In this document: positions 1 through 56,522 of the stretch, piece after piece
Numbering within the stretch: position 1 is the stretch's first letter
How the letters are laid out: each line of letters starts with the position of its first letter
Assembly: GCA_028875055.1 (NCBI GenBank)
Contig: JAPPGG010000011.1
Location: 1 to 56,522 of the forward strand
Direction: 5' to 3'
Length of the DNA stretch: 56,522 nt
From: Chloroflexota bacterium
GTDB lineage: Bacteria > Chloroflexota > Dehalococcoidia > Lucifugimonadales > UBA3495
The notes under the pieces: generated by a model
What the model was told of the DNA's origin: nothing
What the model saw: only the letters and a program-made list of their open reading frames with translations
Databases searched by the model: none
Position numbers and translations under genes: made by a program

Positions 1-72
1 CTTCTTCGGTTTTCCTATTCTAGTTTCCCACCACTATTCATGCGATAGCCCTGTATCGTGGGCTTGTTCAGG

Positions 73-101
73 TTGACTAACCCCCGGCTATACGATAGAT
101 T
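73..101 (+). promoter_or_regulatory. Candidate sigma-70 promoter for guaB3
   Basis: TTGACT at 73-78 and TAGATT at 96-101 are separated by 17 bases. The next start codon is at 140. The -35 box is good and the -10 box moderate (4 of 6), so this is a plausible rather than certain promoter. Confidence 0.4.
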
Positions 102-139
102 CTATTGACCAAAATCCCCGACTAGCGAGGTGTGCAGGG

Positions 140-1273
140 ATGTCAAGACGCCTGTTCAAGGAGTTGGAGCGGTCCTACGGCTTTGACGAGGTTGCCATAG
201 TTCCCGGCAGCGTGACCATCAATCCCGAGTTGACATCCACGAAAATGACCATCGGGGAATGCACCTTTGACGCGCCCATGATGGCGTCGGCCATGGATGG
301 CACGGTTTCGCCCAGTTTCGCCACCTTGATGGACGAAATGGGCGGGCTGGGCGTGCTCAACGGTGAGGGGCTCTACTCTCGCTACGACGACCCTTACGCC
401 ATCCTGGAGGAAATAACCTCCATGCCCCAGGAGGAGGTTACCCAATACCTCCAGCAGGTATATGCGGAACCGATCAAGGACAACCTGGTCGGCAAGCGAG
501 TGGAAGAAATAAAGAGCGCAGGTTCGACCTGCGCCATTGCTTTTACGCCCCAGAACACCAAGCGCATGTCCCCCGCGGCGGTAGAGGCCGGCGCGGACAT
601 CGTAGTCGTCCAGTCCACGGTCACCACGGCCCGGCACCAGTCGCGGAGCTACCGGGGCCTGATATTCTCGGAACTGATTGAGTCGCTTAACGTTCCGGTG
701 GTGGTGGGCAACTGCGTCAGCTACGACGTGGCCATGGAACTGATGGAAACGGGCGTGGACGGGATACTGGTGGGAGTGGGCCCCGGCGCGGCCTGCACCA
801 CCCGCGAAGTGACCGGCGTGGGAGTCCCCCAGGTGAGCGCCACCCTGGAGTGCGCCGCGGCAAGGCAGGACTATTTTCACCGCACCGGGCGGTACGTCAA
901 CGTCATTACCGACGGCGGCATCCGTACCGGCGGCGATATGTGCAAGGCCATCGCCAGCGGGGCCGACGGGGTGATGATAGGCACGCCCTTCGCCCAGGCC
1001 AAAGAGGCGCCCGGCCGGGGCTACAACTGGGGCATGGCCAACGCCCATGCCGAGCTGCCCCGGGGAACCCGCATCAAGGTGGGTACCAGGGCTTCCCTGA
1101 AAGAGATAATGTACGGCCCCACGTCGGTGACCAACGGCACCCAGAACCTGGTGGGAGCCTTGCAGGTGGCCATGGGAATGTGCGGCTCCTACACCATTCG
1201 CGATTTTCACCAGGTGGAAATGGTAATTGCCCCGGCCATCAAGACTGAGGGCAAGTTCTTCCAGCTGGGCTAG
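140..1273 (+). CDS. guaB3: GuaB3-type IMP dehydrogenase family protein
   Basis: The 377-residue protein has the IMPDH/GMP reductase TIM-barrel fold without the CBS insert of classical GuaB, which gives the usual GuaB3 length. The active-site loop [15 protein letters not shown] places the catalytic cysteine at about residue 219. The phosphate-binding segment DGGIRTGGD starts near residue 258. The N-terminus ([15 protein letters not shown]) is typical of GuaB3. Family knowledge: members are annotated as IMPDH-related oxidoreductases, and some GuaB3 proteins may act as GMP reductases, so the direction of the reaction in guanine nucleotide metabolism is not settled here. A GAGGTG Shine-Dalgarno lies 7 bases before ATG 140. 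It is followed 275 bases later by the UGSC selenoprotein gene on the same strand. Confidence 0.88.
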
Positions 1274-1548
1274 TTTCTCCGGCGTTCCGCTCCGTTTATG
1301 ACTGCCTGGTTGCGGAATTGAGGGGCGGCGGCTGAGACCGGGAGCAGAGACCGGGGCCGCGGCACTCTCCAGACTGCCGGGTGAGGGGCGGTACATAGTT
1401 TCGGTCCCTTCGGCAGGTGTGGGGCCGGGTTATTGAGCCGCCAAGAGTCGGCTCTTCGGCTGGTCCCCTGGGGAGGAGATACGGGGCCAACGCTCCAGGA
1501 GTTGCACCGGCCAGTCCCATGCCAGAAGAATCCGGGAGGTTACAGGTT

Positions 1549-2091
1549 ATGGTTTCAGCGTCCGGGACAATTCAGATACTGGACCCGCGACCGGAAGACG
1601 TTCCTGAGGAAAAGGGAGTCAGCGCCCAGCTTCCCAGCCTGGAAGGCAAGGTAATCGGGCTGCTGGAAAACCGGAAATACCATGCGGACTCGTTCCTGCT
1701 GGAATTGCAGCGGGTGCTGGAGGAGGAGTACCAGGCCAAGAAGGTGGTCTATGCCTCCAAGTTTACCTTCAGCATGCCCTGCGCCGACGAAACCCTGGAC
1801 AGCCTGGTGGAGGAATGCGATGTCGTTGTCCACGGCATCGCGGATTGAGGCTCCTGCACGGCGTGGGGTCTCCACGACACAGTAGTGACCGAGTCTCGCG
1901 GTATCCCGTCGGTCAGCGTTATAACCAGCGCATTTACGCGGGCGGCCCACGCCCGGGCCGCGGCCCTGGGGATGCCGGGAGTCCGCATTGTGGCGCTGCC
2001 CAGTCCCCTGGCTTCCCGGAGTGTTGAGGAAGTACGGGAGATGGCCCACGAATATGCCGATGAAATCGTGGGGTTGCTGACCACCCGATAG
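1549..2091 (+). CDS. UGSC-family selenoprotein (UGA at 1846-1848 read as Sec)
   Basis: A conventional frame stops at TGA 1846-1848, but the same frame continues without interruption to TAG 2089-2091. Across the TGA it reads H-G-I-A-D-U-G-S-C-T-A-W-G, the U-G-S-C motif that names this selenoprotein family. The product is 180 residues with Sec at position 100. The N-terminal half (TIQILDP..., LEGKVIGLLENRKYHAD...) and C-terminal half (VTESRGIPSVSVITSAF..., MPGVRIVALPSPL) both look like family members. Start ATG 1549 has GGGAGG at 1534-1539. A SECIS-like hairpin follows the UGA (1862-1876). The U-x-x-C arrangement suggests a redox-active selenenylsulfide; the substrate is unknown. Ordinary gene callers would split this into a truncated protein (1549-1848) and a fragment (1885-2091). 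The UGSC partner gene lies two genes downstream at 2876. Confidence 0.9.
1862..1876 (+). promoter_or_regulatory. SECIS-like hairpin for selenocysteine insertion
   Basis: CGTGG (1862-1866), loop GGTCT (1867-1871) and CCACG (1872-1876) form a perfect 5-bp stem. The loop begins 18 bases after the UGA. Bacterial SelB binds a small hairpin with a G-U-containing apical loop at about this distance. From memory, the E. coli fdhF SECIS loop is also GGUCU at the same spacing. Confidence 0.75.
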
Positions 2092-2116
2092 CGCCAGAAG
2101 ACGTTGAAGCCCGTTT

Positions 2117-2141
2117 CCGCCGGAGTCATTGGCTCCGGCGG
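2117..2141 (+). terminator. Hairpin after the selenoprotein gene
   Basis: CCGCCGGAG (2117-2125) pairs perfectly with CTCCGGCGG (2133-2141) around a 7-base loop, followed by TTGTGTTG. It could be a weak intrinsic terminator or an mRNA-processing hairpin between the UGSC and TIGR00266 genes. The missing U-run makes termination uncertain. Confidence 0.45.
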
Positions 2142-2180
2142 TTGTGTTGAACCGGTACAAATGGGAGAGGAAGAGGCGAA

Positions 2181-2873
2181 ATGCAGACAGTGATTGAATT
2201 TGACCCCAGCTACGCCATGCTCACGGTGGTGCTGGACCCGGGGGAGAGCATAAAGGCGGAGCCCGGGGCCATGGTAGCCCAGCAAGATGTAGAAATGAAG
2301 ACCGGGTCGGCAGGTGGCGGAATATTCGGGGGAATCCGGCGGATGCTGGGTGGAGAGTCCTTCTTCATCAACACTTTCACCGCCGACAGGAACGGAGGCC
2401 AGGTATGCCTGGCGCCGTCCACCCCGGGAGACATAGGGTCCTTTGCTCTGCCGACGGGCCGGAACCTGTTCATTCAGGCCAGCTCTTTCCTGGCCTGCAC
2501 CGAGAACGTTCAGACGGACTCCCAGTTCCAGGGCTTCCGGGGTTTCTTCAGCGGAGAGAGCCTCTTTTTCCTGCGGGCATTCTGCGAACGGGGGGATGGC
2601 ACGGTTTTCTACAACTCTTACGGGGCGATCAAGCGGCTGCCGGTGGAACCGGGCAAGGAGCTGGTGGTGGATACTGGCCACCTGGTGGCTTTCAGCGATG
2701 ACGTGGAGTATTCCATTGGCAAGGTGGGAGGCCTCCGTTCCCTCCTGGGAGGCGGCGAGGGCCTGGTGATGAAGTTTCGGGGCAACGGGCACGTGTGGAT
2801 ACAGACCCGCAACCTGGCATCACTGGTGGAGAAACTGATCCCCTTCCTGCCCACACCGGACCGGGGGCAATAG
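2181..2873 (+). CDS. TIGR00266 / AIM24-family protein
   Basis: This 230-residue protein matches the AIM24/TIGR00266 family: an early YAMLTVVLDPGESIKAEPGAMVA segment (given in parts: YAMLTVVLDPGES, then IKAEPGAMVA), a glycine-rich turn (GGGIFGGIRRMLGGESFF), a long beta-rich body, and a late GLVMKFRGNGHVWIQTRN strand. Family members are about 220-260 residues, form beta-prism-like folds, and have no well-established bacterial function. There is no signal peptide or membrane segment. ATG 2181 has GGAAGAGG just upstream. Its stop is 2 bases before the start of the UGSC-associated gene, so the two are probably co-translated, tying this protein to the selenoprotein locus. Confidence 0.85.
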   Translation: MQTVIEFDPSYAMLTVVLDPGESIKAEPGAMVAQQDVEMKTGSAGGGIFGGIRRMLGGESFFINTFTADRNGGQVCLAPSTPGDIGSFALPTGRNLFIQASSFLACTENVQTDSQFQGFRGFFSGESLFFLRAFCERGDGTVFYNSYGAIKRLPVEPGKELVVDTGHLVAFSDDVEYSIGKVGGLRSLLGGGEGLVMKFRGNGHVWIQTRNLASLVEKLIPFLPTPDRGQ

Positions 2874-2875
2874 CA

Positions 2876-3943
2876 ATGAATCCAATGTCCATCCGGTCGC
2901 GCCGTGTGGAGGTGGAAGCCTCCTACGATGCCATCCAGGACTACTACGAACGGCAGGGCTGGACCGACGGTTTGCCCGTGGTGCCAGCCACCGAGGACCT
3001 GGTCCGCAAGATGCTGCAGCCCTACGGCCAGGACCCTGCCACCAGCCTGGGCGTGGTGCAGCCCCGGAATGCGGAAGTTACGCTGGAGAAGGTTGCCATT
3101 AACGCAGTTATGGCCGGGTGCAGGCCTGAGTATTTTCCGGTGGTGGTGGCGGCGGTTAAGGCGGCTCTGCAGCCGGACTTCAACATAGCCGGCGTGCAGG
3201 CCACTACCGGCGGGGCGGCGCCGGTGGTCATTGTTAACGGGCCCCTGGCGCAGGAGCTGGAAATCAACGGGGATTCCGGGTGTTTTGGTCCCGGATACCG
3301 TTCCAATGCCTCCATAGGACGCGCCCTCCGGCTGTTTGTGCGCAACGTGGCGGGGCTGATTCCCGGAGAGATGGACAAGGCGACCCTGGCCCTGCCGGCG
3401 CGTTACACGTTCTGCTTTGCCGAGAATGAAGCCCGCAGTCCCTGGGAGCCGCTGCACGTGGAAATGGGGCTGGACCCTTCAGCCAGCATGGTGACCCTTA
3501 TGGGCGTGCGGGGGATGTACACCATAATGGAAAGCACGTCGCCCACCGGCATCCAGGTGTTGCGTACGCTGGTGGGTTCCCTGAGGACCATCGGCGTCTC
3601 CAACTATTACCAGACCGGCACCGGCGCGCAACTGGCCCTGGTGCTCTGCCCGGAGCATGCCCAGGAAATACACGCGTCCGGCCTTACCAAGCAGGATGTG
3701 CGGGAGTATGTGTTCCAGAACGCCCGAATGCCGTTGAAGCGGCTGGAGGGCATAGCCCACTACGGAAACCGCAACTGGCCCCGGTGGATTGATGAATCGG
3801 ACCCGGATGCCATGATTCCAATTGTGGGGTCGGCGGACGACGTGCTGGTGGTGGTTGCCGGCGGAGACGGGCGCCATTCGGCCTGGCTGGCCGGCTGGGG
3901 AGTTACCCGGAGGACGACCCAGGAGGTGGAACTCCCCGAGTAA
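2876..3943 (+). CDS. UGSC-associated conserved protein
   Basis: The product is 355 residues from ATG 2876, with a GGGGG motif about 9 bases upstream. An upstream in-frame start at 2795 lies inside the previous gene and is not used. The sequence has the conserved run found, from memory, in proteins encoded beside or fused to UGSC domains: GWTDGLPVVPATED near the N-terminus, EKVAINAVMAGCRPEYFP, a GGAAPVVIVNGP segment, SNASIGRALRL, and FCFAENEARSPWEPLHVE. Cysteines in MAGCRP, GDSGCFGP and TFCFAEN are candidates for pairing with the selenocysteine partner. No membrane segment or signal peptide is seen. The biochemical function is unknown. Its placement in one transcription unit with the selenoprotein suggests the two form a functional unit. 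Confidence 0.7.
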   Translation: MNPMSIRSRRVEVEASYDAIQDYYERQGWTDGLPVVPATEDLVRKMLQPYGQDPATSLGVVQPRNAEVTLEKVAINAVMAGCRPEYFPVVVAAVKAALQPDFNIAGVQATTGGAAPVVIVNGPLAQELEINGDSGCFGPGYRSNASIGRALRLFVRNVAGLIPGEMDKATLALPARYTFCFAENEARSPWEPLHVEMGLDPSASMVTLMGVRGMYTIMESTSPTGIQVLRTLVGSLRTIGVSNYYQTGTGAQLALVLCPEHAQEIHASGLTKQDVREYVFQNARMPLKRLEGIAHYGNRNWPRWIDESDPDAMIPIVGSADDVLVVVAGGDGRHSAWLAGWGVTRRTTQEVELPE

Positions 3944-4013
3944 CTTGCCGACCGGGACACATACTGCCGGGCGGTGAGACCGTACCGGCGGAACTGTTAC
4001 AGAACCTGCTCCA

Positions 4014-4044
4014 GCCTCGCGGAATTTTCCGCGAGGCTTTTGTT
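4014..4044 (+). terminator. Intrinsic terminator after the UGSC locus
   Basis: GCCTCGCGG (4014-4022) and CCGCGAGGC (4029-4037) form a 9-bp perfect stem around AATTTT. A TTTTGTTG run follows. This is a clear end for the guaB3-UGSC-partner transcription unit. Confidence 0.8.
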
Positions 4045-4316
4045 GCGTTCCAGGGCCTGCCCCGGGGAGGTCGACGGTAGAATTATATTGGCATGAGCAA
4101 TACTAGACATTTGTTATTGAAGGCTATAACCCTGTTAAAACCGATCTGACGGCAATCCCGATTTAATCCTATTAACCAATAATGAATATTATAATAACTG
4201 AAAGATTGCAAAGGTAAACCATTGGCCAGGCCTAATACGGATGCCAACAGAATCTTGCTAATGCATAGACTATCATCAGAGATGAAGAAAAATATATAAA
4301 GATGAGATAAAAGGTA
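4045..4316. other. AT-rich intergenic stretch
   Basis: This stretch is markedly more AT-rich than the surrounding coding DNA (for example around 4180-4200 and 4285-4310). I see no convincing reading frame or RNA gene in it. It lies between a strong terminator and a strong promoter, so it is probably upstream promoter-region DNA. Confidence 0.5.
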
Positions 4317-4345
4317 TTGACAGCCCCTCGGATACCCGATATTAT
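4317..4345 (+). promoter_or_regulatory. Strong sigma-70 promoter for the zinc-ribbon gene
   Basis: A consensus TTGACA at 4317-4322, a 17-base spacer and TATTAT at 4340-4345 are followed by a Shine-Dalgarno at 4363-4368 and ATG 4374. The promoter overlaps the longest possible reading frame of the gene, which argues that translation starts at 4374. Confidence 0.7.
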
Positions 4346-4373
4346 ATATTCATCAGGGTTATGGAGGGCCAAG

Positions 4374-4631
4374 ATGATTGAGGAGCAGATAACCGATTTA
4401 GGTATAGACGATACTACCCTTCAAGAGTGTCAGCACCACTGGGTTATCCAGGAGGCCGATGGACCTTTCAGTTCCGGTGCCTGCCGATTGTGCGGGGCTT
4501 TGAAAGAGTTCAAGAATTATCTGGAAGCTTCCCACTGGGGCGACGAGAAAACGCGCAGCGAGTCTCGTACCAGCCTGTTGGGCAGACCCTCCAAGGCGGC
4601 CGCCATTGTCGAGGACGATGAGGATTTCTAG
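4374..4631 (+). CDS. Small zinc-ribbon-like protein
   Basis: This acidic protein has 85 residues from ATG 4374, chosen because GGAGGG lies 5 bases upstream and because the -35 and -10 boxes occupy the longer frame. The core is C-x-H-H-W-V-I, then C-R-L-C-G followed by KEFKNYLEASHW. This cysteine/histidine pattern is seen in short conserved Chloroflexi and actinobacterial proteins of unknown function. The residues could bind one zinc ion. The C-terminus is acidic (EDDEDF). It stands alone behind its own strong promoter, suggesting high expression. A role in nucleic-acid or protein binding is only a guess. Confidence 0.7.
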   Translation: MIEEQITDLGIDDTTLQECQHHWVIQEADGPFSSGACRLCGALKEFKNYLEASHWGDEKTRSESRTSLLGRPSKAAAIVEDDEDF

Positions 4632-4767
4632 CTCCGGATCCTCTAACAGCGCATAACCGGAGGGCGCGAAGTTAGTTGTTTAACCGGTTTGAAGTGAGGA
4701 GCAGACAGGGTGCATTGCCGCTGCGGCCAGAACCAAAATGTACGAATTGCCGGGCTGTTGCCGCCTT

Positions 4768-4820
4768 TGCGGGAACGAAGGTTAGTTTTCCACCCATCAA
4801 TACAATCCTTTTGAACTGAT
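4768..4820 (+). repeat. Dispersed repeat family B, copy 1 (one end)
   Basis: It contains GCGGGAACGAAGG followed by CCCATCAATACAATC and TTGAACT. The same order occurs at 42950-43010 and, in reverse orientation, at 31637-31740. Only one terminal repeat is recognisable here, so it looks like a decayed or partial copy. Confidence 0.6.
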
Positions 4821-4834
4821 GGCAAAGCAGCCAG

Positions 4835-4869
4835 GCCTGCCATTGCATCCGGAGGATGCAATGGCAGGC
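4835..4869. repeat. Perfect 16-bp inverted repeat with 3-base loop
   Basis: GCCTGCCATTGCATCC (4835-4850) is followed by GGA and its exact reverse complement at 4854-4869. It lacks a U-run, so it is not a typical terminator. It could be a transcribed hairpin, a protein-binding palindrome or a cruciform site in the dnaE upstream region. Confidence 0.75.
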
Positions 4870-5275
4870 AGCGGGGAAAAGCAGGGTGAACGTTCAACCT
4901 GGGTCAGTTCGGCAGGCATCTATCCATCAGCCCCGGAAAGTATCCGATCACCAGGGTTGGCGGGCTCCCTCTTCGGTGGATCCCATATTGGGAAGGTACT
5001 GTCCCGGCGGGTTTCCATCAAGGTTACCTTTCTCCGGGCGCCTGCCTGACATCCCGTTGCAGGAATCTCCCGGTATCCCCGACGTCCGGCAGGGAGCAGC
5101 GCTGCGGGTTCGGAGTTGCGGAGGTGTACCCTGCGGCCCCTGAATCTGGAGACCCGGAAACTCGGGAATCACCGGGGAAATTTGCTGTAACTTATGCCTT
5201 GCCGAATGGTCTATGGGTGTATTATGGTCAATTGGTACCATCGTTTACCCCTCGATCTGCGGAGGCCCACGCCCT

Positions 5276-8200
5276 TTGTTCACCCACCTGCACACCCACA
5301 CCGAATACAGCATGCTTGATGGCATCAGCCGCATTCCCGACCTGGTTTACCAGGTCCGCGACATGGGAATGGAGTCTCTGGCCATCACCGATCACGGCAA
5401 CCTTTACGGTGTGGTGGATTTCTATTCCGAGTGCAAGGAAGCGGGTATCAAGCCCATTATCGGCTGCGAGGTTTACGTTGCTCACCGCAGCCGCCACGAC
5501 CGCAATGCTTCGGAGAGGAGCCCATATCACCTGGTTCTGCTGGCCAGGGATAACGTCGGTTACCGCAACCTGATGCAGCTGGTTACGAAGGCGCACCTGG
5601 AGGGCTTCCACTACCGCCCCCGCATCGACTGGGAGCTGTTGGAGCAATACCACCAGGGCCTGATCTGCCTGTCGGGCTGCGCCTCCGCGGAGGTGCCGAG
5701 ACTCATCGGTAACGGGCAGCCGGATGAAGCCCGCAGCAAGATCCTGCAGTGCCGAGAACTGTTTGGCGAAGGCTATTTCCTGGAACTGCAGCGGCATGAG
5801 CACGTAGAGCAATTGCCCGCCATCAACGAGGCGCTGACCCGCATGGGCAAAGAGCTGGGCATTCCGATGGTGGTGACCAACGACGCTCACTACGTCCGCA
5901 AGCACGAGGCTCCCTACCAGGACCTGTATATCTGCATCCAGACCAACACCACTGTGCGGGACGAAAAGCGGCTGCGGATGGAGGACGACTCCTACTACGT
6001 GAAGACGCCAGCGGAGATGCAGGCGCTCTTCTCTGATAATCCGGAAGCGCTGCGAAATACCCAGCTTATAGCTGATATGTGCCATGTGGAGTTGGGCTTT
6101 GGGCAGACCCACCTGCCCAAGTACCCCACTCCCAACGACATGCCGGCCGACGAATACCTGGCGCAGCTCTGCTGGGAGGGTTTCCGGCGCCGCTACCCCA
6201 GGCCCACGCCCGAGGCCGAAGAGCGGCTGAAGTACGAGCTGGAAGTGATTCGACACACCCAGTTCGGCAACTACTTCCTGGTCGTATGGGACATCTGCGA
6301 TTTTGTCCATCGCAACCAGATAATGTTCGGCGTGAGGGGAAGCGCGGCGGCCAGCGTGGCGCTCTACTGCCTGGGCATTACCGATGTGGACCCCCTGGAG
6401 TACCGCCTGGTATTTGAGCGGTTCCTGAACCTGGAACGGAAGGAAATGCCGGATATCGACATGGACTTCCAGGACGACCGCCGGGATGAAGTGCTGCACT
6501 ACGTTATTGACCGCTACGGCAGCGACCGGGTGGCCCAGATAATAACCTTCGGCACCATGGGGGCCAAGGCTGCCCTGCGAGATGTGGGGCGCAGCCTGGG
6601 CATGAGCTATGGCGATGTGGACCGGATAGCCCGAATGGTCCCCTTTAAGTCCCGTACCCTGGAAGATGCCCTGCGGGTCAACCCGGAATTCGTTAATACC
6701 TACGAGGCGGACAACGCCGTTCACGACCTGGTGGACAACGCCAAGGGCCTGGAGGGCATTGTCCACCACGTCAGCACCCACGCCGCCGGAGTCCTGATTG
6801 CCGACGAACCCCTGACGGAAACGGTCCCATTGCAGCGACCCACCCGGGGAGACGAGAACAGCCCGGTGCTGATGACCCAGTACTCCATGGACCCGGTGGC
6901 CAAGCTGGGCCTGCTGAAGATGGACTTCCTGGGCCTGACCAACCTGACCATTCTGGACCGCGCCACCAAGCTGCTGGACGAAACCCAGGGCATAAAGATT
7001 GACCTGAGCCGCCTGGCCCTGGATGACAAGGAGACCTTCGACCTCCTGTCATCGGGGAAGACCACGGACCTGTTCCAGTTGGAAAGCGCCGGGATGCAGC
7101 GGTACATCAAGGAATTGAAGCCGTCCAACCTGGGTGATATTGCCGCGATGATCGCCCTGTATCGTCCCGGCCCCATGGAGCACATCGATACCTTCATTGA
7201 CGCCAAGCACGGGCGCACGCCGATTACCTACCCCCACCCCAGCTTGCAGGAATTGCTGGACGAGACCTACGGGGTGATTGTGTACCAGGACCAGGTGTTG
7301 CTGATCCTGCAGCGCTTCGCCGGCTACACGCTGGGCGAGGCGGACACCGTGCGCAAGGCCATGGGCAAGAAGATCTCATCCCTGATGGCCGAGGAGCGGG
7401 ACCGGTTTATCGACGGGGCCCTGGGCAAGGGCTTCGACCGGCCGCTGGCAACCCAGGTATTCGACCTGATCGAACCCTTCGCCGGTTATGCGTTCAACAA
7501 GGCCCACAGCGTCAGCTATGCCCTGATTTCGTACTGGACGGCCTACTTCAAAGCCCACTACCCGCTGGAGTACATGTGCTCGGTGCTCAATTCCCGCCTG
7601 GACAATACGGACCGGATCGTCAGCTCCATCAACGAGTGCTCCAAGCTGCAGATACCGGTGCTGTTGCCGGACATTAACCGCTCGGGAGAGTTCTTCACCA
7701 TCGACAAGGAGAGCGGCGCCGTTCCCAGCTTGAGGTTTGGGCTGGCTGCCGTGAAGACGGTCGGAGAAGGGGCGGTCAGACCGTTAGTTGCGGAGCGGCA
7801 GGAAAACGGTCCCTTTGAGTCCATTGACGACTTCTGCCGGCGGGCCGACATGAGCGGACTGAACAGGCGTACGCTGGAAAGCCTGGTCAGGGCGGGAGCT
7901 TTCGACACCCTGGGCTCCAGGGGGGCGGTGGCAAGCGCACTGGACCAGATCGTGGCCACCGCCCAGCTTGAAACCCGTACCCGCAACTCGGGTCAGACCA
8001 GCCTGTTCGGAGGCATGGACCAGGCGAACGCGCCCCAGATGACGGGCATATCGTTGAACGCACTGGACGTTTCCAATGAGGAGAAGGCAGCCTGGGAGAA
8101 GGAGTTGCTGGGAGTATCGCTGTCCTACAATCCCCTGATGGCCCTGGCCGGCGCGGACGTGGGCGAAGGCATCAACTCCATAGACCAGCTCGACGAGGAC

Positions 8201-8998
8201 ATGCAGGGGCTGACCTACACCCTGGTGGGCCACGTGGCTTCCGTCACGGAACGCTATACCCGGGAACAGAAGAAGTTCCTGGTAGTCAATTACGACCTGC
8301 TGGGTGGGCAGGTTGAGATCATCGTCTGGCCTGACGTGCTGGAGCGCACCGCCGAAATGTGGGCTGCCGGCCGGCTGCTCAAAACTACCGGAAAGCTGCG
8401 GCTGCGGGGCGACGGGTACTCCCTGGCGTGCGAGCAGGTCTCGGACTTTGTGCCCCAGGCGTCGTCTGCCGGTGAAGTGGCCGAGGCCACCGTCCAGGCG
8501 ATAAGGGAGACCTCGGCGCCGGCAAAACCGGGCAACGGGCAATCAGACAACGGCAACGGCTCGGCAGCAGGCACCCCGCGCAGGAACGGGGGAAATGGGT
8601 CCACCCGCCACCAGGCCAATGGCTCCTACCGGACGGGACCCAACGGCAATGGGAATGGTAACGGCAGGGGCGGCAGCAACTGGCCGGGAAGCGGCGCCGC
8701 CGCCACTGCCAGCATGACCAACGCCCGCACCGTATTTCTGGGCATTTCCGAATCCGACGACCCCATTGAAGACGCGCATCTTCTGCGAGAGGTTATCTCA
8801 ATGTTGCTGGAATACCCCGGCAAGGACCGCGTCAACCTGGAGATATACACCGAGGGGCGGCGGGTGGTGATGGACCTCCCCGTGGTCAGCACCGGTTACT
8901 GCGATGAGATGCGCCAGCGGCTGGAAAGCCTGCTGGGGGCCAACTCGGTACTGCTGCAAGGGTCGGACGGACCGGACGTGGACGACGTCCCCTTTTAG
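5276..8998 (+). CDS. dnaE: DNA polymerase III alpha subunit
   Basis: This is the replicative polymerase, 1240 residues from a TTG start at 5276. The start is chosen because GGAGG lies at 5261-5265 and the protein then begins FTHLHTHTEYSMLDG, where family members normally begin; ATG 5213 would add an odd extension. The PHP domain keeps the H-x-H pair (H6, H8), TDHGN, GCEVY and TNDAHYV, so it may be a metal-binding proofreading domain. The palm has PDIDMDF (D393, D395) and KMDFLGL (D550) as catalytic aspartates. HhH, OB-fold (VGHVASVTERYTREQKKF) and C-terminal domains follow. A Gly/Asn/Ser-rich linker at about residues 1078-1146 (repeated NG/GNG) separates the OB-fold from the last ~95 residues, which is unusual. 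Confidence 0.95.
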   Translation: MFTHLHTHTEYSMLDGISRIPDLVYQVRDMGMESLAITDHGNLYGVVDFYSECKEAGIKPIIGCEVYVAHRSRHDRNASERSPYHLVLLARDNVGYRNLMQLVTKAHLEGFHYRPRIDWELLEQYHQGLICLSGCASAEVPRLIGNGQPDEARSKILQCRELFGEGYFLELQRHEHVEQLPAINEALTRMGKELGIPMVVTNDAHYVRKHEAPYQDLYICIQTNTTVRDEKRLRMEDDSYYVKTPAEMQALFSDNPEALRNTQLIADMCHVELGFGQTHLPKYPTPNDMPADEYLAQLCWEGFRRRYPRPTPEAEERLKYELEVIRHTQFGNYFLVVWDICDFVHRNQIMFGVRGSAAASVALYCLGITDVDPLEYRLVFERFLNLERKEMPDIDMDFQDDRRDEVLHYVIDRYGSDRVAQIITFGTMGAKAALRDVGRSLGMSYGDVDRIARMVPFKSRTLEDALRVNPEFVNTYEADNAVHDLVDNAKGLEGIVHHVSTHAAGVLIADEPLTETVPLQRPTRGDENSPVLMTQYSMDPVAKLGLLKMDFLGLTNLTILDRATKLLDETQGIKIDLSRLALDDKETFDLLSSGKTTDLFQLESAGMQRYIKELKPSNLGDIAAMIALYRPGPMEHIDTFIDAKHGRTPITYPHPSLQELLDETYGVIVYQDQVLLILQRFAGYTLGEADTVRKAMGKKISSLMAEERDRFIDGALGKGFDRPLATQVFDLIEPFAGYAFNKAHSVSYALISYWTAYFKAHYPLEYMCSVLNSRLDNTDRIVSSINECSKLQIPVLLPDINRSGEFFTIDKESGAVPSLRFGLAAVKTVGEGAVRPLVAERQENGPFESIDDFCRRADMSGLNRRTLESLVRAGAFDTLGSRGAVASALDQIVATAQLETRTRNSGQTSLFGGMDQANAPQMTGISLNALDVSNEEKAAWEKELLGVSLSYNPLMALAGADVGEGINSIDQLDEDMQGLTYTLVGHVASVTERYTREQKKFLVVNYDLLGGQVEIIVWPDVLERTAEMWAAGRLLKTTGKLRLRGDGYSLACEQVSDFVPQASSAGEVAEATVQAIRETSAPAKPGNGQSDNGNGSAAGTPRRNGGNGSTRHQANGSYRTGPNGNGNGNGRGGSNWPGSGAAATASMTNARTVFLGISESDDPIEDAHLLREVISMLLEYPGKDRVNLEIYTEGRRVVMDLPVVSTGYCDEMRQRLESLLGANSVLLQGSDGPDVDDVPF

Positions 8999-9049
8999 TT
9001 CAAATCGCCAGCGGCGAACCGTAGTTTTACGATCTGGGTGATTTATAAA

Positions 9050-9130
9050 GGCAGGGCGGGCTTCAAACCCGCCCTGACTCCATTTCGACCGTCTTGTCTG
9101 TGCGATGCCACCTCAAATGAAACACTTCCA
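9050..9130 (+). repeat. Dispersed repeat family A, copy 1
   Basis: It starts with a hairpin (GGGCGGGCTTC.. / AAACCCGCCC) followed by CATTTCGACCG, TGTCTGTGC and ACTTCCA. The copy at 38722-38803 aligns to it over about 80 bases with the same order of blocks. Confidence 0.7.
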
Positions 9131-9157
9131 GGCCGGCCACCTCGGCCGGGCTGCCCT

Positions 9158-9215
9158 CCGGCACGTTTGGCCGGCACGTTTGGCCGGCAGGGTAGGGAGG
9201 CAGGGTAGGGAGGCA
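9158..9215 (+). repeat. Two consecutive 13-base tandem duplications
   Basis: CCGGCACGTTTGG occurs twice (9158-9170, 9171-9183). After a 6-base remnant CCGGCA, GGGTAGGGAGGCA occurs twice (9190-9202, 9203-9215). Both units are 13 bases with different sequences, as expected from replication slippage. Confidence 0.85.
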
Positions 9216-9354
9216 TGGTAAATCGGCGGGGCGGGCCGGCGCGCCAGGAAGTTGCCCGTTTCTCCTCCATAGCCTGCGGCGGCAGACTGGACTTCTCCCC
9301 ATTGGCAGATGGCTTTATGGGGATATGCCTTATATAAACATTCCATATAAATGC

Positions 9355-9383
9355 TTGAAATTTTATATGGGGTGTGGTAAAAT
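9355..9383 (+). promoter_or_regulatory. Sigma-70 promoter for dnaG-rpoD
   Basis: TTGAAA at 9355-9360, a 17-base spacer and TAAAAT at 9378-9383 lie in an AT-rich pocket. ATG 9535 of dnaG is about 145 bases after the predicted start of transcription, leaving a long leader. Confidence 0.65.
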
Positions 9384-9534
9384 CCTAACATAGCCCTCTT
9401 GCGCCCTTTTTTGGGTATATATTTCGGTAACCGAGGCATTGTTTCCGGGTACCTGGCCCGGCGCGGAGGGCGGATTTCTGCCCTCAGTGTACTGTGTCAA
9501 TAAGTGAAGGGGAAGCGGCGGCAGTTTCGAGCAT

Positions 9535-11442
9535 ATGGCAGTTATTGACGACATCAAAGCCCGGCTGGACATACTGGATGTGGTGTCCGGTTACGTAGCG
9601 CTCCAGCACTCGGGCAGGGCGTTCAAGGCCTGCTGTCCCTTCCACCAGGAACGGACGCCCTCCTTCTACGTGAACCAGGAGCGGCAGTCGTGGCACTGTT
9701 TCGGCGCCTGCGCCACCGGCGGCGATATTTTCGGCTTCATTATGAAGGCTGAAAACCTGGAGTTTCGGGAGGCGCTGCAGCGGCTGGCCCAGCAGGCCGG
9801 AGTTGCCCTGCCCACCCGGGAACGCCAGTCGGAGCAGGAGGACCTGTTTCGCCTCAACGAGGCGGCTCGGGAGTTTTTCCAGCAGTACCTTGCCTCTTCC
9901 ATGGGCGTTGACGCCCGTTCCTACGTGGCTGGACGGGGCATAAACCAGGAAACCGTAAGCAAGTTTGAACTGGGCCTCAGTCCCAGGGACGGTCAGGGCC
10001 TGTTCAACCATCTCCGGAAGTCCGGGTTCTCCCCGGAAATGATGGTACGGGCCGGGGCAGCCTACCAGCGCCAGGACGGGGGCCACGTGGACGCGTTCCG
10101 GGGCAGGCTGATAATCCCCATTCGCAACGGCCAGGGTGAGCTGGCCGGCTTTGGCAGCCGGGCGCTGGACGACTCCATGCCCAAGTACCTGAACACCGGG
10201 CGCACCCCGATATTCGACAAGGGGCGCACCCTTTACGGCATGTACCTGGCCCGGGAATCTGCCCGTCAGCAGGGTATCGTAATTGTTGAAGGATACATGG
10301 ATGCCATTTCGGCCCACCAGCACGGTTACGACAACGTGGTGGCTTCCATGGGGACCGCCCTGACGGAGCACCAGGTGGCTGAAGTTCTGCGGACTACCCG
10401 GCAGGTGACCATGGCGCTGGACGCCGACGCAGCCGGCCAGCAGGCCACGCTGCGAAGCCTGGAATCATCCTGGCAGGTGTTCCAGAACCGCCGGGTCTGG
10501 CAATCGGGTAGCTCGTCATCGCCCCAGAGACAGGAGGACCTCAATCTCCGGGTGGCGATACTTACCGACGGAAAGGATCCGGACGAGGTGATTCGGCAGT
10601 CGCCGGAAAAGTGGGAGGAACTGGTCCGGAACGGAGCGCCGCTTTTCGATTACCTGCTGCCGGCCCTTTCGGCCCAGGTGGATACTTCAACACCGGAAGG
10701 AAAGGTGCGCATGGTGGAGCGGGTCAGCCCCTTCATCTATGCGGTCCATGAACCTATCCTCCAGGACAGCTATCTGAGGAAACTGGCCGACTTCCTGGCG
10801 GTGCGGGAAGAGACTTTGCGGGCCACCCTGAACCGGCCCAATATGCGGCAGGGAGACTCCCGAGCCGCCAACGGGAGCAGGAATAATGGAAGGGGCCCGG
10901 AGGAACGGCTCCCCAGCCGCAACGGCGTTGACCGTTCGGCGCTGCTGGCCGAGGAGCGTGACTCCCTGGACGAGCATTGCCTGGCCCTGTTGCTGCAGTT
11001 CCCTGACCTGGCCGACGACCTGCCTGGACTGGGCGGGTTGCCGCCTGAGTACTTCCGGCGGCCGGAGAACCGGGAGATATACCTGCAGCTGACCCGGGCC
11101 TGGACGGAGGTCCCTGGGATGCTCTTGCCGGACGACAGCCTGGCCGAACAGGCCAAGCGGTATCTGTTGCCCGAACTGGGCGAGCATGTGGAACGGCTGG
11201 CCACCAGGAAACTGCCGCCCATGGAACCATGGGTCAGGAAGGACGAACTTCGCAAGGTGCTGGCCCGCCTGGAGGAGCGCCAGCTGAAAGAACTGAAAGC
11301 AGCCGAACAGATTCGCTTCTCCGAAGGTCTCGCTGAAATCTCGGAAGAAGCGTCTGAAGAAACCCTGGTCCTCAACAGGAGGATCAAGGAAAATCAGGAT
11401 TCCAGGAAACAATACTCACAGAAAGTATTGCGGGGAAGGTGA
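9535..11442 (+). CDS. dnaG: DNA primase
   Basis: This 635-residue primase makes RNA primers at the replication fork. The N-terminal CHC2 zinc finger uses C34, H37, C55 and C59 (ACCPFH ... WHCFGACATGGD); the last pair is C-x3-C instead of the C-x2-C of E. coli, a variant I have seen in Chloroflexi. The Toprim core has VEGYMD with E252 and the D-x-D pair D296/D298 (ALDADAAGQ). The C-terminal ~200 residues (from about 440) form the helicase-binding type domain, after an Asn/Gly/Arg-rich linker near 430-460. ATG 9535 gives MAVIDDIKARLDI, the usual start. The stop is 6 bases before rpoD, forming the classic macromolecular-synthesis operon. Confidence 0.95.
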   Translation: MAVIDDIKARLDILDVVSGYVALQHSGRAFKACCPFHQERTPSFYVNQERQSWHCFGACATGGDIFGFIMKAENLEFREALQRLAQQAGVALPTRERQSEQEDLFRLNEAAREFFQQYLASSMGVDARSYVAGRGINQETVSKFELGLSPRDGQGLFNHLRKSGFSPEMMVRAGAAYQRQDGGHVDAFRGRLIIPIRNGQGELAGFGSRALDDSMPKYLNTGRTPIFDKGRTLYGMYLARESARQQGIVIVEGYMDAISAHQHGYDNVVASMGTALTEHQVAEVLRTTRQVTMALDADAAGQQATLRSLESSWQVFQNRRVWQSGSSSSPQRQEDLNLRVAILTDGKDPDEVIRQSPEKWEELVRNGAPLFDYLLPALSAQVDTSTPEGKVRMVERVSPFIYAVHEPILQDSYLRKLADFLAVREETLRATLNRPNMRQGDSRAANGSRNNGRGPEERLPSRNGVDRSALLAEERDSLDEHCLALLLQFPDLADDLPGLGGLPPEYFRRPENREIYLQLTRAWTEVPGMLLPDDSLAEQAKRYLLPELGEHVERLATRKLPPMEPWVRKDELRKVLARLEERQLKELKAAEQIRFSEGLAEISEEASEETLVLNRRIKENQDSRKQYSQKVLRGR

Positions 11443-11448
11443 AAATAT

Positions 11449-13194
11449 ATGGTAAGGCGAAACAAGGCTACCCAGGACATCAGTTCCGAGGATGACCTGT
11501 ACGACATCAGTGAAGAACGGTCGGACAGCGACAAGTTCCTCGGCATTCTTGGCACTGTGGTCAAGGATGAGGATGACCTGGTTGAGGGGTCGGGGGTGGC
11601 GGTAACCACCATCCCGCTGGTTGTGGAGTCGCCTGACGATCAGGACGACCAGGACGACCAGTGGCCCAACGGCCGGCCCGACGCCCTGAAGTCGGCCGGA
11701 CCGGATGAGGGGCCCAACGACGCCGAAATCGAGGAAGAGGAAGAAAACGAGGAGCCCGACTGGGAAGCCGAGGCTGAGAGCCTGCAGGTGCTGGATGACC
11801 CGGTGCGGATGTACCTGCGGGAGATCGGTCGGGTTGGGTTGCTGGCCGCCAAGGATGAGCGGGAATTGGCCCGTAAACTGGAGGGCGAAAAGCACCTGCT
11901 GGCCCTGGGCAAGGAGGTGCTGGGCGAAGAGTACACCCAGACCCTGGAGCGGGAGGTGCTGGAAGAGCGGCGCGGTCCCGACTTTGGCATCAAGGGTGAG
12001 AAGGTGGACCTGGGCCCGCTGCGGAGCCCCGACCTGCTCAGCAAGAAAATTCGGAAGGAGTTCAACGACACAGGCCGTAACTGGGAACTGTCCGAGGCCT
12101 TGCTGCGCCGCCTGGTCAGCGCCACTTCGCTGGTAGATGCCTTGAGCGACTACCTGGAACTGCCGCGTAACCCTTCCCTCTCGCAGTTGATCCACGAACC
12201 GGTCCTGGCGGATGCCATAGATGCCCAGGTGTCGGAGGACATGCTGGTCAGCCTGGCGGAGGACCTGGACCTGGAGCGGGACGAGGTCTATCGACAGGTG
12301 GTGAACCTGTCCCTGGACCGCTGGATTCTCGCTCCGGAAACGGCGAACGTGCTCGGTGACTGCACGCTGCTGCAGCTGGACGCCACCTTCAGCGAGGTCG
12401 GGTCGATGCCCGAACTGGCCAAGTACGAACCGCTGTTCCGCAGCCGGTTCAACCACATCAAGGCCGACGGCGACCGGGCCCAGGCCCACCTGACGGAGGC
12501 CAATCTCCGGCTGGTGGTCAGCGTGGCCAAGAAGTATATCGGTCGCGGGATGGCCCTGCTGGATATGATCCAGGAGGGCAACATCGGCCTGATCCGGGCG
12601 GTGGAAAAGTTTGACTACCGCAAGGGTTACAAGTTCAGCACCTACGCCACGTGGTGGATCCGGCAGGCCATTACCCGCGCCATCGCGGACCAGGCCCGGA
12701 CCATTCGCATACCGGTCCACATGGTGGAGACAATCAACAAGCTGATGCGGCAGCACCGCCGCCTGCTCCAGGAGTACGGGCGGGAGCCCACCCCTGAAGA
12801 GATCGGCGCCGCCATGGAAATCGGCCCGGAAAAGGTCGAGGAAATCATGAAGATTTCCCAGGAGCCGGTCTCCCTGGAAACTCCCATCGGGGAGGAGGAA
12901 GATTCCCACCTGGGCGACTTCATCGAGGACCGCACGGCCCCCGCTCCGGCCGACGCCGCCTCCTTCCAGTTGCTCAAGGAGCAGGTCTCCGAGGTGCTGG
13001 GAACCCTGACCGACCGGGAAAGCCGGGTTTTGCAGCTGCGGTTCGGCCTGGAGGACGGGCGCAGCCGCACCCTGGAGGAGGTCGGACGGGAGTTTGGAGT
13101 AACCAGGGAGCGAATCCGGCAGATTGAGGCCAAGGCGCTTCGCAAGTTGCGCCACCCGTCCCGTTCCCGCAAGCTCAAGGACTTCCTCGAGTAA
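11449..13194 (+). CDS. rpoD: RNA polymerase primary sigma factor
   Basis: This 581-residue group 1 sigma-70 factor has an acidic N-terminal stretch (about residues 1-110, many D/E), then region 1.2 ([12 protein letters not shown] from about residue 115), a long non-conserved region (about 150-320), region 2 (from about 324, [17 protein letters not shown], then [14 protein letters not shown] and [14 protein letters not shown]), region 3, and region 4 with the helix-turn-helix ([27 protein letters not shown]) split here as [14 protein letters not shown] and [13 protein letters not shown]. It is 6 bases after dnaG. A GGGGAAGG Shine-Dalgarno precedes ATG 11449, and an intrinsic terminator follows at 13220. 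Confidence 0.96.
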
Positions 13195-13219
13195 TCCGAA
13201 ACATGGCTGGTGTGAACGC

Positions 13220-13255
13220 AAACGAGGAAGGGGCGATTGCTTCTTCCTCGTTTTT
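13220..13255 (+). terminator. Intrinsic terminator of dnaG-rpoD
   Basis: AAACGAGGAAG (13220-13230) pairs with CTTCCTCGTTT (13243-13253) around a 12-base loop and runs into a T-tract. It lies 25 bases after the rpoD stop. Confidence 0.85.
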
Positions 13256-13542
13256 GCATTCCATTGGAACCGGTCACTCGGGCGGCTACGTATCTATAAG
13301 GAGAGGGACCGTTTCCAGGAAGCTACCCGACGGAGCGGTTAGGGATCGGGCAATCCGGTGGCTGTCGGCGACCAGTTTGGCGGCCCAGGGCAATCGGGTG
13401 ATAGGTTGAAGCTACAGGCGGCACAAATTCGGCAGGCAGGAGTCATGCCGCCCTGGGCCTGCCGACGGAACTGAAGCTCTTATCCCTAGCCCAGTTGCGG
13501 GTAAGGAAGTTGGTTCCAGGTATAGAATCTGGATGCTTCGGC

Positions 13543-13615
13543 GCAGTTTATTCCGAGCCTGCCTAAGGGCTCACGATGACATACAACCAAAAGGCGACTG
13601 CCCTGTTTCGTGGCC
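13543..13615 (+). repeat. Dispersed repeat family C, decayed copy
   Basis: GAGCCTGCCTAAGGGCTC, GATGACAT and AAGGCGACTGCCCTG follow the block order seen at 40083-40252, 49765-49885 and 54897-55010. The left terminal repeat is not recognisable. Confidence 0.5.
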
Positions 13616-13691
13616 GGTTAATGGCGTGGGCCAGACGGTTTGCGGCTATAATGTCAGAGCCAAACTCATGAATTGTTGTGTAGATATACCC

Positions 13692-13721
13692 TTGAGGGCC
13701 AGAAAATCCCAGTGCTATACT
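13692..13721 (+). promoter_or_regulatory. Promoter with extended -10 for the small zinc-ribbon gene
   Basis: TTGAGG at 13692-13697, an 18-base spacer and TATACT at 13716-13721 preceded by TGC (extended -10). GTG 13753 follows about 25 bases after the predicted transcription start. Confidence 0.55.
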
Positions 13722-13752
13722 CGGCCTAATAGTTAGGCTGGGGGGTGACGAA

Positions 13753-13965
13753 GTGGAAGAATATACTCTGCCCAAGTGCATGAAATGCCAACAGGGTCAA
13801 CTGGTACCCCTTTCCGATTACGGCGGACAGGGGGCTGCGGTACATTACAAAGCGTGGGTCTGCATCAATCCAGATTGCGGATTCAACATAAAGATTAGAA
13901 ACGGCGACATTTACCTTAATGAGCCGATAACGCCTGGCGGAATGAACGCTGCCAGGGCCCGCTGA
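13753..13965 (+). CDS. Small four-cysteine zinc-ribbon protein
   Basis: This 70-residue protein starts at GTG 13753, about 7 bases after a G-run Shine-Dalgarno. It has a C-x2-C pair (KCMKCQQG) and a second pair (WVCINPDCGF, C-x4-C), a plausible single zinc ribbon. The rest is short and polar, with no signal peptide or membrane segment. I do not recognise a named family, and DNA- or RNA-associated function is only a guess from the fold type. It is monocistronic behind its own promoter. Confidence 0.65.
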   Translation: MEEYTLPKCMKCQQGQLVPLSDYGGQGAAVHYKAWVCINPDCGFNIKIRNGDIYLNEPITPGGMNAARAR

Positions 13966-14125
13966 TCAAGCCTCCAGCATCATCTTCCCTGTCGGGTGCC
14001 GTCTGGCTCTGTGAGTGGAAGGGTGGTTCAAGGTGGGAAAAAAGAGGGCGTCAGGCAGTACCCATTGGTGACAGTGTTTTAATCTCAGCTCTTTTCATTC
14101 TATCTTTTCCCTTTTTGGAGGTTAT

Positions 14126-14470
14126 ATGGAAGCTGGTTATGACTACACCCTGGTAGGCAGAAGACCCCAGGGGAATGGCAGGTACATGCCCGCCCTGATG
14201 GTGGCGGCGCTGGCAGGCGTCCTGCTGCTTACGGGCCTCGCCTATTACGGCCTGGCATCGGATGCGGAAGCCGATCAGGCGGCCGTGGCGACCATAGGCG
14301 CCGGCGTGGACGCCGGGGAGACCGCGAATTCGGGGGGCGCCGGTAACGCCGTAAAGTACACCCAGGTCGTGGCCCGACCGTCCATTGACGAGATCGGCGC
14401 GCAGGAACTGTACCCCGCAGGGTTTTCCGACCCGGAGCACTGGGTCAATCCCCTCGGCTTTGAGGAGTGA
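14126..14470 (+). CDS. Unknown single-pass membrane protein
   Basis: The protein has 114 residues, with GGAGG just upstream of ATG 14126. A polar N-terminus of about 24 residues (GYDYTLVGRRPQGNGR) is followed by one hydrophobic helix (MPALMVAALAGVLLLTGLAYY, about residues 25-45, given here in parts: MPALMVAALAGVLL and LTGLAYYGLA). The tail of about 65 residues is acidic and rich in Ala/Gly and ends in DPEHWVNPLGFEE. The positive charges before the helix suggest N-in, C-out. No family recognised. It has its own terminator at 14531. Confidence 0.6.
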   Translation: MEAGYDYTLVGRRPQGNGRYMPALMVAALAGVLLLTGLAYYGLASDAEADQAAVATIGAGVDAGETANSGGAGNAVKYTQVVARPSIDEIGAQELYPAGFSDPEHWVNPLGFEE

Positions 14471-14959
14471 CCTGTAGCTTCAGTCGCTGCGGGCCCCGAA
14501 ACGGGGACCCAGCCAATGCGGTTAATGAGAAAGGGCGGGAGACTTAGGTCCCGCCCTTTTCCTGTTTGGCATCAATGCTTCGAAATTATGCCGGTCAAGC
14601 TCGGCACAAGTACCCCTTCATCGTTGGCATCCTTGAGCCGTGCCATGCCAGTAACCGTTCTGAGCTGATGTGTCATGGTGGCCTGGCCGGAACAGTCCCG
14701 CATCCGGCAGGGCTCACACCGGGAACCGGTCAAGGGTAGCCAGTTTCCTGGAAACTGGCCTCTCCGGTATAACGGGGCAGGCCGGCGCCGGAACCTCGCC
14801 AGCCCTGAACTCCTGCCAGCGCAATGCCGGAGCTGCCGGTCGTTCGCAAATGGGTATGGAGGCAGCCCTTTCGGATACAGCGCCCGGAAACCATGGATGG
14901 AAAACGGCTTGGAAGTTCGAAGCAGGTTCGGACTGGGGAGAGACCACCAGGATGGAGGG
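14471..14959. other. Convergent intergenic region
   Basis: The terminator at 14531-14560 is the only clear element. The rest (to the end of the CorC-like gene) has overlapping short frames in two plus-strand phases with no recognisable homology, and I see no RNA gene. Confidence 0.45.
14531..14560 (+). terminator. Intrinsic terminator
   Basis: AAGGGCGGGA (14531-14540) pairs with TCCCGCCCTT (14549-14558) around 8 bases and is followed by TT. It lies 60 bases after the membrane-protein gene. Confidence 0.75.
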
Positions 14960-16165
14960 CTACTGCAGGGGAGCGCCCTCTTTTCGCTGGATGCGGACTT
15001 TCTGGATGCGGCGTCCCAGGATGGACGTGATTTCGATAACCAGGACGTCGGTCTCCACTAAGTCGCCCACGTGGGGCATGCGGCCCAGGGTCATGTAAAC
15101 GTAACCGCCGATAGTGTCCACGTCGGGATTGTCCAGCTTGACCCCAAACATTTCCTCGATGACGTCGTTGGTAACGCTGGCATTAACGATGGCGACGCCG
15201 GTCTCTTCCAGCACTACTTCTTCTTCCTGGGACCAGGAAAACTCATCCTCGATTTCCCCGACGATCTCTTCCAGCAAGTCCTCAAGGGTTATGATGCCTT
15301 CCGTGCCGCCGTATTCATCCACCACTATTGCCATCTGGACGGCCTTCTGCTGGAACTCCTCCAGCAGCACGTCCAGGCGCTTGGTTTCGGGAATGAAGTA
15401 GGCCTGGCGGACCAGGTCCTTGAGCGAAGCCTGGGACCAGTCGTCCCTCGATAACAACTGCAGCAGGTCCAGTGAATGGATAATGCCGACGATGTGATCG
15501 ATGTTTTCTTCGAAAACGGGGATGCGGGTGTGGCCGCTCCGGATGATGGGTTCAATTGCCTGGGGAATCGGTGTATTGATCTCCAGCGCGATCACGTCCA
15601 GGCGGGGCACCATTACTTCGTGGGCAGTGGAGTTGTCCAACTGAATTATGGACCGGAGCATCTCCCGGTCGTGCTGGTCCATTCCGACCAGTTCTTCCTC
15701 GGTGATGTTCAGTGTTTCCGAGTCGGTGGTCCCATCCGAATCGGCCCTCGGGTTGCCATTTCCGGACGCGGATGAACCGGCGCTCATGCGATTCTCGCTC
15801 CGCCGCAGCGCGGACAGCAACGGACTGGACAGGCGCGCTACCGCGCCCTGGTGCCGGGTCGCAAATGCGGAAGCCATCCGGTGAATCAGGGTCAGGACAA
15901 CCAGCGAGGCCACGAACAGGATGAGTCCGTCCAGCCAAACCTGGGTGAAATAGAGGCGCAGCAGGAAGAATCCGGAAAGGACTGTAGCGACAATACAGGC
16001 ATACTTGAAGGGGGATATCAGGAACCAGGCACGCTGGTTGGCCGAATTGTCCCGAAGAATGCCGCCACTATTGCTTCCCGCGTGCTCGGCGACACTCAGG
16101 AAGGTGAAGAGGATGAGGGAACCTGCCAGTATTAGTAATAATGGAGGTAAACTATCAGTATCCAA
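14960..16165 (-). CDS. HlyC/CorC-family CBS-domain membrane protein
   Basis: This 401-residue protein has about three hydrophobic segments in the first ~95 residues, a Ser/Gly/Asn-rich linker (about 125-150), a pair of CBS domains (about 190-310; MVPRLDVIALE, TRIPVFEENIDHIVGI, VDEYGGTEGIITLEDLLEEI split as VDEYGGTEGII and TLEDLLEEIVG) and a C-terminal transporter-associated domain (TIGGYVYMTLGRMPHVGD). Family members are linked to magnesium or cobalt efflux or to membrane maintenance. The start is uncertain: the first codon of the frame is TTG with no clear Shine-Dalgarno, only 7 bases after the glmU stop, so translational coupling is likely. The N-terminal DUF21 part is shorter and more divergent than usual. 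Confidence 0.85.
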   Translation of the reverse strand: MDTDSLPPLLLILAGSLILFTFLSVAEHAGSNSGGILRDNSANQRAWFLISPFKYACIVATVLSGFFLLRLYFTQVWLDGLILFVASLVVLTLIHRMASAFATRHQGAVARLSSPLLSALRRSENRMSAGSSASGNGNPRADSDGTTDSETLNITEEELVGMDQHDREMLRSIIQLDNSTAHEVMVPRLDVIALEINTPIPQAIEPIIRSGHTRIPVFEENIDHIVGIIHSLDLLQLLSRDDWSQASLKDLVRQAYFIPETKRLDVLLEEFQQKAVQMAIVVDEYGGTEGIITLEDLLEEIVGEIEDEFSWSQEEEVVLEETGVAIVNASVTNDVIEEMFGVKLDNPDVDTIGGYVYMTLGRMPHVGDLVETDVLVIEITSILGRRIQKVRIQRKEGAPLQ

Positions 16166-16172
16166 TGTTTTT

Positions 16173-17546
16173 TCAGTCAGGCGCTTTCGTATCTGTTAGT
16201 TGGTTATTTGCCCTAATTCTAGCAGGAACTCCCACGGCCAGCAAATTTCTCGGGACATCCCTGGTAACCACCGAACCCGCCCCCGTGGCGGCGCCATCCC
16301 CCACAGACACCGGCGCCACCAGCATTGTATCGCAGCCGATGAAGGCCGACTCGCCGATGCTGGTGCGGTGTTTGTCCTTGCCGTCGAAATTGCAGGTGAT
16401 GGTGCCCGCCCCGATGTTTGTTCCCGCGCCAACGGTGGCGTCTCCCAGGTAGCTGAAGTGGCCCGCCAGTACCCCTCGCCCCAGGCGGCTCTCCTTGACT
16501 TCTACATAATTGCCCAGGTGAACGCCGGTTTCCAGGTGGGACCCGGGCCTCAGGTGGCTGAAGGGTCCCACGTCAACGCCGTCTTCCAGGATTGCTTCCT
16601 CCAGCATTGACGCCGTTACCCGGCAATCATTGCCAATTCGGGAGTCCTGAATTACTGCGTTGGGGCCGATTTCGCAGCCTTCGCCGATGGCGGTGTTGCC
16701 CACGACACTGGTGTTGGGCCGGATTACGGTATCGCAACCGATTGCCACCCCTGCGTCGATATAGACGGAACCCGGGTCCTGCACCGTAACCCCGGACCGC
16801 ATCAGGTTTTCGAGGATTTGCCAGCGCATGACGGTTTCCACCTGGGCCAGCTGGACCCGGTCGTTCACGCCGAAAATCTCCTCGGGCATTTCGCTGGCCA
16901 CCGAGTCCACGACATCTCCATCCTGCGCCGCCAGGCCCACCAGGCAGGTCAGGTAAATCTCGCCCGAGGCGGAGGGAGCAATCCTGGGCAGCGTCGCTTC
17001 CAGCCAGGTGCGGCTGAAGCAATAGGCGCCGGCGTTTACCTCGGCCGGAGCCCAGGCGTCCTCGTCCGAGTCGGCGGCCTCAACCAGGTCAACAATCCGG
17101 CCTTCTTCATCCCGCAGCACCCGCCCCAGGTCGGGGGCCAGCATATCCGGGGCGGTCAGCATTGTCATGGCGCTTCCGCTGGCCTGGTGCTGGTCCACCA
17201 GTTGTTGAAGGGATTCTTGGCGCAGCAGGGGCGAATCGCTCCCCAGCAATACCAGGTTGGCCGTATCTTTGGGCAAGGCCGCGACGGCGTGGGCAGCCGC
17301 ATCTCCCGTTCCATTGGGGGCGGGCTGAATAACGTACTCCACGCTATCCCCCAGCGCTTCCTTGATGGGGGAGCGCGTGGCTGGAGAGACCACCACCAGA
17401 ATGCGCTCAATGCCCAGGCCCTGGAGCAACTCTACGGAGTAGCGGACCATTTCCTTGCCACATACCTTGTGCAGCGGCTTGGGAATCCTGGAAACCATTC
17501 GGCTGCCGGCGCCGGCAGCCATGATTACCCCGGCCCAATGTTCCAT
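16173..17546 (-). CDS. glmU: Bifunctional GlmU (GlcN-1-P acetyltransferase / GlcNAc-1-P uridyltransferase)
   Basis: GlmU makes UDP-GlcNAc for cell-envelope polymers. The product is 457 residues from ATG 17546 (MEHWAGVIMAAG), chosen over a 42-residue longer frame because AGAGGTGA sits immediately upstream and the nucleotide-binding motif normally lies at the extreme N-terminus. The N-terminal uridyltransferase domain has the GAGSRM...PKPLHKVCGKEM signature and a GSDSPLL segment. The C-terminal half is a left-handed beta-helix of hexapeptide repeats (VIRPNTSVVGNTAIGEGCEI) given in parts: VIRPNTSVVG, NTAIGEGCEIGP. It contains HLRPGSHLETGVHLGNYVEVK (split HLRPGSH, GVHLGNYVEVK) and the acetyltransferase region with NFDGKDKHRT. 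The CorC-like gene follows 7 bases later. Confidence 0.93.
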   Translation of the reverse strand: MEHWAGVIMAAGAGSRMVSRIPKPLHKVCGKEMVRYSVELLQGLGIERILVVVSPATRSPIKEALGDSVEYVIQPAPNGTGDAAAHAVAALPKDTANLVLLGSDSPLLRQESLQQLVDQHQASGSAMTMLTAPDMLAPDLGRVLRDEEGRIVDLVEAADSDEDAWAPAEVNAGAYCFSRTWLEATLPRIAPSASGEIYLTCLVGLAAQDGDVVDSVASEMPEEIFGVNDRVQLAQVETVMRWQILENLMRSGVTVQDPGSVYIDAGVAIGCDTVIRPNTSVVGNTAIGEGCEIGPNAVIQDSRIGNDCRVTASMLEEAILEDGVDVGPFSHLRPGSHLETGVHLGNYVEVKESRLGRGVLAGHFSYLGDATVGAGTNIGAGTITCNFDGKDKHRTSIGESAFIGCDTMLVAPVSVGDGAATGAGSVVTRDVPRNLLAVGVPARIRANNQLTDTKAPD

Positions 17547-17756
17547 CATTTCACCTCTGCTGCCAACGCTCAGAGCGACATGAGCGGCATAATTCCGGCG
17601 TCGGAGTCGGGTTGGCAGCGCCCGTTTCCTGTTGCGTGCATCCGGTTTGACAACCCCGGGAGTCGAAGCCAAAATGGGGCTTAACTCCCCCTGGCGTCCC
17701 AGCTCCTGGCAGTTTGCCGTATTCTACATCATACCCCCATAGAAGCAGGAGGTCCC

Positions 17757-17954
17757 ATGCCAGACCTTACGGAAGCGGAAATACTTACTCTGGCCCGCGC
17801 CGCAGGTGTGACCATTCCTCCCGAACTGGTAGCGGAGGTTGGCTACAGCCTTAACGGTGTGCTGGAAGCGCTGGACAACATTGACCTGCCCGATCTTGAT
17901 CAGATTGAGCCCCTGCCCATAATCCTGCCAGGCCCGCCGGCAGACGCTGCATAA
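17757..17954 (+). CDS. GatC/AtzG-like small amidase partner
   Basis: This 65-residue protein has AGGAGG just before ATG 17757. Its pattern (LTLARAAGVTIPPELVAEVGYSLNGVLEAL, given as LTLARAAGVTIPP and VAEVGYSLNGVLEAL) followed by a proline-rich tail resembles GatC and the AtzG subunit that wraps around a GatA-type amidase. The amidase gene begins 13 bases after its stop. Known precedent: AtzG binds the AtzE amidase of cyanuric acid degradation in a GatCA-like complex. The pair here is probably such a complex with unknown substrate, and not the tRNA amidotransferase, since no GatB is present. Confidence 0.65.
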   Translation: MPDLTEAEILTLARAAGVTIPPELVAEVGYSLNGVLEALDNIDLPDLDQIEPLPIILPGPPADAA

Positions 17955-17967
17955 AGGAGCCGGAACG

Positions 17968-19383
17968 ATGAACAAGCAAGAGATCCCCTTCCTTTCCGCA
18001 ACCGAACTTGCCGGCCTGATCGAGTCCCGGGCAGTGTCGCCGGTGGAGGCTGCCGAGGCCTACCTGGAACGGATAGCCGACGTGGATGGCAAGCTAAACT
18101 CGTACATTACCGTAACGGGCGATGAGGCGCTGGCCGAGGCCCGCCAGGCCGAGGCGGAAATCGCTGCCGGAAACTACCGGGGTCCGATGCACGGCATTCC
18201 CGTGGCGGTGAAGGACCAGCTGAATACCCAGGGCGTCCGCACCACGGGCGGGTCTTCAATTCTGGCGGAAAACGTACCCGACGAAGACGCCACCGCCATT
18301 GCCAGGCTCAGGGGAGCCGGTTCGGTCCTCCTGGGCAAGCTGAACATGAGCGAGTTCGCCAGCGGCGATGCCTTCCATCATCCTTACGGACGTCCCCGCA
18401 ACCCCTGGGACCTGAACCGGAATCCGGGGACTTCCAGCAGCGGCTCGGGCGCGGCCACAGCGGCGTTTCTTTGCGCCACCTCCCTGGGCGAGGACACCGG
18501 GGGCTCGATACGGGGCCCGGCCACCTTTTGCGGACTGGTGGGAATCAGGCCCACCTGGGGGAGGGTCAGCCGGTACGGAATGCAGGCGGCGGCGTGGTCC
18601 ATGGACACGGCAGGGCCAATTTCCCGTACTGTGTCCGACTGCGCAATGACCTTGGAGGCCATTGCCGGGTACGACCCAAGAGACCCTTACACTTCCCCCG
18701 CTCCGGTACCAAGCTACCAGGCCAACCTGTCCCAGGACATAAGGGGACTGAAGGTGGGCGTGGTCAAGGAACGGGTCTATTCCAGCGCGGTTGACTCTGA
18801 AGTCGGCGAAGCGGTTATACGGGCCATCGCGCGACTGGGCGAACTTGGCGCGGACGTGGAGGAGGTATCCCTGCCCCTGATGGTACACTCGGCGGCCGTG
18901 TCCAGCCTGATCATAATGGTTGACGCGGCATCTCTGCACCAGGACGGGCTGGCCAACCACCTGGACGAGTACGACTATAACAACCGCATCAGGCTGCTGG
19001 CCGGCAGCATTGTTCCGGCCCAGGCTTACCAACGGGCCCTCAAAGCCCGTCAGGCCCTGCGCCAGGAAATACTGGACGCCCTGAACCAGGTGGATATCCT
19101 GGTTATGCCTACCTCGTCTATTCCCGCGTCCCTGATACCGGAGCGGGCGGGAATCAGCAGCAAGCAGGAAGTGCTGGATGGCTACGCCGGGCGCCGCAGT
19201 TTTACCTCGCCCTTCAACCTGGCCAGCGTACCGGCCCTTTCGGTTCCGTGCGGGTTCACCTCCGGCAACCTGCCCATTGGCCTTCAGATGGCGGGCCGAC
19301 CCCTGGATGAGCAAACGCTGTTCAACGCGGCCTACGCCTACGAGCAGGCCAACGACTGGTACCGGCAGCACCCGGATGTGTAG
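17968..19383 (+). CDS. Amidase-signature hydrolase (GatA/AtzE-like)
   Basis: This 471-residue enzyme carries the complete amidase-signature triad: K82 (PVAVKDQ), cis-Ser S156 (PGTSSSGSG) and nucleophile S180 (EDTGGSIRGPA), with the same 24-residue spacing between serines as GatA. It hydrolyses an amide or carboxamide, with the substrate not predictable from sequence. AGGAGCCGG precedes ATG 17968. The small GatC-like gene immediately upstream suggests a two-subunit enzyme of the AtzE/AtzG type. No signal peptide is seen, so it is cytoplasmic. Confidence 0.88.
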   Translation: MNKQEIPFLSATELAGLIESRAVSPVEAAEAYLERIADVDGKLNSYITVTGDEALAEARQAEAEIAAGNYRGPMHGIPVAVKDQLNTQGVRTTGGSSILAENVPDEDATAIARLRGAGSVLLGKLNMSEFASGDAFHHPYGRPRNPWDLNRNPGTSSSGSGAATAAFLCATSLGEDTGGSIRGPATFCGLVGIRPTWGRVSRYGMQAAAWSMDTAGPISRTVSDCAMTLEAIAGYDPRDPYTSPAPVPSYQANLSQDIRGLKVGVVKERVYSSAVDSEVGEAVIRAIARLGELGADVEEVSLPLMVHSAAVSSLIIMVDAASLHQDGLANHLDEYDYNNRIRLLAGSIVPAQAYQRALKARQALRQEILDALNQVDILVMPTSSIPASLIPERAGISSKQEVLDGYAGRRSFTSPFNLASVPALSVPCGFTSGNLPIGLQMAGRPLDEQTLFNAAYAYEQANDWYRQHPDV

Positions 19384-19456
19384 GGGGCCCGGCAACGTTG
19401 GAACAATGACCCAACGAAAGTGCGGAGTGTCAGGACTGAACCTGGAGAGGTGAGCC

Positions 19457-19717
19457 ATGCACGCGGAAAAATATTCAACCGACGAAGTCCGAGAGCGGGC
19501 AAGCAAGATTTACGAGAACGATATCAGGCATCTGGTTGAGCCGAAGCATAATGGAAGGTTCGTTGTTATAGATATAGAGAGCGGGGACTATGAGATAGGT
19601 GATGACGACATCACTGCAGAAGAACGACTTGAGGAACGTCGCCCGGGTTGCCAAGGACACCTGTTCAGAATCGGCTGCGAATCAGCATTTGTAATAGGGT
19701 GGGGAGGCAATCCATAA
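19457..19717 (+). CDS. Small unknown protein paired with an aspartic protease
   Basis: This 86-residue protein starts at ATG 19457 after GGAGAGGTGA. Its sequence has RASKIYENDIRHLVEPKHNGRFV (split RASKIYENDIR, LVEPKHNGRFV), then VIDIESGDYEIGDDD and a C-terminal GHLFRIGCESAFVIG. Similar small proteins occur next to clan AA proteases in cyanobacteria and Chloroflexi (from memory). The stop is immediately followed by the GTG start of the protease gene, so the two are translationally coupled. Function unknown; an antitoxin-like or substrate-adaptor role is possible. Local base composition is more AT-rich than its neighbours, suggesting acquisition. Confidence 0.6.
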   Translation: MHAEKYSTDEVRERASKIYENDIRHLVEPKHNGRFVVIDIESGDYEIGDDDITAEERLEERRPGCQGHLFRIGCESAFVIGWGGNP

Positions 19718-20086
19718 GTGATCAACGGAACTGTAGATAATCTTGGGCAGGCCCGTGTCCCTCTTGAAATCAGGTACGGTGATGGCGAATTTCATTCTCT
19801 GAGAGTGGTTGTGGACACAGGCTTCAACGGGCACTTGACACTCTATCCCGAATTAATCCTACAACTGGGTTTGAGACCAATGCGCAGCCTTGATGTTTCG
19901 CTGGCCGGCAATCTGCAAAGGACGGTAAATACTTTTAGAGGGCAAGTGCTGTGGCATGGTCAGTTAAAGACTATCCGCATTTTGGAAGCGTCAGGCGCTC
20001 CTCTGCTCGGGATGCGTCTGCTTTCAGGCAGTCAGCTAACCATTCAGGCGAAGCAGGATGGCCAGGTTCTGATTGAGGAGCTTTAG
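19718..20086 (+). CDS. Clan AA (retropepsin-like) aspartic protease
   Basis: The protein has 122 residues from a GTG start at 19718 that abuts the stop of the upstream gene. The catalytic motif VVVDTGFNGHLTL (D-T-G, near residue 36) and the later hydrophobic-Gly motif GAPLLGMRLLSG are typical of single-domain clan AA aspartic proteases (TIGR03698-like), which act as homodimers with one D-T-G each. No signal peptide or membrane segment is seen. Target unknown. The upstream small protein is the likely partner. Confidence 0.75.
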   Translation: MINGTVDNLGQARVPLEIRYGDGEFHSLRVVVDTGFNGHLTLYPELILQLGLRPMRSLDVSLAGNLQRTVNTFRGQVLWHGQLKTIRILEASGAPLLGMRLLSGSQLTIQAKQDGQVLIEEL

Positions 20087-20156
20087 CTGACCCTGCCCGC
20101 CATTCTCTTTCGGTCTATACAAAACTGTAGGGCAAAGTTGCAAGGAGGAACCAACC

Positions 20157-20522
20157 ATGAAACTGTTCAGGCTTTCCAGGATTGACCAGGTACCCATTGC
20201 CACTGCTACTCCCATTGAGGGCTGGACCGGCGGCGAGGTGAGCCGCACCCGCCAGCCCCTGCTGGGCGACGGAGACAGCGAGTGGTTCAGCAGCAGCGTG
20301 GTGAACTTCGGCAAGGGCGCCACCACCGGCTGGCACCGCCACGCTACGGACCAGTTGCTGGTGGTGGTCCACGGCAACGGCATAGTGGCCAACGAAAATG
20401 AGACTCACGAAATCTCTGTGGGTGATATTGTCCAGATCTTGCCCGGCGAGAACCACTGGCACGGGGCCACGGCCGATTCCATCATGGGCCACATCACCAT
20501 AACCGGAGTGACCAAGGAGTAA
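20157..20522 (+). CDS. Cupin-domain protein
   Basis: This is a 121-residue single-cupin protein. The first cupin motif has G-x5-G-W-H-R-H (ATTGWHRHATDQ) and the second VGDIVQILPGENHWHGAT, giving three histidines and a glutamate region that could bind a metal. Such small cupins are enzymes or sensors, and substrate cannot be told. ATG 20157 has AAGGAGG upstream. A hairpin at 20593 ends the transcript. It sits between the protease pair and an alpha/beta hydrolase. Confidence 0.75.
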   Translation: MKLFRLSRIDQVPIATATPIEGWTGGEVSRTRQPLLGDGDSEWFSSSVVNFGKGATTGWHRHATDQLLVVVHGNGIVANENETHEISVGDIVQILPGENHWHGATADSIMGHITITGVTKE

Positions 20523-20592
20523 TTCCGGCTACGGCATTTCACGGTCCCATTCGGCTCTGCCGATTCGCCGGGAAACGGTTCAGAGACTGTTG

Positions 20593-20625
20593 CGGGAGGC
20601 GTCGTTCAAACGAGGCCTCCCGTTT
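20593..20625 (+). terminator. Hairpin terminator after the cupin gene
   Basis: CGGGAGGC (20593-20600) pairs with GCCTCCCG (20615-20622), with an inner CGTT/AACG stem, then TTTG. It lies inside the longest frame of the next gene, which supports that gene's start at 20695. Confidence 0.6.
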
Positions 20626-20694
20626 GCGTTGCCTTGCCGCCTTTGCTACACTCTGCCCAACCACCCTCCCGCCAGCAATTCAGTTGAGGTTCTT

Positions 20695-21492
20695 ATGACG
20701 TCTCTGTCCGTTGCATGGACTGAAGAAACCCGGCCCGTGGCCGGGGTTGACCTCCACCTGAGGAGAGGCGGTTCCGGGGAACCGCTCCTGATTCTTAACG
20801 ATGAGTTTGGCCACCTGGGGTCGCTCCGCTACCAGGAAGAATTGGCCCAGAACTACACAGTCTATATTCCGTCCCACCCCGGCTTTGGCCCGACGCCCCG
20901 CCTGGACTGGATAATGAACGTCCGTGACCTGGCTGGCTGGTACCTGATGGCGCTGGAGGAACTGGGGCTGAACTCGGTTAACGCCATCGGCCTGTCCATG
21001 GGCGGCTGGCTGGCCGCCGAGATGGCCACGATGGATCCCGGTCAGTTCAAAAAACTGGCGCTGGTGGGAGCCATGGGCGTGCTGCCACCGGAAGGCTTCA
21101 TTTTTGACATGTTCCTGTCGGTCCCGGCAGTCTGCATAACATCGTGCTTCCACGACCCGGAGGGGACGGCCGAATTCCGGGAGATATGTCCCGAGCTGGC
21201 TGCTCCCGAACAGGCCCAGGCTTGGGAAATCGCCCGCGAGGAAGCCTGCCGCCTGGGCTGGAGGCCCTACATGTACTACCCGGGCATGCCTAACCTGCTG
21301 GGGCGCCTTAAGGACCTGCCCACAATGATTGTGTGGGGCAGAGAGGACGAATTCGTTCCCCTCAGCGCCGGCCAGGTTTATCACGATTCCATCCCGGGCT
21401 CGCGGCTGGAGGTTCTGGACAACTGCGGCCACATGCCCCACGTAGAAAAAGCCGAGGAATTCCTGGGCCTGGTCAGGCAGTTTTTCGCCTAG
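20695..21492 (+). CDS. Alpha/beta hydrolase
   Basis: The protein has 265 residues from ATG 20695 (GAGG Shine-Dalgarno at about 20686); a longer frame back to 20590 runs through a terminator hairpin. It shows the alpha/beta-hydrolase order: a PLLILNDEFGHLGS oxyanion region, the nucleophile elbow G-L-S-M-G-G, an aspartate in VWGREDEFVP and a histidine in DNCGHMPHVE. These make a Ser-Asp-His triad. The usual HG-G-P motif is replaced by NDEFG. Substrate unknown; it is 78 bases before an LLM monooxygenase gene, so it may act on its product. Confidence 0.85.
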   Translation: MTSLSVAWTEETRPVAGVDLHLRRGGSGEPLLILNDEFGHLGSLRYQEELAQNYTVYIPSHPGFGPTPRLDWIMNVRDLAGWYLMALEELGLNSVNAIGLSMGGWLAAEMATMDPGQFKKLALVGAMGVLPPEGFIFDMFLSVPAVCITSCFHDPEGTAEFREICPELAAPEQAQAWEIAREEACRLGWRPYMYYPGMPNLLGRLKDLPTMIVWGREDEFVPLSAGQVYHDSIPGSRLEVLDNCGHMPHVEKAEEFLGLVRQFFA

Positions 21493-21570
21493 CCTGCGCA
21501 AGCCTCGCTTCCCCACAGTAGTGTGGGTGAGGCCACCGACCCTCCACCCAAATCCAGGAGGTACAAGGGA

Positions 21571-22848
21571 ATGTTTATCGGGTACTTCACCGAGCGGCCC
21601 TACCAGGACCAGCGGTCCGGCTACTTCGGCGCCACTGGCAAGCCCATTATGGACTTGACCGTCAGCAACGAAATCTACGACGCCAAGCTGGGCGCCGAAT
21701 TGTACAACCGATACCTCGACGAGAAGATGTACGCCGAGGAAATGGGCTTCGACGGGCTGATGCTCAACGAGCATCACGGCACCCCCTTCTGCATGGGCGG
21801 AGCCATGAACGTGGAGGCTTCCATCCTGGCGCGTATGACCAACCGGGCAAAGATCGTCCTGCTGGGAAACATTCTCCCCATTTGGGACGATCCCCTGTGG
21901 CTGGTGGAACAGCTTTCCATGATTGACATGATCTCCCGGGGTCGCCTGGTTTCCGGATGGGTCCGAGGGACGGGACGAGAGAGCGTGGCCCATAACTCGC
22001 CGCCACCCTATAACTGGGAGCGGTTCCAGGAGGCCCACGAGTTTGTAGTAAAGGCCTGGACCACGCCCGGCCCCTTCCGCTGGGAGGGAAAGCACTTCCA
22101 GTACCGGCACGTCAACCCCTGGGTGCGGCCCTACCAGGAACCCCACCCGCCCATCTGGCTGCCGGGAGTGGTAAGCCGGGACTCCCTGATGTGGGCGGCG
22201 GAAAAGCGCATTCCCTACATCATGCTGGCCACGGAAATGGAACCAACCAAGTTGGCCTTCCAGCTTTACCACGACACTGCCGCCGAGCACGGCTACGAGT
22301 CTGGTCCCCAGAACATTGGCTACCTCTGGAAGGTTCACGTTGACGAGACCGAGGAACTGGCGGAGGAAACTGCCCGAAAGTACGTGCAGGGCCCCAGCAA
22401 CCCCTTCCTGGCCGGCAACGAGGGTACGGTTAATCCCGCCCTGGTAAATCTGCCCGGCCTGACTTCCCGCACCCGTGTCCTTCCCACCCAGGCGGTGGCG
22501 ACGGCAGCCCGGGGCGGTACCGGCGGCGTGGCCGGAGTGCTGGGAAGGCCCTACGAGCAGCAGATTGAAGACTACACCATTATCACCGGTACACCGGATA
22601 CGGTAATCAAGAGGATTCGCCACGTCCTGGAATACATCCGACCCGGCAGCATCTTCTTCTGGGATGGCGACGGCGCCATGACCCACGACGACGCCATGCG
22701 CAGCCTTCGCCTGATGGGGCAGGAAGTAATTCCCGCGGTTAAGGAAATAGCCAAGGAGCTGGAACTGCCGGGCCCCTTTGAGGTGGATCCAGCCACGGGG
22801 AAGGACCTTACCAAGGAGGAGGCCGCAGCCCCCACTGCCGATGATTAG
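21571..22848 (+). CDS. Luciferase-like flavin monooxygenase (LLM class)
   Basis: The product is 425 residues from ATG 21571, with AGGAGGT at 21556-21562. A longer frame from 21523 adds 16 residues without support. It is a TIM-barrel bacterial-luciferase-type flavoprotein: YAEEMGFDGLMLNEHHG near residue 70, then VLLGNILPIWDDPLWLVEQ (split VLLGNILPI, DDPLWLVEQ), DMISRGRLVSGWVRGTGRE, and PPIWLPG. Such enzymes use FMNH2 or F420 with O2 to oxidise small organics. The C-terminal ~40 residues are charged and low-complexity. Expansion of this family is a feature of SAR202-type Chloroflexota; three copies are in this window. Confidence 0.9.
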   Translation: MFIGYFTERPYQDQRSGYFGATGKPIMDLTVSNEIYDAKLGAELYNRYLDEKMYAEEMGFDGLMLNEHHGTPFCMGGAMNVEASILARMTNRAKIVLLGNILPIWDDPLWLVEQLSMIDMISRGRLVSGWVRGTGRESVAHNSPPPYNWERFQEAHEFVVKAWTTPGPFRWEGKHFQYRHVNPWVRPYQEPHPPIWLPGVVSRDSLMWAAEKRIPYIMLATEMEPTKLAFQLYHDTAAEHGYESGPQNIGYLWKVHVDETEELAEETARKYVQGPSNPFLAGNEGTVNPALVNLPGLTSRTRVLPTQAVATAARGGTGGVAGVLGRPYEQQIEDYTIITGTPDTVIKRIRHVLEYIRPGSIFFWDGDGAMTHDDAMRSLRLMGQEVIPAVKEIAKELELPGPFEVDPATGKDLTKEEAAAPTADD

Positions 22849-22880
22849 CCTCGCTCCCCTCACGTTGCCAGGTAATTCAG

Positions 22881-22901
22881 GGGCGGGTTGAGAACCCGCC
22901 C
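22881..22901. terminator. GC-rich hairpin between LLM and halogenase genes
   Basis: GGGCGGGTT and AACCCGCCC form a perfect 9-bp stem with a GAG loop. It resembles the hairpin of repeat family A and may be its remnant. The T-run is absent, so termination would be weak. Confidence 0.45.
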
Positions 22902-22950
22902 TTGCCGATTCCCACCATATCGCAAATTCCAGCTCAGGGTTACCGGATAA

Positions 22951-24666
22951 ATGTCTGCTGAATTCTCCACAGACGTGCTTGTCATCGGTGGCGGGCCCGC
23001 GGGCAGCGCCGCTGCAACCATGCTGGCACGCCAGGGCTGGCAGGTGCTGCTGCTGGAACGAGAGCTCTTCCCCCGCGAGCATGTGGGGGAATCCCTGCTT
23101 CCGGCCAGCATTCCCATCCTGGAAGAGCTGGGAGTCCTTCCCGCAGTGGAGGCCCAGGGCTTCGTAAAAAAGCTGGGGGCCACCATGGTGTGGGGACGAG
23201 ACCGGGAACCCTGGAGCTGGTTTTTTGGCGAGACCAACCGCCGAAATCCCCATTCCTACCAGGTCTGGCGCCCCACCTTCGACCACCTGCTGCTGGACAA
23301 CGCGGCCTCCAACGGCGTGGAAGTGCGCCAGGGCTGGAGGGCCACGGAGATCGTGCTAGCGCCCCAAGCCCCTCACTCCGGCGAAAGCCTTAATCCTGAA
23401 GACGTCGCCAGCCAGCATTCCCCCCGCACAGATGCCTCGGCCCCCGTCGTACGCTGCCTGGACCACAATGGCATCGAGCGCCTGATTCCCGCCCGTTTCG
23501 TTGTTGACGCCTCCGGTCAAAACGGACTGCTGGGAAGGCAGCTGGATCTTCGACGGTGGGACGAGTCCTTCCGTAACCTGGCCGTTTACGCCTACTACCA
23601 GGGCGCGGAACGCCTGCCCCCGCCGGCAGACACCAACATCTTCATCGAGTCATTTGCCCACGGCTGGTTGTGGACCATTCCGCTGCACACGGGCCAGGCC
23701 AGCGTGGGGGCGGTAGTAGATCAGCGAATTGGGGAGGAACGGGTCAGGGAACTGGGGCTGGAACGCTTCCTGGAGGACCAACTGGCGCAGGCCCCTCACA
23801 CTGCGGGAATGTTGAGGAATGCCCTGAAGGTGTCGGGCCCCTTCATCGTCAAGGACTGGTCCTATGCCTGCGACAATATCGCCGGCGATGGCTACGTGCT
23901 GGCCGGCGATGCCGCCTGTTTCATAGATCCCCTTTTCTCTTCCGGCGTTCACCTGGCCCTGATGTCGGGCGTCCTGGCTGCGGCCTATGCCACCACTGCT
24001 TTGCGCAATCCCGAAATGGGTACCGCCGCTGCCCAGGTTTACGGGGAACTGTACATGAAGGAGTACCACCACTTTCGCGAAATGGTGCGGCTCTTCTATT
24101 CCAGCAATCGCACGGTGGATTCCTACTTCTGGGAGGCAAGGCGAATTCTGGAAGACCAGGACGGCGCGGATTCGGGACTGTCCCCCCGGGCATCCTTCAT
24201 CCAGGCGGTGGCGGGCCAGCCACCCCGGGGCTACGAACGGATGGTGCTGGAAAGAGGGGCGGCGCCAGCGGCATTCGCCGAAAGCGTCCGCGCGGTCGAG
24301 GAGGACCGCATTAGACGGCAGTCTGAAGTCCAGGGCCTTCTTGAGCCGCGCAACGGTCAGCCGCCGCGGATTCTGGACTCAGCGCCTCAGCTGGGTCCCG
24401 GAGTACGGGTGGAGCGCAAGCCCGTGCCAGGAGATGGAGTATTCGAGTGGGGTTACGTGCTGGTAACCGACGGCCATCCGGAGGGCTTGCCCTGCAGCAA
24501 CCTGGTGGCGCGCCTGGCAACCATGGTTGACGGACAGACCACCGTCCGGCAGATATTGACCGCCTTGGCTTCGGAAGCGGAACCCGCCCAGCAGGAACAG
24601 TTGCTGGGCAGCGTGCTAACGGCCCTGCAGATTCTCTACGTGGACGGAACGATAGCCGGGCTGTAA
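22951..24666 (+). CDS. Flavin-dependent halogenase-family oxidoreductase
   Basis: The protein has 571 residues. The N-terminal FAD-binding GGGPAGS is at residues 13-19. Three halogenase signatures are present: lysine K74 in KKLGATMVWG, W-x-W-x-I-P at residues 239-244 (WLWTIP), and F-x-x-P-x-x-S-x-G at 324-332 (FIDPLFSSG). FAD-binding GDAACF lies at 319-324. The pattern matches the CmlS/CndH-type FADH2-dependent halogenases, which chlorinate via HOCl and the lysine. The last ~105 residues form an extra domain (SNLVARLATMVDGQTTVRQIL split SNLVARLATMVDG, TTVRQIL; then VLTALQILYVDGTI) that looks like a PqqD-like winged helix. A plain monooxygenase or geranylgeranyl-reductase-like role cannot be excluded. 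Start ATG 22951 lacks a strong Shine-Dalgarno. Confidence 0.75.
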   Translation: MSAEFSTDVLVIGGGPAGSAAATMLARQGWQVLLLERELFPREHVGESLLPASIPILEELGVLPAVEAQGFVKKLGATMVWGRDREPWSWFFGETNRRNPHSYQVWRPTFDHLLLDNAASNGVEVRQGWRATEIVLAPQAPHSGESLNPEDVASQHSPRTDASAPVVRCLDHNGIERLIPARFVVDASGQNGLLGRQLDLRRWDESFRNLAVYAYYQGAERLPPPADTNIFIESFAHGWLWTIPLHTGQASVGAVVDQRIGEERVRELGLERFLEDQLAQAPHTAGMLRNALKVSGPFIVKDWSYACDNIAGDGYVLAGDAACFIDPLFSSGVHLALMSGVLAAAYATTALRNPEMGTAAAQVYGELYMKEYHHFREMVRLFYSSNRTVDSYFWEARRILEDQDGADSGLSPRASFIQAVAGQPPRGYERMVLERGAAPAAFAESVRAVEEDRIRRQSEVQGLLEPRNGQPPRILDSAPQLGPGVRVERKPVPGDGVFEWGYVLVTDGHPEGLPCSNLVARLATMVDGQTTVRQILTALASEAEPAQQEQLLGSVLTALQILYVDGTIAGL

Positions 24667-24758
24667 AATTCAACTACCTGTATCTGGCAGCTAATATCCC
24701 CCCCAAATCCAGACTCTCCTATGCTGTTCTGCACCATAGAAAACAAGGAGGCGCCGCA

Positions 24759-26342
24759 ATGAGCCTGAACCTGCCCGACCGCATGAAATTTGGGATATTC
24801 CTGGGCCCCTTCCACCGGGTTGGCGAGAACCCCACCCTGGCTATGGACCGGGACATGGAACTGATCGAGTGGCTGGATTACCTGGGCTATGACGAAGCCT
24901 GGATTGGCGAGCACCACAGCGCGGGTTGGGAAACCATCTCGTCACCCGAGTTATTTATTGCCGCCGCTGCGGAGCGCACCAAGCACATCAAGCTGGGTAC
25001 CGGGGTAATCAGCCTCCCGTATCACCATCCCTTTATGGTGGCCAACCGCATGGTGCAGCTTGACCACATGACCCACGGGCGGGTCATGCTGGGAGTTGGC
25101 CCGGGAGCGCTGCCCGGCGACGCCTACATGATGGGGATTGACCCCACCACCCAGCGGGAAAAGATGGACGAGGCCATGGGCATCATCCTGCGCCTCTTTA
25201 CTGAAGACGAACCGATAACCTACAAGAGCGACTGGTTCGAGCTGCGGGAAGCAATGCTGCAGCTCAAACCCTACCAGCGGCCCTATATGCCCCTGTCGGT
25301 GGCGTCGGTTCAGTCGCCGGCCGGCGTGGCCATGGCCGGAAAGTACGGCGCATCGGTGCTGACCATAACCGTGCCCCGTGACCCCTCGGCCGGCCCGTCT
25401 AACCTGGGCGCTTTGTGGGAAATTGCCGAAACTTCAGCGGCAGAGCATGGGCAAACGGTGGACCGGCATGAGTGGCGGCTGTCCGTCCCCTGCTACCTGG
25501 CCGAAGACCGCGACCAGGCGCTGGAAGAGGTCAAAGTCGGCGCGGGCCGCTATCTCCGCGAATACTCCGAGGGCACCAACGGGCGGAAGGCGGCCTTCGA
25601 CGGTCCCCTGGAAGACGTTGCAGAATTCATGCGCGACAACGGTTCCTGGATTATCGGCACGCCCGACGACTGCATTGAGGGCCTGAACCGGTTGGCCGAG
25701 CAGAGCGGGGGTTACGGCGGCTTCCTGGTCCAGACTATTGACTGGGCCCCTCGAGACAAGATGCTGAAGAGCTTTGAGCTACTGGCCCGCTACGTGATGC
25801 CCCATTTCCAGGGCTCCATCCGCAGCGTCGCAGCGTCCAACCGCTGGGCCGCCGAGCGCCAGGAACTCCTGGTCAGCGGACGGGTCCGGGCAATTGATCG
25901 CGCCCACCAGGTTTATGCGGACCGGCAGGAAACGGGCCCGCAGCAAAACGGCTCCGGTCATGAGAGCGGCGCCGAAGCTAAAGAAGAGGTTCCAAGACCG
26001 CTCTCCCCGGGCAACGGCGCGGTCGGTACGGTCCAGACCCACCGGTCTCCTGGAACAACCCCGGAGGGCGAGTTTGAACTTCCCATACTGGAGGTCCTGT
26101 TCGACCTGGGTGGAAGGGGGCCCACTGAAGCTGTCTTTCAGGGTGTTGAGACCCTGATCGGCGGCTATTTCAAGGAAGGGGACTTTGAGGTTGGCGAAAC
26201 CGGAACCGTCGCATGGCGCACCTCCGCCGAGGTTGCTCGCCAGACCCTGGTCAACTTTGGTCTGGTACGGGTAAACGCCGACGGTGACGCCTGGGAACTG
26301 ACGGAAGAAGGCAAGCGGGAGGCGGCCAAAGCCAAGATTTAG
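24759..26342 (+). CDS. LLM flavin monooxygenase fused to an Mrr_N-like winged helix
   Basis: The protein has 527 residues, with AAGGAGGCG just before ATG 24759. Residues 1 to ~375 are a complete luciferase-like TIM barrel (MKFGIFLGPFHRVGEN, YDEAWIGEHHSAGWE, RVMLGVGPGALPGD). A Gln/Gly/Pro-rich linker follows (about 385-435). The last ~90 residues (ELPILEVLFDLGGRG, then VAWRTSAEVARQTLVNFGLV split as VAWRTSAEVARQ and TLVNFGLV, ending DAWELTEEGKREA) match the N-terminal winged helix-turn-helix domain of Mrr-type restriction proteins. Free LLM proteins are usually 320-400 residues, so this is a true fusion. The role may be oxidation coupled to DNA or protein binding. A long hairpin terminator follows at 26358. 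Confidence 0.8.
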   Translation: MSLNLPDRMKFGIFLGPFHRVGENPTLAMDRDMELIEWLDYLGYDEAWIGEHHSAGWETISSPELFIAAAAERTKHIKLGTGVISLPYHHPFMVANRMVQLDHMTHGRVMLGVGPGALPGDAYMMGIDPTTQREKMDEAMGIILRLFTEDEPITYKSDWFELREAMLQLKPYQRPYMPLSVASVQSPAGVAMAGKYGASVLTITVPRDPSAGPSNLGALWEIAETSAAEHGQTVDRHEWRLSVPCYLAEDRDQALEEVKVGAGRYLREYSEGTNGRKAAFDGPLEDVAEFMRDNGSWIIGTPDDCIEGLNRLAEQSGGYGGFLVQTIDWAPRDKMLKSFELLARYVMPHFQGSIRSVAASNRWAAERQELLVSGRVRAIDRAHQVYADRQETGPQQNGSGHESGAEAKEEVPRPLSPGNGAVGTVQTHRSPGTTPEGEFELPILEVLFDLGGRGPTEAVFQGVETLIGGYFKEGDFEVGETGTVAWRTSAEVARQTLVNFGLVRVNADGDAWELTEEGKREAAKAKI

Positions 26343-26357
26343 TCGGTCAGCGTTTGC

Positions 26358-26404
26358 ATGGATTGAGAGGATTTCACAAGTCGGGAAAAATCCTCTCCAT
26401 CCAT
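26358..26404. terminator. Long bidirectional hairpin between convergent genes
   Basis: ATGGAT plus GAGAGGATTT (26358-26374) pair with AAATCCTCTC plus ATCCAT (26388-26404), with one mismatch, around a 13-base loop. It lies between two convergent genes, and the symmetric A/T ends could serve both directions. Confidence 0.65.
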
Positions 26405-26419
26405 CTTTGAAGTCCGTGC

Positions 26420-27376
26420 CTAGAGGCCCTGACCCACCGTTGCAATCAAATTCAGGCTTCGCTCCACTGATGCCTGGGAGTCGCCGCCCGCCGAAATTGG
26501 GTGGGCCAGAATCTCCGTAGCTCCCCAGTCGAACAGTTCTCGCAGGCGTCCTGCCACCGTTTCCTCGTCTCCAGACAGCACCACGTCCTCAATCATCCCG
26601 TCGCTCCACGCGCTTTCCCGCGCCTCCGGATGGCCCGAGGCGGCAAACATTTCCTGGTAAAAGGGCGAACGGGGGTAGTTGGCCAGTTGGGAGCGGGCCG
26701 CCTCCCGCACTTCCTCGGCGTTCTCGTGGACACACACCGGCGCGTGGGCGATCAGCGGCGGCACATCACGTCCGCCAATTGCGGCTCCTCGCTGCATCTC
26801 CGGCAGTGCCACGTCCCGCAGGTACTGGCCCGGGCACACCCAGCTTATGGCGCCGTCGGCCACCTCGCCACACAACCGGAAAGAACGGCGGCGCAGGGCC
26901 GAGGCCATCACCGGCACGTCCGGCGCCGGCGCCCCGGGCAGGGAACCGTGGCCGTGGTACTGGGTTCCGTCATAGTCCACCTGTCCTTCCCACAGCAATT
27001 GTTTGACCACCTGGATGTATTCGCGCAGGTTGGTAAGCGGCGCGTTGTGCTCAATGCCGAACATGGGTTCAATGCTCACCTTGTGGCTGGGCCCAAGTCC
27101 CAGCCGGAACCGCCCAGGGGCCATCTGCGCCACCACCTGGGTCTGGGCCACTGCCACTATCGGGTGGCGGGGGTAGGTGGGGATGATGCTGGTGCCCATC
27201 AGGATGCGGTCGGTGACGGCCGCCGCCGCCGCAAATGTGGTCAGCGCGTCGGGCCCCGCCCCGCCCGAGGTCAGCCACGCCGCTTCAATTCCCAGTTCTT
27301 CCAGGTGCTGGATACGCGCCACCACGGTCCGGCTGTCACCGCCCATGGCCGCAACGCCAATTCGCTTGTCTGCCAT
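26420..27376 (-). CDS. Luciferase-like flavin/F420 monooxygenase
   Basis: The product is 318 residues from ATG 27376 (MADKRIGVAAMGGDSRTV), with GGAAGGG upstream on the minus strand; a frame reaching 27529 adds 51 unsupported residues. It is an F420-type LLM protein: HLEELGIEAAWLTSGG, then MGTSIIPTYPRHPIVAVAQ, GRFRLGLGPSH, and a NLREYIQVVKQLLWEG segment. It lacks the E-H-H of the other two LLM proteins in the window (AAWLTSGG at that site), as seen in F420-dependent reductases or monooxygenases. Substrate unknown. It is convergent with the LLM-winged-helix gene and divergent from the SMP-30-like gene. Confidence 0.87.
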   Translation of the reverse strand: MADKRIGVAAMGGDSRTVVARIQHLEELGIEAAWLTSGGAGPDALTTFAAAAAVTDRILMGTSIIPTYPRHPIVAVAQTQVVAQMAPGRFRLGLGPSHKVSIEPMFGIEHNAPLTNLREYIQVVKQLLWEGQVDYDGTQYHGHGSLPGAPAPDVPVMASALRRRSFRLCGEVADGAISWVCPGQYLRDVALPEMQRGAAIGGRDVPPLIAHAPVCVHENAEEVREAARSQLANYPRSPFYQEMFAASGHPEARESAWSDGMIEDVVLSGDEETVAGRLRELFDWGATEILAHPISAGGDSQASVERSLNLIATVGQGL

Positions 27377-27697
27377 ATCAATTACCCTTCCTGATTGATG
27401 ATTTTCGGGCAGATTAGCATTGGCTTTGGGAATTAGCAACTGGGCGGAAGCCCCTGCCAATGGTGGTTCAGTTAGTGAAGGAATATTTCCGAAGTCCGGT
27501 CGTCTTTGGCGCCCCGGCAGGCGCAGCACAGGCTGGTCAAACCACTGCCGCAGGGGTTTTCGAAAGTGCCAGGACGAACGAAGGAACAGACTCTACCCGG
27601 ATTGCCTAAAGGCCCTGTCCGAGCCTGCCCCCGTTCTTGACACCCCACCTGCCCCAACCTAAAATCCCACCCATCCTGCCGCCTGGAGAAATCAATA
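27377..27697. other. Divergent intergenic region
   Basis: It lies between the divergent LLM and SMP-30-like genes and must hold both promoters, but no clear -35/-10 pair stands out. Frames here on both strands have no recognisable homology, and no RNA gene was recognised. Confidence 0.4.
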
Positions 27698-28606
27698 GTG
27701 ACCTGGGACTTTCAACGGGTTGCCGGCCCTTACGGCAGCCCTACCGACGGCCCCGTTTGGGACGGGGAAGCGCTGCTGTTTACCCAGCTTACTTTCCCCT
27801 TTAACGTCGCCAATAACCGTATCCTTCGCTACGACCCGGCGACCGGCGATGTAACCGACTTCCGCCGCTGGACCAACCGCACCATGGGCCTGGCCTTCTC
27901 CCGCTCCGGTGAGCTTTACGGGGCCCAGAGCGGCGGCCGCAGGCTGGTGCGGTTTAACGCTGACGGCAGCACCTCGCCCCTGGCCCACAAGCTGGACGGC
28001 ATCTACCACAACCAGCCCAGGGACCTGGTGGTGGACAGCCGGGACCGCATCTGGTTCTGCGACCCTCACGGCGACTTGCGGGAAGCCATGAATCCCCAAA
28101 TCCACGACAAGCTGGACCACGCCTCGGTCCTGCGGCTGGAAGCCCCAATCCTGGACGCGCCCATTACCCGCGTCACCTACGACACCGATTCTCCCATGGC
28201 CCTCCTGCTGTCGCCGGACGAGTCCACCCTCTACCTGGCGGAAAGCAGCGAAGCCCCCGACGGTCCCCGGGAGCTGCGCGCCTACCCCATCCTCGAAGAT
28301 GGCTCGGTGGGCCAGTACCATTTGCTCCACACCTTTGGCCGGGACGGAGGTCCGGGCCGTGGCGGTTTCCACCGCGGTATCTATGGCATGTGCCTGGACG
28401 GAGACGGCAATATCGTAGCGGTGGCCGGAGGAGGGGAAGCGGGCCCTGGCCCCATGGTCTATGTAATCACGCCGCAAGGGCGCATTCTGCAATCCCAGCC
28501 CTTGCCCCAGGAACCAACCAATTGCGCCTTTGGCGGCGCCGGTTCTGCCGACCTGTATGTGACGACTGCTGACGGCAGCTTGTACCGCGCTTCCGGGGTT
28601 GGTTGA
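27698..28606 (+). CDS. SMP-30/gluconolactonase-like beta-propeller
   Basis: The protein has 302 residues from a GTG start at 27698 (GGAGA upstream). It has the SMP-30/LRE order: TDGPVWDGEALLFTQ, RILRYDPATGDV, a MGLAFSRSGELYGAQ strand, NQPRDLVVDSRDRIWFCDP and a late GIYGMCLDGDGNIVAV strand. In this family a Glu and Asn/Asp residues bind calcium and the active site hydrolyses lactones; D and N residues in NQPRDLVV and STLYLAES fit. No signal peptide is visible. It is probably a lactone hydrolase in sugar or aromatic metabolism, but the specificity is unknown. Confidence 0.82.
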   Translation: MTWDFQRVAGPYGSPTDGPVWDGEALLFTQLTFPFNVANNRILRYDPATGDVTDFRRWTNRTMGLAFSRSGELYGAQSGGRRLVRFNADGSTSPLAHKLDGIYHNQPRDLVVDSRDRIWFCDPHGDLREAMNPQIHDKLDHASVLRLEAPILDAPITRVTYDTDSPMALLLSPDESTLYLAESSEAPDGPRELRAYPILEDGSVGQYHLLHTFGRDGGPGRGGFHRGIYGMCLDGDGNIVAVAGGGEAGPGPMVYVITPQGRILQSQPLPQEPTNCAFGGAGSADLYVTTADGSLYRASGVG

Positions 28607-28680
28607 GGTTCATGACGATCCCCCGGCGCCGCAGGTCATCGAGGGTTCTCTGCGCCTGCACCTGAACTGAAGGAGGAAAC

Positions 28681-29532
28681 ATGGTTTCCGGACCCACTGC
28701 ACCAGACATGGAAAAGACTATTGCCCTGCTTCGAACCGAGGCCGACGCCCTGGCCGATTTCCTGGCCGGCCTGGACACCCAGGGCTGGGGACGGCAAAGC
28801 GCCTGCTCGGCCTGGACGGTAGCCGACGCGGCGGCCCATATCGCCCAGGGTTCCCAGGGCTCTTCCCTGGCGCTGACCCGCGCCCAGGGCGACGACCCGT
28901 CGCCGCCGGAAGGCCAGCGGCTGCTGGATGCCGGCGACCGCGCCTCGGAAAGCACCGCGGACCGCGCCAGGGCATTCAGCGCGGGCAAGGAGGCCGCCGA
29001 ACTGGTCCAGGCATATCGGGAAGGGTCAGACCGGCTGGTGGCGACTGCCCTGGCGCTGCGCCCCGAGGACTGGGAGAAGCCCTCCTTCCACCGCCGGGGC
29101 ATCATCCCCGTGCACGAGAACATCACCCGCCGTATCCAGGAGATTGCCATCCACGGCTGGGACATTCGTTCTGCCTTCGACCCGGCCGCCGAAATTTCCG
29201 AGGCCGGGGCGCAGGAAGTAGCCACCGTTGCCCACCGCTGGCTGGGTGTCTGCTTCGTTTCCCTGGAGGGCGGCGCCAACGCCCGCTTCCGTTTCGAGGT
29301 TTCGGGGCCCAACGCCTTTAGCGAGGATGTGGTGCTGGAGGGGAATTCTTTCCGCATTGAACCGGCGGGAAACGCGGCCCCAGACGTTACTTTCCGCGCC
29401 AATACCAGCGCCTACGTGTTGCTGGTTTACGGGCGGCTGGACATTAGCTCCGGCTCGGTCCCCGTCCAACTGGAAATTGACGGGCCGCTGGAAACGGCGC
29501 TGCTCTTCACCCGAAGTTTCCAGGGGTATTAG
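28681..29532 (+). CDS. Maleylpyruvate-isomerase-like (DinB-fold) protein
   Basis: This 283-residue protein has AGGAGGAAAC before ATG 28681. The N-terminal four-helix part (LRTEADALADFLAGLDTQGW, given as LRTEADALADFLAG and LDTQGW; CSAWTVADAAAHIAQG; RRIQEIAIHGWDIRSAF) carries histidines in AAHIAQ and AIHGWD that could bind a metal, as in the mycothiol-dependent maleylpyruvate isomerase/DinB fold. The C-terminal ~100 residues (RFRFEVSGPNAF, VTFRANTSAYVLLVYGRLD) form an SCP2-like domain, as in the MDMPI C-terminal region. Family members use thiol cofactors and act in gentisate or other aromatic pathways, but many have no known reaction. Confidence 0.7.
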   Translation: MVSGPTAPDMEKTIALLRTEADALADFLAGLDTQGWGRQSACSAWTVADAAAHIAQGSQGSSLALTRAQGDDPSPPEGQRLLDAGDRASESTADRARAFSAGKEAAELVQAYREGSDRLVATALALRPEDWEKPSFHRRGIIPVHENITRRIQEIAIHGWDIRSAFDPAAEISEAGAQEVATVAHRWLGVCFVSLEGGANARFRFEVSGPNAFSEDVVLEGNSFRIEPAGNAAPDVTFRANTSAYVLLVYGRLDISSGSVPVQLEIDGPLETALLFTRSFQGY

Positions 29533-29591
29533 CCGGACCTTCCAGGGTTGCCAGGGGGAAGGCCACCAACTTTGACGAGTCCCTGAAAGTG

Positions 29592-29621
29592 AAAGGGCCG
29601 GGGTAGCTGCCCCGGCCCTTT
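29592..29621. terminator. Strong bidirectional terminator between convergent genes
   Basis: AAAGGGCCGGGG (29592-29603) pairs with CCCCGGCCCTTT (29610-29621) around TAGCTG, a perfect 12-bp stem with A/T ends on both sides. It lies between the convergent 28681 and 29677 genes. Confidence 0.85.
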
Positions 29622-29676
29622 GGTTTGTCCAGCCAGCAGTAATATACAGCCAGCCCGTTAATCCAGGGTGTGACAT

Positions 29677-30369
29677 CTAGGCCGTCGCCCAGTCAACCCC
29701 GTTCAGCACGATCTTCTGGAACTCCGGTGTCTCAAAGCTGCGGCCGTCATGTCCCAGCAGCAGCACGAAGACCTTGCCGTCGCCGTAGCTGCGGGTCCAG
29801 GCCAAGGGGTAAGTCCCGCCGGCCATGAAGGTGGGGGCGCGGTCCGGTCCCCAGGGCCAGGTGCCCTCTTCCGAATCGCCGGTCAGGAAGATGTCGTTGC
29901 CCTCGCCGTAGGCCAGTCCCATGTAAAGCTCATCGTTGGTGGAGAAGTCAGAAACGCCCGCAACCCCGGGATGGCTGGCCTGGCTGACGTTCACCGTGAA
30001 CTCGCCGTAGGGCGGATGGTAGCTGGTTCCCGATATCCAGCCGCCGCCGGTTATCTCGTGGTACTCAGGCCAGGTGGCGGAAAGGCAGGTGGATATGTGG
30101 ATGCAGACGAAGCCCTTGCCTGCCTTGATGTAGTTGGCCATGCCCTCGCACTCTGCGGGTTCCAGGGCCCAGTCGCCGAAACCGGCAATATTTTCGCGAC
30201 GGGTGTTGAAAACCAGGGCGTCATAGCTGTTCAGCTCTTCCGCATTGGCCAGCGCCGAGGCGTCTTCGGTCACGGTCACTTCGTGGCCCGCGGCGGTCAG
30301 AAAGCTGTTCAGGATGGGAGTAGATTCCTCGTAGGGGTGTCGCCCCCCGCTGATTACCAGTAATTTCAC
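29677..30369 (-). CDS. ThuA-like domain protein
   Basis: This 230-residue protein has the ThuA glutamine-amidotransferase-like fold: KLLVISGGRHPYEESTPIL at the N-terminus, YDALVFNTRRENI, GKGFVCIHISTC (cysteine-histidine pair after a strand), YHEITGGGW, and FVLLLGHDGRSFETPEFQKI at the end. ThuA-type proteins are linked to trehalose/sugar utilisation, and their catalytic role is not firm. No signal peptide or membrane segment is seen. It is on the minus strand and may be transcribed with the upstream M19 dipeptidase gene, 138 bases away, where a family E repeat lies. Confidence 0.8.
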   Translation of the reverse strand: MKLLVISGGRHPYEESTPILNSFLTAAGHEVTVTEDASALANAEELNSYDALVFNTRRENIAGFGDWALEPAECEGMANYIKAGKGFVCIHISTCLSATWPEYHEITGGGWISGTSYHPPYGEFTVNVSQASHPGVAGVSDFSTNDELYMGLAYGEGNDIFLTGDSEEGTWPWGPDRAPTFMAGGTYPLAWTRSYGDGKVFVLLLGHDGRSFETPEFQKIVLNGVDWATA

Positions 30370-30410
30370 TGAATCATACCTCCGGTTCTGATTTTGGTAA
30401 CCCGGTTCAA

Positions 30411-30452
30411 TCTTCCCTCGCCTCGGGGAGAGGGGCCGGGGGTGAGGGGTAT
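30411..30452 (+). repeat. Dispersed repeat family E, copy 1
   Basis: Runs of CCCTCGCC..GGGGAGAGGGGCC..GGGGGTGAGGGG are a widespread GC-rich bacterial intergenic repeat; in one frame it encodes SPRGEGPGVRG, the telltale peptide. A related copy is at 49892-49927. Confidence 0.6.
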
Positions 30453-30507
30453 CCTTGCCCCGCCAGCTGTCGGCCCATTATACACCGCAGCCCCCGCTGG
30501 GTGCGGA

Positions 30508-31620
30508 CTACCCCATCACCCGCCGGAAGAAGTCCAGCGCATTTCCGCCCACAATCTTCAATATGTCCTGGTCCGAGTGGCCCCGGCTGATGAGTCCCCG
30601 GATGATGTTCCCGCCGTCGGCCGGCGATTCCAGCCCGTCCAGGTAGGGTGCGGGCAGTTCCTCGTAGGAACGGTTCAGCACGTAGTGGTGGAAGTCCACG
30701 TGGTCGCCCACGTTGGTGTCCGTACCGATGGCCACATGGTCCACGCCCACCAGGTTGACCATGTAGTCGTAGTGGTCCAGTACGCAGTTAATGTCCTGCT
30801 TCGGGTCGTCGCTCAGGGAGTTGGGGACGGCGGTGATGGCGATCAGCCCACCCTTGCGGGCACAGGCCGCCAGTTCCTCGTCCCTGCGGGTGCGGGTGGT
30901 GGGTCGCAGGGTGTAGGAGGCGTTGTGGCTGAAGGTAATGGGAACTTCGGAAAACTCGATGGCGTCCATGGCTGTGGGGATCGAGGCGTGGGAGACGTCA
31001 ATGCACATGCCAAGCTGGTTCATTCGCTTCACCACCTCCACACCAAACTCGCTCAGCCCGCCGGCATTGCGCTCATTCTGCCCGTCGCCGATATAATTCT
31101 TTCGGTTATAGGTCAGACCGGCCAGGCGGACTCCCGCGCTGTAGAGAATGTCGAGGCGGTTGATGTCGTTGCCGATGGCCAGGTGTTCCAGGGTGGGCAT
31201 GAAGCCGATTTTGCCCTGCTGCCGCGCCGCTTCGATATCATCCGCATTCGTCACCCTGACCACGTCTTCCTGCCGGTCCACGTCCGACAGCATCAACCCC
31301 ACCTCGGTGAGAATGTCGTCGAACTCGGCAAAGGACATATCCGGGTTGCTTACCAGGCACCGGAACATGTTGGCCGTGGTTACCGCCGTCCACCCCCCCT
31401 GCCGCACCGCCTCGTAGCCCCAGCCGTAGATGTTGGCGCGCAGGTATTCGGTCAGACGGCTGACGTCTTCGGGCAGGATCATGGGATGCTGGTGGACGTC
31501 GATCATCACCGCCTCTTCCGCCAGCCGCCGGTAGCGGACTTCCTGGGCGGCATCCAGGGGCACCCGACTGGAGGGGACGCGGTCTATTTCCCGGGCCAGG
31601 GGTATAGATGGTGAGGTCAT
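30508..31620 (-). CDS. Peptidase M19 (membrane dipeptidase family)
   Basis: This 370-residue protein is an M19 metallo-dipeptidase homologue. Metal-ligand regions are MIDVHQHPM (residues about 39-47, H-x-H), FMPTLEHLAIGND with the bridging-type glutamate, IDVSHAS, and FSHNASYTLRP. The C-terminal HVAIGTDTN aspartate and GGNALDFFRR fit the family. Some members cleave dipeptides, and others act on related amides. In the normal family the first motif is D-x-H-x-D. H replaces the last position here (DVHQH), an altered metal site. No signal peptide is seen. It precedes the ThuA-like gene on the same strand. Confidence 0.85.
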   Translation of the reverse strand: MTSPSIPLAREIDRVPSSRVPLDAAQEVRYRRLAEEAVMIDVHQHPMILPEDVSRLTEYLRANIYGWGYEAVRQGGWTAVTTANMFRCLVSNPDMSFAEFDDILTEVGLMLSDVDRQEDVVRVTNADDIEAARQQGKIGFMPTLEHLAIGNDINRLDILYSAGVRLAGLTYNRKNYIGDGQNERNAGGLSEFGVEVVKRMNQLGMCIDVSHASIPTAMDAIEFSEVPITFSHNASYTLRPTTRTRRDEELAACARKGGLIAITAVPNSLSDDPKQDINCVLDHYDYMVNLVGVDHVAIGTDTNVGDHVDFHHYVLNRSYEELPAPYLDGLESPADGGNIIRGLISRGHSDQDILKIVGGNALDFFRRVMG

Positions 31621-31636
31621 TTACTACCCTCGCATA

Positions 31637-31740
31637 CCAGTAGTTCAACTGGATTGTATTGATGGGTTGGGGCAAGACCGTCTTTCCCGCGTAGACGGGA
31701 ACTGGGTCGGGGCAAATCCGTCGTTCCCGCCTGCGCGGGA
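31637..31740 (-). repeat. Dispersed repeat family B, copy 2 (reverse orientation)
   Basis: It begins CCAGTAGTTCAACTGG with ATTGTATTGATGGG and continues through two TTCCCGCxxxGCGGGAA-type words. It matches the 42860-43010 copy in reverse orientation. Only one terminal inverted repeat is clear. Confidence 0.65.
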
Positions 31741-31749
31741 ACCTCGGGG

Positions 31750-31986
31750 TCAGGGCCAGAGCTTGATGACTGCGATGACGAGGGTAGCCGTGGAGAAAGC
31801 GGAACCAACAATCCAGCGAGTGAGCCGCAGTTCGGCGGCCTGGATTTCGGCCCGCATTTCCTGGCGCAGCGCGCCTATTGAGGCTTGATGCTCTTCCCGT
31901 GTGACCATGTTGTTAACCACGGTGGCGAACATCTCAAAGGCGCCCTCCAGCCGGCTAATGCGCTCCTCGTGGGAACCGGTAGTCAT
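31750..31986 (-). CDS. Small coiled-coil protein with C-terminal membrane anchor
   Basis: The protein has 78 residues from ATG 31986 (GAGGAAAC upstream). The first ~55 residues are a likely coiled coil (ERISRLEGAFEMFATVVNNM, given as ERISRLEGAFEM and FATVVNNM; then ALRQEMRAEIQAAELRL). A single hydrophobic helix ends the protein (WIVGSAFSTATLVIAVIKLW, given as WIVGSAFSTATL and VIAVIKLW), so it is a tail-anchored membrane protein with the coiled coil in the cytoplasm. It resembles small XhlA-like or DUF1640-type proteins, but no specific function is known. Confidence 0.65.
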   Translation of the reverse strand: MTTGSHEERISRLEGAFEMFATVVNNMVTREEHQASIGALRQEMRAEIQAAELRLTRWIVGSAFSTATLVIAVIKLWP

Positions 31987-32189
31987 AGTGTTTCCTCAAT
32001 CGCTCGGGTGACGCCAACTTGGGAAGAGTCTAACTGTAAGGCAAGTATAAAGTAGCGCAAACGGTGGTCAATGGCAAGGTTGATGCCTGCGGCCGTACCG
32101 CATGAGCCGCCTCTCTATTCCCTTGCCCCCATAGGGCCAACAGTATAAGATAGGCGGGAAATTTCCCCCGTTCCCAGCAGGAGGAGTCA

Positions 32190-33101
32190 ATGACCACCCC
32201 GGACATCAAGCCCATCGACATACATATCCATCCCTTCACCCAGGAAACCTGCCTGGGACACGGGCCTTCCTACACCGAGGCCCACTACGACTTCTTTGGC
32301 CGCAGCCCCGAGGCGCCCCACCACGGTAAGCAGTTCATCACCATCGACGAGACCTACGAGACCTTCCAGGAAGCGGGGGTGGACAAGGCCGTCATCGTTA
32401 ACATGGTGTCCTATAACCAGTGGGGGCGGGCCCTGCCCAACGATTACCTGGCCCTGTACGCCGAGAAGTATCCCGACCTGTTCATTCCCTTCGCCGGAGT
32501 GGACCCCCACATGGGTCCTCTGGCCCTGCGCGAGATTGAGCGGGCCGCCACCGAACTGGGCTGCAAGGGCCTGAAGTTCCACCCCGCCTACCAGGAGTTC
32601 TGCCCCAACGACAAGCCCCTGATGTGGGACATCTACGCTAAGTGCGTGGAACTGGACATCGCCATCCTGGTCCATACCGGCACCACCCGTATGACCCGTT
32701 GTACCATCAATGGCTGCCGTCCTGTAATGCTGGACGACGTGGCCACCGCCTTTCCCGACCTGCGCATCATTATGACCCATTTCGGCTGGCCCTGGACCGA
32801 GGAAGGCCTGGCCGTTTGCTGGCGGCACGAGAACGTTTACATGGACCTGTCCGGCTGGCTGCCTCGCTACATTTACGCCACCCAGCCCATAGTCTTCCAG
32901 TATATGAACACGGTGCTGCAGGACAAGCTGGTCTTCGGCAGCGACTACCCCGCCATCAACCCCAAGGTGTGGCTGGACGACTACCAGAAAATCGTCGACA
33001 ACGGCTTCGACTGGGGCGGCGCCCACCGGACCATCAAGCCGGAAGTGTATGAGAAGTTCGTGCGGGGCAATGCGGTTAAGGCTTTGAAGCTGGAGAGTTA
33101 G
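32190..33101 (+). CDS. Amidohydrolase-2 family metal-dependent hydrolase
   Basis: The protein has 303 residues, with AGGAGG before ATG 32190. It belongs to the amidohydrolase_2 (PF04909) TIM-barrel group, related to aromatic acid decarboxylases such as ACMSD and gamma-resorcylate decarboxylase. Metal ligands are H-x-H (DIHIHPF, about residues 10-15), H in LKFHPAYQ, H in LVHTGTTR or MTHFGWPW, and D in FGSDYPAIN. It could decarboxylate or hydrolyse an aromatic or heterocyclic acid. It is followed by a PaaK-like CoA ligase gene, consistent with aromatic acid catabolism. Confidence 0.85.
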   Translation: MTTPDIKPIDIHIHPFTQETCLGHGPSYTEAHYDFFGRSPEAPHHGKQFITIDETYETFQEAGVDKAVIVNMVSYNQWGRALPNDYLALYAEKYPDLFIPFAGVDPHMGPLALREIERAATELGCKGLKFHPAYQEFCPNDKPLMWDIYAKCVELDIAILVHTGTTRMTRCTINGCRPVMLDDVATAFPDLRIIMTHFGWPWTEEGLAVCWRHENVYMDLSGWLPRYIYATQPIVFQYMNTVLQDKLVFGSDYPAINPKVWLDDYQKIVDNGFDWGGAHRTIKPEVYEKFVRGNAVKALKLES

Positions 33102-33275
33102 ACAACCTGGAGTTAACAGTCAGAAATCAGAAATAACTGCCCATCGGTAAGAAGCGCGTCTTCTCCAGACCTGCACCCTCCTATCCTGTGAAGTAAAGGA
33201 TTTTGGTCAGAATTGCCCCGGAATCCCGGTTCTTGATTGACAGCTTCCAATCCTGATGTGTGACGGAGGTTTCCC

Positions 33276-34679
33276 GTGCTTCAGAACGCAGAACTGCACG
33301 ACGTACCCTTTTACTACAAGTCCATAGACTTTGAAGAACTGGTGCGGGAATACCCGCCGGCCCCCGACTACTTCCGCGGCGTCTTCATGCTGAGCACCGA
33401 GGAGATACGAGCCCTTCAGGAGAAGCGCCTGCGGGAGGCTGTGGCGCGGGCCTACCAGGTCCCCTTCTACCAGAGCAAGTGGAAGGCTGCCGGCGTCGAG
33501 CCCGGCGACATCAAGACCATCGAGGACCTGAAGAAGGCGCCCATGTACACGGTGGAGGACATTCGCCAGAGCGTGGACGCCAACCCGCCCTTCGGCGACT
33601 ACGTGGGCCGGGATGTGCTGGCCGGGGAGATTCCCTGGCGCATCCACTCCAGCGGCGGCACCGCCGGCGAGCCTCGCCCCACCTTCTATACCCCCTGGGA
33701 CCGGGAAGTTGGCAACATCCTGCGGTCCCGCTCCTACTACTGGCACGGCTTCAAGCCCGGCGACGTGGTTATGAATACCCTGCTGTATTCCACGCACAAC
33801 GCCGCCTACTCCGCCCATGAAGCCCTGTGGCAATGGCTGGGCTGCATCCCCGTCACCACCAGCGCCGGCGTCGTAACCCGCACTTCCCGCGCCCTGGAAA
33901 TTGCCCAGAAGTGGCAGGTCAACGCTCTTATCGGATTCCCCGAGTACCTGATTCACATGTCCCAGGTAGCCAGGGAAATGGGGCTGGAAGTAGGCAAGGA
34001 CCTGAAGCTGAAGCTCATAGAGTGTTTCGGCAAGTCGGACCTGGTCAAGGAGGCCTGGGGAGTCCCTGCCTTCGACACTTACGGCATGCACGAGGTGCAG
34101 GCTATTTCCTCGGAGTGTCCCTACGCCGGCGGCCACCACATCTGGGAGGACGCTTTCATCGTGGAGATAGTAAACCCGGATACCTACGAACCGGTGGAGC
34201 CGGGCGAGCTGGGCACCATGATAGTTACCGCGCTCTACAAGGAAAACTATCCTATTGTCCGTTACGACATCAAGGACGTTACCCGCCTGTGGCCCCAGGG
34301 CCAGTGCGAGTGCGGCAGCTGGATGCAGAAAATAGATCCCATCCACGGCCGCTCCGATTTCATGGTCAAGCTGCGGGGGGTCAACGTCTGGCCCGAGGGA
34401 GTCGGGACCATTGTGGCCACCAAGAGCGGCCTCACCGGCGAGTACTACTGCATCGTCGAGCGGGCCGGAAACCGCGAGGAAATGACCGTGCAGGTGGAGC
34501 ACACCCTTGAGTCCACCGACCACGATTTCATCCAGCGGGACCTGGAGCGCACTTTTCGCGACCGCCTGAACGTTGGCATCAAGGTGGAACTGGTGGCTCC
34601 CGACAGCCTGGCCCCCCTCACTGGCGTAGGCGTCCTGCCCAAGGCCCGCCGCCTGGACGACCGGCGCAAAATCGATTAG
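33276..34679 (+). CDS. Phenylacetate-CoA ligase-like acyl-adenylating enzyme
   Basis: This 467-residue protein starts at GTG 33276 with GGAGG at 33265-33269. It follows the PaaK pattern: early PFYQSKWKAAGVEPGDIKTIEDL (split PFYQSKWKAAG, IKTIEDL), an ATP loop SSGGTAGEPRPTFYT at about residues 125-140, YGMHEVQAISSEC, a D-x-x-R-type segment VRYDIKDVTRL, and the C-terminal GRSDFMVKLRGVNVWPE that carries the catalytic-lysine region. It converts an aromatic or other carboxylic acid plus ATP and CoA to the acyl-CoA. The exact acid is not predictable. It likely works with the upstream amidohydrolase and the downstream oxidoreductases. Confidence 0.88.
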   Translation: MLQNAELHDVPFYYKSIDFEELVREYPPAPDYFRGVFMLSTEEIRALQEKRLREAVARAYQVPFYQSKWKAAGVEPGDIKTIEDLKKAPMYTVEDIRQSVDANPPFGDYVGRDVLAGEIPWRIHSSGGTAGEPRPTFYTPWDREVGNILRSRSYYWHGFKPGDVVMNTLLYSTHNAAYSAHEALWQWLGCIPVTTSAGVVTRTSRALEIAQKWQVNALIGFPEYLIHMSQVAREMGLEVGKDLKLKLIECFGKSDLVKEAWGVPAFDTYGMHEVQAISSECPYAGGHHIWEDAFIVEIVNPDTYEPVEPGELGTMIVTALYKENYPIVRYDIKDVTRLWPQGQCECGSWMQKIDPIHGRSDFMVKLRGVNVWPEGVGTIVATKSGLTGEYYCIVERAGNREEMTVQVEHTLESTDHDFIQRDLERTFRDRLNVGIKVELVAPDSLAPLTGVGVLPKARRLDDRRKID

Positions 34680-34772
34680 CGTCTTTCAAGCCACGTATGG
34701 GTACGAATAAACACTCATGAGATTTATGGCCGAAAATTAGTGAGGATTCGTGCCTATTAGTGGATAAGCCTG

Positions 34773-36626
34773 TTACCAGTCCACCTTTCCCGCGGTGTCG
34801 ATGTCCCGGTCCAGGTTGCAGGCGGCGCTGATCAGGGCCAGGTGCGTGAATGCCTGCGGGAAATTGCCCAGCCCCTCGCCGCTGTGGCCGGTCTCCTCGG
34901 CGTACAGACCCAGGTGGTTGGCGTAGCTGAGCATCTTCTCGAAGATAAGCCTGGCCTGGTCCAGCGCCTGGGGATCGTAGCGACCCGCCCGGCTCATTGC
35001 CTCCACCAGCCAGAAAGTGCAAATGTTGAAGGCTCCCTCGTGCCCGTTCAGCCCGTCGGGCGATTCTTCAAGGTTATAGCGGTAAACCAGGCTGTTGGAG
35101 ACCAGGCCGCCCTTCTCCGGCGAACGGTTGATAGCCTCAAGGGTTTTCAGGATGCGCGGGTCCGACGGGGCCACGAAGAAGACCAGGGGCATCAGAAGAC
35201 AGGAAGCGTCCAGGCAATCGCTGTCGTAAGACTGGACAAAGGCCTGGATTTCCTCGTTCCAGCCGTGGGTCATTATCTCCTCGTAAATGGCGTCCCGCGC
35301 CGCTTCCCAGCGGGGCCGGTCGGCGGGGAAGGAGCGACCGTCGGCCAGGCGGATGGCCCGGTCGATGGCCACCCAGCACATCAGCTTCGAATAGACGAAA
35401 TGCTTGCGCCCGCCCCGAACCTCCCAGATTCCCTCGTCCTGCTCTTTCCAGTTCTCAACCACCCAGTCGGTCAACCGGCGGAGGTGGAGCCAGAAGTCAA
35501 AGGAAATTGGCTCGGCGTGGCGGTTGTAAATGTACACCGAGTCCATCAGTTCGCCGTAGATGTCAAGTTGCAGCTGGTCGTAGGCTCCGTTTCCAATCCG
35601 GACCGGTGATGACCCCTTGTACCCTTCCAGGTGCCAAAGGCTTTCCTCCGTCAATTCGTGCCGTCCGTCTATACCGTACATTACCTGCAGCGACCCGTCG
35701 GGATTCAGCTCGCTTGCCCTGGCCTCGATAAACTTCATGAACTTGGTTGCCTCTTCGGTGAAGCCAATCCGCAGCAGGGCGTAGAGGGTGAAGGCGGCGT
35801 CCCGGATCCAGGTATAGCGGTAGTCCCAGTTCCGCTCACCGCCCACATCCTCGGGGAGGCTGCAAGTGGGGGCGGCCACGATGGCGCCGGTAGGGTCGTA
35901 GGTCAACAGCTTCAGCACCAGGGCCGACCGGTGTACCATCTCCCGCCACCGGCCCCGGTAGGTGCACTGGGAAAGCCAGTTGCGCCAGTATTCCACCGTG
36001 CCGGCAAACAGGTGCTCGCTCTCATCTTCGTCCAGGGGCAGCACCGGCCCCCGGTTGTTGGCCACGTCGTCCAGGGCAAAGGTAGTGGTCTGCCCTTCGT
36101 GGAGAGTGAACTCACTCACCAGTCCCCTACCCACCTGCTCCAGGGGCTGGCTGGTGGTCAGCTGAATGTGGATTCCTTCGGAGATCATCGCCGCACCCAG
36201 GACGTTCAGACTGATTTCATGGTCGTTGCGGGCGAAGTTGAAGGCCGGAAAACACTCCATCCGAAAGTTCATTTCGCCTCGGACCACGTTCACCCGCCGA
36301 ATCAGCTCGCTCCGGCGGTGGAAGTCGTGATGGTCCCCTACCGGCATAAAGTCGATGACCTCCCCAACACCTTCCGAGGAAAGAAAGCGGGTGACCAGGA
36401 CGTTGGTTTCCGGCCAGTACATCTGCTTGGTGGTCAGGTCGCCGTGCTTGTAGGTCGGCGCGATCTTGAAGTGCCCACCCTTCTTGTCGTCCAGGATGGC
36501 GGCGAAAATGCTGGGCGAGTCGAAGTTGGGTGAGCAAAACCAGTCTATAGAGCCGTTCATGCCCACCAGCGCCACGGTGTGCATATTGCCGATGATTCCG
36601 TAGTCTTCAATGGGCTGATAGGCCAT
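34773..36626 (-). CDS. Glycoside hydrolase family 15 (glucoamylase/trehalase-like)
   Basis: The protein has 617 residues from ATG 36626 ([14 protein letters not shown]), chosen because GGGAGG sits 6 bases upstream; a longer frame (to 36743) adds an unrelated N-terminus. It has the GH15 N-terminal beta-sandwich ([20 protein letters not shown]) split [11 protein letters not shown] and SPNFDSPS. The (alpha/alpha)6 barrel includes [35 protein letters not shown] (split [20 protein letters not shown]), and the region [20 protein letters not shown] (split [20 protein letters not shown]) with the catalytic glutamates. This class includes bacterial alpha-glucosidases and trehalases. No signal peptide is visible, so it is probably cytoplasmic and acts on glycogen or trehalose. 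Confidence 0.88.
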
Positions 36627-36903
36627 TTCCATCCTCCCGGTCAAGGGTGCGTCCAGGTTAGGAGGGTTCAGGTGGGAACAGGTTCGGAGGCTGTCTTCAA
36701 TCCGGACTGACCAAGCTCCCGAACTGCTCGACTGTTCATCCAAAATCTGCTCTTACGTAATTTATACCGCAAGTACCGTATATCCGGGGCTTGGGTAACA
36801 TAACGGAATTGCGGGAAATGCAAGGAAGACGCCGCTTTACAGACACCCTGCATCAGGAGAACTGCCGCCCATTCCCTGGCGCTCCGACCGGCGAACCCCG
36901 GGT

Positions 36904-38589
36904 TTACAACGACCAGTTATCCGGCGCTTCCGGTGTGGGCAGCGGCCGGATTATCACCTCACACAGGGCTGCCTGCCCCGACTCGGTGGCCTGGATGCAG
37001 CGGGCCAGGGCCGCTGAAACCTCCTCCGGATTTTCCACCCGTTCGGAGTATGCTCCCAGTCCCTGCGCCACCTGGCTGAAGTTGCCGCCCAGTTCCGCCA
37101 TGGCCGGCGGCGCGGCGTTGGGACGTTCCATAGCCATCAGCCCCCCGCCGGTGCCCCCGTTGTTGAGCAGTACGGTGAGGGTGGGCAGTCCCATCCTGAC
37201 CGCGGTTTCAATTTCCATCCCCACCATCCCGAAGGAGGCGTCGCCGATGACGTTGAATACCAGGTGGTCCTGCCGCCCCAGCTTTGCGCCCACGGTAGCG
37301 CCCATGGACCAGCCCATGGCCGCCATACCACCCATGCCTATGTAGTTCCGGGGCCGCCTGGCTTCCCAGAAGGGAGAAAGGTACCCTCGACTTCCCCCCG
37401 CATCGTGAAGCGCGATGGTGCGGTCCAGGTCAACCAGCTTCATCAGTTCCTGGACGACGCGGTAGCCGTTGGTCGGCGCCGTAGTATCGTTGAATACGGG
37501 ACTCCACTCGCCCAGCCACTTGGCCCTGGCCTGCTGGATTTCGGAGACTATCTCCTCCTTTATTCCCCCGCCGCCCGGTCCGATGCGGTCTCGCACCGCC
37601 TGGTTCAGGGACTGCAGGGTCAATTTGGCGTCGGCGAGTATGGGTACGTCAGCAGGGTAGATCTTGTTCAGGTCCCCTGGGTCCGCATTGACGTGAATAA
37701 GCTGCACGCCGGGCGGTATGGGACGGCCATCGGTGCCATTGGGCAGGCGGAAGGAGTTGCCCACGGCCAGCACCGCGTCGGCCTTTCGGTTGATGTGCAG
37801 GGCCTGCCCGGAGGCATATTTGCTGCGGGGGTAAACCCCGCCCCCAAGCGACAGGGGATGGTTTTCGGGAAAGGCGCCTTTGCCCACCAGGGTGGTGGCC
37901 ACCGGCATAGACAGCATTTCCGCCAGTTCCCTGGCTTCGTCCCAAGCCTCGGCGGCCAGGACTCCCCCTCCCAGGTTCAGGATGGGGAAGCTGGCATTAA
38001 CCAGGATGTCGGCCGCCCGCTCCACGTCCGCCGGGTCTGCGGCAGGCTTGCGGCCCGGCCCCACCGGCTCGTAATGCAGTACCTCATCCGGCGCTTCCGA
38101 GTTCAGCACGTCCGACGGCATTTCCAGCACTACGGGGCCGGGGGTGCCGGACCTCAGAGCGGTAAAGGCGCGGCGCATTATGGCGGGGATATCCTCAATC
38201 CTGGAAAAGGTGCCCTTCCACTTGACGAAGCTGTCGAAAATGCTGGAGGGGGCTTCCTGCTGGATTTCCCGGCCCATGTTGGCCAGGGGGTGTTGTCCCA
38301 TCAGCAGCAGGACGGGTATGTTGTCGGCGAAGGCGCCGGCGATGCCCGTAAGGGTGTTGGTGGCCCCGGGTCCGGTGCCGCAAAGGGCCACGCCAACCTT
38401 GCCGGTGGCCCTGGCGTAGCCGTCGGCTATTTCCACGCCCTGCCGTTCGTGCCGGGCCGAAAACACCTGGATGGTGGACGATTGGCGGAGGGCAGGCCAG
38501 AGGGGTTGTTCGCCGCCGCCGGCAAATCCGGTTATGTATTCGACTCCTTCCTTCTCCAGGGCATGAACTATGGCATCTCCTCCGCGCAT
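36904..38589 (-). CDS. Thiamine-diphosphate-dependent enzyme (acetolactate-synthase family)
   Basis: This 561-residue protein starts at ATG 38589 with GGAGG at 38597-38601 on the minus strand; a longer frame up to 38781 is unsupported. It has the family order: N-terminal Pyr domain with the catalytic glutamate (ARHERQGVEIADGYARATGK), split ARHERQGVEIA and GYARATGK; a central domain; and a ThDP-binding GDASFGMVGMEIETAVRMG (split GDASFGMVG, IETAVRMG) followed by LLNNGG. ThDP, Mg2+ and possibly FAD would be cofactors. It could be a 2-oxoacid decarboxylase, carboligase or sulfoacetaldehyde-type enzyme; the residue set does not tell. Close to dehydrogenases in a catabolic region. Confidence 0.85.
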   Translation of the reverse strand: MRGGDAIVHALEKEGVEYITGFAGGGEQPLWPALRQSSTIQVFSARHERQGVEIADGYARATGKVGVALCGTGPGATNTLTGIAGAFADNIPVLLLMGQHPLANMGREIQQEAPSSIFDSFVKWKGTFSRIEDIPAIMRRAFTALRSGTPGPVVLEMPSDVLNSEAPDEVLHYEPVGPGRKPAADPADVERAADILVNASFPILNLGGGVLAAEAWDEARELAEMLSMPVATTLVGKGAFPENHPLSLGGGVYPRSKYASGQALHINRKADAVLAVGNSFRLPNGTDGRPIPPGVQLIHVNADPGDLNKIYPADVPILADAKLTLQSLNQAVRDRIGPGGGGIKEEIVSEIQQARAKWLGEWSPVFNDTTAPTNGYRVVQELMKLVDLDRTIALHDAGGSRGYLSPFWEARRPRNYIGMGGMAAMGWSMGATVGAKLGRQDHLVFNVIGDASFGMVGMEIETAVRMGLPTLTVLLNNGGTGGGLMAMERPNAAPPAMAELGGNFSQVAQGLGAYSERVENPEEVSAALARCIQATESGQAALCEVIIRPLPTPEAPDNWSL

Positions 38590-38721
38590 GGTTACCCTCC
38601 AGGATGAAGATTGCGATACTCTGGTGGCCTGGTCCCGATGTCCTGGATGATACCCCCAGCTACCGGGCGGGTCAACGTAGAGAAATCCGGCGGCAAGGTT
38701 GCCTTTGGGTGGTTCATACCG

Positions 38722-38803
38722 GGTAGTGGCGGGTTTCAAACCCGCCCCGGCTACATTTCGACCGCTTCGCCTGTGCCACACCGCCTGAAGCTGAACGCTT
38801 CCA
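38722..38803 (+). repeat. Dispersed repeat family A, copy 2
   Basis: It starts GGTAGTGGCGGGTTTC with AAACCCGCCCC, then CATTTCGACCG, CCTGTGCC and CGCTTCCA. It aligns over about 80 bases with the copy at 9050-9130, including the leading hairpin. It lies between the start of the ThDP gene and the end of the ADH gene. Confidence 0.7.
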
Positions 38804-38887
38804 AAGAACGCGCCATTAGTGCCCCTGCCTGCCAGTTTGCCAAGACACGGAATCAGGAACGCTCCAGCATGGGCCCCTGCGCCGTGG

Positions 38888-39931
38888 CTAGGGCAGCACG
38901 GCGCAGGCCCGCCCGGGTTGTTCCATAGCCGCGATGCTGTTCAACACTTCTTCCGACTCCTCCAGCTGGCAGAGGCGGGTGACGATGGGGCGGATGCGTC
39001 CCTGGGCCACCAGTTCCACCGCCTCGGCGAGCTCCTGGCGGCTGCAATACCGCGACCCCGTCAGCACCAACTCGTTGCTGAGGGAGCGGGAATTCAGGGG
39101 CAGCGAGGCTTCCCCGTCGTAAGACCCCACAAATACCAGGCGGCCGCCCTTGCCCAGGCTGTCCAGGCTGGCCTGCATTGTGTCTGCAATGCCCACCATC
39201 TCCACCACCACGTCCACGCCCCGGCCGCCGGTAAGGCGCCGGGCCTCCTCGTCAAAACCGACTTCGCGGGAATTGATCGTCTCGTCGGCCCCCGCTTCCC
39301 TGGCCAAGGCCAGTTTCTCGGCGGAAATGTCCACGGCGAATACCCGCGCTCCCAGCACCTTTGCCATCTGGACCATGTGGATGCCCACTCCGCCGCCCGC
39401 TCCCACCACCAGGACGGTTTCCGGGGCTCGTACCTGGGCCCGTTCGCGCAAGACGTGGACCGGAGTGGCAATGGCGTCCGCGGTTACCGCGGCGTCCACA
39501 TAGCCCATTTCCGGGGGAATGTGGCACAGGTTCCTTTCCGGCAGGACCACGTACTCCGCCAGCCCTCCGTCAATCTGGCGGCCCACGTACCCGGCGTGGT
39601 TGTCGCATAGGTCCTCGCGGCCCACATTGCACCAGCGGCAGTTTCCGCACGTCAGGTAGAAATATACGTTCACCCGGTCTCCGGCCTTGAAGGACGCGAC
39701 GTTCGGTCCCGTCTCCACCACGTCGCCGGCAATTTCGTGACCGATGATGCGGGGCAGCTTGTCGGGAATTGTTCCCCTCCCGAAACCCCTGCCCCGCAAA
39801 TTCCAGACCAGAGTGAGGCCCAGGCCGCAGGCGCGTACTCTCACCAGTACTTCACCGTTTCCGGGCTGGGGTACGGGAACGTCCTCCAGATTCAGCGAGC
39901 CGCCTTGCTCTCTCAACACCAGCGCTTTCAT
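38888..39931 (-). CDS. Zinc-dependent alcohol dehydrogenase
   Basis: This 347-residue medium-chain dehydrogenase starts at ATG 39931 (GAGG 5 bases upstream). The N-terminal catalytic domain has GHEIAGDVV and the structural-zinc cluster C-x2-C-x2-C-x7-C (CGNCRWCNVGREDLC). The Rossmann motif is VVGAGGGVGIH (about residues 165-175), with an acid residue at FAVDISAEKLAL indicating NAD+ preference. The catalytic zinc site is divergent: the usual C-G-x-C-x-T-D after RVRAC is CGLGLTLVW, so the first ligand pattern differs. The substrate may be an alcohol, aldehyde or polyol. It lies between the ThDP-enzyme gene and the SDR gene. Confidence 0.87.
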   Translation of the reverse strand: MKALVLREQGGSLNLEDVPVPQPGNGEVLVRVRACGLGLTLVWNLRGRGFGRGTIPDKLPRIIGHEIAGDVVETGPNVASFKAGDRVNVYFYLTCGNCRWCNVGREDLCDNHAGYVGRQIDGGLAEYVVLPERNLCHIPPEMGYVDAAVTADAIATPVHVLRERAQVRAPETVLVVGAGGGVGIHMVQMAKVLGARVFAVDISAEKLALAREAGADETINSREVGFDEEARRLTGGRGVDVVVEMVGIADTMQASLDSLGKGGRLVFVGSYDGEASLPLNSRSLSNELVLTGSRYCSRQELAEAVELVAQGRIRPIVTRLCQLEESEEVLNSIAAMEQPGRACAVLP

Positions 39932-40376
39932 ATCAGCCTCACATAGACCTGAGTGAACCCTTTTAATCGAGCTGTCCGCGATGGATGAACCCAACTTCTC
40001 CAAGACCTGACTCTCCTTAAATTATAGGTAGGAGTCAGAGTTGTTACCATACCTATAGTCGCTACGGGAAGGGGAAACACGTTTTAAATGGAGAGTGATG
40101 ATTCGAGCAAGGAGCTTGTCGCTCTGAGCCTGCCGAAGGGCCTAAAATCCTTATCCTCAGGCCGGCGCCTGGTAGTGAAGGCGGCCCCGGGGATAAACTT
40201 TAGATGCTTCGACTTTGCTCAGCATGACATTCAACTAAAGCGCGATTGCTCTGTGTTATCCGCGCCAGGGTTTTGGCCCGAGTCCCCGGTTGTTGTAAAA
40301 TGCCGTCCTGCCCCAACCGGGACAGCCATGAGCGACGAGAGTGCAGCCGGAGATGGCCGGCTCAGGAGGAAAGCCA
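39932..40376. other. Divergent intergenic region with repeat
   Basis: It lies between the divergent ADH and SDR genes. Most of it is a copy of repeat family C (40083-40252). No RNA gene was recognised; promoter elements for either gene are not clear. Confidence 0.45.
40083..40252 (+). repeat. Dispersed repeat family C, copy 2
   Basis: Blocks TTAAATGGAGAGTGAT, GCTCTGAGCCTGCCGAAGGGC, AGCATGACATTCAACTAAAG and CGCGATTGCTCTG occur in the same order as in the other family C copies. It carries an insertion of about 70 bases relative to the 54897 copy. Confidence 0.6.
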
Positions 40377-41138
40377 ATGGATCTGGGACTAGCGGACAAG
40401 GTGGTGTTCATTACCGGAGGGGGGCACGGTATAGGTCGGGCCTTTGCCCTGGCCTTTGCTGAAGAGGGTTCCTCCATCGCAATTGCCGAACTGGACCAGC
40501 AACGGGCCGACTCAACGGTCACCGACATCCGGGAGCGGGGAGGCAACGCCATTGCCGTGCCCTGCGACGTCAGCGACAAGTCCCTGGTGGAGGCGGCGGT
40601 GGCCCGAACCCTGCAGGAGTATGGCAAGATCGACATCCTGGTGAACAACGCCGTCAGCCCCAACCTCACCGGTTCCCTGGAGGAACTGGACGACATGGAC
40701 TGGGACCACAATTTTGATGTGAACGTAAAGGGCAGCTTCTACTGCTTCCGCGCCGTGGTGCCTCATATGAAGGAACGCCGTTACGGCAAGGTGGTGAGCA
40801 TGGCTTCCATTGTGGGACGGCGGGGTTCCGCGGAACCCACCTCGGCCGCATACTCCGCCTCCAAGGCCGGCATCATCGGTCTGACGGCAACCATGGCGCG
40901 GGAACTGGGTCCGCACAACATCAACGTCAACGCCATCGCCCCGGGAAGCATCAACACCCCTCGCTGGCGCGAAGCCCGCAACGACGAACAGGTCAACCGC
41001 ACCATCAACGCCACCGCCCTCAAGCGCCTGGGCGAGGCCGACGACATCGTCGGCATGTGCCTGATGCTGGCGTCAGACCGCTCGTCTTTTATCACGGGAC
41101 AGGTGGTAACCATTGACGGCGGAATGCTTTGCATGTAG
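40377..41138 (+). CDS. Short-chain dehydrogenase/reductase
   Basis: The product is 253 residues from ATG 40377, chosen because AGGAGGA is 6 bases upstream; a start at 40341 is unsupported. The Rossmann motif TGGGHGIG is at about residues 12-19, followed by IAIAELDQQ (NAD+-preferring acid residue), CDVSDKS, NNAVS and the catalytic Ser/Tyr/Lys in SMASIVG and AYSASKAG (Y-x3-K). The C-terminal VVTIDGGMLCM is typical. Substrate unknown; it opens the run of oxygenase genes 41.3-45.7 kb on the opposite strand. Confidence 0.9.
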   Translation: MDLGLADKVVFITGGGHGIGRAFALAFAEEGSSIAIAELDQQRADSTVTDIRERGGNAIAVPCDVSDKSLVEAAVARTLQEYGKIDILVNNAVSPNLTGSLEELDDMDWDHNFDVNVKGSFYCFRAVVPHMKERRYGKVVSMASIVGRRGSAEPTSAAYSASKAGIIGLTATMARELGPHNINVNAIAPGSINTPRWREARNDEQVNRTINATALKRLGEADDIVGMCLMLASDRSSFITGQVVTIDGGMLCM

Positions 41139-41157
41139 CGGGAAAACGGTGGAGCCA

Positions 41158-41291
41158 GGGGCTGTCTTCAAATTGTAGTCACAAGCCTTCCAACGTCCCT
41201 TTTCGTCGTTCCCGCGAAGGCGGGAACCCCGGCGGCTGTAGTCACGATTCCTGACTTCACAGAAGTGAGGGCGCATTTTGACTACACACCC
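41158..41291. repeat. MITE-like element, family D
   Basis: The ends GGGGCTGTCTTCAAATTG and, in reverse complement, GGGTGTGTAGTCAAAATG are imperfect terminal inverted repeats (about 13 of 18). Inside, TGTAGTCAC occurs twice, and GTTCCCGC/GCGGGAAC forms a hairpin (41208-41227). It fills most of the space between the convergent SDR and HpaB-like genes and may act as a terminator hairpin for both. Confidence 0.5.
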
Positions 41292-41318
41292 TAAAGAGCT
41301 TCCCGGGGGCGGCCGCCC

Positions 41319-42773
41319 TTACTCCATTTCCAGGAACTCCTGCACCCACGCGGTGGCGGGTTCCTTGTCATAAAGGCTGTAAAGCACCGCCGCGTTGCGT
41401 ATGTGATCGCCGCCGAAATACCGCTCGTACAGCACCTGCCTGGATGCGAAAGAGCTGCAGCAGGTGTCCCATGCCAGCCGGAACAGGCGCACTCGCTCCT
41501 CGGCGGTGGCGGTGTCCGTGTCCAGGTACTGGCGAATGTCCTCGCCCAGCGGCCCGTTCAGGTCGGCCTCCGTGGGCAGCGCCATCAGGCTGCTGGAACC
41601 CAGGAAATGCATAATCTCCGCCATGCGGGGGTACATCTGGATGAACATGCTGCGGGCCACCAGCAGGGGCATATAGGGCGGGCACATCACGCCCCACTGG
41701 TCCACCCTGGCCTCCACTTCCGCCGTCTTGAGCAGGGCCCGGGTGATTTCCAGGTTCTGTATTATTTCGGCCACCATCTGCTGCACCTGTTGCAGCTGGG
41801 TGGAGCCCAGGGTACGGGTCATCAGGTTTGCCAGGCCCAGCATGAACTCGCACTTGACCACGTTCTTGGTCACCACCTGGTGGCCGGTGTGGGCGTTGCG
41901 GTTGGTGGCTTCCGCCCAGGTATTGGCCAGTTCCACGTCCCCCAGCAGAAAGACCCTTTCCCAGGGCACCAGCACATTGTTGAAGAAGACCACCGCGTCC
42001 ATTTCCTCAAACCGGGAGCCCAGGGGATGGTCGAAGTGGGAGCGCCCCAGGTCGAAGCTCTCCCGGCACATGAACTTCATCCCCGGGGTGTTGCAGGGGA
42101 GGGCGAACCCGAAGGCGTAGCGTTCACCCGCATTCCCCGGCAGGCGGTGGGTGCGGGCCGGATAGACGATGATCTCGTCAGACAGGGGCCCCAGGGTGGC
42201 CAGGACCCTGGCCCCGTTTACCACGATGCCGGCGTCGGTCTCCTTGACCACCGCCAGGGCCACGTCCGTCCGGTCTTCCAGGGCGGTGCCCGTGGGGTTG
42301 CGGCTCCGCTGCAGGTTCACCAGGGTATGGGTAAGGGTCAGGTCGTTTTCCCTGATGTGCTCGAAATAGTTCTCGATGTTCTGCTTGAACTCGGGGCGGT
42401 TCTGTCCGCAGAACTCGCTGGCCGCCGCCATGGACATTACGGCCACGTTCAGAAAGTCCGGCGTGCGGCCCATCATTCCCCGGGTAATGCGGGCCCAGTG
42501 CCGGATCATCCGGCCCCGTCGTTCCAGGTCGTCATGAGTCCTGGGGACAATGAAGGACAGGCCAACCTCGTCCCCGGTTGAGGGGGACTTGAAGGTCATC
42601 TCGGGCCCGATTTCGGGATGGCGCTGCAGGTCGTAGAGGGAGGCCAGGGTGCGCGCGCCGTTGGCCAGGGTGGGGTGGGCCGTGGGGTCCTTTATCCGCT
42701 GACCCTCCAGGTAAATGTCCGGTGGGGCCTCCCGCAGGCGTTCCAGGTAGTCCGCTCCCGTTCTGGCCGGCAT
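41319..42773 (-). CDS. 4-hydroxyphenylacetate 3-hydroxylase (HpaB) family flavin monooxygenase
   Basis: This 484-residue protein is a full-length HpaB/PvcC family member. It has an N-terminal MPARTGADYLERLREAPPDIYLEGQ (split ARTGADYLERL, REAPPDIYLEG), TAHPTLANGARTLASLYDLQ in part (HPTLANGARTLASLYDL), a RSRNPTGTALEDRTDVALAV flavin segment, FDHPLGSRFEEMDAVVFFNN in part (FDHPLGSRFEEMDA) and VLVPWERVFL. It hydroxylates phenols with FADH2 supplied by a reductase not seen in the window. C-terminal GTP-like motifs are absent. Beside a Rieske oxygenase and LigB dioxygenase, it could prepare catechol-type substrates for ring cleavage. Confidence 0.88.
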   Translation of the reverse strand: MPARTGADYLERLREAPPDIYLEGQRIKDPTAHPTLANGARTLASLYDLQRHPEIGPEMTFKSPSTGDEVGLSFIVPRTHDDLERRGRMIRHWARITRGMMGRTPDFLNVAVMSMAAASEFCGQNRPEFKQNIENYFEHIRENDLTLTHTLVNLQRSRNPTGTALEDRTDVALAVVKETDAGIVVNGARVLATLGPLSDEIIVYPARTHRLPGNAGERYAFGFALPCNTPGMKFMCRESFDLGRSHFDHPLGSRFEEMDAVVFFNNVLVPWERVFLLGDVELANTWAEATNRNAHTGHQVVTKNVVKCEFMLGLANLMTRTLGSTQLQQVQQMVAEIIQNLEITRALLKTAEVEARVDQWGVMCPPYMPLLVARSMFIQMYPRMAEIMHFLGSSSLMALPTEADLNGPLGEDIRQYLDTDTATAEERVRLFRLAWDTCCSSFASRQVLYERYFGGDHIRNAAVLYSLYDKEPATAWVQEFLEME

Positions 42774-42859
42774 GGCAGTCCCTCCTTCATTTCTTGAACA
42801 TGGTTGCGAGGAATATACAGGCTATGACTGAACAGTGCCCTTCCAATCGTCGGAGCGGT

Positions 42860-43010
42860 CTAGTGGTCCAACTGCATTGAAATGATGGATGGCATTTGTC
42901 TATCGCCATTCCTGTGGGAAACTCGTCTTACAAGTTGCTCCGAGTTGCCCGCCTGCGCGGGAACGACGGTTCAGCCCCAGCCCATCAATACAATCTGGTT
43001 GAACTACTAG
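42860..43010. repeat. MITE-like element, family B, full-length copy
   Basis: The 151-base element starts CTAGTGGTCCAACTGCATTG and ends, in reverse complement, CTAGTAGTTCAACCAGATTG. The ends agree at about three quarters of 29 positions, and both close on CTAG. A CCCGCCTGCGCGGG hairpin is inside. Its right end supplies the stop codon TAG (43007-43009, minus strand) of the Rieske oxygenase gene. Related single ends are at 4768 and 31637. Confidence 0.75.
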
Positions 43011-44284
43011 GGGTGCATTAGCTCCAGCATCTCGGTCTTCCAGTCCGACCCCTTGGGCAGGATGCCCTCGATGGCGCGGGCGTTGTAGTAGGTGGGGGCC
43101 ACGCCAGGAGGCAGACCGCCGTCGGCCACCGTCTGGGCGGCCTGGAGCAGCAGGCGGCGGGCCTGGATGATGGCCATGTCGCTGCGGGTCAGGTTCTCCC
43201 TGCTTCGGTCCACAATAGCGCCCATGCTCTCCTGCACCGCCACGTCCTGGGCGTTAATGCCGTTAATGCCGGTGAAGGTCTCGTACTTCTGCACCTGGCG
43301 GTCGATGAGCCAGTCGTTCTCCCGGTTTCCCTTGCTGCGGAAGTTGGGCAGCATGTCGTCGGGCCCCCTGCCGTAGCCCCGCTCAATCTCCACAAAGTCC
43401 TCGTCGGTAATGGGTTCGGGGCCGAAGCTGTACACCCAGTTGTAGATCATGCAGTTGTAATCGTCCATGGGCACCCACATGTGGCCCGCGATCATCTGCT
43501 GGGCGGCCCCGCCCTTGTAGGCGGACTGCCGGGGTCGAGCCTGGTGGAAGGGCAATATGTACTGGTAGGCCCGTACGAAGTTGCCCCGTTCCCCCAGGTC
43601 CCGGATTCCCACGTAACGGTAGCCGTAGTCGGTAACATCCACCTCAAGGGAGGGGGCGCCTCCGGTAACGAAGTCGGTGTTGATGCCGATCCCGGCCTTG
43701 TCGGTGTCGGTGGTAATGGTACGGTGGAGAATGGGGGCGTGGGCGGTGTCTATGCCGCCCTCCAGTGCCTGAAGCCAGTTGCACGTCTGCCAGTTCTTGG
43801 AGATATGGCTGTGGGTTGCGGGTACCGTTGCCCACTCGAAGTTTGGCGGCGGGGGCGGCTGGCTGCCCTCCTCTCCCATGTATGCCCAGACCACGCCGCC
43901 CTGCTCCAGCGTGGGATAGGACTTGATTCGGACCTTGGTAGGAAAGTCGCTGCCCGGCGGTTCATTCATCATGTCCAGGCAGTTGCCGTCCACGTCGAAC
44001 TTCCAACCGTGATAAACGCAGCGCAGGCCGCACTCCTCGTTGCGCCCCAGGAACAGGGACGCCAGCCGGTGGGGGCAGAATTCGTCCAGCAACCCCACCC
44101 GGCCGCTGGTGTCGCGAAAGGCCACCAGGTCCTCTCCCAGCAGTCGCACCCTTGTGGGGGGACAGTCAGGCCCGGGAAGCTCCGACGACAGCAGGGCCGG
44201 CATCCAATAGCAGCGCATAACCTCGCCCATAGGAGTGCCCTGGTCGGTGCGGGTAAGAATCTCATTGTCGGCGTGGGAAAGCAT
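43007..44284 (-). CDS. Rieske non-heme iron oxygenase, alpha subunit
   Basis: The product is 425 residues from ATG 44284, with AGGAGG just upstream on the minus strand; a longer frame (to 44302) is not needed. The Rieske cluster uses C70, H72, C89 and H92 (EFCPHRL, RCVYHGW). The mononuclear iron site is D179, H182 and H187 (GGIDTAHAPILH). This matches phthalate/vanillate-type ring-hydroxylating or O-demethylating oxygenases (about 350-450 residues). A ferredoxin/reductase partner is not in the window. The stop codon TAG is contributed by a MITE-like repeat end, so the native C-terminus may have been longer. It is flanked by HpaB-like and LigB genes. Confidence 0.9.
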   Translation of the reverse strand: MLSHADNEILTRTDQGTPMGEVMRCYWMPALLSSELPGPDCPPTRVRLLGEDLVAFRDTSGRVGLLDEFCPHRLASLFLGRNEECGLRCVYHGWKFDVDGNCLDMMNEPPGSDFPTKVRIKSYPTLEQGGVVWAYMGEEGSQPPPPPNFEWATVPATHSHISKNWQTCNWLQALEGGIDTAHAPILHRTITTDTDKAGIGINTDFVTGGAPSLEVDVTDYGYRYVGIRDLGERGNFVRAYQYILPFHQARPRQSAYKGGAAQQMIAGHMWVPMDDYNCMIYNWVYSFGPEPITDEDFVEIERGYGRGPDDMLPNFRSKGNRENDWLIDRQVQKYETFTGINGINAQDVAVQESMGAIVDRSRENLTRSDMAIIQARRLLLQAAQTVADGGLPPGVAPTYYNARAIEGILPKGSDWKTEMLELMHP

Positions 44285-44325
44285 GTCATTCCTCCTGGGC
44301 AATGTTCGTATCGCAGCTGTTGACT

Positions 44326-44745
44326 CTAGCTTGCGTCACCAGGCCGGGAGCCGGGGAGTTCACACCCAATCCTGTCCAGGTCGTCGCTCCAACTCTCGTA
44401 CAGGTCGTTCATTTCATCTATGGCTCGCATTTTGTCGCTGTTGCTGGCGTCCGGGTTGTTCTGCAGCGAGTCCGTCAGGTCTTCCATCCTGGCTGCGTTG
44501 GCCTCCATTACCCTGGAGGCATCTCCGCCACCGGAAAACACCTCATCCACCGAGCACTTGAGGTTCGCCACCGCAATCGCGGCAATGCTGGAAATGGACT
44601 CTTCCGCCGCCCGGGTTACCTCCTCATCGGAGGGGCCGCACCCTGTGTTCAGGACCAGCAGTGTGGCCACGACTACAGGCGCAATGCCTCCCCACGGCAG
44701 CGTTCGGGCTCTGGCTAGGTCCACTGGGCGAAGCCCATGGCACAA
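44326..44745 (-). CDS. Small putative lipoprotein
   Basis: The 139-residue frame starts at ATG 44745, overlapping the end of the LigB gene (stop at 44715) by 31 bases. An N-terminal hydrophobic stretch (GGIAPVVVATLLVLNTGC, about residues 19-36) ends at a cysteine that could be lipidated, although the N at -3 is not standard. The rest is helical and acidic with many D/E (DEEVTRAAEESISSIAAIAV, given as DEEVTRAAEES). No family recognised. A downstream start is possible. It follows LigB and precedes the Rieske gene on the same strand, so it may be an envelope protein co-expressed with this catabolic cluster. Confidence 0.45.
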   Translation of the reverse strand: MCHGLRPVDLARARTLPWGGIAPVVVATLLVLNTGCGPSDEEVTRAAEESISSIAAIAVANLKCSVDEVFSGGGDASRVMEANAARMEDLTDSLQNNPDASNSDKMRAIDEMNDLYESWSDDLDRIGCELPGSRPGDAS

Positions 44746-45704
44746 CCGGTCCCCGCTGGCGAACGGTAGCAGGGCACATAGTCCACAAGCTGCATGTCCA
44801 GGTGCTCGACGGCGCCCGCAACTGCAATCCAGTTGCGGATTTCCGAGTTCCCTGAGTTCAGCTTGTCACGGGGTATGGAGGCCAGCGCCCCGGCGTCCCG
44901 GTTCTCCATTGCCTTCAAGACCTGGTGGTCCAGGTCCTCGTCTATGACGAAATGGCTCAAACCACCGGAGGCCACGACGGCCACCCGGGCGTCGCTCTTC
45001 CATTCCTGCACCGCGGCGCGGACGGCCTGCCCCAGCTCGTAGCACCGCTGGGGAGTAACCTGGTTGGGGGGATAGTAGGTGTTGACCATTATGGGAAGGG
45101 CAGGAATGGGCTCTTGACGCAGTATGCGCTGGTACAGGTATCCGAAGGCGTGGCCCATGCCCTGGCCTTCGGGCAATCGCCTTGAATGGGAGACATCGAA
45201 CCTCCGGTCCACCAGGTATTCAATGATGTGGCGGCCCAGGTCGGCGGCGATCGGGTAATCAATTTCGCGGTCGGCGAACCAGCCCCACGCGTTGGCCTTC
45301 CGGAAAGCGGGCGCAGCTTCCGGTATGGTGATGGGAACATTGCGTATTGTATCGCCCCAGTACACCAGCATGGCCGGCATGTTGCCCTCATTGAACAGTT
45401 CAAGCTGGTCGTCGCCGATCATCACCACTATGTCGGGAGACGTATCTTGCAGGGTTGAACCCAGGGTGGCTATGCCCTGCTGGCACGCCTGGTAACGGGT
45501 TTCCATGGTGTCGGCGGCCAGTTCCTTTTCGATTGCCGACCGGTCCACCGTGGACATCAGCTCTTCGAAGGAATATGGCTTGCCGTCTGCGGCCCACAAT
45601 TCCTGGTGGCGCTTGTCGCCCTCACCATACGTCAGCCACATTTCCGAGGGGGTGCTGAGTTGCGGGCTGTGGGAAGACCCCAGTCCCAGAACTATATCCG
45701 CCAT
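44715..45704 (-). CDS. LigB-family extradiol ring-cleavage dioxygenase
   Basis: The product is 329 residues from ATG 45704, with GGAGG CGATA upstream; a longer frame (to 45743) lacks support. It is a class III extradiol dioxygenase (LigB, protocatechuate 4,5-dioxygenase catalytic subunit). Probable Fe(II) ligands are H in GLGSSHSPQL, H in VVASGGLSHFV and glutamate/aspartate residues in the VIDEDLDHQV segment. Members open catechol-type rings next to hydroxyls, or act on gallate and protocatechuate. The small LigA-type subunit is not found here. Next to the Rieske and HpaB-like genes it makes a coherent ring-cleavage set. Confidence 0.88.
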   Translation of the reverse strand: MADIVLGLGSSHSPQLSTPSEMWLTYGEGDKRHQELWAADGKPYSFEELMSTVDRSAIEKELAADTMETRYQACQQGIATLGSTLQDTSPDIVVMIGDDQLELFNEGNMPAMLVYWGDTIRNVPITIPEAAPAFRKANAWGWFADREIDYPIAADLGRHIIEYLVDRRFDVSHSRRLPEGQGMGHAFGYLYQRILRQEPIPALPIMVNTYYPPNQVTPQRCYELGQAVRAAVQEWKSDARVAVVASGGLSHFVIDEDLDHQVLKAMENRDAGALASIPRDKLNSGNSEIRNWIAVAGAVEHLDMQLVDYVPCYRSPAGTGCAMGFAQWT

Positions 45705-46004
45705 TATCGCCTCCGTTTCCTGGTCCGATCCCTGCGGGCCCATTGTATTCCCGCAGGTTTACCGGTTGACTTTGCAGGTTTGGCTTGAGTTTAGCACAGG
45801 CAGGCGGCTCGTTAAATGCAGGGCCTGAGGTGGCGGAAACCTGCGCCACCAGGGGAAGCAAGGTCTTTGCCCCGACGGCACGGCGGGAGGATGCCTGGGC
45901 CTGGCCGGCGGGCTGAAGCGACGGATCGCTTTACGTCCCACGGGCCGGAAATTTGATAGAATTGCCTGCGATGCATTTGCAACCCCGAGTGGGTGGAGGG
46001 AGTC
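45705..46004. other. Divergent intergenic region
   Basis: It lies between the divergent LigB and peptidase S51 genes, so it should contain both promoters. A TAGAAT -10-like word is at 45957 (plus strand) without a good -35. No RNA gene or repeat was recognised. Confidence 0.4.
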
Positions 46005-46691
46005 ATGGCTGCACCGATTGCGCTGGTCGGAGGGGATGAATTTCGCCGCTATTGCGGGGAGATGGACCAGGAGATTATGGCCGCTACCGGGAAGAACTCC
46101 GCCCGGGTGGTTGTTCTTCCCACGGCTGCCGTGAACGGTCCGGTCAAAGCCGCCCACGATGGGGTTACCCACTTTTCAGCCCTGGGCGGAAACGGCCAAC
46201 CATTGATGATCCTTGACCGGGAACAGGCCAACGACGTGGAGATGGTGCAGAGGCTTGCCGGAGCTGATGTAATCTACTTTACCGGCGGCAACCCCAATCA
46301 CCTCCTGGAAACCCTGCAGGACTCCCGATTACTGGATGCCATAGGCAAAGCCAGGGAAGAGGGAGCGATACTGGCGGGTTCCAGCGCGGGGGCAATGGTT
46401 ATGGGATCGGTAATGCGGCGCCCCAGGGCAGACGAGTGGGTGACCGGACTGGGAATCGCCCCGGGGATATGCGTCCTCTCCCACCACGAGCGCAGCAATC
46501 CCGCGGAAGTGGCCCCGCTGATCGAGGAACACCTGTCGGACAGCCTTGTTGTATTTGGAATCGACGCCCAGACCGCTTGCCTGGGTCTCCCGGGCGAGTG
46601 GAAGGTAATTGGTCACGGCAAGGCAACCGTGTACCGACGGGGCGGCTGGCGGGTATATCAGTCTGGAGAAACCATCAATCAGGCCGCCTGA
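46005..46691 (+). CDS. Peptidase S51 family (cyanophycinase/peptidase E-like)
   Basis: The product is 228 residues from ATG 46005, with GGAGGGA just upstream. The serine nucleophile elbow is GSSAGAMVMG (S127), matching GTSAG of cyanophycinase and peptidase E. ARVVVLPTAAV, YFTGGNPNHLLETL and a late VFGIDAQTACL strand fit the family. S51 enzymes hydrolyse Asp-containing dipeptides (peptidase E) or cyanophycin. The 228-residue length and absence of a signal peptide point to a cytoplasmic peptidase. It is convergent with hisIE. Confidence 0.85.
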   Translation: MAAPIALVGGDEFRRYCGEMDQEIMAATGKNSARVVVLPTAAVNGPVKAAHDGVTHFSALGGNGQPLMILDREQANDVEMVQRLAGADVIYFTGGNPNHLLETLQDSRLLDAIGKAREEGAILAGSSAGAMVMGSVMRRPRADEWVTGLGIAPGICVLSHHERSNPAEVAPLIEEHLSDSLVVFGIDAQTACLGLPGEWKVIGHGKATVYRRGGWRVYQSGETINQAA

Positions 46692-46701
46692 AAAAGCCGG
46701 A

Positions 46702-47322
46702 TTAGCCTCGGCGTTCCCTTAGCGCGTCCCACACTTCCTGGGGGCGGGAACCGCTGGCTGCCAGCAAGACCAGGGTATGGTAGAGCAGGTCGGCCACTTC
46801 ACCCGCCAGGCTCTCCCGGTCATCCTGGACAGCCGCCAGGGCCGACTCGCCCGCTTCCTCAATTACCTTTTGGGCCACCCTGGCCACGCCTTCCTGCAGC
46901 AGGCGGACGGTGTAGCTTCCTTCAGGTTGCTCCCGCTGGCGGTCCTGGATCAACGCGAAAAGTTCATCCAGAATTCCCGAACCTGACTCGATGACTTCAT
47001 AGTCTTCAGGTAGATCCTCCATGCTGGTGTAAAAGCAGGAAACCTCGCCGGTGTGGCAGGCGGGGCCGTCTGGTTCAACCTTAAGCAATATGGTGTCGGC
47101 GTCACAATCAACGTAGGCTTCGCGCAGGTTCAGGTAATTGCCCGAAACCTCCCCTTTGTGCCACAGGTCCTCCCGGCTGCGGCTGTAGAACCACACCTGC
47201 TCGCCTTCCACCGTGCGCTTCAGCGACCCGGGGTTCATGTAGCCCAGCATCAGCACCTCGCCGGTATTGATGTCCTGGGCAATGGCCGGAACCAGGCCTT
47301 TTTCGTTCAGCTTGATTTTCAT
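46702..47322 (-). CDS. hisIE: Bifunctional PR-AMP cyclohydrolase / PR-ATP pyrophosphatase
   Basis: This 206-residue protein fuses HisI (residues ~1-110) with HisE (~115-206) in histidine biosynthesis steps 2-3. HisI carries the zinc/magnesium motif CDADTILLK with further cysteines in PACHTGEVSC; QVWFYSRSREDLWHKGE is the substrate region. HisE has ELFALIQDRQ, EEAGESALAAV and EVADLLYHTLVLLA with the acidic metal ligands. It is last in a probable hisF-HAD-hisIE run on the minus strand. Confidence 0.93.
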   Translation of the reverse strand: MKIKLNEKGLVPAIAQDINTGEVLMLGYMNPGSLKRTVEGEQVWFYSRSREDLWHKGEVSGNYLNLREAYVDCDADTILLKVEPDGPACHTGEVSCFYTSMEDLPEDYEVIESGSGILDELFALIQDRQREQPEGSYTVRLLQEGVARVAQKVIEEAGESALAAVQDDRESLAGEVADLLYHTLVLLAASGSRPQEVWDALRERRG

Positions 47323-47392
47323 TGCTGTTTACCTCGTGCAGGGTTGGTTGAGGAAATCGTTGCGTTGATGGCAACCTGACCCTATATGACCG

Positions 47393-48088
47393 CTATTCTT
47401 CCAGGACGGCCGCCAGGTCAAGAAGGCTGGCTATCTGGTAGTCCGGGGTGGGGAGGTCGGGGTCGGGTTCCGTGCCGGCGCGGTTGATCCAGACGGCGCC
47501 CAGCCCGGCCTCGCGCGCGCCCTTGATGTCCTCCAGTTGCCGGTCTCCCACGTAAACCGCCTCTTCCGGCTGGACCCCGATTCGGTTCAGCAGGGTATGA
47601 AACAGCTGAGGATTGGGCTTGTAGGATTGCCCGCCCTCCGAGGACATGGTGGCGGCAAAGGGGAAGGCCAGCCGGTCCAGCACGGGGTCGAGAAAGCAAT
47701 CGTCGGCGTTGGAAAGGACCACCACGCGATATTTTTCGGACAGCGCCTCCAGCGCTTCCCGGGTCTCGGGGTAGGGGTCCCGCTCTCCCATGTTGCTGAT
47801 CCAGTAATGGGAGGCTGCGTCGGCATCGCCCTCCAGCCCCAGGGCGCGAAAGGCCTCCGCGAAGGCGTCCCGCCATGCCGTGGTGTAAGACTGAAAGGGA
47901 TATTGGGAATCGCTTCGAGTTGTACGAAAGGGGACGCAGGCGTCCAGCCAGGCCTCGTTCAGGGTGTCCACCGATACGTTGAGGTCCTGCTCCCTTATTA
48001 TGGCTCCCATGGCTGCGTCCCAGTGGTCGGGGCTGTCCTGGAAAAGGGTGCCGAAGGCATCGAATACAACCGTGGTTATCTTGGACAT
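47393..48088 (-). CDS. HAD-superfamily hydrolase (haloacid-dehalogenase-like)
   Basis: The product is 231 residues from ATG 48088 (MSKITTVVFDAFGTLF). D10 is the nucleophile; the second acid of the usual D-x-D is Phe (D10-A-F12), the haloacid-dehalogenase-type pattern rather than the phosphatase pattern. Motif 2 is VVVLSNADDCF (S/N) and motif 3 has SYKPNPQLF (K), then VYVGDRQLEDIKGAREAGL with the D-x-x-x-D acids. It could be a 2-haloacid dehalogenase or a phosphatase with relaxed chemistry. It lies between hisF and hisIE. Either a histidinol-phosphate phosphatase role or a chance neighbour is possible, and the missing second Asp makes phosphatase less likely. Confidence 0.8.
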   Translation of the reverse strand: MSKITTVVFDAFGTLFQDSPDHWDAAMGAIIREQDLNVSVDTLNEAWLDACVPFRTTRSDSQYPFQSYTTAWRDAFAEAFRALGLEGDADAASHYWISNMGERDPYPETREALEALSEKYRVVVLSNADDCFLDPVLDRLAFPFAATMSSEGGQSYKPNPQLFHTLLNRIGVQPEEAVYVGDRQLEDIKGAREAGLGAVWINRAGTEPDPDLPTPDYQIASLLDLAAVLEE

Positions 48089-48149
48089 GGAATTGCTGTG
48101 TCTCCTCGTGGGCAGGATTGGCAGGTCCGGTGATGCTGCAGGCCAGGCT

Positions 48150-48983
48150 CTAGTTTGTGATGGGGCGCACCGGAATACCCTTTGACCCCAGGTATTCTTT
48201 GGCCTGGGAGATGGTGTAAGTCCCATAATGGAAAATTGATGCGGCCAGGACAGCGTCTGCCTGGCCCTGGTCCAGGGCGTCGTAGAGGTGCTCCAGGGTA
48301 CCCGCGCCACCGCTGGCTATGACGGGTACCGGGACTGCCCCCGAAATAGCCGCCGTCAGCCCCAGGTCGTAGCCGGACAGCTGACCATCGGCGTCCATGC
48401 TGGTAAGCAGAATTTCCCCGGACCCCCGCTCCACCGCCTGTATGGCCCACTTTACGGCGTCTATGCCGGTGGGATTGCGCCCCCCGTGGGTATAGACCTC
48501 CCAGCCCGATGTATCGTCCAGGGCAATGGAAGGGTCAACCGAGTGGGAGGACTCTTGCCGACCCAGGATTTCCTCGGCGTACACTCTCTTGGCGTCAATG
48601 GCTACGACAATGCACTGGCTGCCGAACTGGGCCGCTCCGTTGCCGATAACCTCGCGGTTGGTGATGGCGGCAGTATTGATGGAGACCTTGTCGGCGCCCG
48701 CGTTCAGCATCCGGCGCATGTCTTCCAGGGTACGGATGCCTCCCCCGACGGTCAGGGGGATAAAGACCTGCTCCGATACCCGCTGCACCACGTCAACCAT
48801 GGTATCGCGGGAGTCGGCGCTGGCGGTGATGTCCAGAAACACCAGTTCATCTCCACCCTCCTGGTCGTAGAGGGCGGCCAGTTCGGCGGGGTCGCCCGCG
48901 TCCCGAATATTGACGAAGCTGGTACCCTTGACCACTCGCCCCGCGTCCACATCCAGGCAGGGTATGATTCGTTTGGTCAGCAT
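48150..48983 (-). CDS. hisF: Imidazole glycerol phosphate synthase cyclase subunit
   Basis: This 277-residue HisF is a TIM barrel with catalytic D11 (IPCLDVDAG) and D130 (VVAIDAKR). It closes the imidazole ring and releases AICAR, using ammonia from HisH, which is not in the window. Phosphate-binding loops are VGGGIRT and [11 protein letters not shown]. It is about 20 residues longer than usual: after DAKR an insert ([17 protein letters not shown]) precedes [13 protein letters not shown]. It is the first of the hisF-HAD-hisIE run. Confidence 0.93.
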
Positions 48984-49161
48984 TTGCCACTCAATACTTA
49001 GCGTCTTCTCGTCTTGACCTCGAAAAGTATATCACTTTCTGCCCTCGCTCTTGCTGGATTTCGACACCCACCGCGCCTTTGGCTTTTCGCCTTCCAACCA
49101 TTGGTTGGCAGTCCCCATGCCTTGGGCTACAATTAGCCATCTTTAGCCAGCGAGGTGCAAT

Positions 49162-49557
49162 ATGGCGATTACCCTGGAAGAGGCCAACCGGATTATAGAT
49201 GGGGCCCTGGCCCAGGCAGCGGAATTGAACATCAAGATCAGCGCGGCGGTCGTGGATAATGGCGGCCGACTGATCGCCATGAAACGAATGGACGGAGCCA
49301 TCTGGGCCAGCGCTTACGGGTGCCAGGGCAAGGCGGTAGCCTCCGCCGCCTTTGGGCGAAACAGCGGCGAAATGCAGGAACGGGCAACCCAGCCCACGCC
49401 AGCCGGGATTAATGCGGCTTCCGGTGGCGAGATGATTATGGGTCAGGGCGCTGTGCCCATAATTCGGAACGGTGCCATCGAGGGCGCCTGCGGCGTAGGC
49501 GGCGGTACCAGCCAGCAGGACGAGGACTGCGCCAGCGCCGGGGTGGGAAAGCTCTAG
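49162..49557 (+). CDS. GlcG/HbpS-family (DUF336) protein
   Basis: This 131-residue protein, with GAGGTG before ATG 49162, has the GlcG/HbpS fold: ITLEEANRIIDGALAQAAEL, given in parts (LEEANRIIDGALAQ), VVDNGGRLIAMKRMDGA, and a C-terminal GAIEGACGVGGGTSQQDEDCA. Members bind haem or small ligands, are exported or cytoplasmic, and often sit near oxidoreductases. Function not established. Confidence 0.8.
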   Translation: MAITLEEANRIIDGALAQAAELNIKISAAVVDNGGRLIAMKRMDGAIWASAYGCQGKAVASAAFGRNSGEMQERATQPTPAGINAASGGEMIMGQGAVPIIRNGAIEGACGVGGGTSQQDEDCASAGVGKL

Positions 49558-49764
49558 CAAGTCCTAGCTAATTGCCCACCGGTACCTCTCGAGGTCGGCA
49601 AGAAATTGCCGACCTCGACGCATTTGAGCCCGTGAGGCGGGCGGAACACCGCAAGAATATCCGCGCCGCCATATGCTCATGCTTGAACCCACCCGGTTAT
49701 GACGCCAGCGGTGCCAGACAGGGAAACTGGAGAATCGCCTCCAGAGCAGTGTCTCCAGATTGCC

Positions 49765-49885
49765 CGGGGACAATCGCGTTTAAGTCTAATGTCATGCCGA
49801 GCCCGCCGAAGAGCTCGGGGGGATCTGACTTTTGCCTGTCGGATTTATGCCGCCTATAGCCCTGCTCTATATCGCGATTGCCCTG
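49765..49885. repeat. Dispersed repeat family C, copy 3
   Basis: CGGGGACAATCGCG at the left and CGCGATTGCCCTG at the right are imperfect terminal inverted repeats. The interior has the GTCATGCCGAGCCCGCCGAAG block. Confidence 0.6.
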
Positions 49886-49891
49886 CAGATT

Positions 49892-49927
49892 ATCCCCTTC
49901 CCTTGACGGGGAGGGCCAGGACGGGGA
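49892..49927 (+). repeat. Dispersed repeat family E, copy 2
   Basis: CCCCTTCCCTTGACGGGG followed by AGGGCCAGGACGGGG resembles the C-rich/G-rich repeat at 30411-30452. It immediately follows the family C copy. Confidence 0.5.
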
Positions 49928-50057
49928 CGCTCTTCTCCCCGGAGGCCGCTCCAGTCCACTGCGGAAACTGCCCCGCTTACTAAAGCGGGGCAAGGCATGC
50001 ACAACAATCGAAGGGGCCTGGTCTCCCGGCAGGCGGGTAATCAGATGAAACCACCGG

Positions 50058-50765
50058 TCAAGGCACAAATGCCAGCACCGAGGCGGGCGACCCGCTGCCT
50101 CCCTCCAGCCGCAGCGCTCCAATGACCAGCACGGTTCCGGTGGGGGGCAGCTGGCCCAGGTTGCAGAGGTTCTCCAGAACCAGGCGCTTCTGTTCCAGCA
50201 CTCGTCGGTTTATGGAGAATTCGGTGTCACGACCTCCGTCAACCCCGTGGGTATCAATGCCGATTCCGGCCACCCCTCTTTGGGTCAGCAGCACGCCCGT
50301 CGCCTCGGCGCTGAAACCGGGGAAGTGCAGGGAACCGTCCTCCAGCAGACCCAGGTAAGCGTCCGGCTCATTCCATAGCTCCTCCCAGCCCGTTCGCATG
50401 ATTGCCAGGCATTGGGCGGGAATGGGGCCGTTTTCCCGCTCCCACTCCAGAAGAAGGTTTACGCCCAATCTATAGTCGGGGTTGGCCAGCGCCCGCTGCC
50501 GCGCGTCTATCACGATGGCTGGTACCACAAAGCTGGAAGGAGGGTATTCGTCGATGCTGGCGCCGTTGGGATGGAAACCGGCCGGAGCATTGACGTGGGT
50601 GCCGGTATGCTCGCCCAGGGAGAATCGCCGCAAGAAGTACCCGTCCCGCTCCATGCTGGCCACGGTTTCAAACTCGGTAACGGGGTCTCCGGGCCAGATT
50701 GGGGCCGAAGGACCCAGTGGGTGGCTCAAGTCCACGACGTGGCGGTTCAGAAAGTCGGAAATCAT
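50058..50765 (-). CDS. Cyclase-family (kynurenine-formamidase-like) metal hydrolase
   Basis: This 235-residue cyclase-family protein shares the core of KynB-type formamidases: VVDLSHPLGPSAPIWPGDP near the N-terminus, then GEHTGTHVNAP, where the usual H-x-G-T-H-x-D-x-P metal motif has Asn in place of Asp. GIGIDTHGVDGGRD follows with additional metal-ligand candidates. The family hydrolyses N-formylkynurenine or related cyclic or formyl amides. Without the conserved Asp, the metal site or chemistry may differ. Start ATG 50765 has no strong Shine-Dalgarno. Confidence 0.8.
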   Translation of the reverse strand: MISDFLNRHVVDLSHPLGPSAPIWPGDPVTEFETVASMERDGYFLRRFSLGEHTGTHVNAPAGFHPNGASIDEYPPSSFVVPAIVIDARQRALANPDYRLGVNLLLEWERENGPIPAQCLAIMRTGWEELWNEPDAYLGLLEDGSLHFPGFSAEATGVLLTQRGVAGIGIDTHGVDGGRDTEFSINRRVLEQKRLVLENLCNLGQLPPTGTVLVIGALRLEGGSGSPASVLAFVP

Positions 50766-50811
50766 AGTGGATCGGCAGGCAATGTGTACTAACGGTTTGA
50801 GGTACCAGGGA

Positions 50812-51609
50812 CTAGGGCTCTTCCTCGGAGTCAGCTCCGAGGCGGCCGAGAAAGACGTCGGTTAGGATATTGGTTTCCTGGACTGACCGCGGCGTGCCGC
50901 TGTGGACCAGACGCCCTTTGTCCAGGACATAGGCCCGGCTGGCAATGTCCAGGACTCCCTTGATGTTGTGCTCGACTACGAAGATGGTGGTCTGGAGCTT
51001 CTCGTTGATTTCGTGGACCTTCTCGAATACCTCTTTCACGATGATGGGCGCCAGCCCCAGGGTGGGTTCGTCCAGCAGAAGGGCCTCCGGGTTGGCCATG
51101 AGACCCCGCCCGAGAGCCAGCATCTGCTGCTGCCCCCCTGACATCTGGCTGGCCATATCCCGGCGCTTATCGTAGAGAATGGGAAACAATTCAAGCACCG
51201 AATCCAGACGTCTCTGCTGTTCTGCCCGGTCGTTCAGGTAAAGGCAGCCCAGTTCCAGGTTTTCCGAAACCGACAAGTGGGTGAACACTCGGCGTCCCTG
51301 GGGCACGAAGGATATCCCCTGCTTGACAATTTCGTGGGTAGCTGCCACAAGAGGAGACCCGCGCCAGAAGACCTGCCCGCCGGTTACCGGGGCCAGACCC
51401 ATGATGGCCTTTAGCACGGTGGACTTCCCGGCGCCATTGGGGCCCATCACTGCCGCCAGTTCGCCTCTGCTGACTCCCAGGCTGACGTTCTGCAGGGCCG
51501 CCACGGCCCCGAAGTGGACCGACACATCTCTCAGCTCCAGGGTCATGTCGCTGCCCGACCCATTGAGTCCCGTTGGAGCCGTCTGGGTTGTGAAAGATTG
51601 CTGTTCCAT
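50812..51609 (-). CDS. livF: Branched-chain amino-acid-type ABC transporter ATPase LivF
   Basis: This 265-residue ATPase has Walker A GPNGAGKST (about residues 53-61), the ABC signature MSGGQQQML, Walker B LLLDEPTLGL and a switch histidine VVEHNIKG. It powers the importer with LivG. The N-terminus has a ~20-residue extension (TTQTAPTGLNGSGS), so a start at the next methionine (MTLELRDV) is possible. It is the last gene of the liv run on the minus strand. Confidence 0.92.
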   Translation of the reverse strand: MEQQSFTTQTAPTGLNGSGSDMTLELRDVSVHFGAVAALQNVSLGVSRGELAAVMGPNGAGKSTVLKAIMGLAPVTGGQVFWRGSPLVAATHEIVKQGISFVPQGRRVFTHLSVSENLELGCLYLNDRAEQQRRLDSVLELFPILYDKRRDMASQMSGGQQQMLALGRGLMANPEALLLDEPTLGLAPIIVKEVFEKVHEINEKLQTTIFVVEHNIKGVLDIASRAYVLDKGRLVHSGTPRSVQETNILTDVFLGRLGADSEEEP

Positions 51610-51651
51610 GGCCTGACTTCTCTAATGACGACGTTGCCGCCGACTGGGCAA

Positions 51652-52410
51652 TTAAGTCCCCAGATAGGCTGAAATCACTTCCGGCTGATTCAGGACATCT
51701 TCGACTTCACCCGCAAGGAGCAGTTTCCCCCCGTCCAGGACGATCAGGTGGTCGGCCATCTCCCGCACGATCTCCATATTATGGGAAACGAAGATAATGG
51801 TGCGTCCCTGATCCCGCAGGTCCTTGAGCAGGACCTTGACCCGTTCCAGCATCTGGGGAAACAGTCCCGCGAAGGGTTCGTCCAGGAGATAAATGTTCAC
51901 GTTCAGGGCCATCGCCCTTCCAATCTCCAGGAGTTTTCGCTGCCCGTACGACAGGTCCATGGCCAGGGAGTCTTTCTTTTCCCACATGCCCACCTGCTCC
52001 AGGATTTCCTGCGCCCTTGCCCGATGCTGGCGGCTTGTGCGCTCAAATACCGCGGACCAGAACTTGCGGGTGGTGAGGACTACGAGAATGTTGTCCAATA
52101 CGCTGATCTGGTCGAACAGCCGGACCTCCTGGAAGGTGCGGGTAATGCTGTGGTCAGGAGTCTCATAGGCGTGGATGGTCCGAAGCCGCTGGCCGTCTAT
52201 GACCACTATGCCGTCGTCCAGGGGCAGGGTACCGCTGAGCAGGTTTATCAGGGTTGACTTGCCGGAACCGTTGGGGCCCACGATGCTGGTCACCCCCCGC
52301 CGGGGTATGGAAATACTCAGCCCGTCAACTGCTGAAACTCCCCCGAAATGCTTGGAGATGTCGAGAGTTTCCAGGATATAGTAATCATTCTGACTGGCGT
52401 TATTACTCAT
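51652..52410 (-). CDS. livG: Branched-chain amino-acid-type ABC transporter ATPase LivG
   Basis: The product is 252 residues from ATG 52410, chosen because GGAAGG is 8 bases upstream and the start overlaps the livM stop by 4 bases (ATGA), a coupling overlap. The longer frame to 52581 is not supported. Walker A is GPNGSGKST, signature LSYGQRKLLE, Walker B YLLDEPFAGL, and H in FVSHNMEIV. Confidence 0.92.
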   Translation of the reverse strand: MSNNASQNDYYILETLDISKHFGGVSAVDGLSISIPRRGVTSIVGPNGSGKSTLINLLSGTLPLDDGIVVIDGQRLRTIHAYETPDHSITRTFQEVRLFDQISVLDNILVVLTTRKFWSAVFERTSRQHRARAQEILEQVGMWEKKDSLAMDLSYGQRKLLEIGRAMALNVNIYLLDEPFAGLFPQMLERVKVLLKDLRDQGRTIIFVSHNMEIVREMADHLIVLDGGKLLLAGEVEDVLNQPEVISAYLGT

Positions 52411-53462
52411 AGCTTGAACCTTCCGACGAGGCCCTGGGGCCTGAACACCATCAATACTACCAGCAGTACGCCCAGCACCACCTGGCGCGCCTGACCCACG
52501 TATTCCTGGGGCAGGAAGGGCAGGAATCGCATACCCTCCTCCAGCAGTACGAAGGCCAGGGCCCCCAACAGGGAGCCCCAAATGGTGGCCAGTCCGCCGA
52601 GAATAACTATGGACACCAGGAGTATGGACTCAAGAAGTATGAAGGAATTGGGGTCAATGAAGGTGGTCCAGCTGGAGAACATGCCACCGGCCAGTCCGGT
52701 CATCATTGCCGATATCACCCAAACTGCAAGCTTGTAGTGGGTGACGTGGTACCCGAATACCTCTGCCACCTGCTCGTCCTCCCGAATGGCCTTGAGCACC
52801 CTGCCGAAGGAAGACGAAACGATAAACCAGGAAATTCCTATGACAATGGCCAGCAGAACCAGGGAGACGAGCATTAGTTCCAGTTCAGTGTCGAACACCC
52901 AGCTGCCGATCTGGGGACGGGCGACATCGTGAATACCGAAGGCCCCGCGGGTCAATACCCGGAGGTTGAGAAATACGTTGAAGGATATTATCGCAAAGCC
53001 AAAGGACACCAGAACATAAATGTCGTCGCGGAACCGGTTGAAGGCTATGCCCACCAGCAGCGCAACCAGCCCCGCCACCAGCGCGGCCACGGGAAGGGCG
53101 GCGAAAAAGGGCCAGCCAAAAGTCGGAATCTCTCCTGTACGCAGGTTCTCGTAGGAGGTGGTGGAAGTCAGGATAGCTACAGTATATGCCCCCAGCCCAA
53201 AGAACCCGATGTGGCCGACCGAAAGCAGCCCGGTATAGCCCACTACCAGGTTCAGGCTGATGGAGAGCATGGCCCAGATGCCGAACACCGTGGTCAGGGT
53301 TACGGCAAAGGTCGCCCCTTTCAGAAGCATAAAGACCAGGGCGCACAGGATGATCAGCAAGTTGGCCCACAGTTCGATGTTGCCCCGGGACAGGGTTAAG
53401 GCTTCCCGGGGGTCCCGCAAAATGCCTGTGAGTCGCTGCCAGCCTGGAAGGTTCTCGTTCAC
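52407..53462 (-). CDS. livM: Branched-chain amino-acid-type ABC transporter permease LivM
   Basis: This 351-residue permease starts at GTG 53462 with GAGGAAG upstream. It has about 8-10 hydrophobic segments, the LivM motifs LSISLNLVVGYTGLLSVGHIGFFGLGAY (given in parts: SLNLVVGYTGLLSVGH and GFFGLGAY), GRVLKAIREDEQVAEVFG (coupling helix facing the ATPases) and a conserved LLVSIVILGGLATIWGSLLGA, in part GGLATIWGSLLGA. It is encoded 4 bases after livH. Substrate may be branched-chain amino acids or other small organic acids or amides. Confidence 0.92.
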   Translation of the reverse strand: MNENLPGWQRLTGILRDPREALTLSRGNIELWANLLIILCALVFMLLKGATFAVTLTTVFGIWAMLSISLNLVVGYTGLLSVGHIGFFGLGAYTVAILTSTTSYENLRTGEIPTFGWPFFAALPVAALVAGLVALLVGIAFNRFRDDIYVLVSFGFAIISFNVFLNLRVLTRGAFGIHDVARPQIGSWVFDTELELMLVSLVLLAIVIGISWFIVSSSFGRVLKAIREDEQVAEVFGYHVTHYKLAVWVISAMMTGLAGGMFSSWTTFIDPNSFILLESILLVSIVILGGLATIWGSLLGALAFVLLEEGMRFLPFLPQEYVGQARQVVLGVLLVVLMVFRPQGLVGRFKL

Positions 53463-53466
53463 AGTT

Positions 53467-54816
53467 TTACTTCCTCGGCAGAAGGCCCTGGGGCCAGAAA
53501 GAGAGAAAGAGGATTAACAACCCGAACGCCACAACGTCCTTCCACTCGCCGGCCAAATCCCAGATGGCGAACTGTTCGATCAGACCCAGCACGAAGCCGC
53601 CCAATATGGCCCCGTACAGGTTGCCAATGCCCCCCACCACGGATGCTATCCAGCCCTTCAGCAAGAGCAGCAGACCCATGCGAGGCTGGATGGCCGTGTC
53701 ATGCCCGCTGAGTATTCCGGCCATGGCCGCAAAGGCGGTGCCAACGAAGAAAACGATTGCCACTATGACGGTGGTATTGATGCCGACTACCCTGGCAACC
53801 TCTTCGTCGTCGCCTATGGCGCGTACCGCCCGGCCAAAGGAGGTCCACTTGAGGACCGAGAAAAGCGCCAGGAATCCCGCAATGGCCGTTCCAATGGCGA
53901 AGAAATTGAAGCCCTTGATGTTGGCCCCACCGATGGTCCACGGGACACTGCCGAAGGGGTCCGGAAGAGGTCTGGGGGCGCTCTGGAAGACGATGGAAAT
54001 GCAGGCGGTGAGAGCCAGCAGGATGCCCAGGGAAGCCACCAGCATTATCAGCGGGGACCGGGACCGCTGCCGCATTCGGACGTACAAGCCTCGGTACAGG
54101 GCAAGGCCGACCGTCCCGGCCAGCAGGCAGGAAACTGCCCAGCTGAGGTACAACTTGCTGCCCGGCGAGTTCACAAGTATCAGGCCAAGGGTGATAGCCA
54201 GGGCCCCACCGGACAGGATGGCAATCAGCAGGCCCGCTCGTGGGCCCCTGCCACCGCTGACCCGGTCGTACAGGTACTTGATGCCCCACAAGGCCGCGAC
54301 TCCGATGGCTACGGCTGCGACGGGACCAAAGGTAATGTGGAGGTAACTGGGAAAGGTCAGGACGAGCCCGGTGTAAATCCCTATGGCCATGGCCAAGGCC
54401 CCACCGACAATTCTGAGCGCCGTGGCATCAACCCGCTCTTTGAATCTGCCGTAGAAGGCGGTGTGAATCACCCAGGCCGCCACTCCGGCGACCACCATGG
54501 CCAGTATAATGTTTACGACAGGGGTGTTTACCTGGTATTGACCGCCCAGCCACTCCTGGGATCTCAAGTAGAAAACGCTGTAAGCTCCCAGGGCGGCGGC
54601 CGCGCCGTAGTAGAGGTCGAAGAACCAGACGGTGCTGTAAACCAGGGTGAACCCGATAGCCATAAGGGCGTAAATCGCCCCCACTGACAACCCGTTAAAC
54701 CCGAACTGCATCGCCTGCTCCGGCGAAGAAATAGCTCGCCAGCCGATGTAAATGAGCACAATGGCTACCAGAAGGGTCGCTATCAGCCTTTCGGTGCGGG
54801 AAAAATAGCTCAGCAA
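53467..54816 (-). CDS. livH: Branched-chain amino-acid-type ABC transporter permease LivH, enlarged
   Basis: This permease is 449 residues (TTG start at 54816) against about 290-300 for typical LivH. The N-terminal core (GFNGLSVGAIYALMAIGFTLVY in parts: FNGLSVGAIYALM, AIGFTLVYS) and the C-terminal core (SSVLKWTSFGRAVRAIGDDEE, in part SFGRAVRAIGDDEEVARVVG; LLKGWIASVVGGIGNLYGAI in part GWIASVVGGIGNLYGAILGG) are conserved. Between them, about residues 105-245, lies an extra segment with roughly four hydrophobic helices (for example IVGGALAMAIGIYTG, GLLIAILSGGALAI). The N-terminus may start later at an ATG near residue 35 (MQFGFNGLSVG). Membrane subunit of the importer. Confidence 0.85.
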   Translation of the reverse strand: MLSYFSRTERLIATLLVAIVLIYIGWRAISSPEQAMQFGFNGLSVGAIYALMAIGFTLVYSTVWFFDLYYGAAAALGAYSVFYLRSQEWLGGQYQVNTPVVNIILAMVVAGVAAWVIHTAFYGRFKERVDATALRIVGGALAMAIGIYTGLVLTFPSYLHITFGPVAAVAIGVAALWGIKYLYDRVSGGRGPRAGLLIAILSGGALAITLGLILVNSPGSKLYLSWAVSCLLAGTVGLALYRGLYVRMRQRSRSPLIMLVASLGILLALTACISIVFQSAPRPLPDPFGSVPWTIGGANIKGFNFFAIGTAIAGFLALFSVLKWTSFGRAVRAIGDDEEVARVVGINTTVIVAIVFFVGTAFAAMAGILSGHDTAIQPRMGLLLLLKGWIASVVGGIGNLYGAILGGFVLGLIEQFAIWDLAGEWKDVVAFGLLILFLSFWPQGLLPRK

Positions 54817-54889
54817 GAATAATTCGCCTGTTTCCTGGTTGTATTTCTAGTTTAACCTACATTGGTGTTGGTTTGCCGCTACGACGGGT

Positions 54890-55017
54890 TGGACCGCAGG
54901 GCAATCCAGTCTTAAATGGAGACTGATACATTAAACAGTGGTCACGTAGCTCTGAGCCGGGCCGAAGGGCTCGGAGTGTGACAGTCAGTTAAGGCGCGAT
55001 TGCCCTGGGCTGGACCG
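54890..55017. repeat. MITE-like element, family C, with 7-base target duplication
   Basis: The element at 54897-55010 begins CAGGGCAATCCAG, with TTAA nearby, and ends CGCGATTGCCCTGGGC, whose reverse complement carries the same CAGGGCAATC. It is flanked on both sides by TGGACCG (54890-54896 and 55011-55017), a likely 7-base target-site duplication. It separates livK from livH. Confidence 0.7.
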
Positions 55018-55177
55018 CTGTCCCGTTCCTGAATATCTGACCGAGTCATTCTCACGCTTTGGAGGTTGCCTGCGGTCCCCGCCATATCGCTTGGTGATAC
55101 CGGCGTAATGGGAGAATAAAGGTTGGCGCGGATGTGGGGCGATACGGCGGCAAGCGTCGCTCACTCTTCAAGAACGA

Positions 55178-55210
55178 GGGGATTGGCCGAATCGCAGCTG
55201 GCCAATCCCC
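55178..55210 (-). terminator. Hairpin after livK (attenuator-like)
   Basis: GGGGATTGGCC (55178-55188) pairs perfectly with GGCCAATCCCC (55200-55210) around an 11-base loop. On the minus strand it follows the livK stop directly and precedes livH, with no strong U-run (TCGTTCTT). It may reduce readthrough, so that the binding protein is made in excess over the permease and ATPases. Confidence 0.6.
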
Positions 55211-55238
55211 TTTCCTGATCGGGTTGCTGAAATCTCGG

Positions 55239-56420
55239 CTACGGGGTAGGAGCGGAACCCAGGACTCGGTAGCCGTTGTTTTCCTCGGTCCTTTCGCTTA
55301 GCGGGAGCACTTCCACTACCGCGTTGGAAAGCCCCTCTACTTCGCCATTACTGTCGAAGGTGTAGCCGTCCCCGATGGTGCCGTTCCAGGTGAGGCCGTA
55401 GAGGCAATCCCGGAAGCCGTCGGCATCCTGGTCATCTCCCGTCTGCTCCAGGCAGTGAGCCGCGATGTGGACTGTATCATAGGCGGACCCTATGAACCAG
55501 GGAAGAGTAACGTAGCCATATCGAGTCCGGAAATTGGCCAGGAACTCCTTGCCTTTCTGGGTTTCCAGGTCGGGACTGGGAATTATGGCCTTGACGCCGG
55601 AGGCTGAGTCACCGGCAATCTCCAGGGCAGTGGTTCCCGTAGGTACTACCTCGGTGTAAAAGGGGCCGGTGTATCCCAGTTCCCGGGACTGCTTGATAAT
55701 GGTACCGCCGGTAAATTCGGACTGGGCTGCCAGCAGGACCGCGTCCGGATTTTCGCCCAGGAGCTTGGTCAACTGGGTCCTGAAGTCGGTGACATCGGAA
55801 GCGTACTTCTCGGTGGCGACTACCGTGCCTCCCAGCTTTTCAAACTGTTCCACCGAAGTCTTCTGGACACCTTCGGCGTAGTCGGTACTCTCGTTGATGG
55901 TGGCGAGGTTCCGGACGCCGTCAACCCACATGGTATTGCCGGCATCTACTCCCAGCTTTGCGTCGTTGATTGCCGTACGGAAGATGTAGTCTCCCGCGCC
56001 TTCAATGTCGGGGCTGGTTGCCGACGCCGAGAAAAGAACGACGCCGTCCTCTTCCGCCAGGGGCGCCGCCCCGAGCATGGCTCCACTGCAGGAGGTTCCC
56101 AGGATTATCTTGACACCATCCACGTCGGTGAGCTTGTTGTAGGCGGTTATGGCGTCCTGGGCTCCGCACTTGGAGTCTTCCACGACCAGTTCCAGGGGTT
56201 TGCCGTTAATGCCGCCGGCATCGTTGATTTCCGCGACGGCCATTTCCTTGGACTGGTTGATTACTGTGCCGTAGGTCTCCCCTGGCCCCGTTAGTGACTC
56301 CATAACGCCGATCTTGAACGCTTCGTCGTCGGACTCGCCCAGACCGCAGGCGATACTGGCCATTAGTAGCAGAACCAGCAGGCTTGCTGTGGCTGCCAAT
56401 CGATACATCAGCTTATTCAT
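55239..56420 (-). CDS. livK: Branched-chain amino-acid-type ABC transporter substrate-binding protein
   Basis: The product is 393 residues from ATG 56420, with GGAGGGGACGGG just upstream. The signal peptide (MNKLMYRLAATASLLVLLLMASIACG, in part LLVLLLMASIAC) ends at a cysteine with a lipobox-like context, so it is probably a lipoprotein. The periplasmic-binding type I fold shows FKIGVMESLTGPGETYG, NQSKEMAVAEINDAGG and INGKPLELVVEDSKC. Ligand set may include branched-chain amino acids, amides or aromatic acids. It is separated by a MITE and a hairpin from livHMGF, which are transcribed in the same direction. Confidence 0.92.
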   Translation of the reverse strand: MNKLMYRLAATASLLVLLLMASIACGLGESDDEAFKIGVMESLTGPGETYGTVINQSKEMAVAEINDAGGINGKPLELVVEDSKCGAQDAITAYNKLTDVDGVKIILGTSCSGAMLGAAPLAEEDGVVLFSASATSPDIEGAGDYIFRTAINDAKLGVDAGNTMWVDGVRNLATINESTDYAEGVQKTSVEQFEKLGGTVVATEKYASDVTDFRTQLTKLLGENPDAVLLAAQSEFTGGTIIKQSRELGYTGPFYTEVVPTGTTALEIAGDSASGVKAIIPSPDLETQKGKEFLANFRTRYGYVTLPWFIGSAYDTVHIAAHCLEQTGDDQDADGFRDCLYGLTWNGTIGDGYTFDSNGEVEGLSNAVVEVLPLSERTEENNGYRVLGSAPTP

Positions 56421-56522
56421 CCCGTCCCCTCCTTGTTCTCTTGCGATACCTGACATCTTTTTTATCATACCTAGTAGCCCAAAACTATTGAATTGATGGG
56501 TAAAGAGACCTGAGCTTGATGC

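Follow-up and report, generated by a model that had tools for sequence, protein, structure and literature searches.

Does the window, a stretch of 56,522 nucleotides of DNA from a Chloroflexota bacterium, contain a selenoprotein gene that is broken in two by an in-frame TGA only on paper, and what might the product of such a gene do in the cell? At the site in question, open reading frame calling with translation table 11 yields just two fragments (1417-1848 and 1885-2091), which is what the first-pass annotation had anticipated from a standard gene caller. When the TGA at 1846-1848 is read as selenocysteine (Sec), positions 1549-2091 are translated into 180 residues that include HGIAD-U-GSCTAWGLHD and thus the motif U100-G-S-C103. 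The same annotation had assigned the gene to the UGSC family and had called the family known but its reaction not, which agrees with the literature that was found (PMC2398784; PMC13188914). The features of the locus are compiled in Table 1.

Table 1. Features of the UGSC locus in the window, in order of position
Feature	Position	Strand	Remarks
GuaB3-family IMP dehydrogenase-related gene	140..1273	+	TIGR01304 above cut-off; upstream of UGSC
Shine-Dalgarno-like GGGAGG	1534..1539	+	9 nt 5' of the ATG; read from the sequence
UGSC-family selenoprotein gene	1549..2091	+	180 aa and TAG stop; NF041046 and PF24696 above cut-off; codon changes indicate protein-level selection on both sides of the TGA
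In-frame TGA, selenocysteine, residue 100	1846..1848	+	kept as TGA in the five orthologues compared; six further homologues have a Cys codon
TGC, Cys103 of UxxC, presumed resolving cysteine	1855..1857	+	unvarying in 25 aligned homologues; role inferred
Bacterial SECIS-type hairpin CGTGG[GGTCT]CCACG	1862..1876	+	loop 18 nt past the UGA; geometry kept in Sec homologues
AIM24/TIGR00266 family gene	2181..2873	+	between UGSC and partner; ends 2 nt before partner
Partner gene	2876..3943	+	355 aa; without Pfam or NCBIfam family; co-occurrence, adjacency and fusion with UGSC

Reading of the in-frame TGA

The read-through product scores 145.2 bits against NF041046 (cut-off 125, residues 33-178) and 178.2 bits against PF24696 (cut-off 25, residues 9-178). 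Both matches span the TGA, and the proposed continuation of the frame into A-D-U-G-S-C-T-A-W-G is therefore borne out. With the UGSC family as described previously (NF041046/PF24696; PMC2398784), the protein shares the whole-length match above the curated cut-offs, the UGSC motif, whose columns are invariant in the alignment, the Sec residue and the SECIS-type hairpin. It is a new member of an already known selenoprotein family. The first-pass annotation had also described a typical family C-terminus. This holds overall, with one exception: Ser takes the place of a His that is almost invariant in the PHP motif of the family. The window encodes LPSP at 1999-2007 and the two closest orthologues (L119 and L120) carry the same Ser, whereas His is found in L122-L124. 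The exchange of PHP for PSP is specific to this lineage and lies close to the presumed active site.

The genome encodes four UGSC genes, all of which contain a single in-frame TGA, and the family is present in 45 of the 148 genomes of the class, where all but one of the UGSC matches listed contain one TGA. The closest named relatives come from Chloroflexota and Dehalococcoidia metagenome-assembled genomes. Alignments to homologues run through the UGA, where these have either Sec or Cys. The TGA is retained in the nearest orthologues L119 and L120, and Cys takes the place of Sec in six homologues (L135, L147, L171, L180, L192 and L194), three of which are from Sphingomonas, Natrialba and Alcaligenaceae. 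Downstream of the TGA, 28 synonymous and 19 non-synonymous codon changes separate the window from L119, with third positions varying most, and the corresponding numbers for L120 are 25 and 19. These codon changes indicate that selection 3' of the TGA acts on the protein. In three other homologues (L139, L160 and L167), the motif reads UGSST, meaning that Sec is retained and the resolving Cys of UxxC is replaced by Ser; these loci are otherwise normal and linked to the partner gene.

The genome as a whole (3.75 Mb, 98% complete) also has the machinery for inserting Sec. The first-pass annotation had reasoned that the organism needs SelA, SelB, SelC and SelD, and indeed SelA (541.7 bits), SelB (345.2 bits), SelD (385.5 bits) and a tRNA-Sec with the anticodon UCA were all found. 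The selD gene on contig C49 (L011) has its own in-frame TGA (HCAGU), and its product belongs to the known, self-dependent type of selenophosphate synthetase.

Two other explanations of the TGA have to be weighed. It could be a genuine stop codon, a pseudogene mutation or an assembly error, and in line with this the standard caller gives two fragments and the genome is a draft consisting of 75 contigs with an estimated contamination of 3.67%. However, the TGA is kept in orthologues from other assemblies, which show the excess of synonymous changes 3' of it, and it occurs in nearly all homologues of the class among the matches listed, so that this explanation is refuted by conservation. A genome-wide reassignment of TGA to tryptophan or another residue, for which the open frame itself is the sole support, is equally untenable: of the 30 long frames in the window that do not overlap, 10 end in TGA, the genome encodes a tRNA-Trp with the anticodon CCA beside the tRNA-Sec, and homologues without Sec have Cys instead. 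TGA is thus an ordinary stop codon here, and its reading as Sec is particular to 1846-1848.

The hairpin downstream of the UGA is exactly as had been claimed, with a perfect stem of 5 bp (1862-1866 paired with 1872-1876) and the G-containing loop GGTCT (1867-1871) beginning 18 bases past the UGA. Such a geometry follows about 4% of the TGA triplets in the window. It was observed in 89 of 102 Sec-containing homologues and in one of the six Cys homologues, and at 5.4% of the other in-frame positions of the same genes. Because the protein motif SWSxHD could by itself favour a hairpin of this kind, the codons of the 102 Sec homologues were resampled synonymously in 300 rounds to obtain a null expectation. 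The recoded genes contained the hairpin in 20.7 ± 3.7 of 102 cases with a maximum of 32, as compared to the 89 observed. Moreover, the pair closing the loop is G-C in 66 and C-G in 33 sequences, and pair types vary on both sides of the stem. As judged from these nucleotide comparisons, the SECIS geometry goes beyond what protein constraint explains. For the window alone, a stem arises by chance in 13% of the synonymous versions of its own protein, and the weight therefore rests on the family-level test. The hairpin is the minimum-free-energy structure of a 60-nt fold (-20.3 kcal/mol; z -0.18, which is not unusual), and in a 40-nt fold another hairpin is slightly more stable. Folding energy (z -0.78 and -0.18) was uninformative and was set aside in favour of the position and synonymous-codon tests. 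Since the energy of the hairpin is unremarkable, its position and conservation constitute the evidence, not its stability. Taken together, these data indicate that 1549-2091 encodes a genuine UGSC-family selenoprotein, with Sec100 being inserted at the UGA via the hairpin at 1862-1876. In a fused paralogue of the same genome (L026; C1:34286-34816), UGGC is found instead of UGSC; the in-frame TGA is kept, and no hairpin is present under the strict rule that requires a G among the first two bases of the loop.

The partner gene and its surroundings

A second gene, located 0.8 kb downstream of the UGSC gene, encodes a protein for which no family match was obtained in Pfam and NCBIfam. A search of the genome with this partner protein returned four copies, one per UGSC gene and either beside or joined to it, on the contigs C6 (the window), C50, C62 and C1; in the copy on C1, UGSC and partner form one continuous frame (L026). 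The association extends throughout the class. Both genes are present in 44 of the 148 genomes, UGSC alone in one (a marginal match), the partner alone in none and neither gene in 103 (Fisher p 5e-37), and the copy numbers of the two are correlated (Spearman 0.95) across the 39 genomes whose copies were all listed. Adequate flanking sequence was available for 64 partner loci from named public genomes; in 60 of these, a UGSC gene lies on the same strand at a distance of at most 1.6 kb, in 50 cases upstream and in 10 downstream. The partner proteins of L119 and L120 are 73% and 70% identical to that of the window.

A fusion of UGSC with a conserved second domain called Unknown_1 had been described in 2008 (PMC2398784). 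Such fusions are seen in L026 and in L123 from a betaproteobacterial metagenome-assembled genome, where UGSC and partner are again one continuous frame and the UGSC part carries the TAWGLHD motif of the window, whereas the two are separate genes in the window itself. Unknown_1 is most likely the partner encoded at 2876-3943. The comparison of the loci indicates that UGSC and the product of 2876-3943 act as a two-component, sometimes fused, enzyme. Five residues of the partner are invariant in the sequences (Asp27, Asn72, Cys78, Cys176 and Glu179) and are candidates for its active site. The structural model of the partner (pLDDT 87.2) gave no match with Z ≥5 in a VIA structure comparison. A fold like that of class I fumarases or of ring-opening amidohydrolases was rejected for the partner because the Foldseek E-values of down to 8.5e-5 were accompanied by TM scores of about 0.23, an rmsd of about 18 and VIA Z values below 5. 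Likewise, the partner was rejected as a GrdE-type pyruvoyl subunit (hhalign probability 0.5%; the family of that subunit is absent from the genome).

The AIM24/TIGR00266 gene that separates UGSC from its partner is an extra gene relative to the UGSC family at large; it is not constant, as L119 has a different gene at this place and UGSC and partner are adjacent in most loci. Upstream, open reading frames equal in length to the IMP dehydrogenase-related gene lie just 5' of UGSC in L119 and L120, in the same order. IMP dehydrogenase accounts for three matches among the scanned neighbour genes, and this gene is probably only a neighbour. Genes for TctC-type receptors and acyl-CoA enzymes also occur near the UGSC/partner pair. 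In betaproteobacterial loci, the TctC-type receptors are about twofold enriched near the pair relative to more distant flanks, and because the enrichment is just about twofold, a carboxylate substrate is a hint and not a result. The neighbouring genes thus weakly favour organic acids as substrates.

Kinship to GrdB/PrdB and predicted fold

Profile comparisons connect the UGSC family to GrdB and PrdB, which are homologous to each other and use a selenolate nucleophile that is resolved through a UxxC motif (PMC13188914). A UGSC profile aligned with the full-length GrdB profile with a probability of 73.5% (E 2.9e-5). When 104 UGSC sequences were compared with the C-terminal part of 28 GrdB/PrdB-like sequences by hhalign, the probability was 90.3% (E 1.5e-6) and the score 44.8, as against 18.2 for a reversed alignment, at most 20.0 for 60 column-shuffled decoys and at most 33 for unrelated single proteins. 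In the alignment, which extends over about 70-80 residues, Sec is paired with Sec, the G-[IVL]-P-[TSV]-V strand after it matches its counterpart, and PHPxG falls on a motif of like form, [PV]-[HF]-P-x-G. These profiles support homology between the Sec domain of UGSC proteins and the C-terminal Sec domain of GrdB/PrdB.

In the profile alignment, Sec occupies the same place in GrdB (U-G-T-C/S) and in the window (U-G-S-C). Other features distinguish GrdB/PrdB (PF07355, TIGR04483) from UGSC. GrdB has about 350 residues before Sec and cooperates with a pyruvoyl subunit (PF09338, GrdE/PrdA). A PF09338 search detected no such protein in this genome, hits in just 9 of the 148 class genomes and none in most of the genomes with UGSC. 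Unlike the partner of GrdB, that of UGSC is without detectable kinship to the pyruvoyl subunit. A search of 25 UGSC members with PF07355, a model that ends just before Sec, gave no match, and a sequence search for solved structures related to UGSC or GrdB/PrdB found none. A kinship to allantoin racemase was rejected (E 1.3 at best).

The AlphaFold model of the UGSC protein, calculated with Cys in place of Sec, has a pLDDT of 94.8 and consists of five alternating strand-helix units, with residue 100 at the start of the helix that follows the third strand. The model matches flavodoxin-, receiver- and lumazine-synthase-like folds; thioredoxin is not among the matches listed, although its absence there is no proof. 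Based on this confident model, the fold is probably flavodoxin-like rather than of the thioredoxin type put forward in 2008.

Proposed reaction and competing explanations

The UGSC selenoprotein and its partner most likely constitute a two-component selenoenzyme, for which we infer the substrate and the reaction as follows. The selenolate, sitting at the N-terminus of the helix that follows the central strand, would attack a carbon atom of a small substrate bound by the partner, probably a carboxylate-like one, and displace a leaving group from it. Formation of a selenenylsulfide with the UxxC Cys would then free the reduced product, after which a thiol system of the cell would recharge the pair. 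Because the pyruvoyl subunit, which activates amino acids in the case of GrdB, is missing, either the partner replaces it or activation of this kind is dispensable for the substrate. By analogy with GrdB and PrdB, the pair would most likely act on small organic molecules by a reductive cleavage or displacement that is driven by thiols. We assign a probability of roughly 0.55 to the whole reading, i.e. a two-component enzyme with a GrdB-related Sec domain and selenolate-attack chemistry. A precedent beyond amino-acid reduction is provided by FarB/FarE of fluoroacetate-degrading Synergistota, homologues of GrdB/GrdE in which the GrdB-like selenoprotein has been proposed to cleave a C-F bond, putatively by a selenolate attack on the carbon-heteroatom bond of a small carboxylate (PMC10838667). 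A literature search for UGSC together with SAR202 or dehalogenation gave nothing relevant.

The UxxC motif would suit plain thiol redox chemistry as well, and the protein could have a thioredoxin-like fold and reduce disulfides or peroxides as a thiol-disulfide oxidoreductase or peroxidase. A thioredoxin-like class was called likely when the family was described in 2008 (PMC2398784) and is listed for UGSC in a further source (PMC13188914). This alternative seems unlikely to us, since the model with its alternating parallel strands and helices matches other folds, the profile relative of UGSC is GrdB/PrdB and a strict pairing with a partner of 355 residues would be unusual for a general thiol reductase. 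The two components could also work together without reductive cleavage, as an isomerase, a racemase or a hydro-lyase in which the selenol serves as acid/base or nucleophile and the partner contains the main active site. Such a role would fit the faint match of UGSC to an allantoin racemase around its Cys and the faint likeness that Foldseek gave between the partner and both class I fumarases and ring-opening amidohydrolases, but none of these matches reaches significance (VIA Z <5 for the partner; phmmer E >1) and the near-universal UxxC suggests redox chemistry, which makes this role quite improbable.

For a family to which no reaction has been assigned since its first listing, a GrdB-related active site provides chemistry that can be tested. 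The strict partner and the link to GrdB/PrdB turn an unknown redox protein into a concrete hypothesis, the reductive cleavage of small organic acids, and make the UGSC gene worth experimental work. As a tentative extension of the selenolate-attack reading, and one that we regard as rather doubtful, the UGSC/partner pairs could be widespread and often multiplied selenium-dependent reductases with a GrdB-related Sec domain and the partner instead of the pyruvoyl subunit, each paralogous pair having its own carbon-heteroatom bond to cleave in dissolved organic acids. The large numbers of paralogues in some genomes fit many different substrates; two genomes (G027 and G028) have at least 22 UGSC genes each, an unusually large selenoprotein expansion.

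Because gene callers split UGSC genes at the UGA, a large family of enzymes goes unnoticed in Dehalococcoidia-type genomes and in Betaproteobacteria. Gene callers would also truncate the short GrdB/PrdB-like proteins of the class (L056-L085) at their Sec residue, as a TGA directly follows the PF07355 match (UPxC). One of these proteins is encoded in the present genome (L076; C22:31556-32041) and a further copy is located at C68:173858-174268.

Follow-up and report, generated by a model that had tools for sequence, protein, structure and literature searches.

The UGSC-family selenoprotein and the 355-residue protein encoded near the start of the window—the whole 56,522-nucleotide stretch of Chloroflexota DNA that was analysed—form, we are nearly certain, a true unit. 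We propose that they are the two subunits of one GrdB-related enzyme that is recycled by thioredoxin and cleaves C–X bonds, a model to which, taken as a whole, we assign a probability of about 0.5. To judge from sequence comparison, the undescribed family here is that of the partner, not that of the selenoprotein. With a near-obligate partner family that has no database entry, and with fusions, cysteine forms and kinship to GrdB, what was an orphan becomes a two-subunit enzyme open to testing.

The window is the start of contig C6 in a 3.75-Mb genome of 75 contigs, and its closest relatives among public genomes are Dehalococcoidia, part of them labelled SAR202. Its relevant features, numbered from the first letter of the window, are these:

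140–1273: GuaB3-type IMP-dehydrogenase-related gene, upstream of UGSC (profile search)
1549–2091, plus strand: coding sequence of the UGSC-family selenoprotein, 180 aa, Sec at residue 100 (PF24696, 2.1e-52; NF041046, 1.4e-42)
1846–1848, plus strand: TGA as selenocysteine codon, the U of U-G-S-C (homology runs on past the TGA; Sec machinery in the genome)
1855–1857, plus strand: codon of Cys103, likely the resolving Cys of U-x-x-C (Cys in 78 of 79 aligned homologues)
1862–1876, plus strand: SECIS-like hairpin CGTGG-GGTCT-CCACG, apical loop 18 nt past the TGA
2181–2873, plus strand: AIM24/TIGR00266 gene, 230 aa (PF01987, 2e-63; TIGR00266, 2.2e-60)
2876–3943, plus strand: coding sequence of the partner protein, 355 aa, of no described family (co-occurrence and adjacency with UGSC)
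3119–3121, plus strand: codon of partner Cys82 in a GCxPEY motif (Cys in 82 of 89 homologues)
3413–3415, plus strand: codon of partner Cys180 in a CxAENExxSPWEP motif (Cys in 77 of 89 homologues)
4013–4041, plus strand: intrinsic terminator with an 11-bp stem, a 4-nt loop and a T-run (fold z −5.7)

Open reading frames and profile matches bear out the three genes in the order given by an earlier note on this DNA: UGSC (ATG at 1549, stop codon at 2089–2091), an AIM24-like gene and the partner, the last two being 2 bases apart (AIM24 stop at 2873, partner start at 2876). That note had also closed the locus with a strong terminator; the strength holds (the hairpin at 4013–4038, followed by TTTT, has a dG of −26.6 kcal/mol and a z of −5.7, with none of 200 shuffles as good), and the terminator lies about 70 bp beyond the end that had been given for the locus. 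Between the terminator and a dnaE-like gene lies a small ORF (4373–4631) with a C-x-x-C motif (CRLCGALKEF).

The full-length read-through protein scores 178 bits against PF24696 (cut-off 25) and 145 bits against NF041046 (cut-off 125) and, being above both cut-offs, is an ordinary member of the UGSC family. Its in-frame TGA is a selenocysteine codon, which is beyond chance because a UGSC homologue results from read-through and a tRNA-Sec(UCA) (anticodon tca), SelA (542 bits) and SelB (345 bits) are encoded in the genome. One in-frame TGA occurs in each of the four UGSC genes of this genome and likewise in all listed UGSC genes of its relatives, and position 100 is Sec or Cys in all 79 aligned homologues. 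In nearly all of 60 homologues the SECIS-like loop lies 18–19 nt past the TGA, and in 55 its first letters are GG or GT; as a set, these hairpins are more stable than synonymous recodings (Wilcoxon p 1e-5, from sequences that are not independent). In the window itself the hairpin does not surpass its synonymous recodings in stability, and a search of Rfam for SECIS elements gave no match. Cysteine takes the Sec position in Halorubrum, Natrinema, Halorientalis, Halalkalicoccus, Arthrobacter, Roseovarius and Variovorax, and these CGSC forms in haloarchaea, Arthrobacter, Roseovarius and Variovorax still have the partner adjacent. On a Paracoccus ferrooxidans plasmid (L192:7420-14158), a Sec-type UGSC gene, not annotated as such, and its partner lie about 3.4 kb from selB.

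Evidence for the pairing comes from co-occurrence, neighbourhood, fusion and co-divergence. Of 99 related genomes, 71 encode UGSC together with the partner, 28 encode neither and none encodes just one of them; the copy numbers of the two rise together (r 0.985 overall, 0.97 among carriers) to as many as 14 pairs per genome. Each of the four UGSC genes of the source genome has a partner next door. With UGSC as bait, the partner was found no more than 1.5 kb away in 28 of 30 loci, against about one in a hundred expected by chance (an estimate for a genome of some 3 Mb with at most 14 partners). The survey with the partner as bait took in 80 loci from Chloroflexota, Pseudomonadota, Rokuibacteriota, Methylomirabilota, Myxococcota, Bacillota, haloarchaea and others, and found UGSC in about 74 of them, always on the same strand, usually 30–250 nt away and in either order; a few partners (L037, L064, L087, L099, L206) have no UGSC nearby. 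Most of the genomes compared are metagenome assemblies.

Single-chain UGSC/partner fusions are encoded by about 15 genes from several phyla, in frames that only the Sec codon interrupts, and the C1 paralogue of the source genome is itself an in-frame fusion (a 591-codon frame). The earlier note had matched the 355-residue protein to proteins beside or fused to UGSC domains, and had named a lack of enrichment next to UGSC genes as evidence to the contrary; the surveys show the partner enriched there, and the search for fusions was positive. On a tree of 89 partners the fused state needs seven changes, at least five of them forced by supported branches, and gene order needs six. Distances among UGSC proteins track those among their partners (r 0.87, where the best of 500 shuffles gave 0.12), and r is 0.57 for distant pairs. 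In 2008 UGSC was reported fused to a domain named Unknown_1 (PMC2398784), and the published accounts of UGSC that we examined mention no general partner and no operon context (PMC2398784, PMC13188914). Some haloarchaea carry partner-UGSC(Cys)-partner triplets (L191:6983-9645, L204:6025-8724), an arrangement suggesting hetero-oligomers with two partner paralogues.

The partner matched known families only at chance level, whether the window protein, its 89 homologues and their consensus were compared with Pfam by hmmscan, the window protein and homologues with NCBIfam, or the family profile with PDB sequences. Its residues Asp31, Pro34, Ala74, Ala80, Gly81, Gly122, Gly148, Arg149, Glu183, Trp190 and Gly329 are invariant, and the conserved cysteines that had been noted in it are confirmed as Cys82 and Cys180, at the frequencies listed above. 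AlphaFold2 predicts a natural fusion as one compact, confident body (pLDDT 93.5, pTM 0.92), weak only in the linker; so high a pTM for a chain of two domains means that their relative placement in the predicted model is confident. A fold search with the fusion model (Foldseek/VIA) returned rows mostly on the UGSC half and barely covered the partner half.

UGSC itself has been described as likely thioredoxin-like (PMC2398784, PMC13188914). The AlphaFold2 model of the window's UGSC protein (pLDDT 93.0) instead consists of five alternating beta-alpha units, with Sec100 just ahead of the helix at residues 101–116. The predicted models speak against a thioredoxin fold: those of UGSC and of the fusion place a helix between every two strands and do not follow the beta-alpha-beta-alpha-beta-beta-alpha order. 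Foldseek/VIA gave only generic Rossmann- or flavodoxin-like matches for UGSC (best Z 11.6), with no thioredoxin row listed, and comparison with PDB sequences gave chance-level matches only. In a profile comparison, hhalign of a profile of 79 UGSC proteins against one of eight GrdB C-terminal regions from relatives aligned 92 columns, Sec on Sec, with a probability of 96.0 and an E-value of 4.5e-9. With ten motif columns masked, the same register was recovered (88.7, E 2.5e-6), whereas five column-shuffled controls scored below 1 and a reversed control 1.3. Against short PrdB-like Sec proteins the register was the same and the match weak (probability 15%).

The UGSC domain is therefore very probably a distant homologue of the C-terminal Sec domain of the glycine-reductase protein GrdB, a link absent from the published UGSC descriptions that we examined (PMC2398784, PMC13188914). 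The resemblance to GrdB (PF07355) and PrdB lies in a homologous Sec domain, with Sec in the same place as in GrdB, and in the pairing of a Sec subunit with a second protein. Unlike GrdB, however, UGSC comprises the C-terminal domain only, in 180 aa, and no UGSC gene of this genome has the GrdB N-terminal part (PF07355) with it, the PF07355 matches being elsewhere (C22, C68). The present system differs also from the UGSC family as catalogued (PF24696, NF041046), in that its partner is near-obligate and in that predicted fold and homology point to GrdB and not to a thioredoxin-like protein.

Other GrdB-like selenoproteins occur in the genomes surveyed. Full-length Sec GrdB-like proteins of SAR202-type and related genomes (L118–L126), with a motif that is mostly UGTSTRSG and has no second Cys, adjoin GrdE-like genes; glycine-reductase-like enzymes are unexpected in such Dehalococcoidia relatives. 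Also frequent in these genomes are short PrdB/GrdB-like selenoproteins (L128–L136), whose motif is T-U-P-x-C-(S/N/T) and whose similarity to PF07355 is limited to the end of that profile; the source genome's two matches (C22, C68) fall in the same part.

Another reading takes the pair for a thiol/peroxide redox system, a thioredoxin- or peroxiredoxin-like UGSC reducing or protecting its partner or dealing with a general oxidant. The U-x-x-C motif, the published 'Trx-like fold' label (PMC2398784, PMC13188914), trxB and trxA neighbours and the conserved partner cysteines would all suit it, as would the peroxidase activity of GrdB reported in the title of a reference in PMC3091704. We consider it unlikely: the predicted UGSC fold is strictly (beta-alpha)x5, which is not the thioredoxin order, and up to 14 paralogous pairs per genome in catabolic, transporter-linked loci fit substrate-specific enzymes better than a housekeeping antioxidant.

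Thioredoxin genes appear as trxB-trxA-partner-UGSC in a row in Arthrobacter ERGS1:01, as partner-UGSC-trxB in Roseovarius and with trxB a few genes off in Variovorax, and TrxB-like neighbours that fall under the curated cut-off occur in Haloterrigena and SAT228; adjacent trxB is confined to few loci, mostly of Cys forms. Outside the lineage of the window, neighbours include MFS, TctC and TRAP transporters, CoA transferases, amidohydrolases, amidases, MmgE/PrpD proteins and LysR regulators, and the fused paralogue of the source genome adjoins genes for an HpaB hydroxylase, a luciferase-like monooxygenase and a CoA transferase. From this context we infer a catabolic role for the pair and recycling by thioredoxin, the latter being somewhat more likely than not. 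Genes annotated as phosphosulfolactate synthase also lie near pairs in Arthrobacter (L203:3719-4507; TIGR03849 below cut-off) and Natrinema (L187:3892-4359).

The same neighbourhoods admit a non-redox or net redox-neutral enzyme of organic-acid catabolism (a lyase, an isomerase or a thiol/selenol-based transferase) in which Sec serves as nucleophile or acid/base. Many neighbours are indeed lyases, CoA transferases and hydrolases, and fusions from Vibrio and Sporomusa keep the architecture with a UGSC-like domain that has neither Sec nor Cys (M-G-T-S for U-G-S-C) and adjoin aconitase X and DUF126. At least one branch, then, has dropped the redox residues, and its sequences suggest that the scaffold can work there without Sec/Cys chemistry. 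This reading is nonetheless improbable, given Sec or Cys at position 100 in 79 of 79 aligned homologues, Cys103 in 78 of 79, and thioredoxin systems adjoining several loci. The M-G-T-S fusions in question were seen in Sporomusa termitida and on a Vibrio europaeus plasmid (L201:5329-7053, L202:5374-7059), with aconitase X and DUF126 genes beside them.

We favour a two-component, thioredoxin-recycled Sec/Cys enzyme because of the catabolic and thioredoxin neighbours and the analogy with glycine and D-proline reductase. In those enzymes the Sec of GrdB or PrdB is proposed to attack the alpha carbon of the substrate to give a selenoether, and the electrons that reduce glycine are passed on from NADPH by thioredoxin reductase and then thioredoxin (PMC3091704, PMC10298544). 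That glycine reductase runs via thioredoxin (PMC3091704) is matched by the thioredoxin-system genes adjoining some UGSC loci. The earlier note had read the locus as a redox system of a Sec protein and its partner; co-occurrence and fusions uphold the pair, while "redox" is plausible but too general in view of the kinship with GrdB and the catabolic neighbours.

In the enzyme that we propose, the UGSC subunit would be a flavodoxin/Rossmann-like beta/alpha domain with Sec100 at the N-terminus of a helix and Cys103 one turn on. The partner would pack against it and most likely supply the substrate pocket, from the invariant Asp31, Arg149, Glu183 and Trp190 and the conserved Cys82 and Cys180. The Sec selenolate would displace a leaving group by attacking a carbon of the substrate, a small compound of organic-acid or amide type, in a reductive C–X cleavage; Cys103 or a partner Cys would then resolve the selenoether to a selenenyl-sulfide, which thioredoxin and thioredoxin reductase would reduce. 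Paralogous pairs would be specialised for different substrates. The C–X cleavage step, taken from glycine and D-proline reductase by analogy, we put forward tentatively, at somewhat less than even odds.

The partner departs from glycine reductase in being unrelated to GrdE: identity as a GrdE-like protein was rejected when comparison with a SAR202 GrdE-like profile gave an hhalign probability of 0.3% and an E-value of 0.23. The GrdE proprotein is linked to substrate activation in glycine reductase, a step without counterpart here because the partner shows no similarity to GrdE. Several UGSC hosts are, we presume from the known biology of their genera, aerobes, unlike the setting of glycine reductase. 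The pair may even represent a branch of GrdB-type selenoenzymes that has gone unrecognised and is largely aerobic: a two-component reductase, recycled by thioredoxin, that uses Sec or Cys to cleave C–X bonds in small organic molecules, has no pyruvoyl subunit and has multiplied in SAR202 and other heterotrophs into many copies specific to different substrates. For this broader claim we would put the odds at roughly one in three. If it were true, selenium chemistry of the glycine-reductase type would be found beyond anaerobes, in heterotrophs of sea and soil, which would bear on the use of organic matter by SAR202.

AIM24 would not be needed in the proposed enzyme. The middle gene is a clear family member (PF01987, 214 bits, cut-off 25.7; TIGR00266, 204 bits, cut-off 96.6), but within the UGSC system it is a neighbour in this genus rather than a conserved component. 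The genome has one AIM24 gene for its four UGSC-partner pairs, the other three being without it, and none of 30 UGSC-bait loci in relatives contains one, so the neighbourhood survey rejects AIM24 as a core component and runs against the earlier note, which had counted it in the UGSC grouping. Of 49 relatives, 16 carry AIM24, and it interrupts the pair only in the window's genus (five genomes) and in one further genome (G013). A three-component system with AIM24 (TIGR00266) as a functional part is accordingly refuted as a general rule and highly improbable otherwise: the gene does lie between the pair, 2 bases ahead of the partner, in the genus's five sampled genomes and G013, but it is absent from the three other pairs of this genome, from 30 of 30 UGSC loci and from most UGSC-bearing relatives, and in other genera its slot holds an unrelated gene or nothing. 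It is an insertion between the pair in the window's genus, a local bystander. In a second genus (g2) and other SAR202-type genomes the slot is empty or holds a gene of the endonuclease/exonuclease/phosphatase family (Exo_endo_phos), and genes of this type lie between UGSC and partner at L039:5236-5979 (Pfam-tested) and L045:5223-6041.
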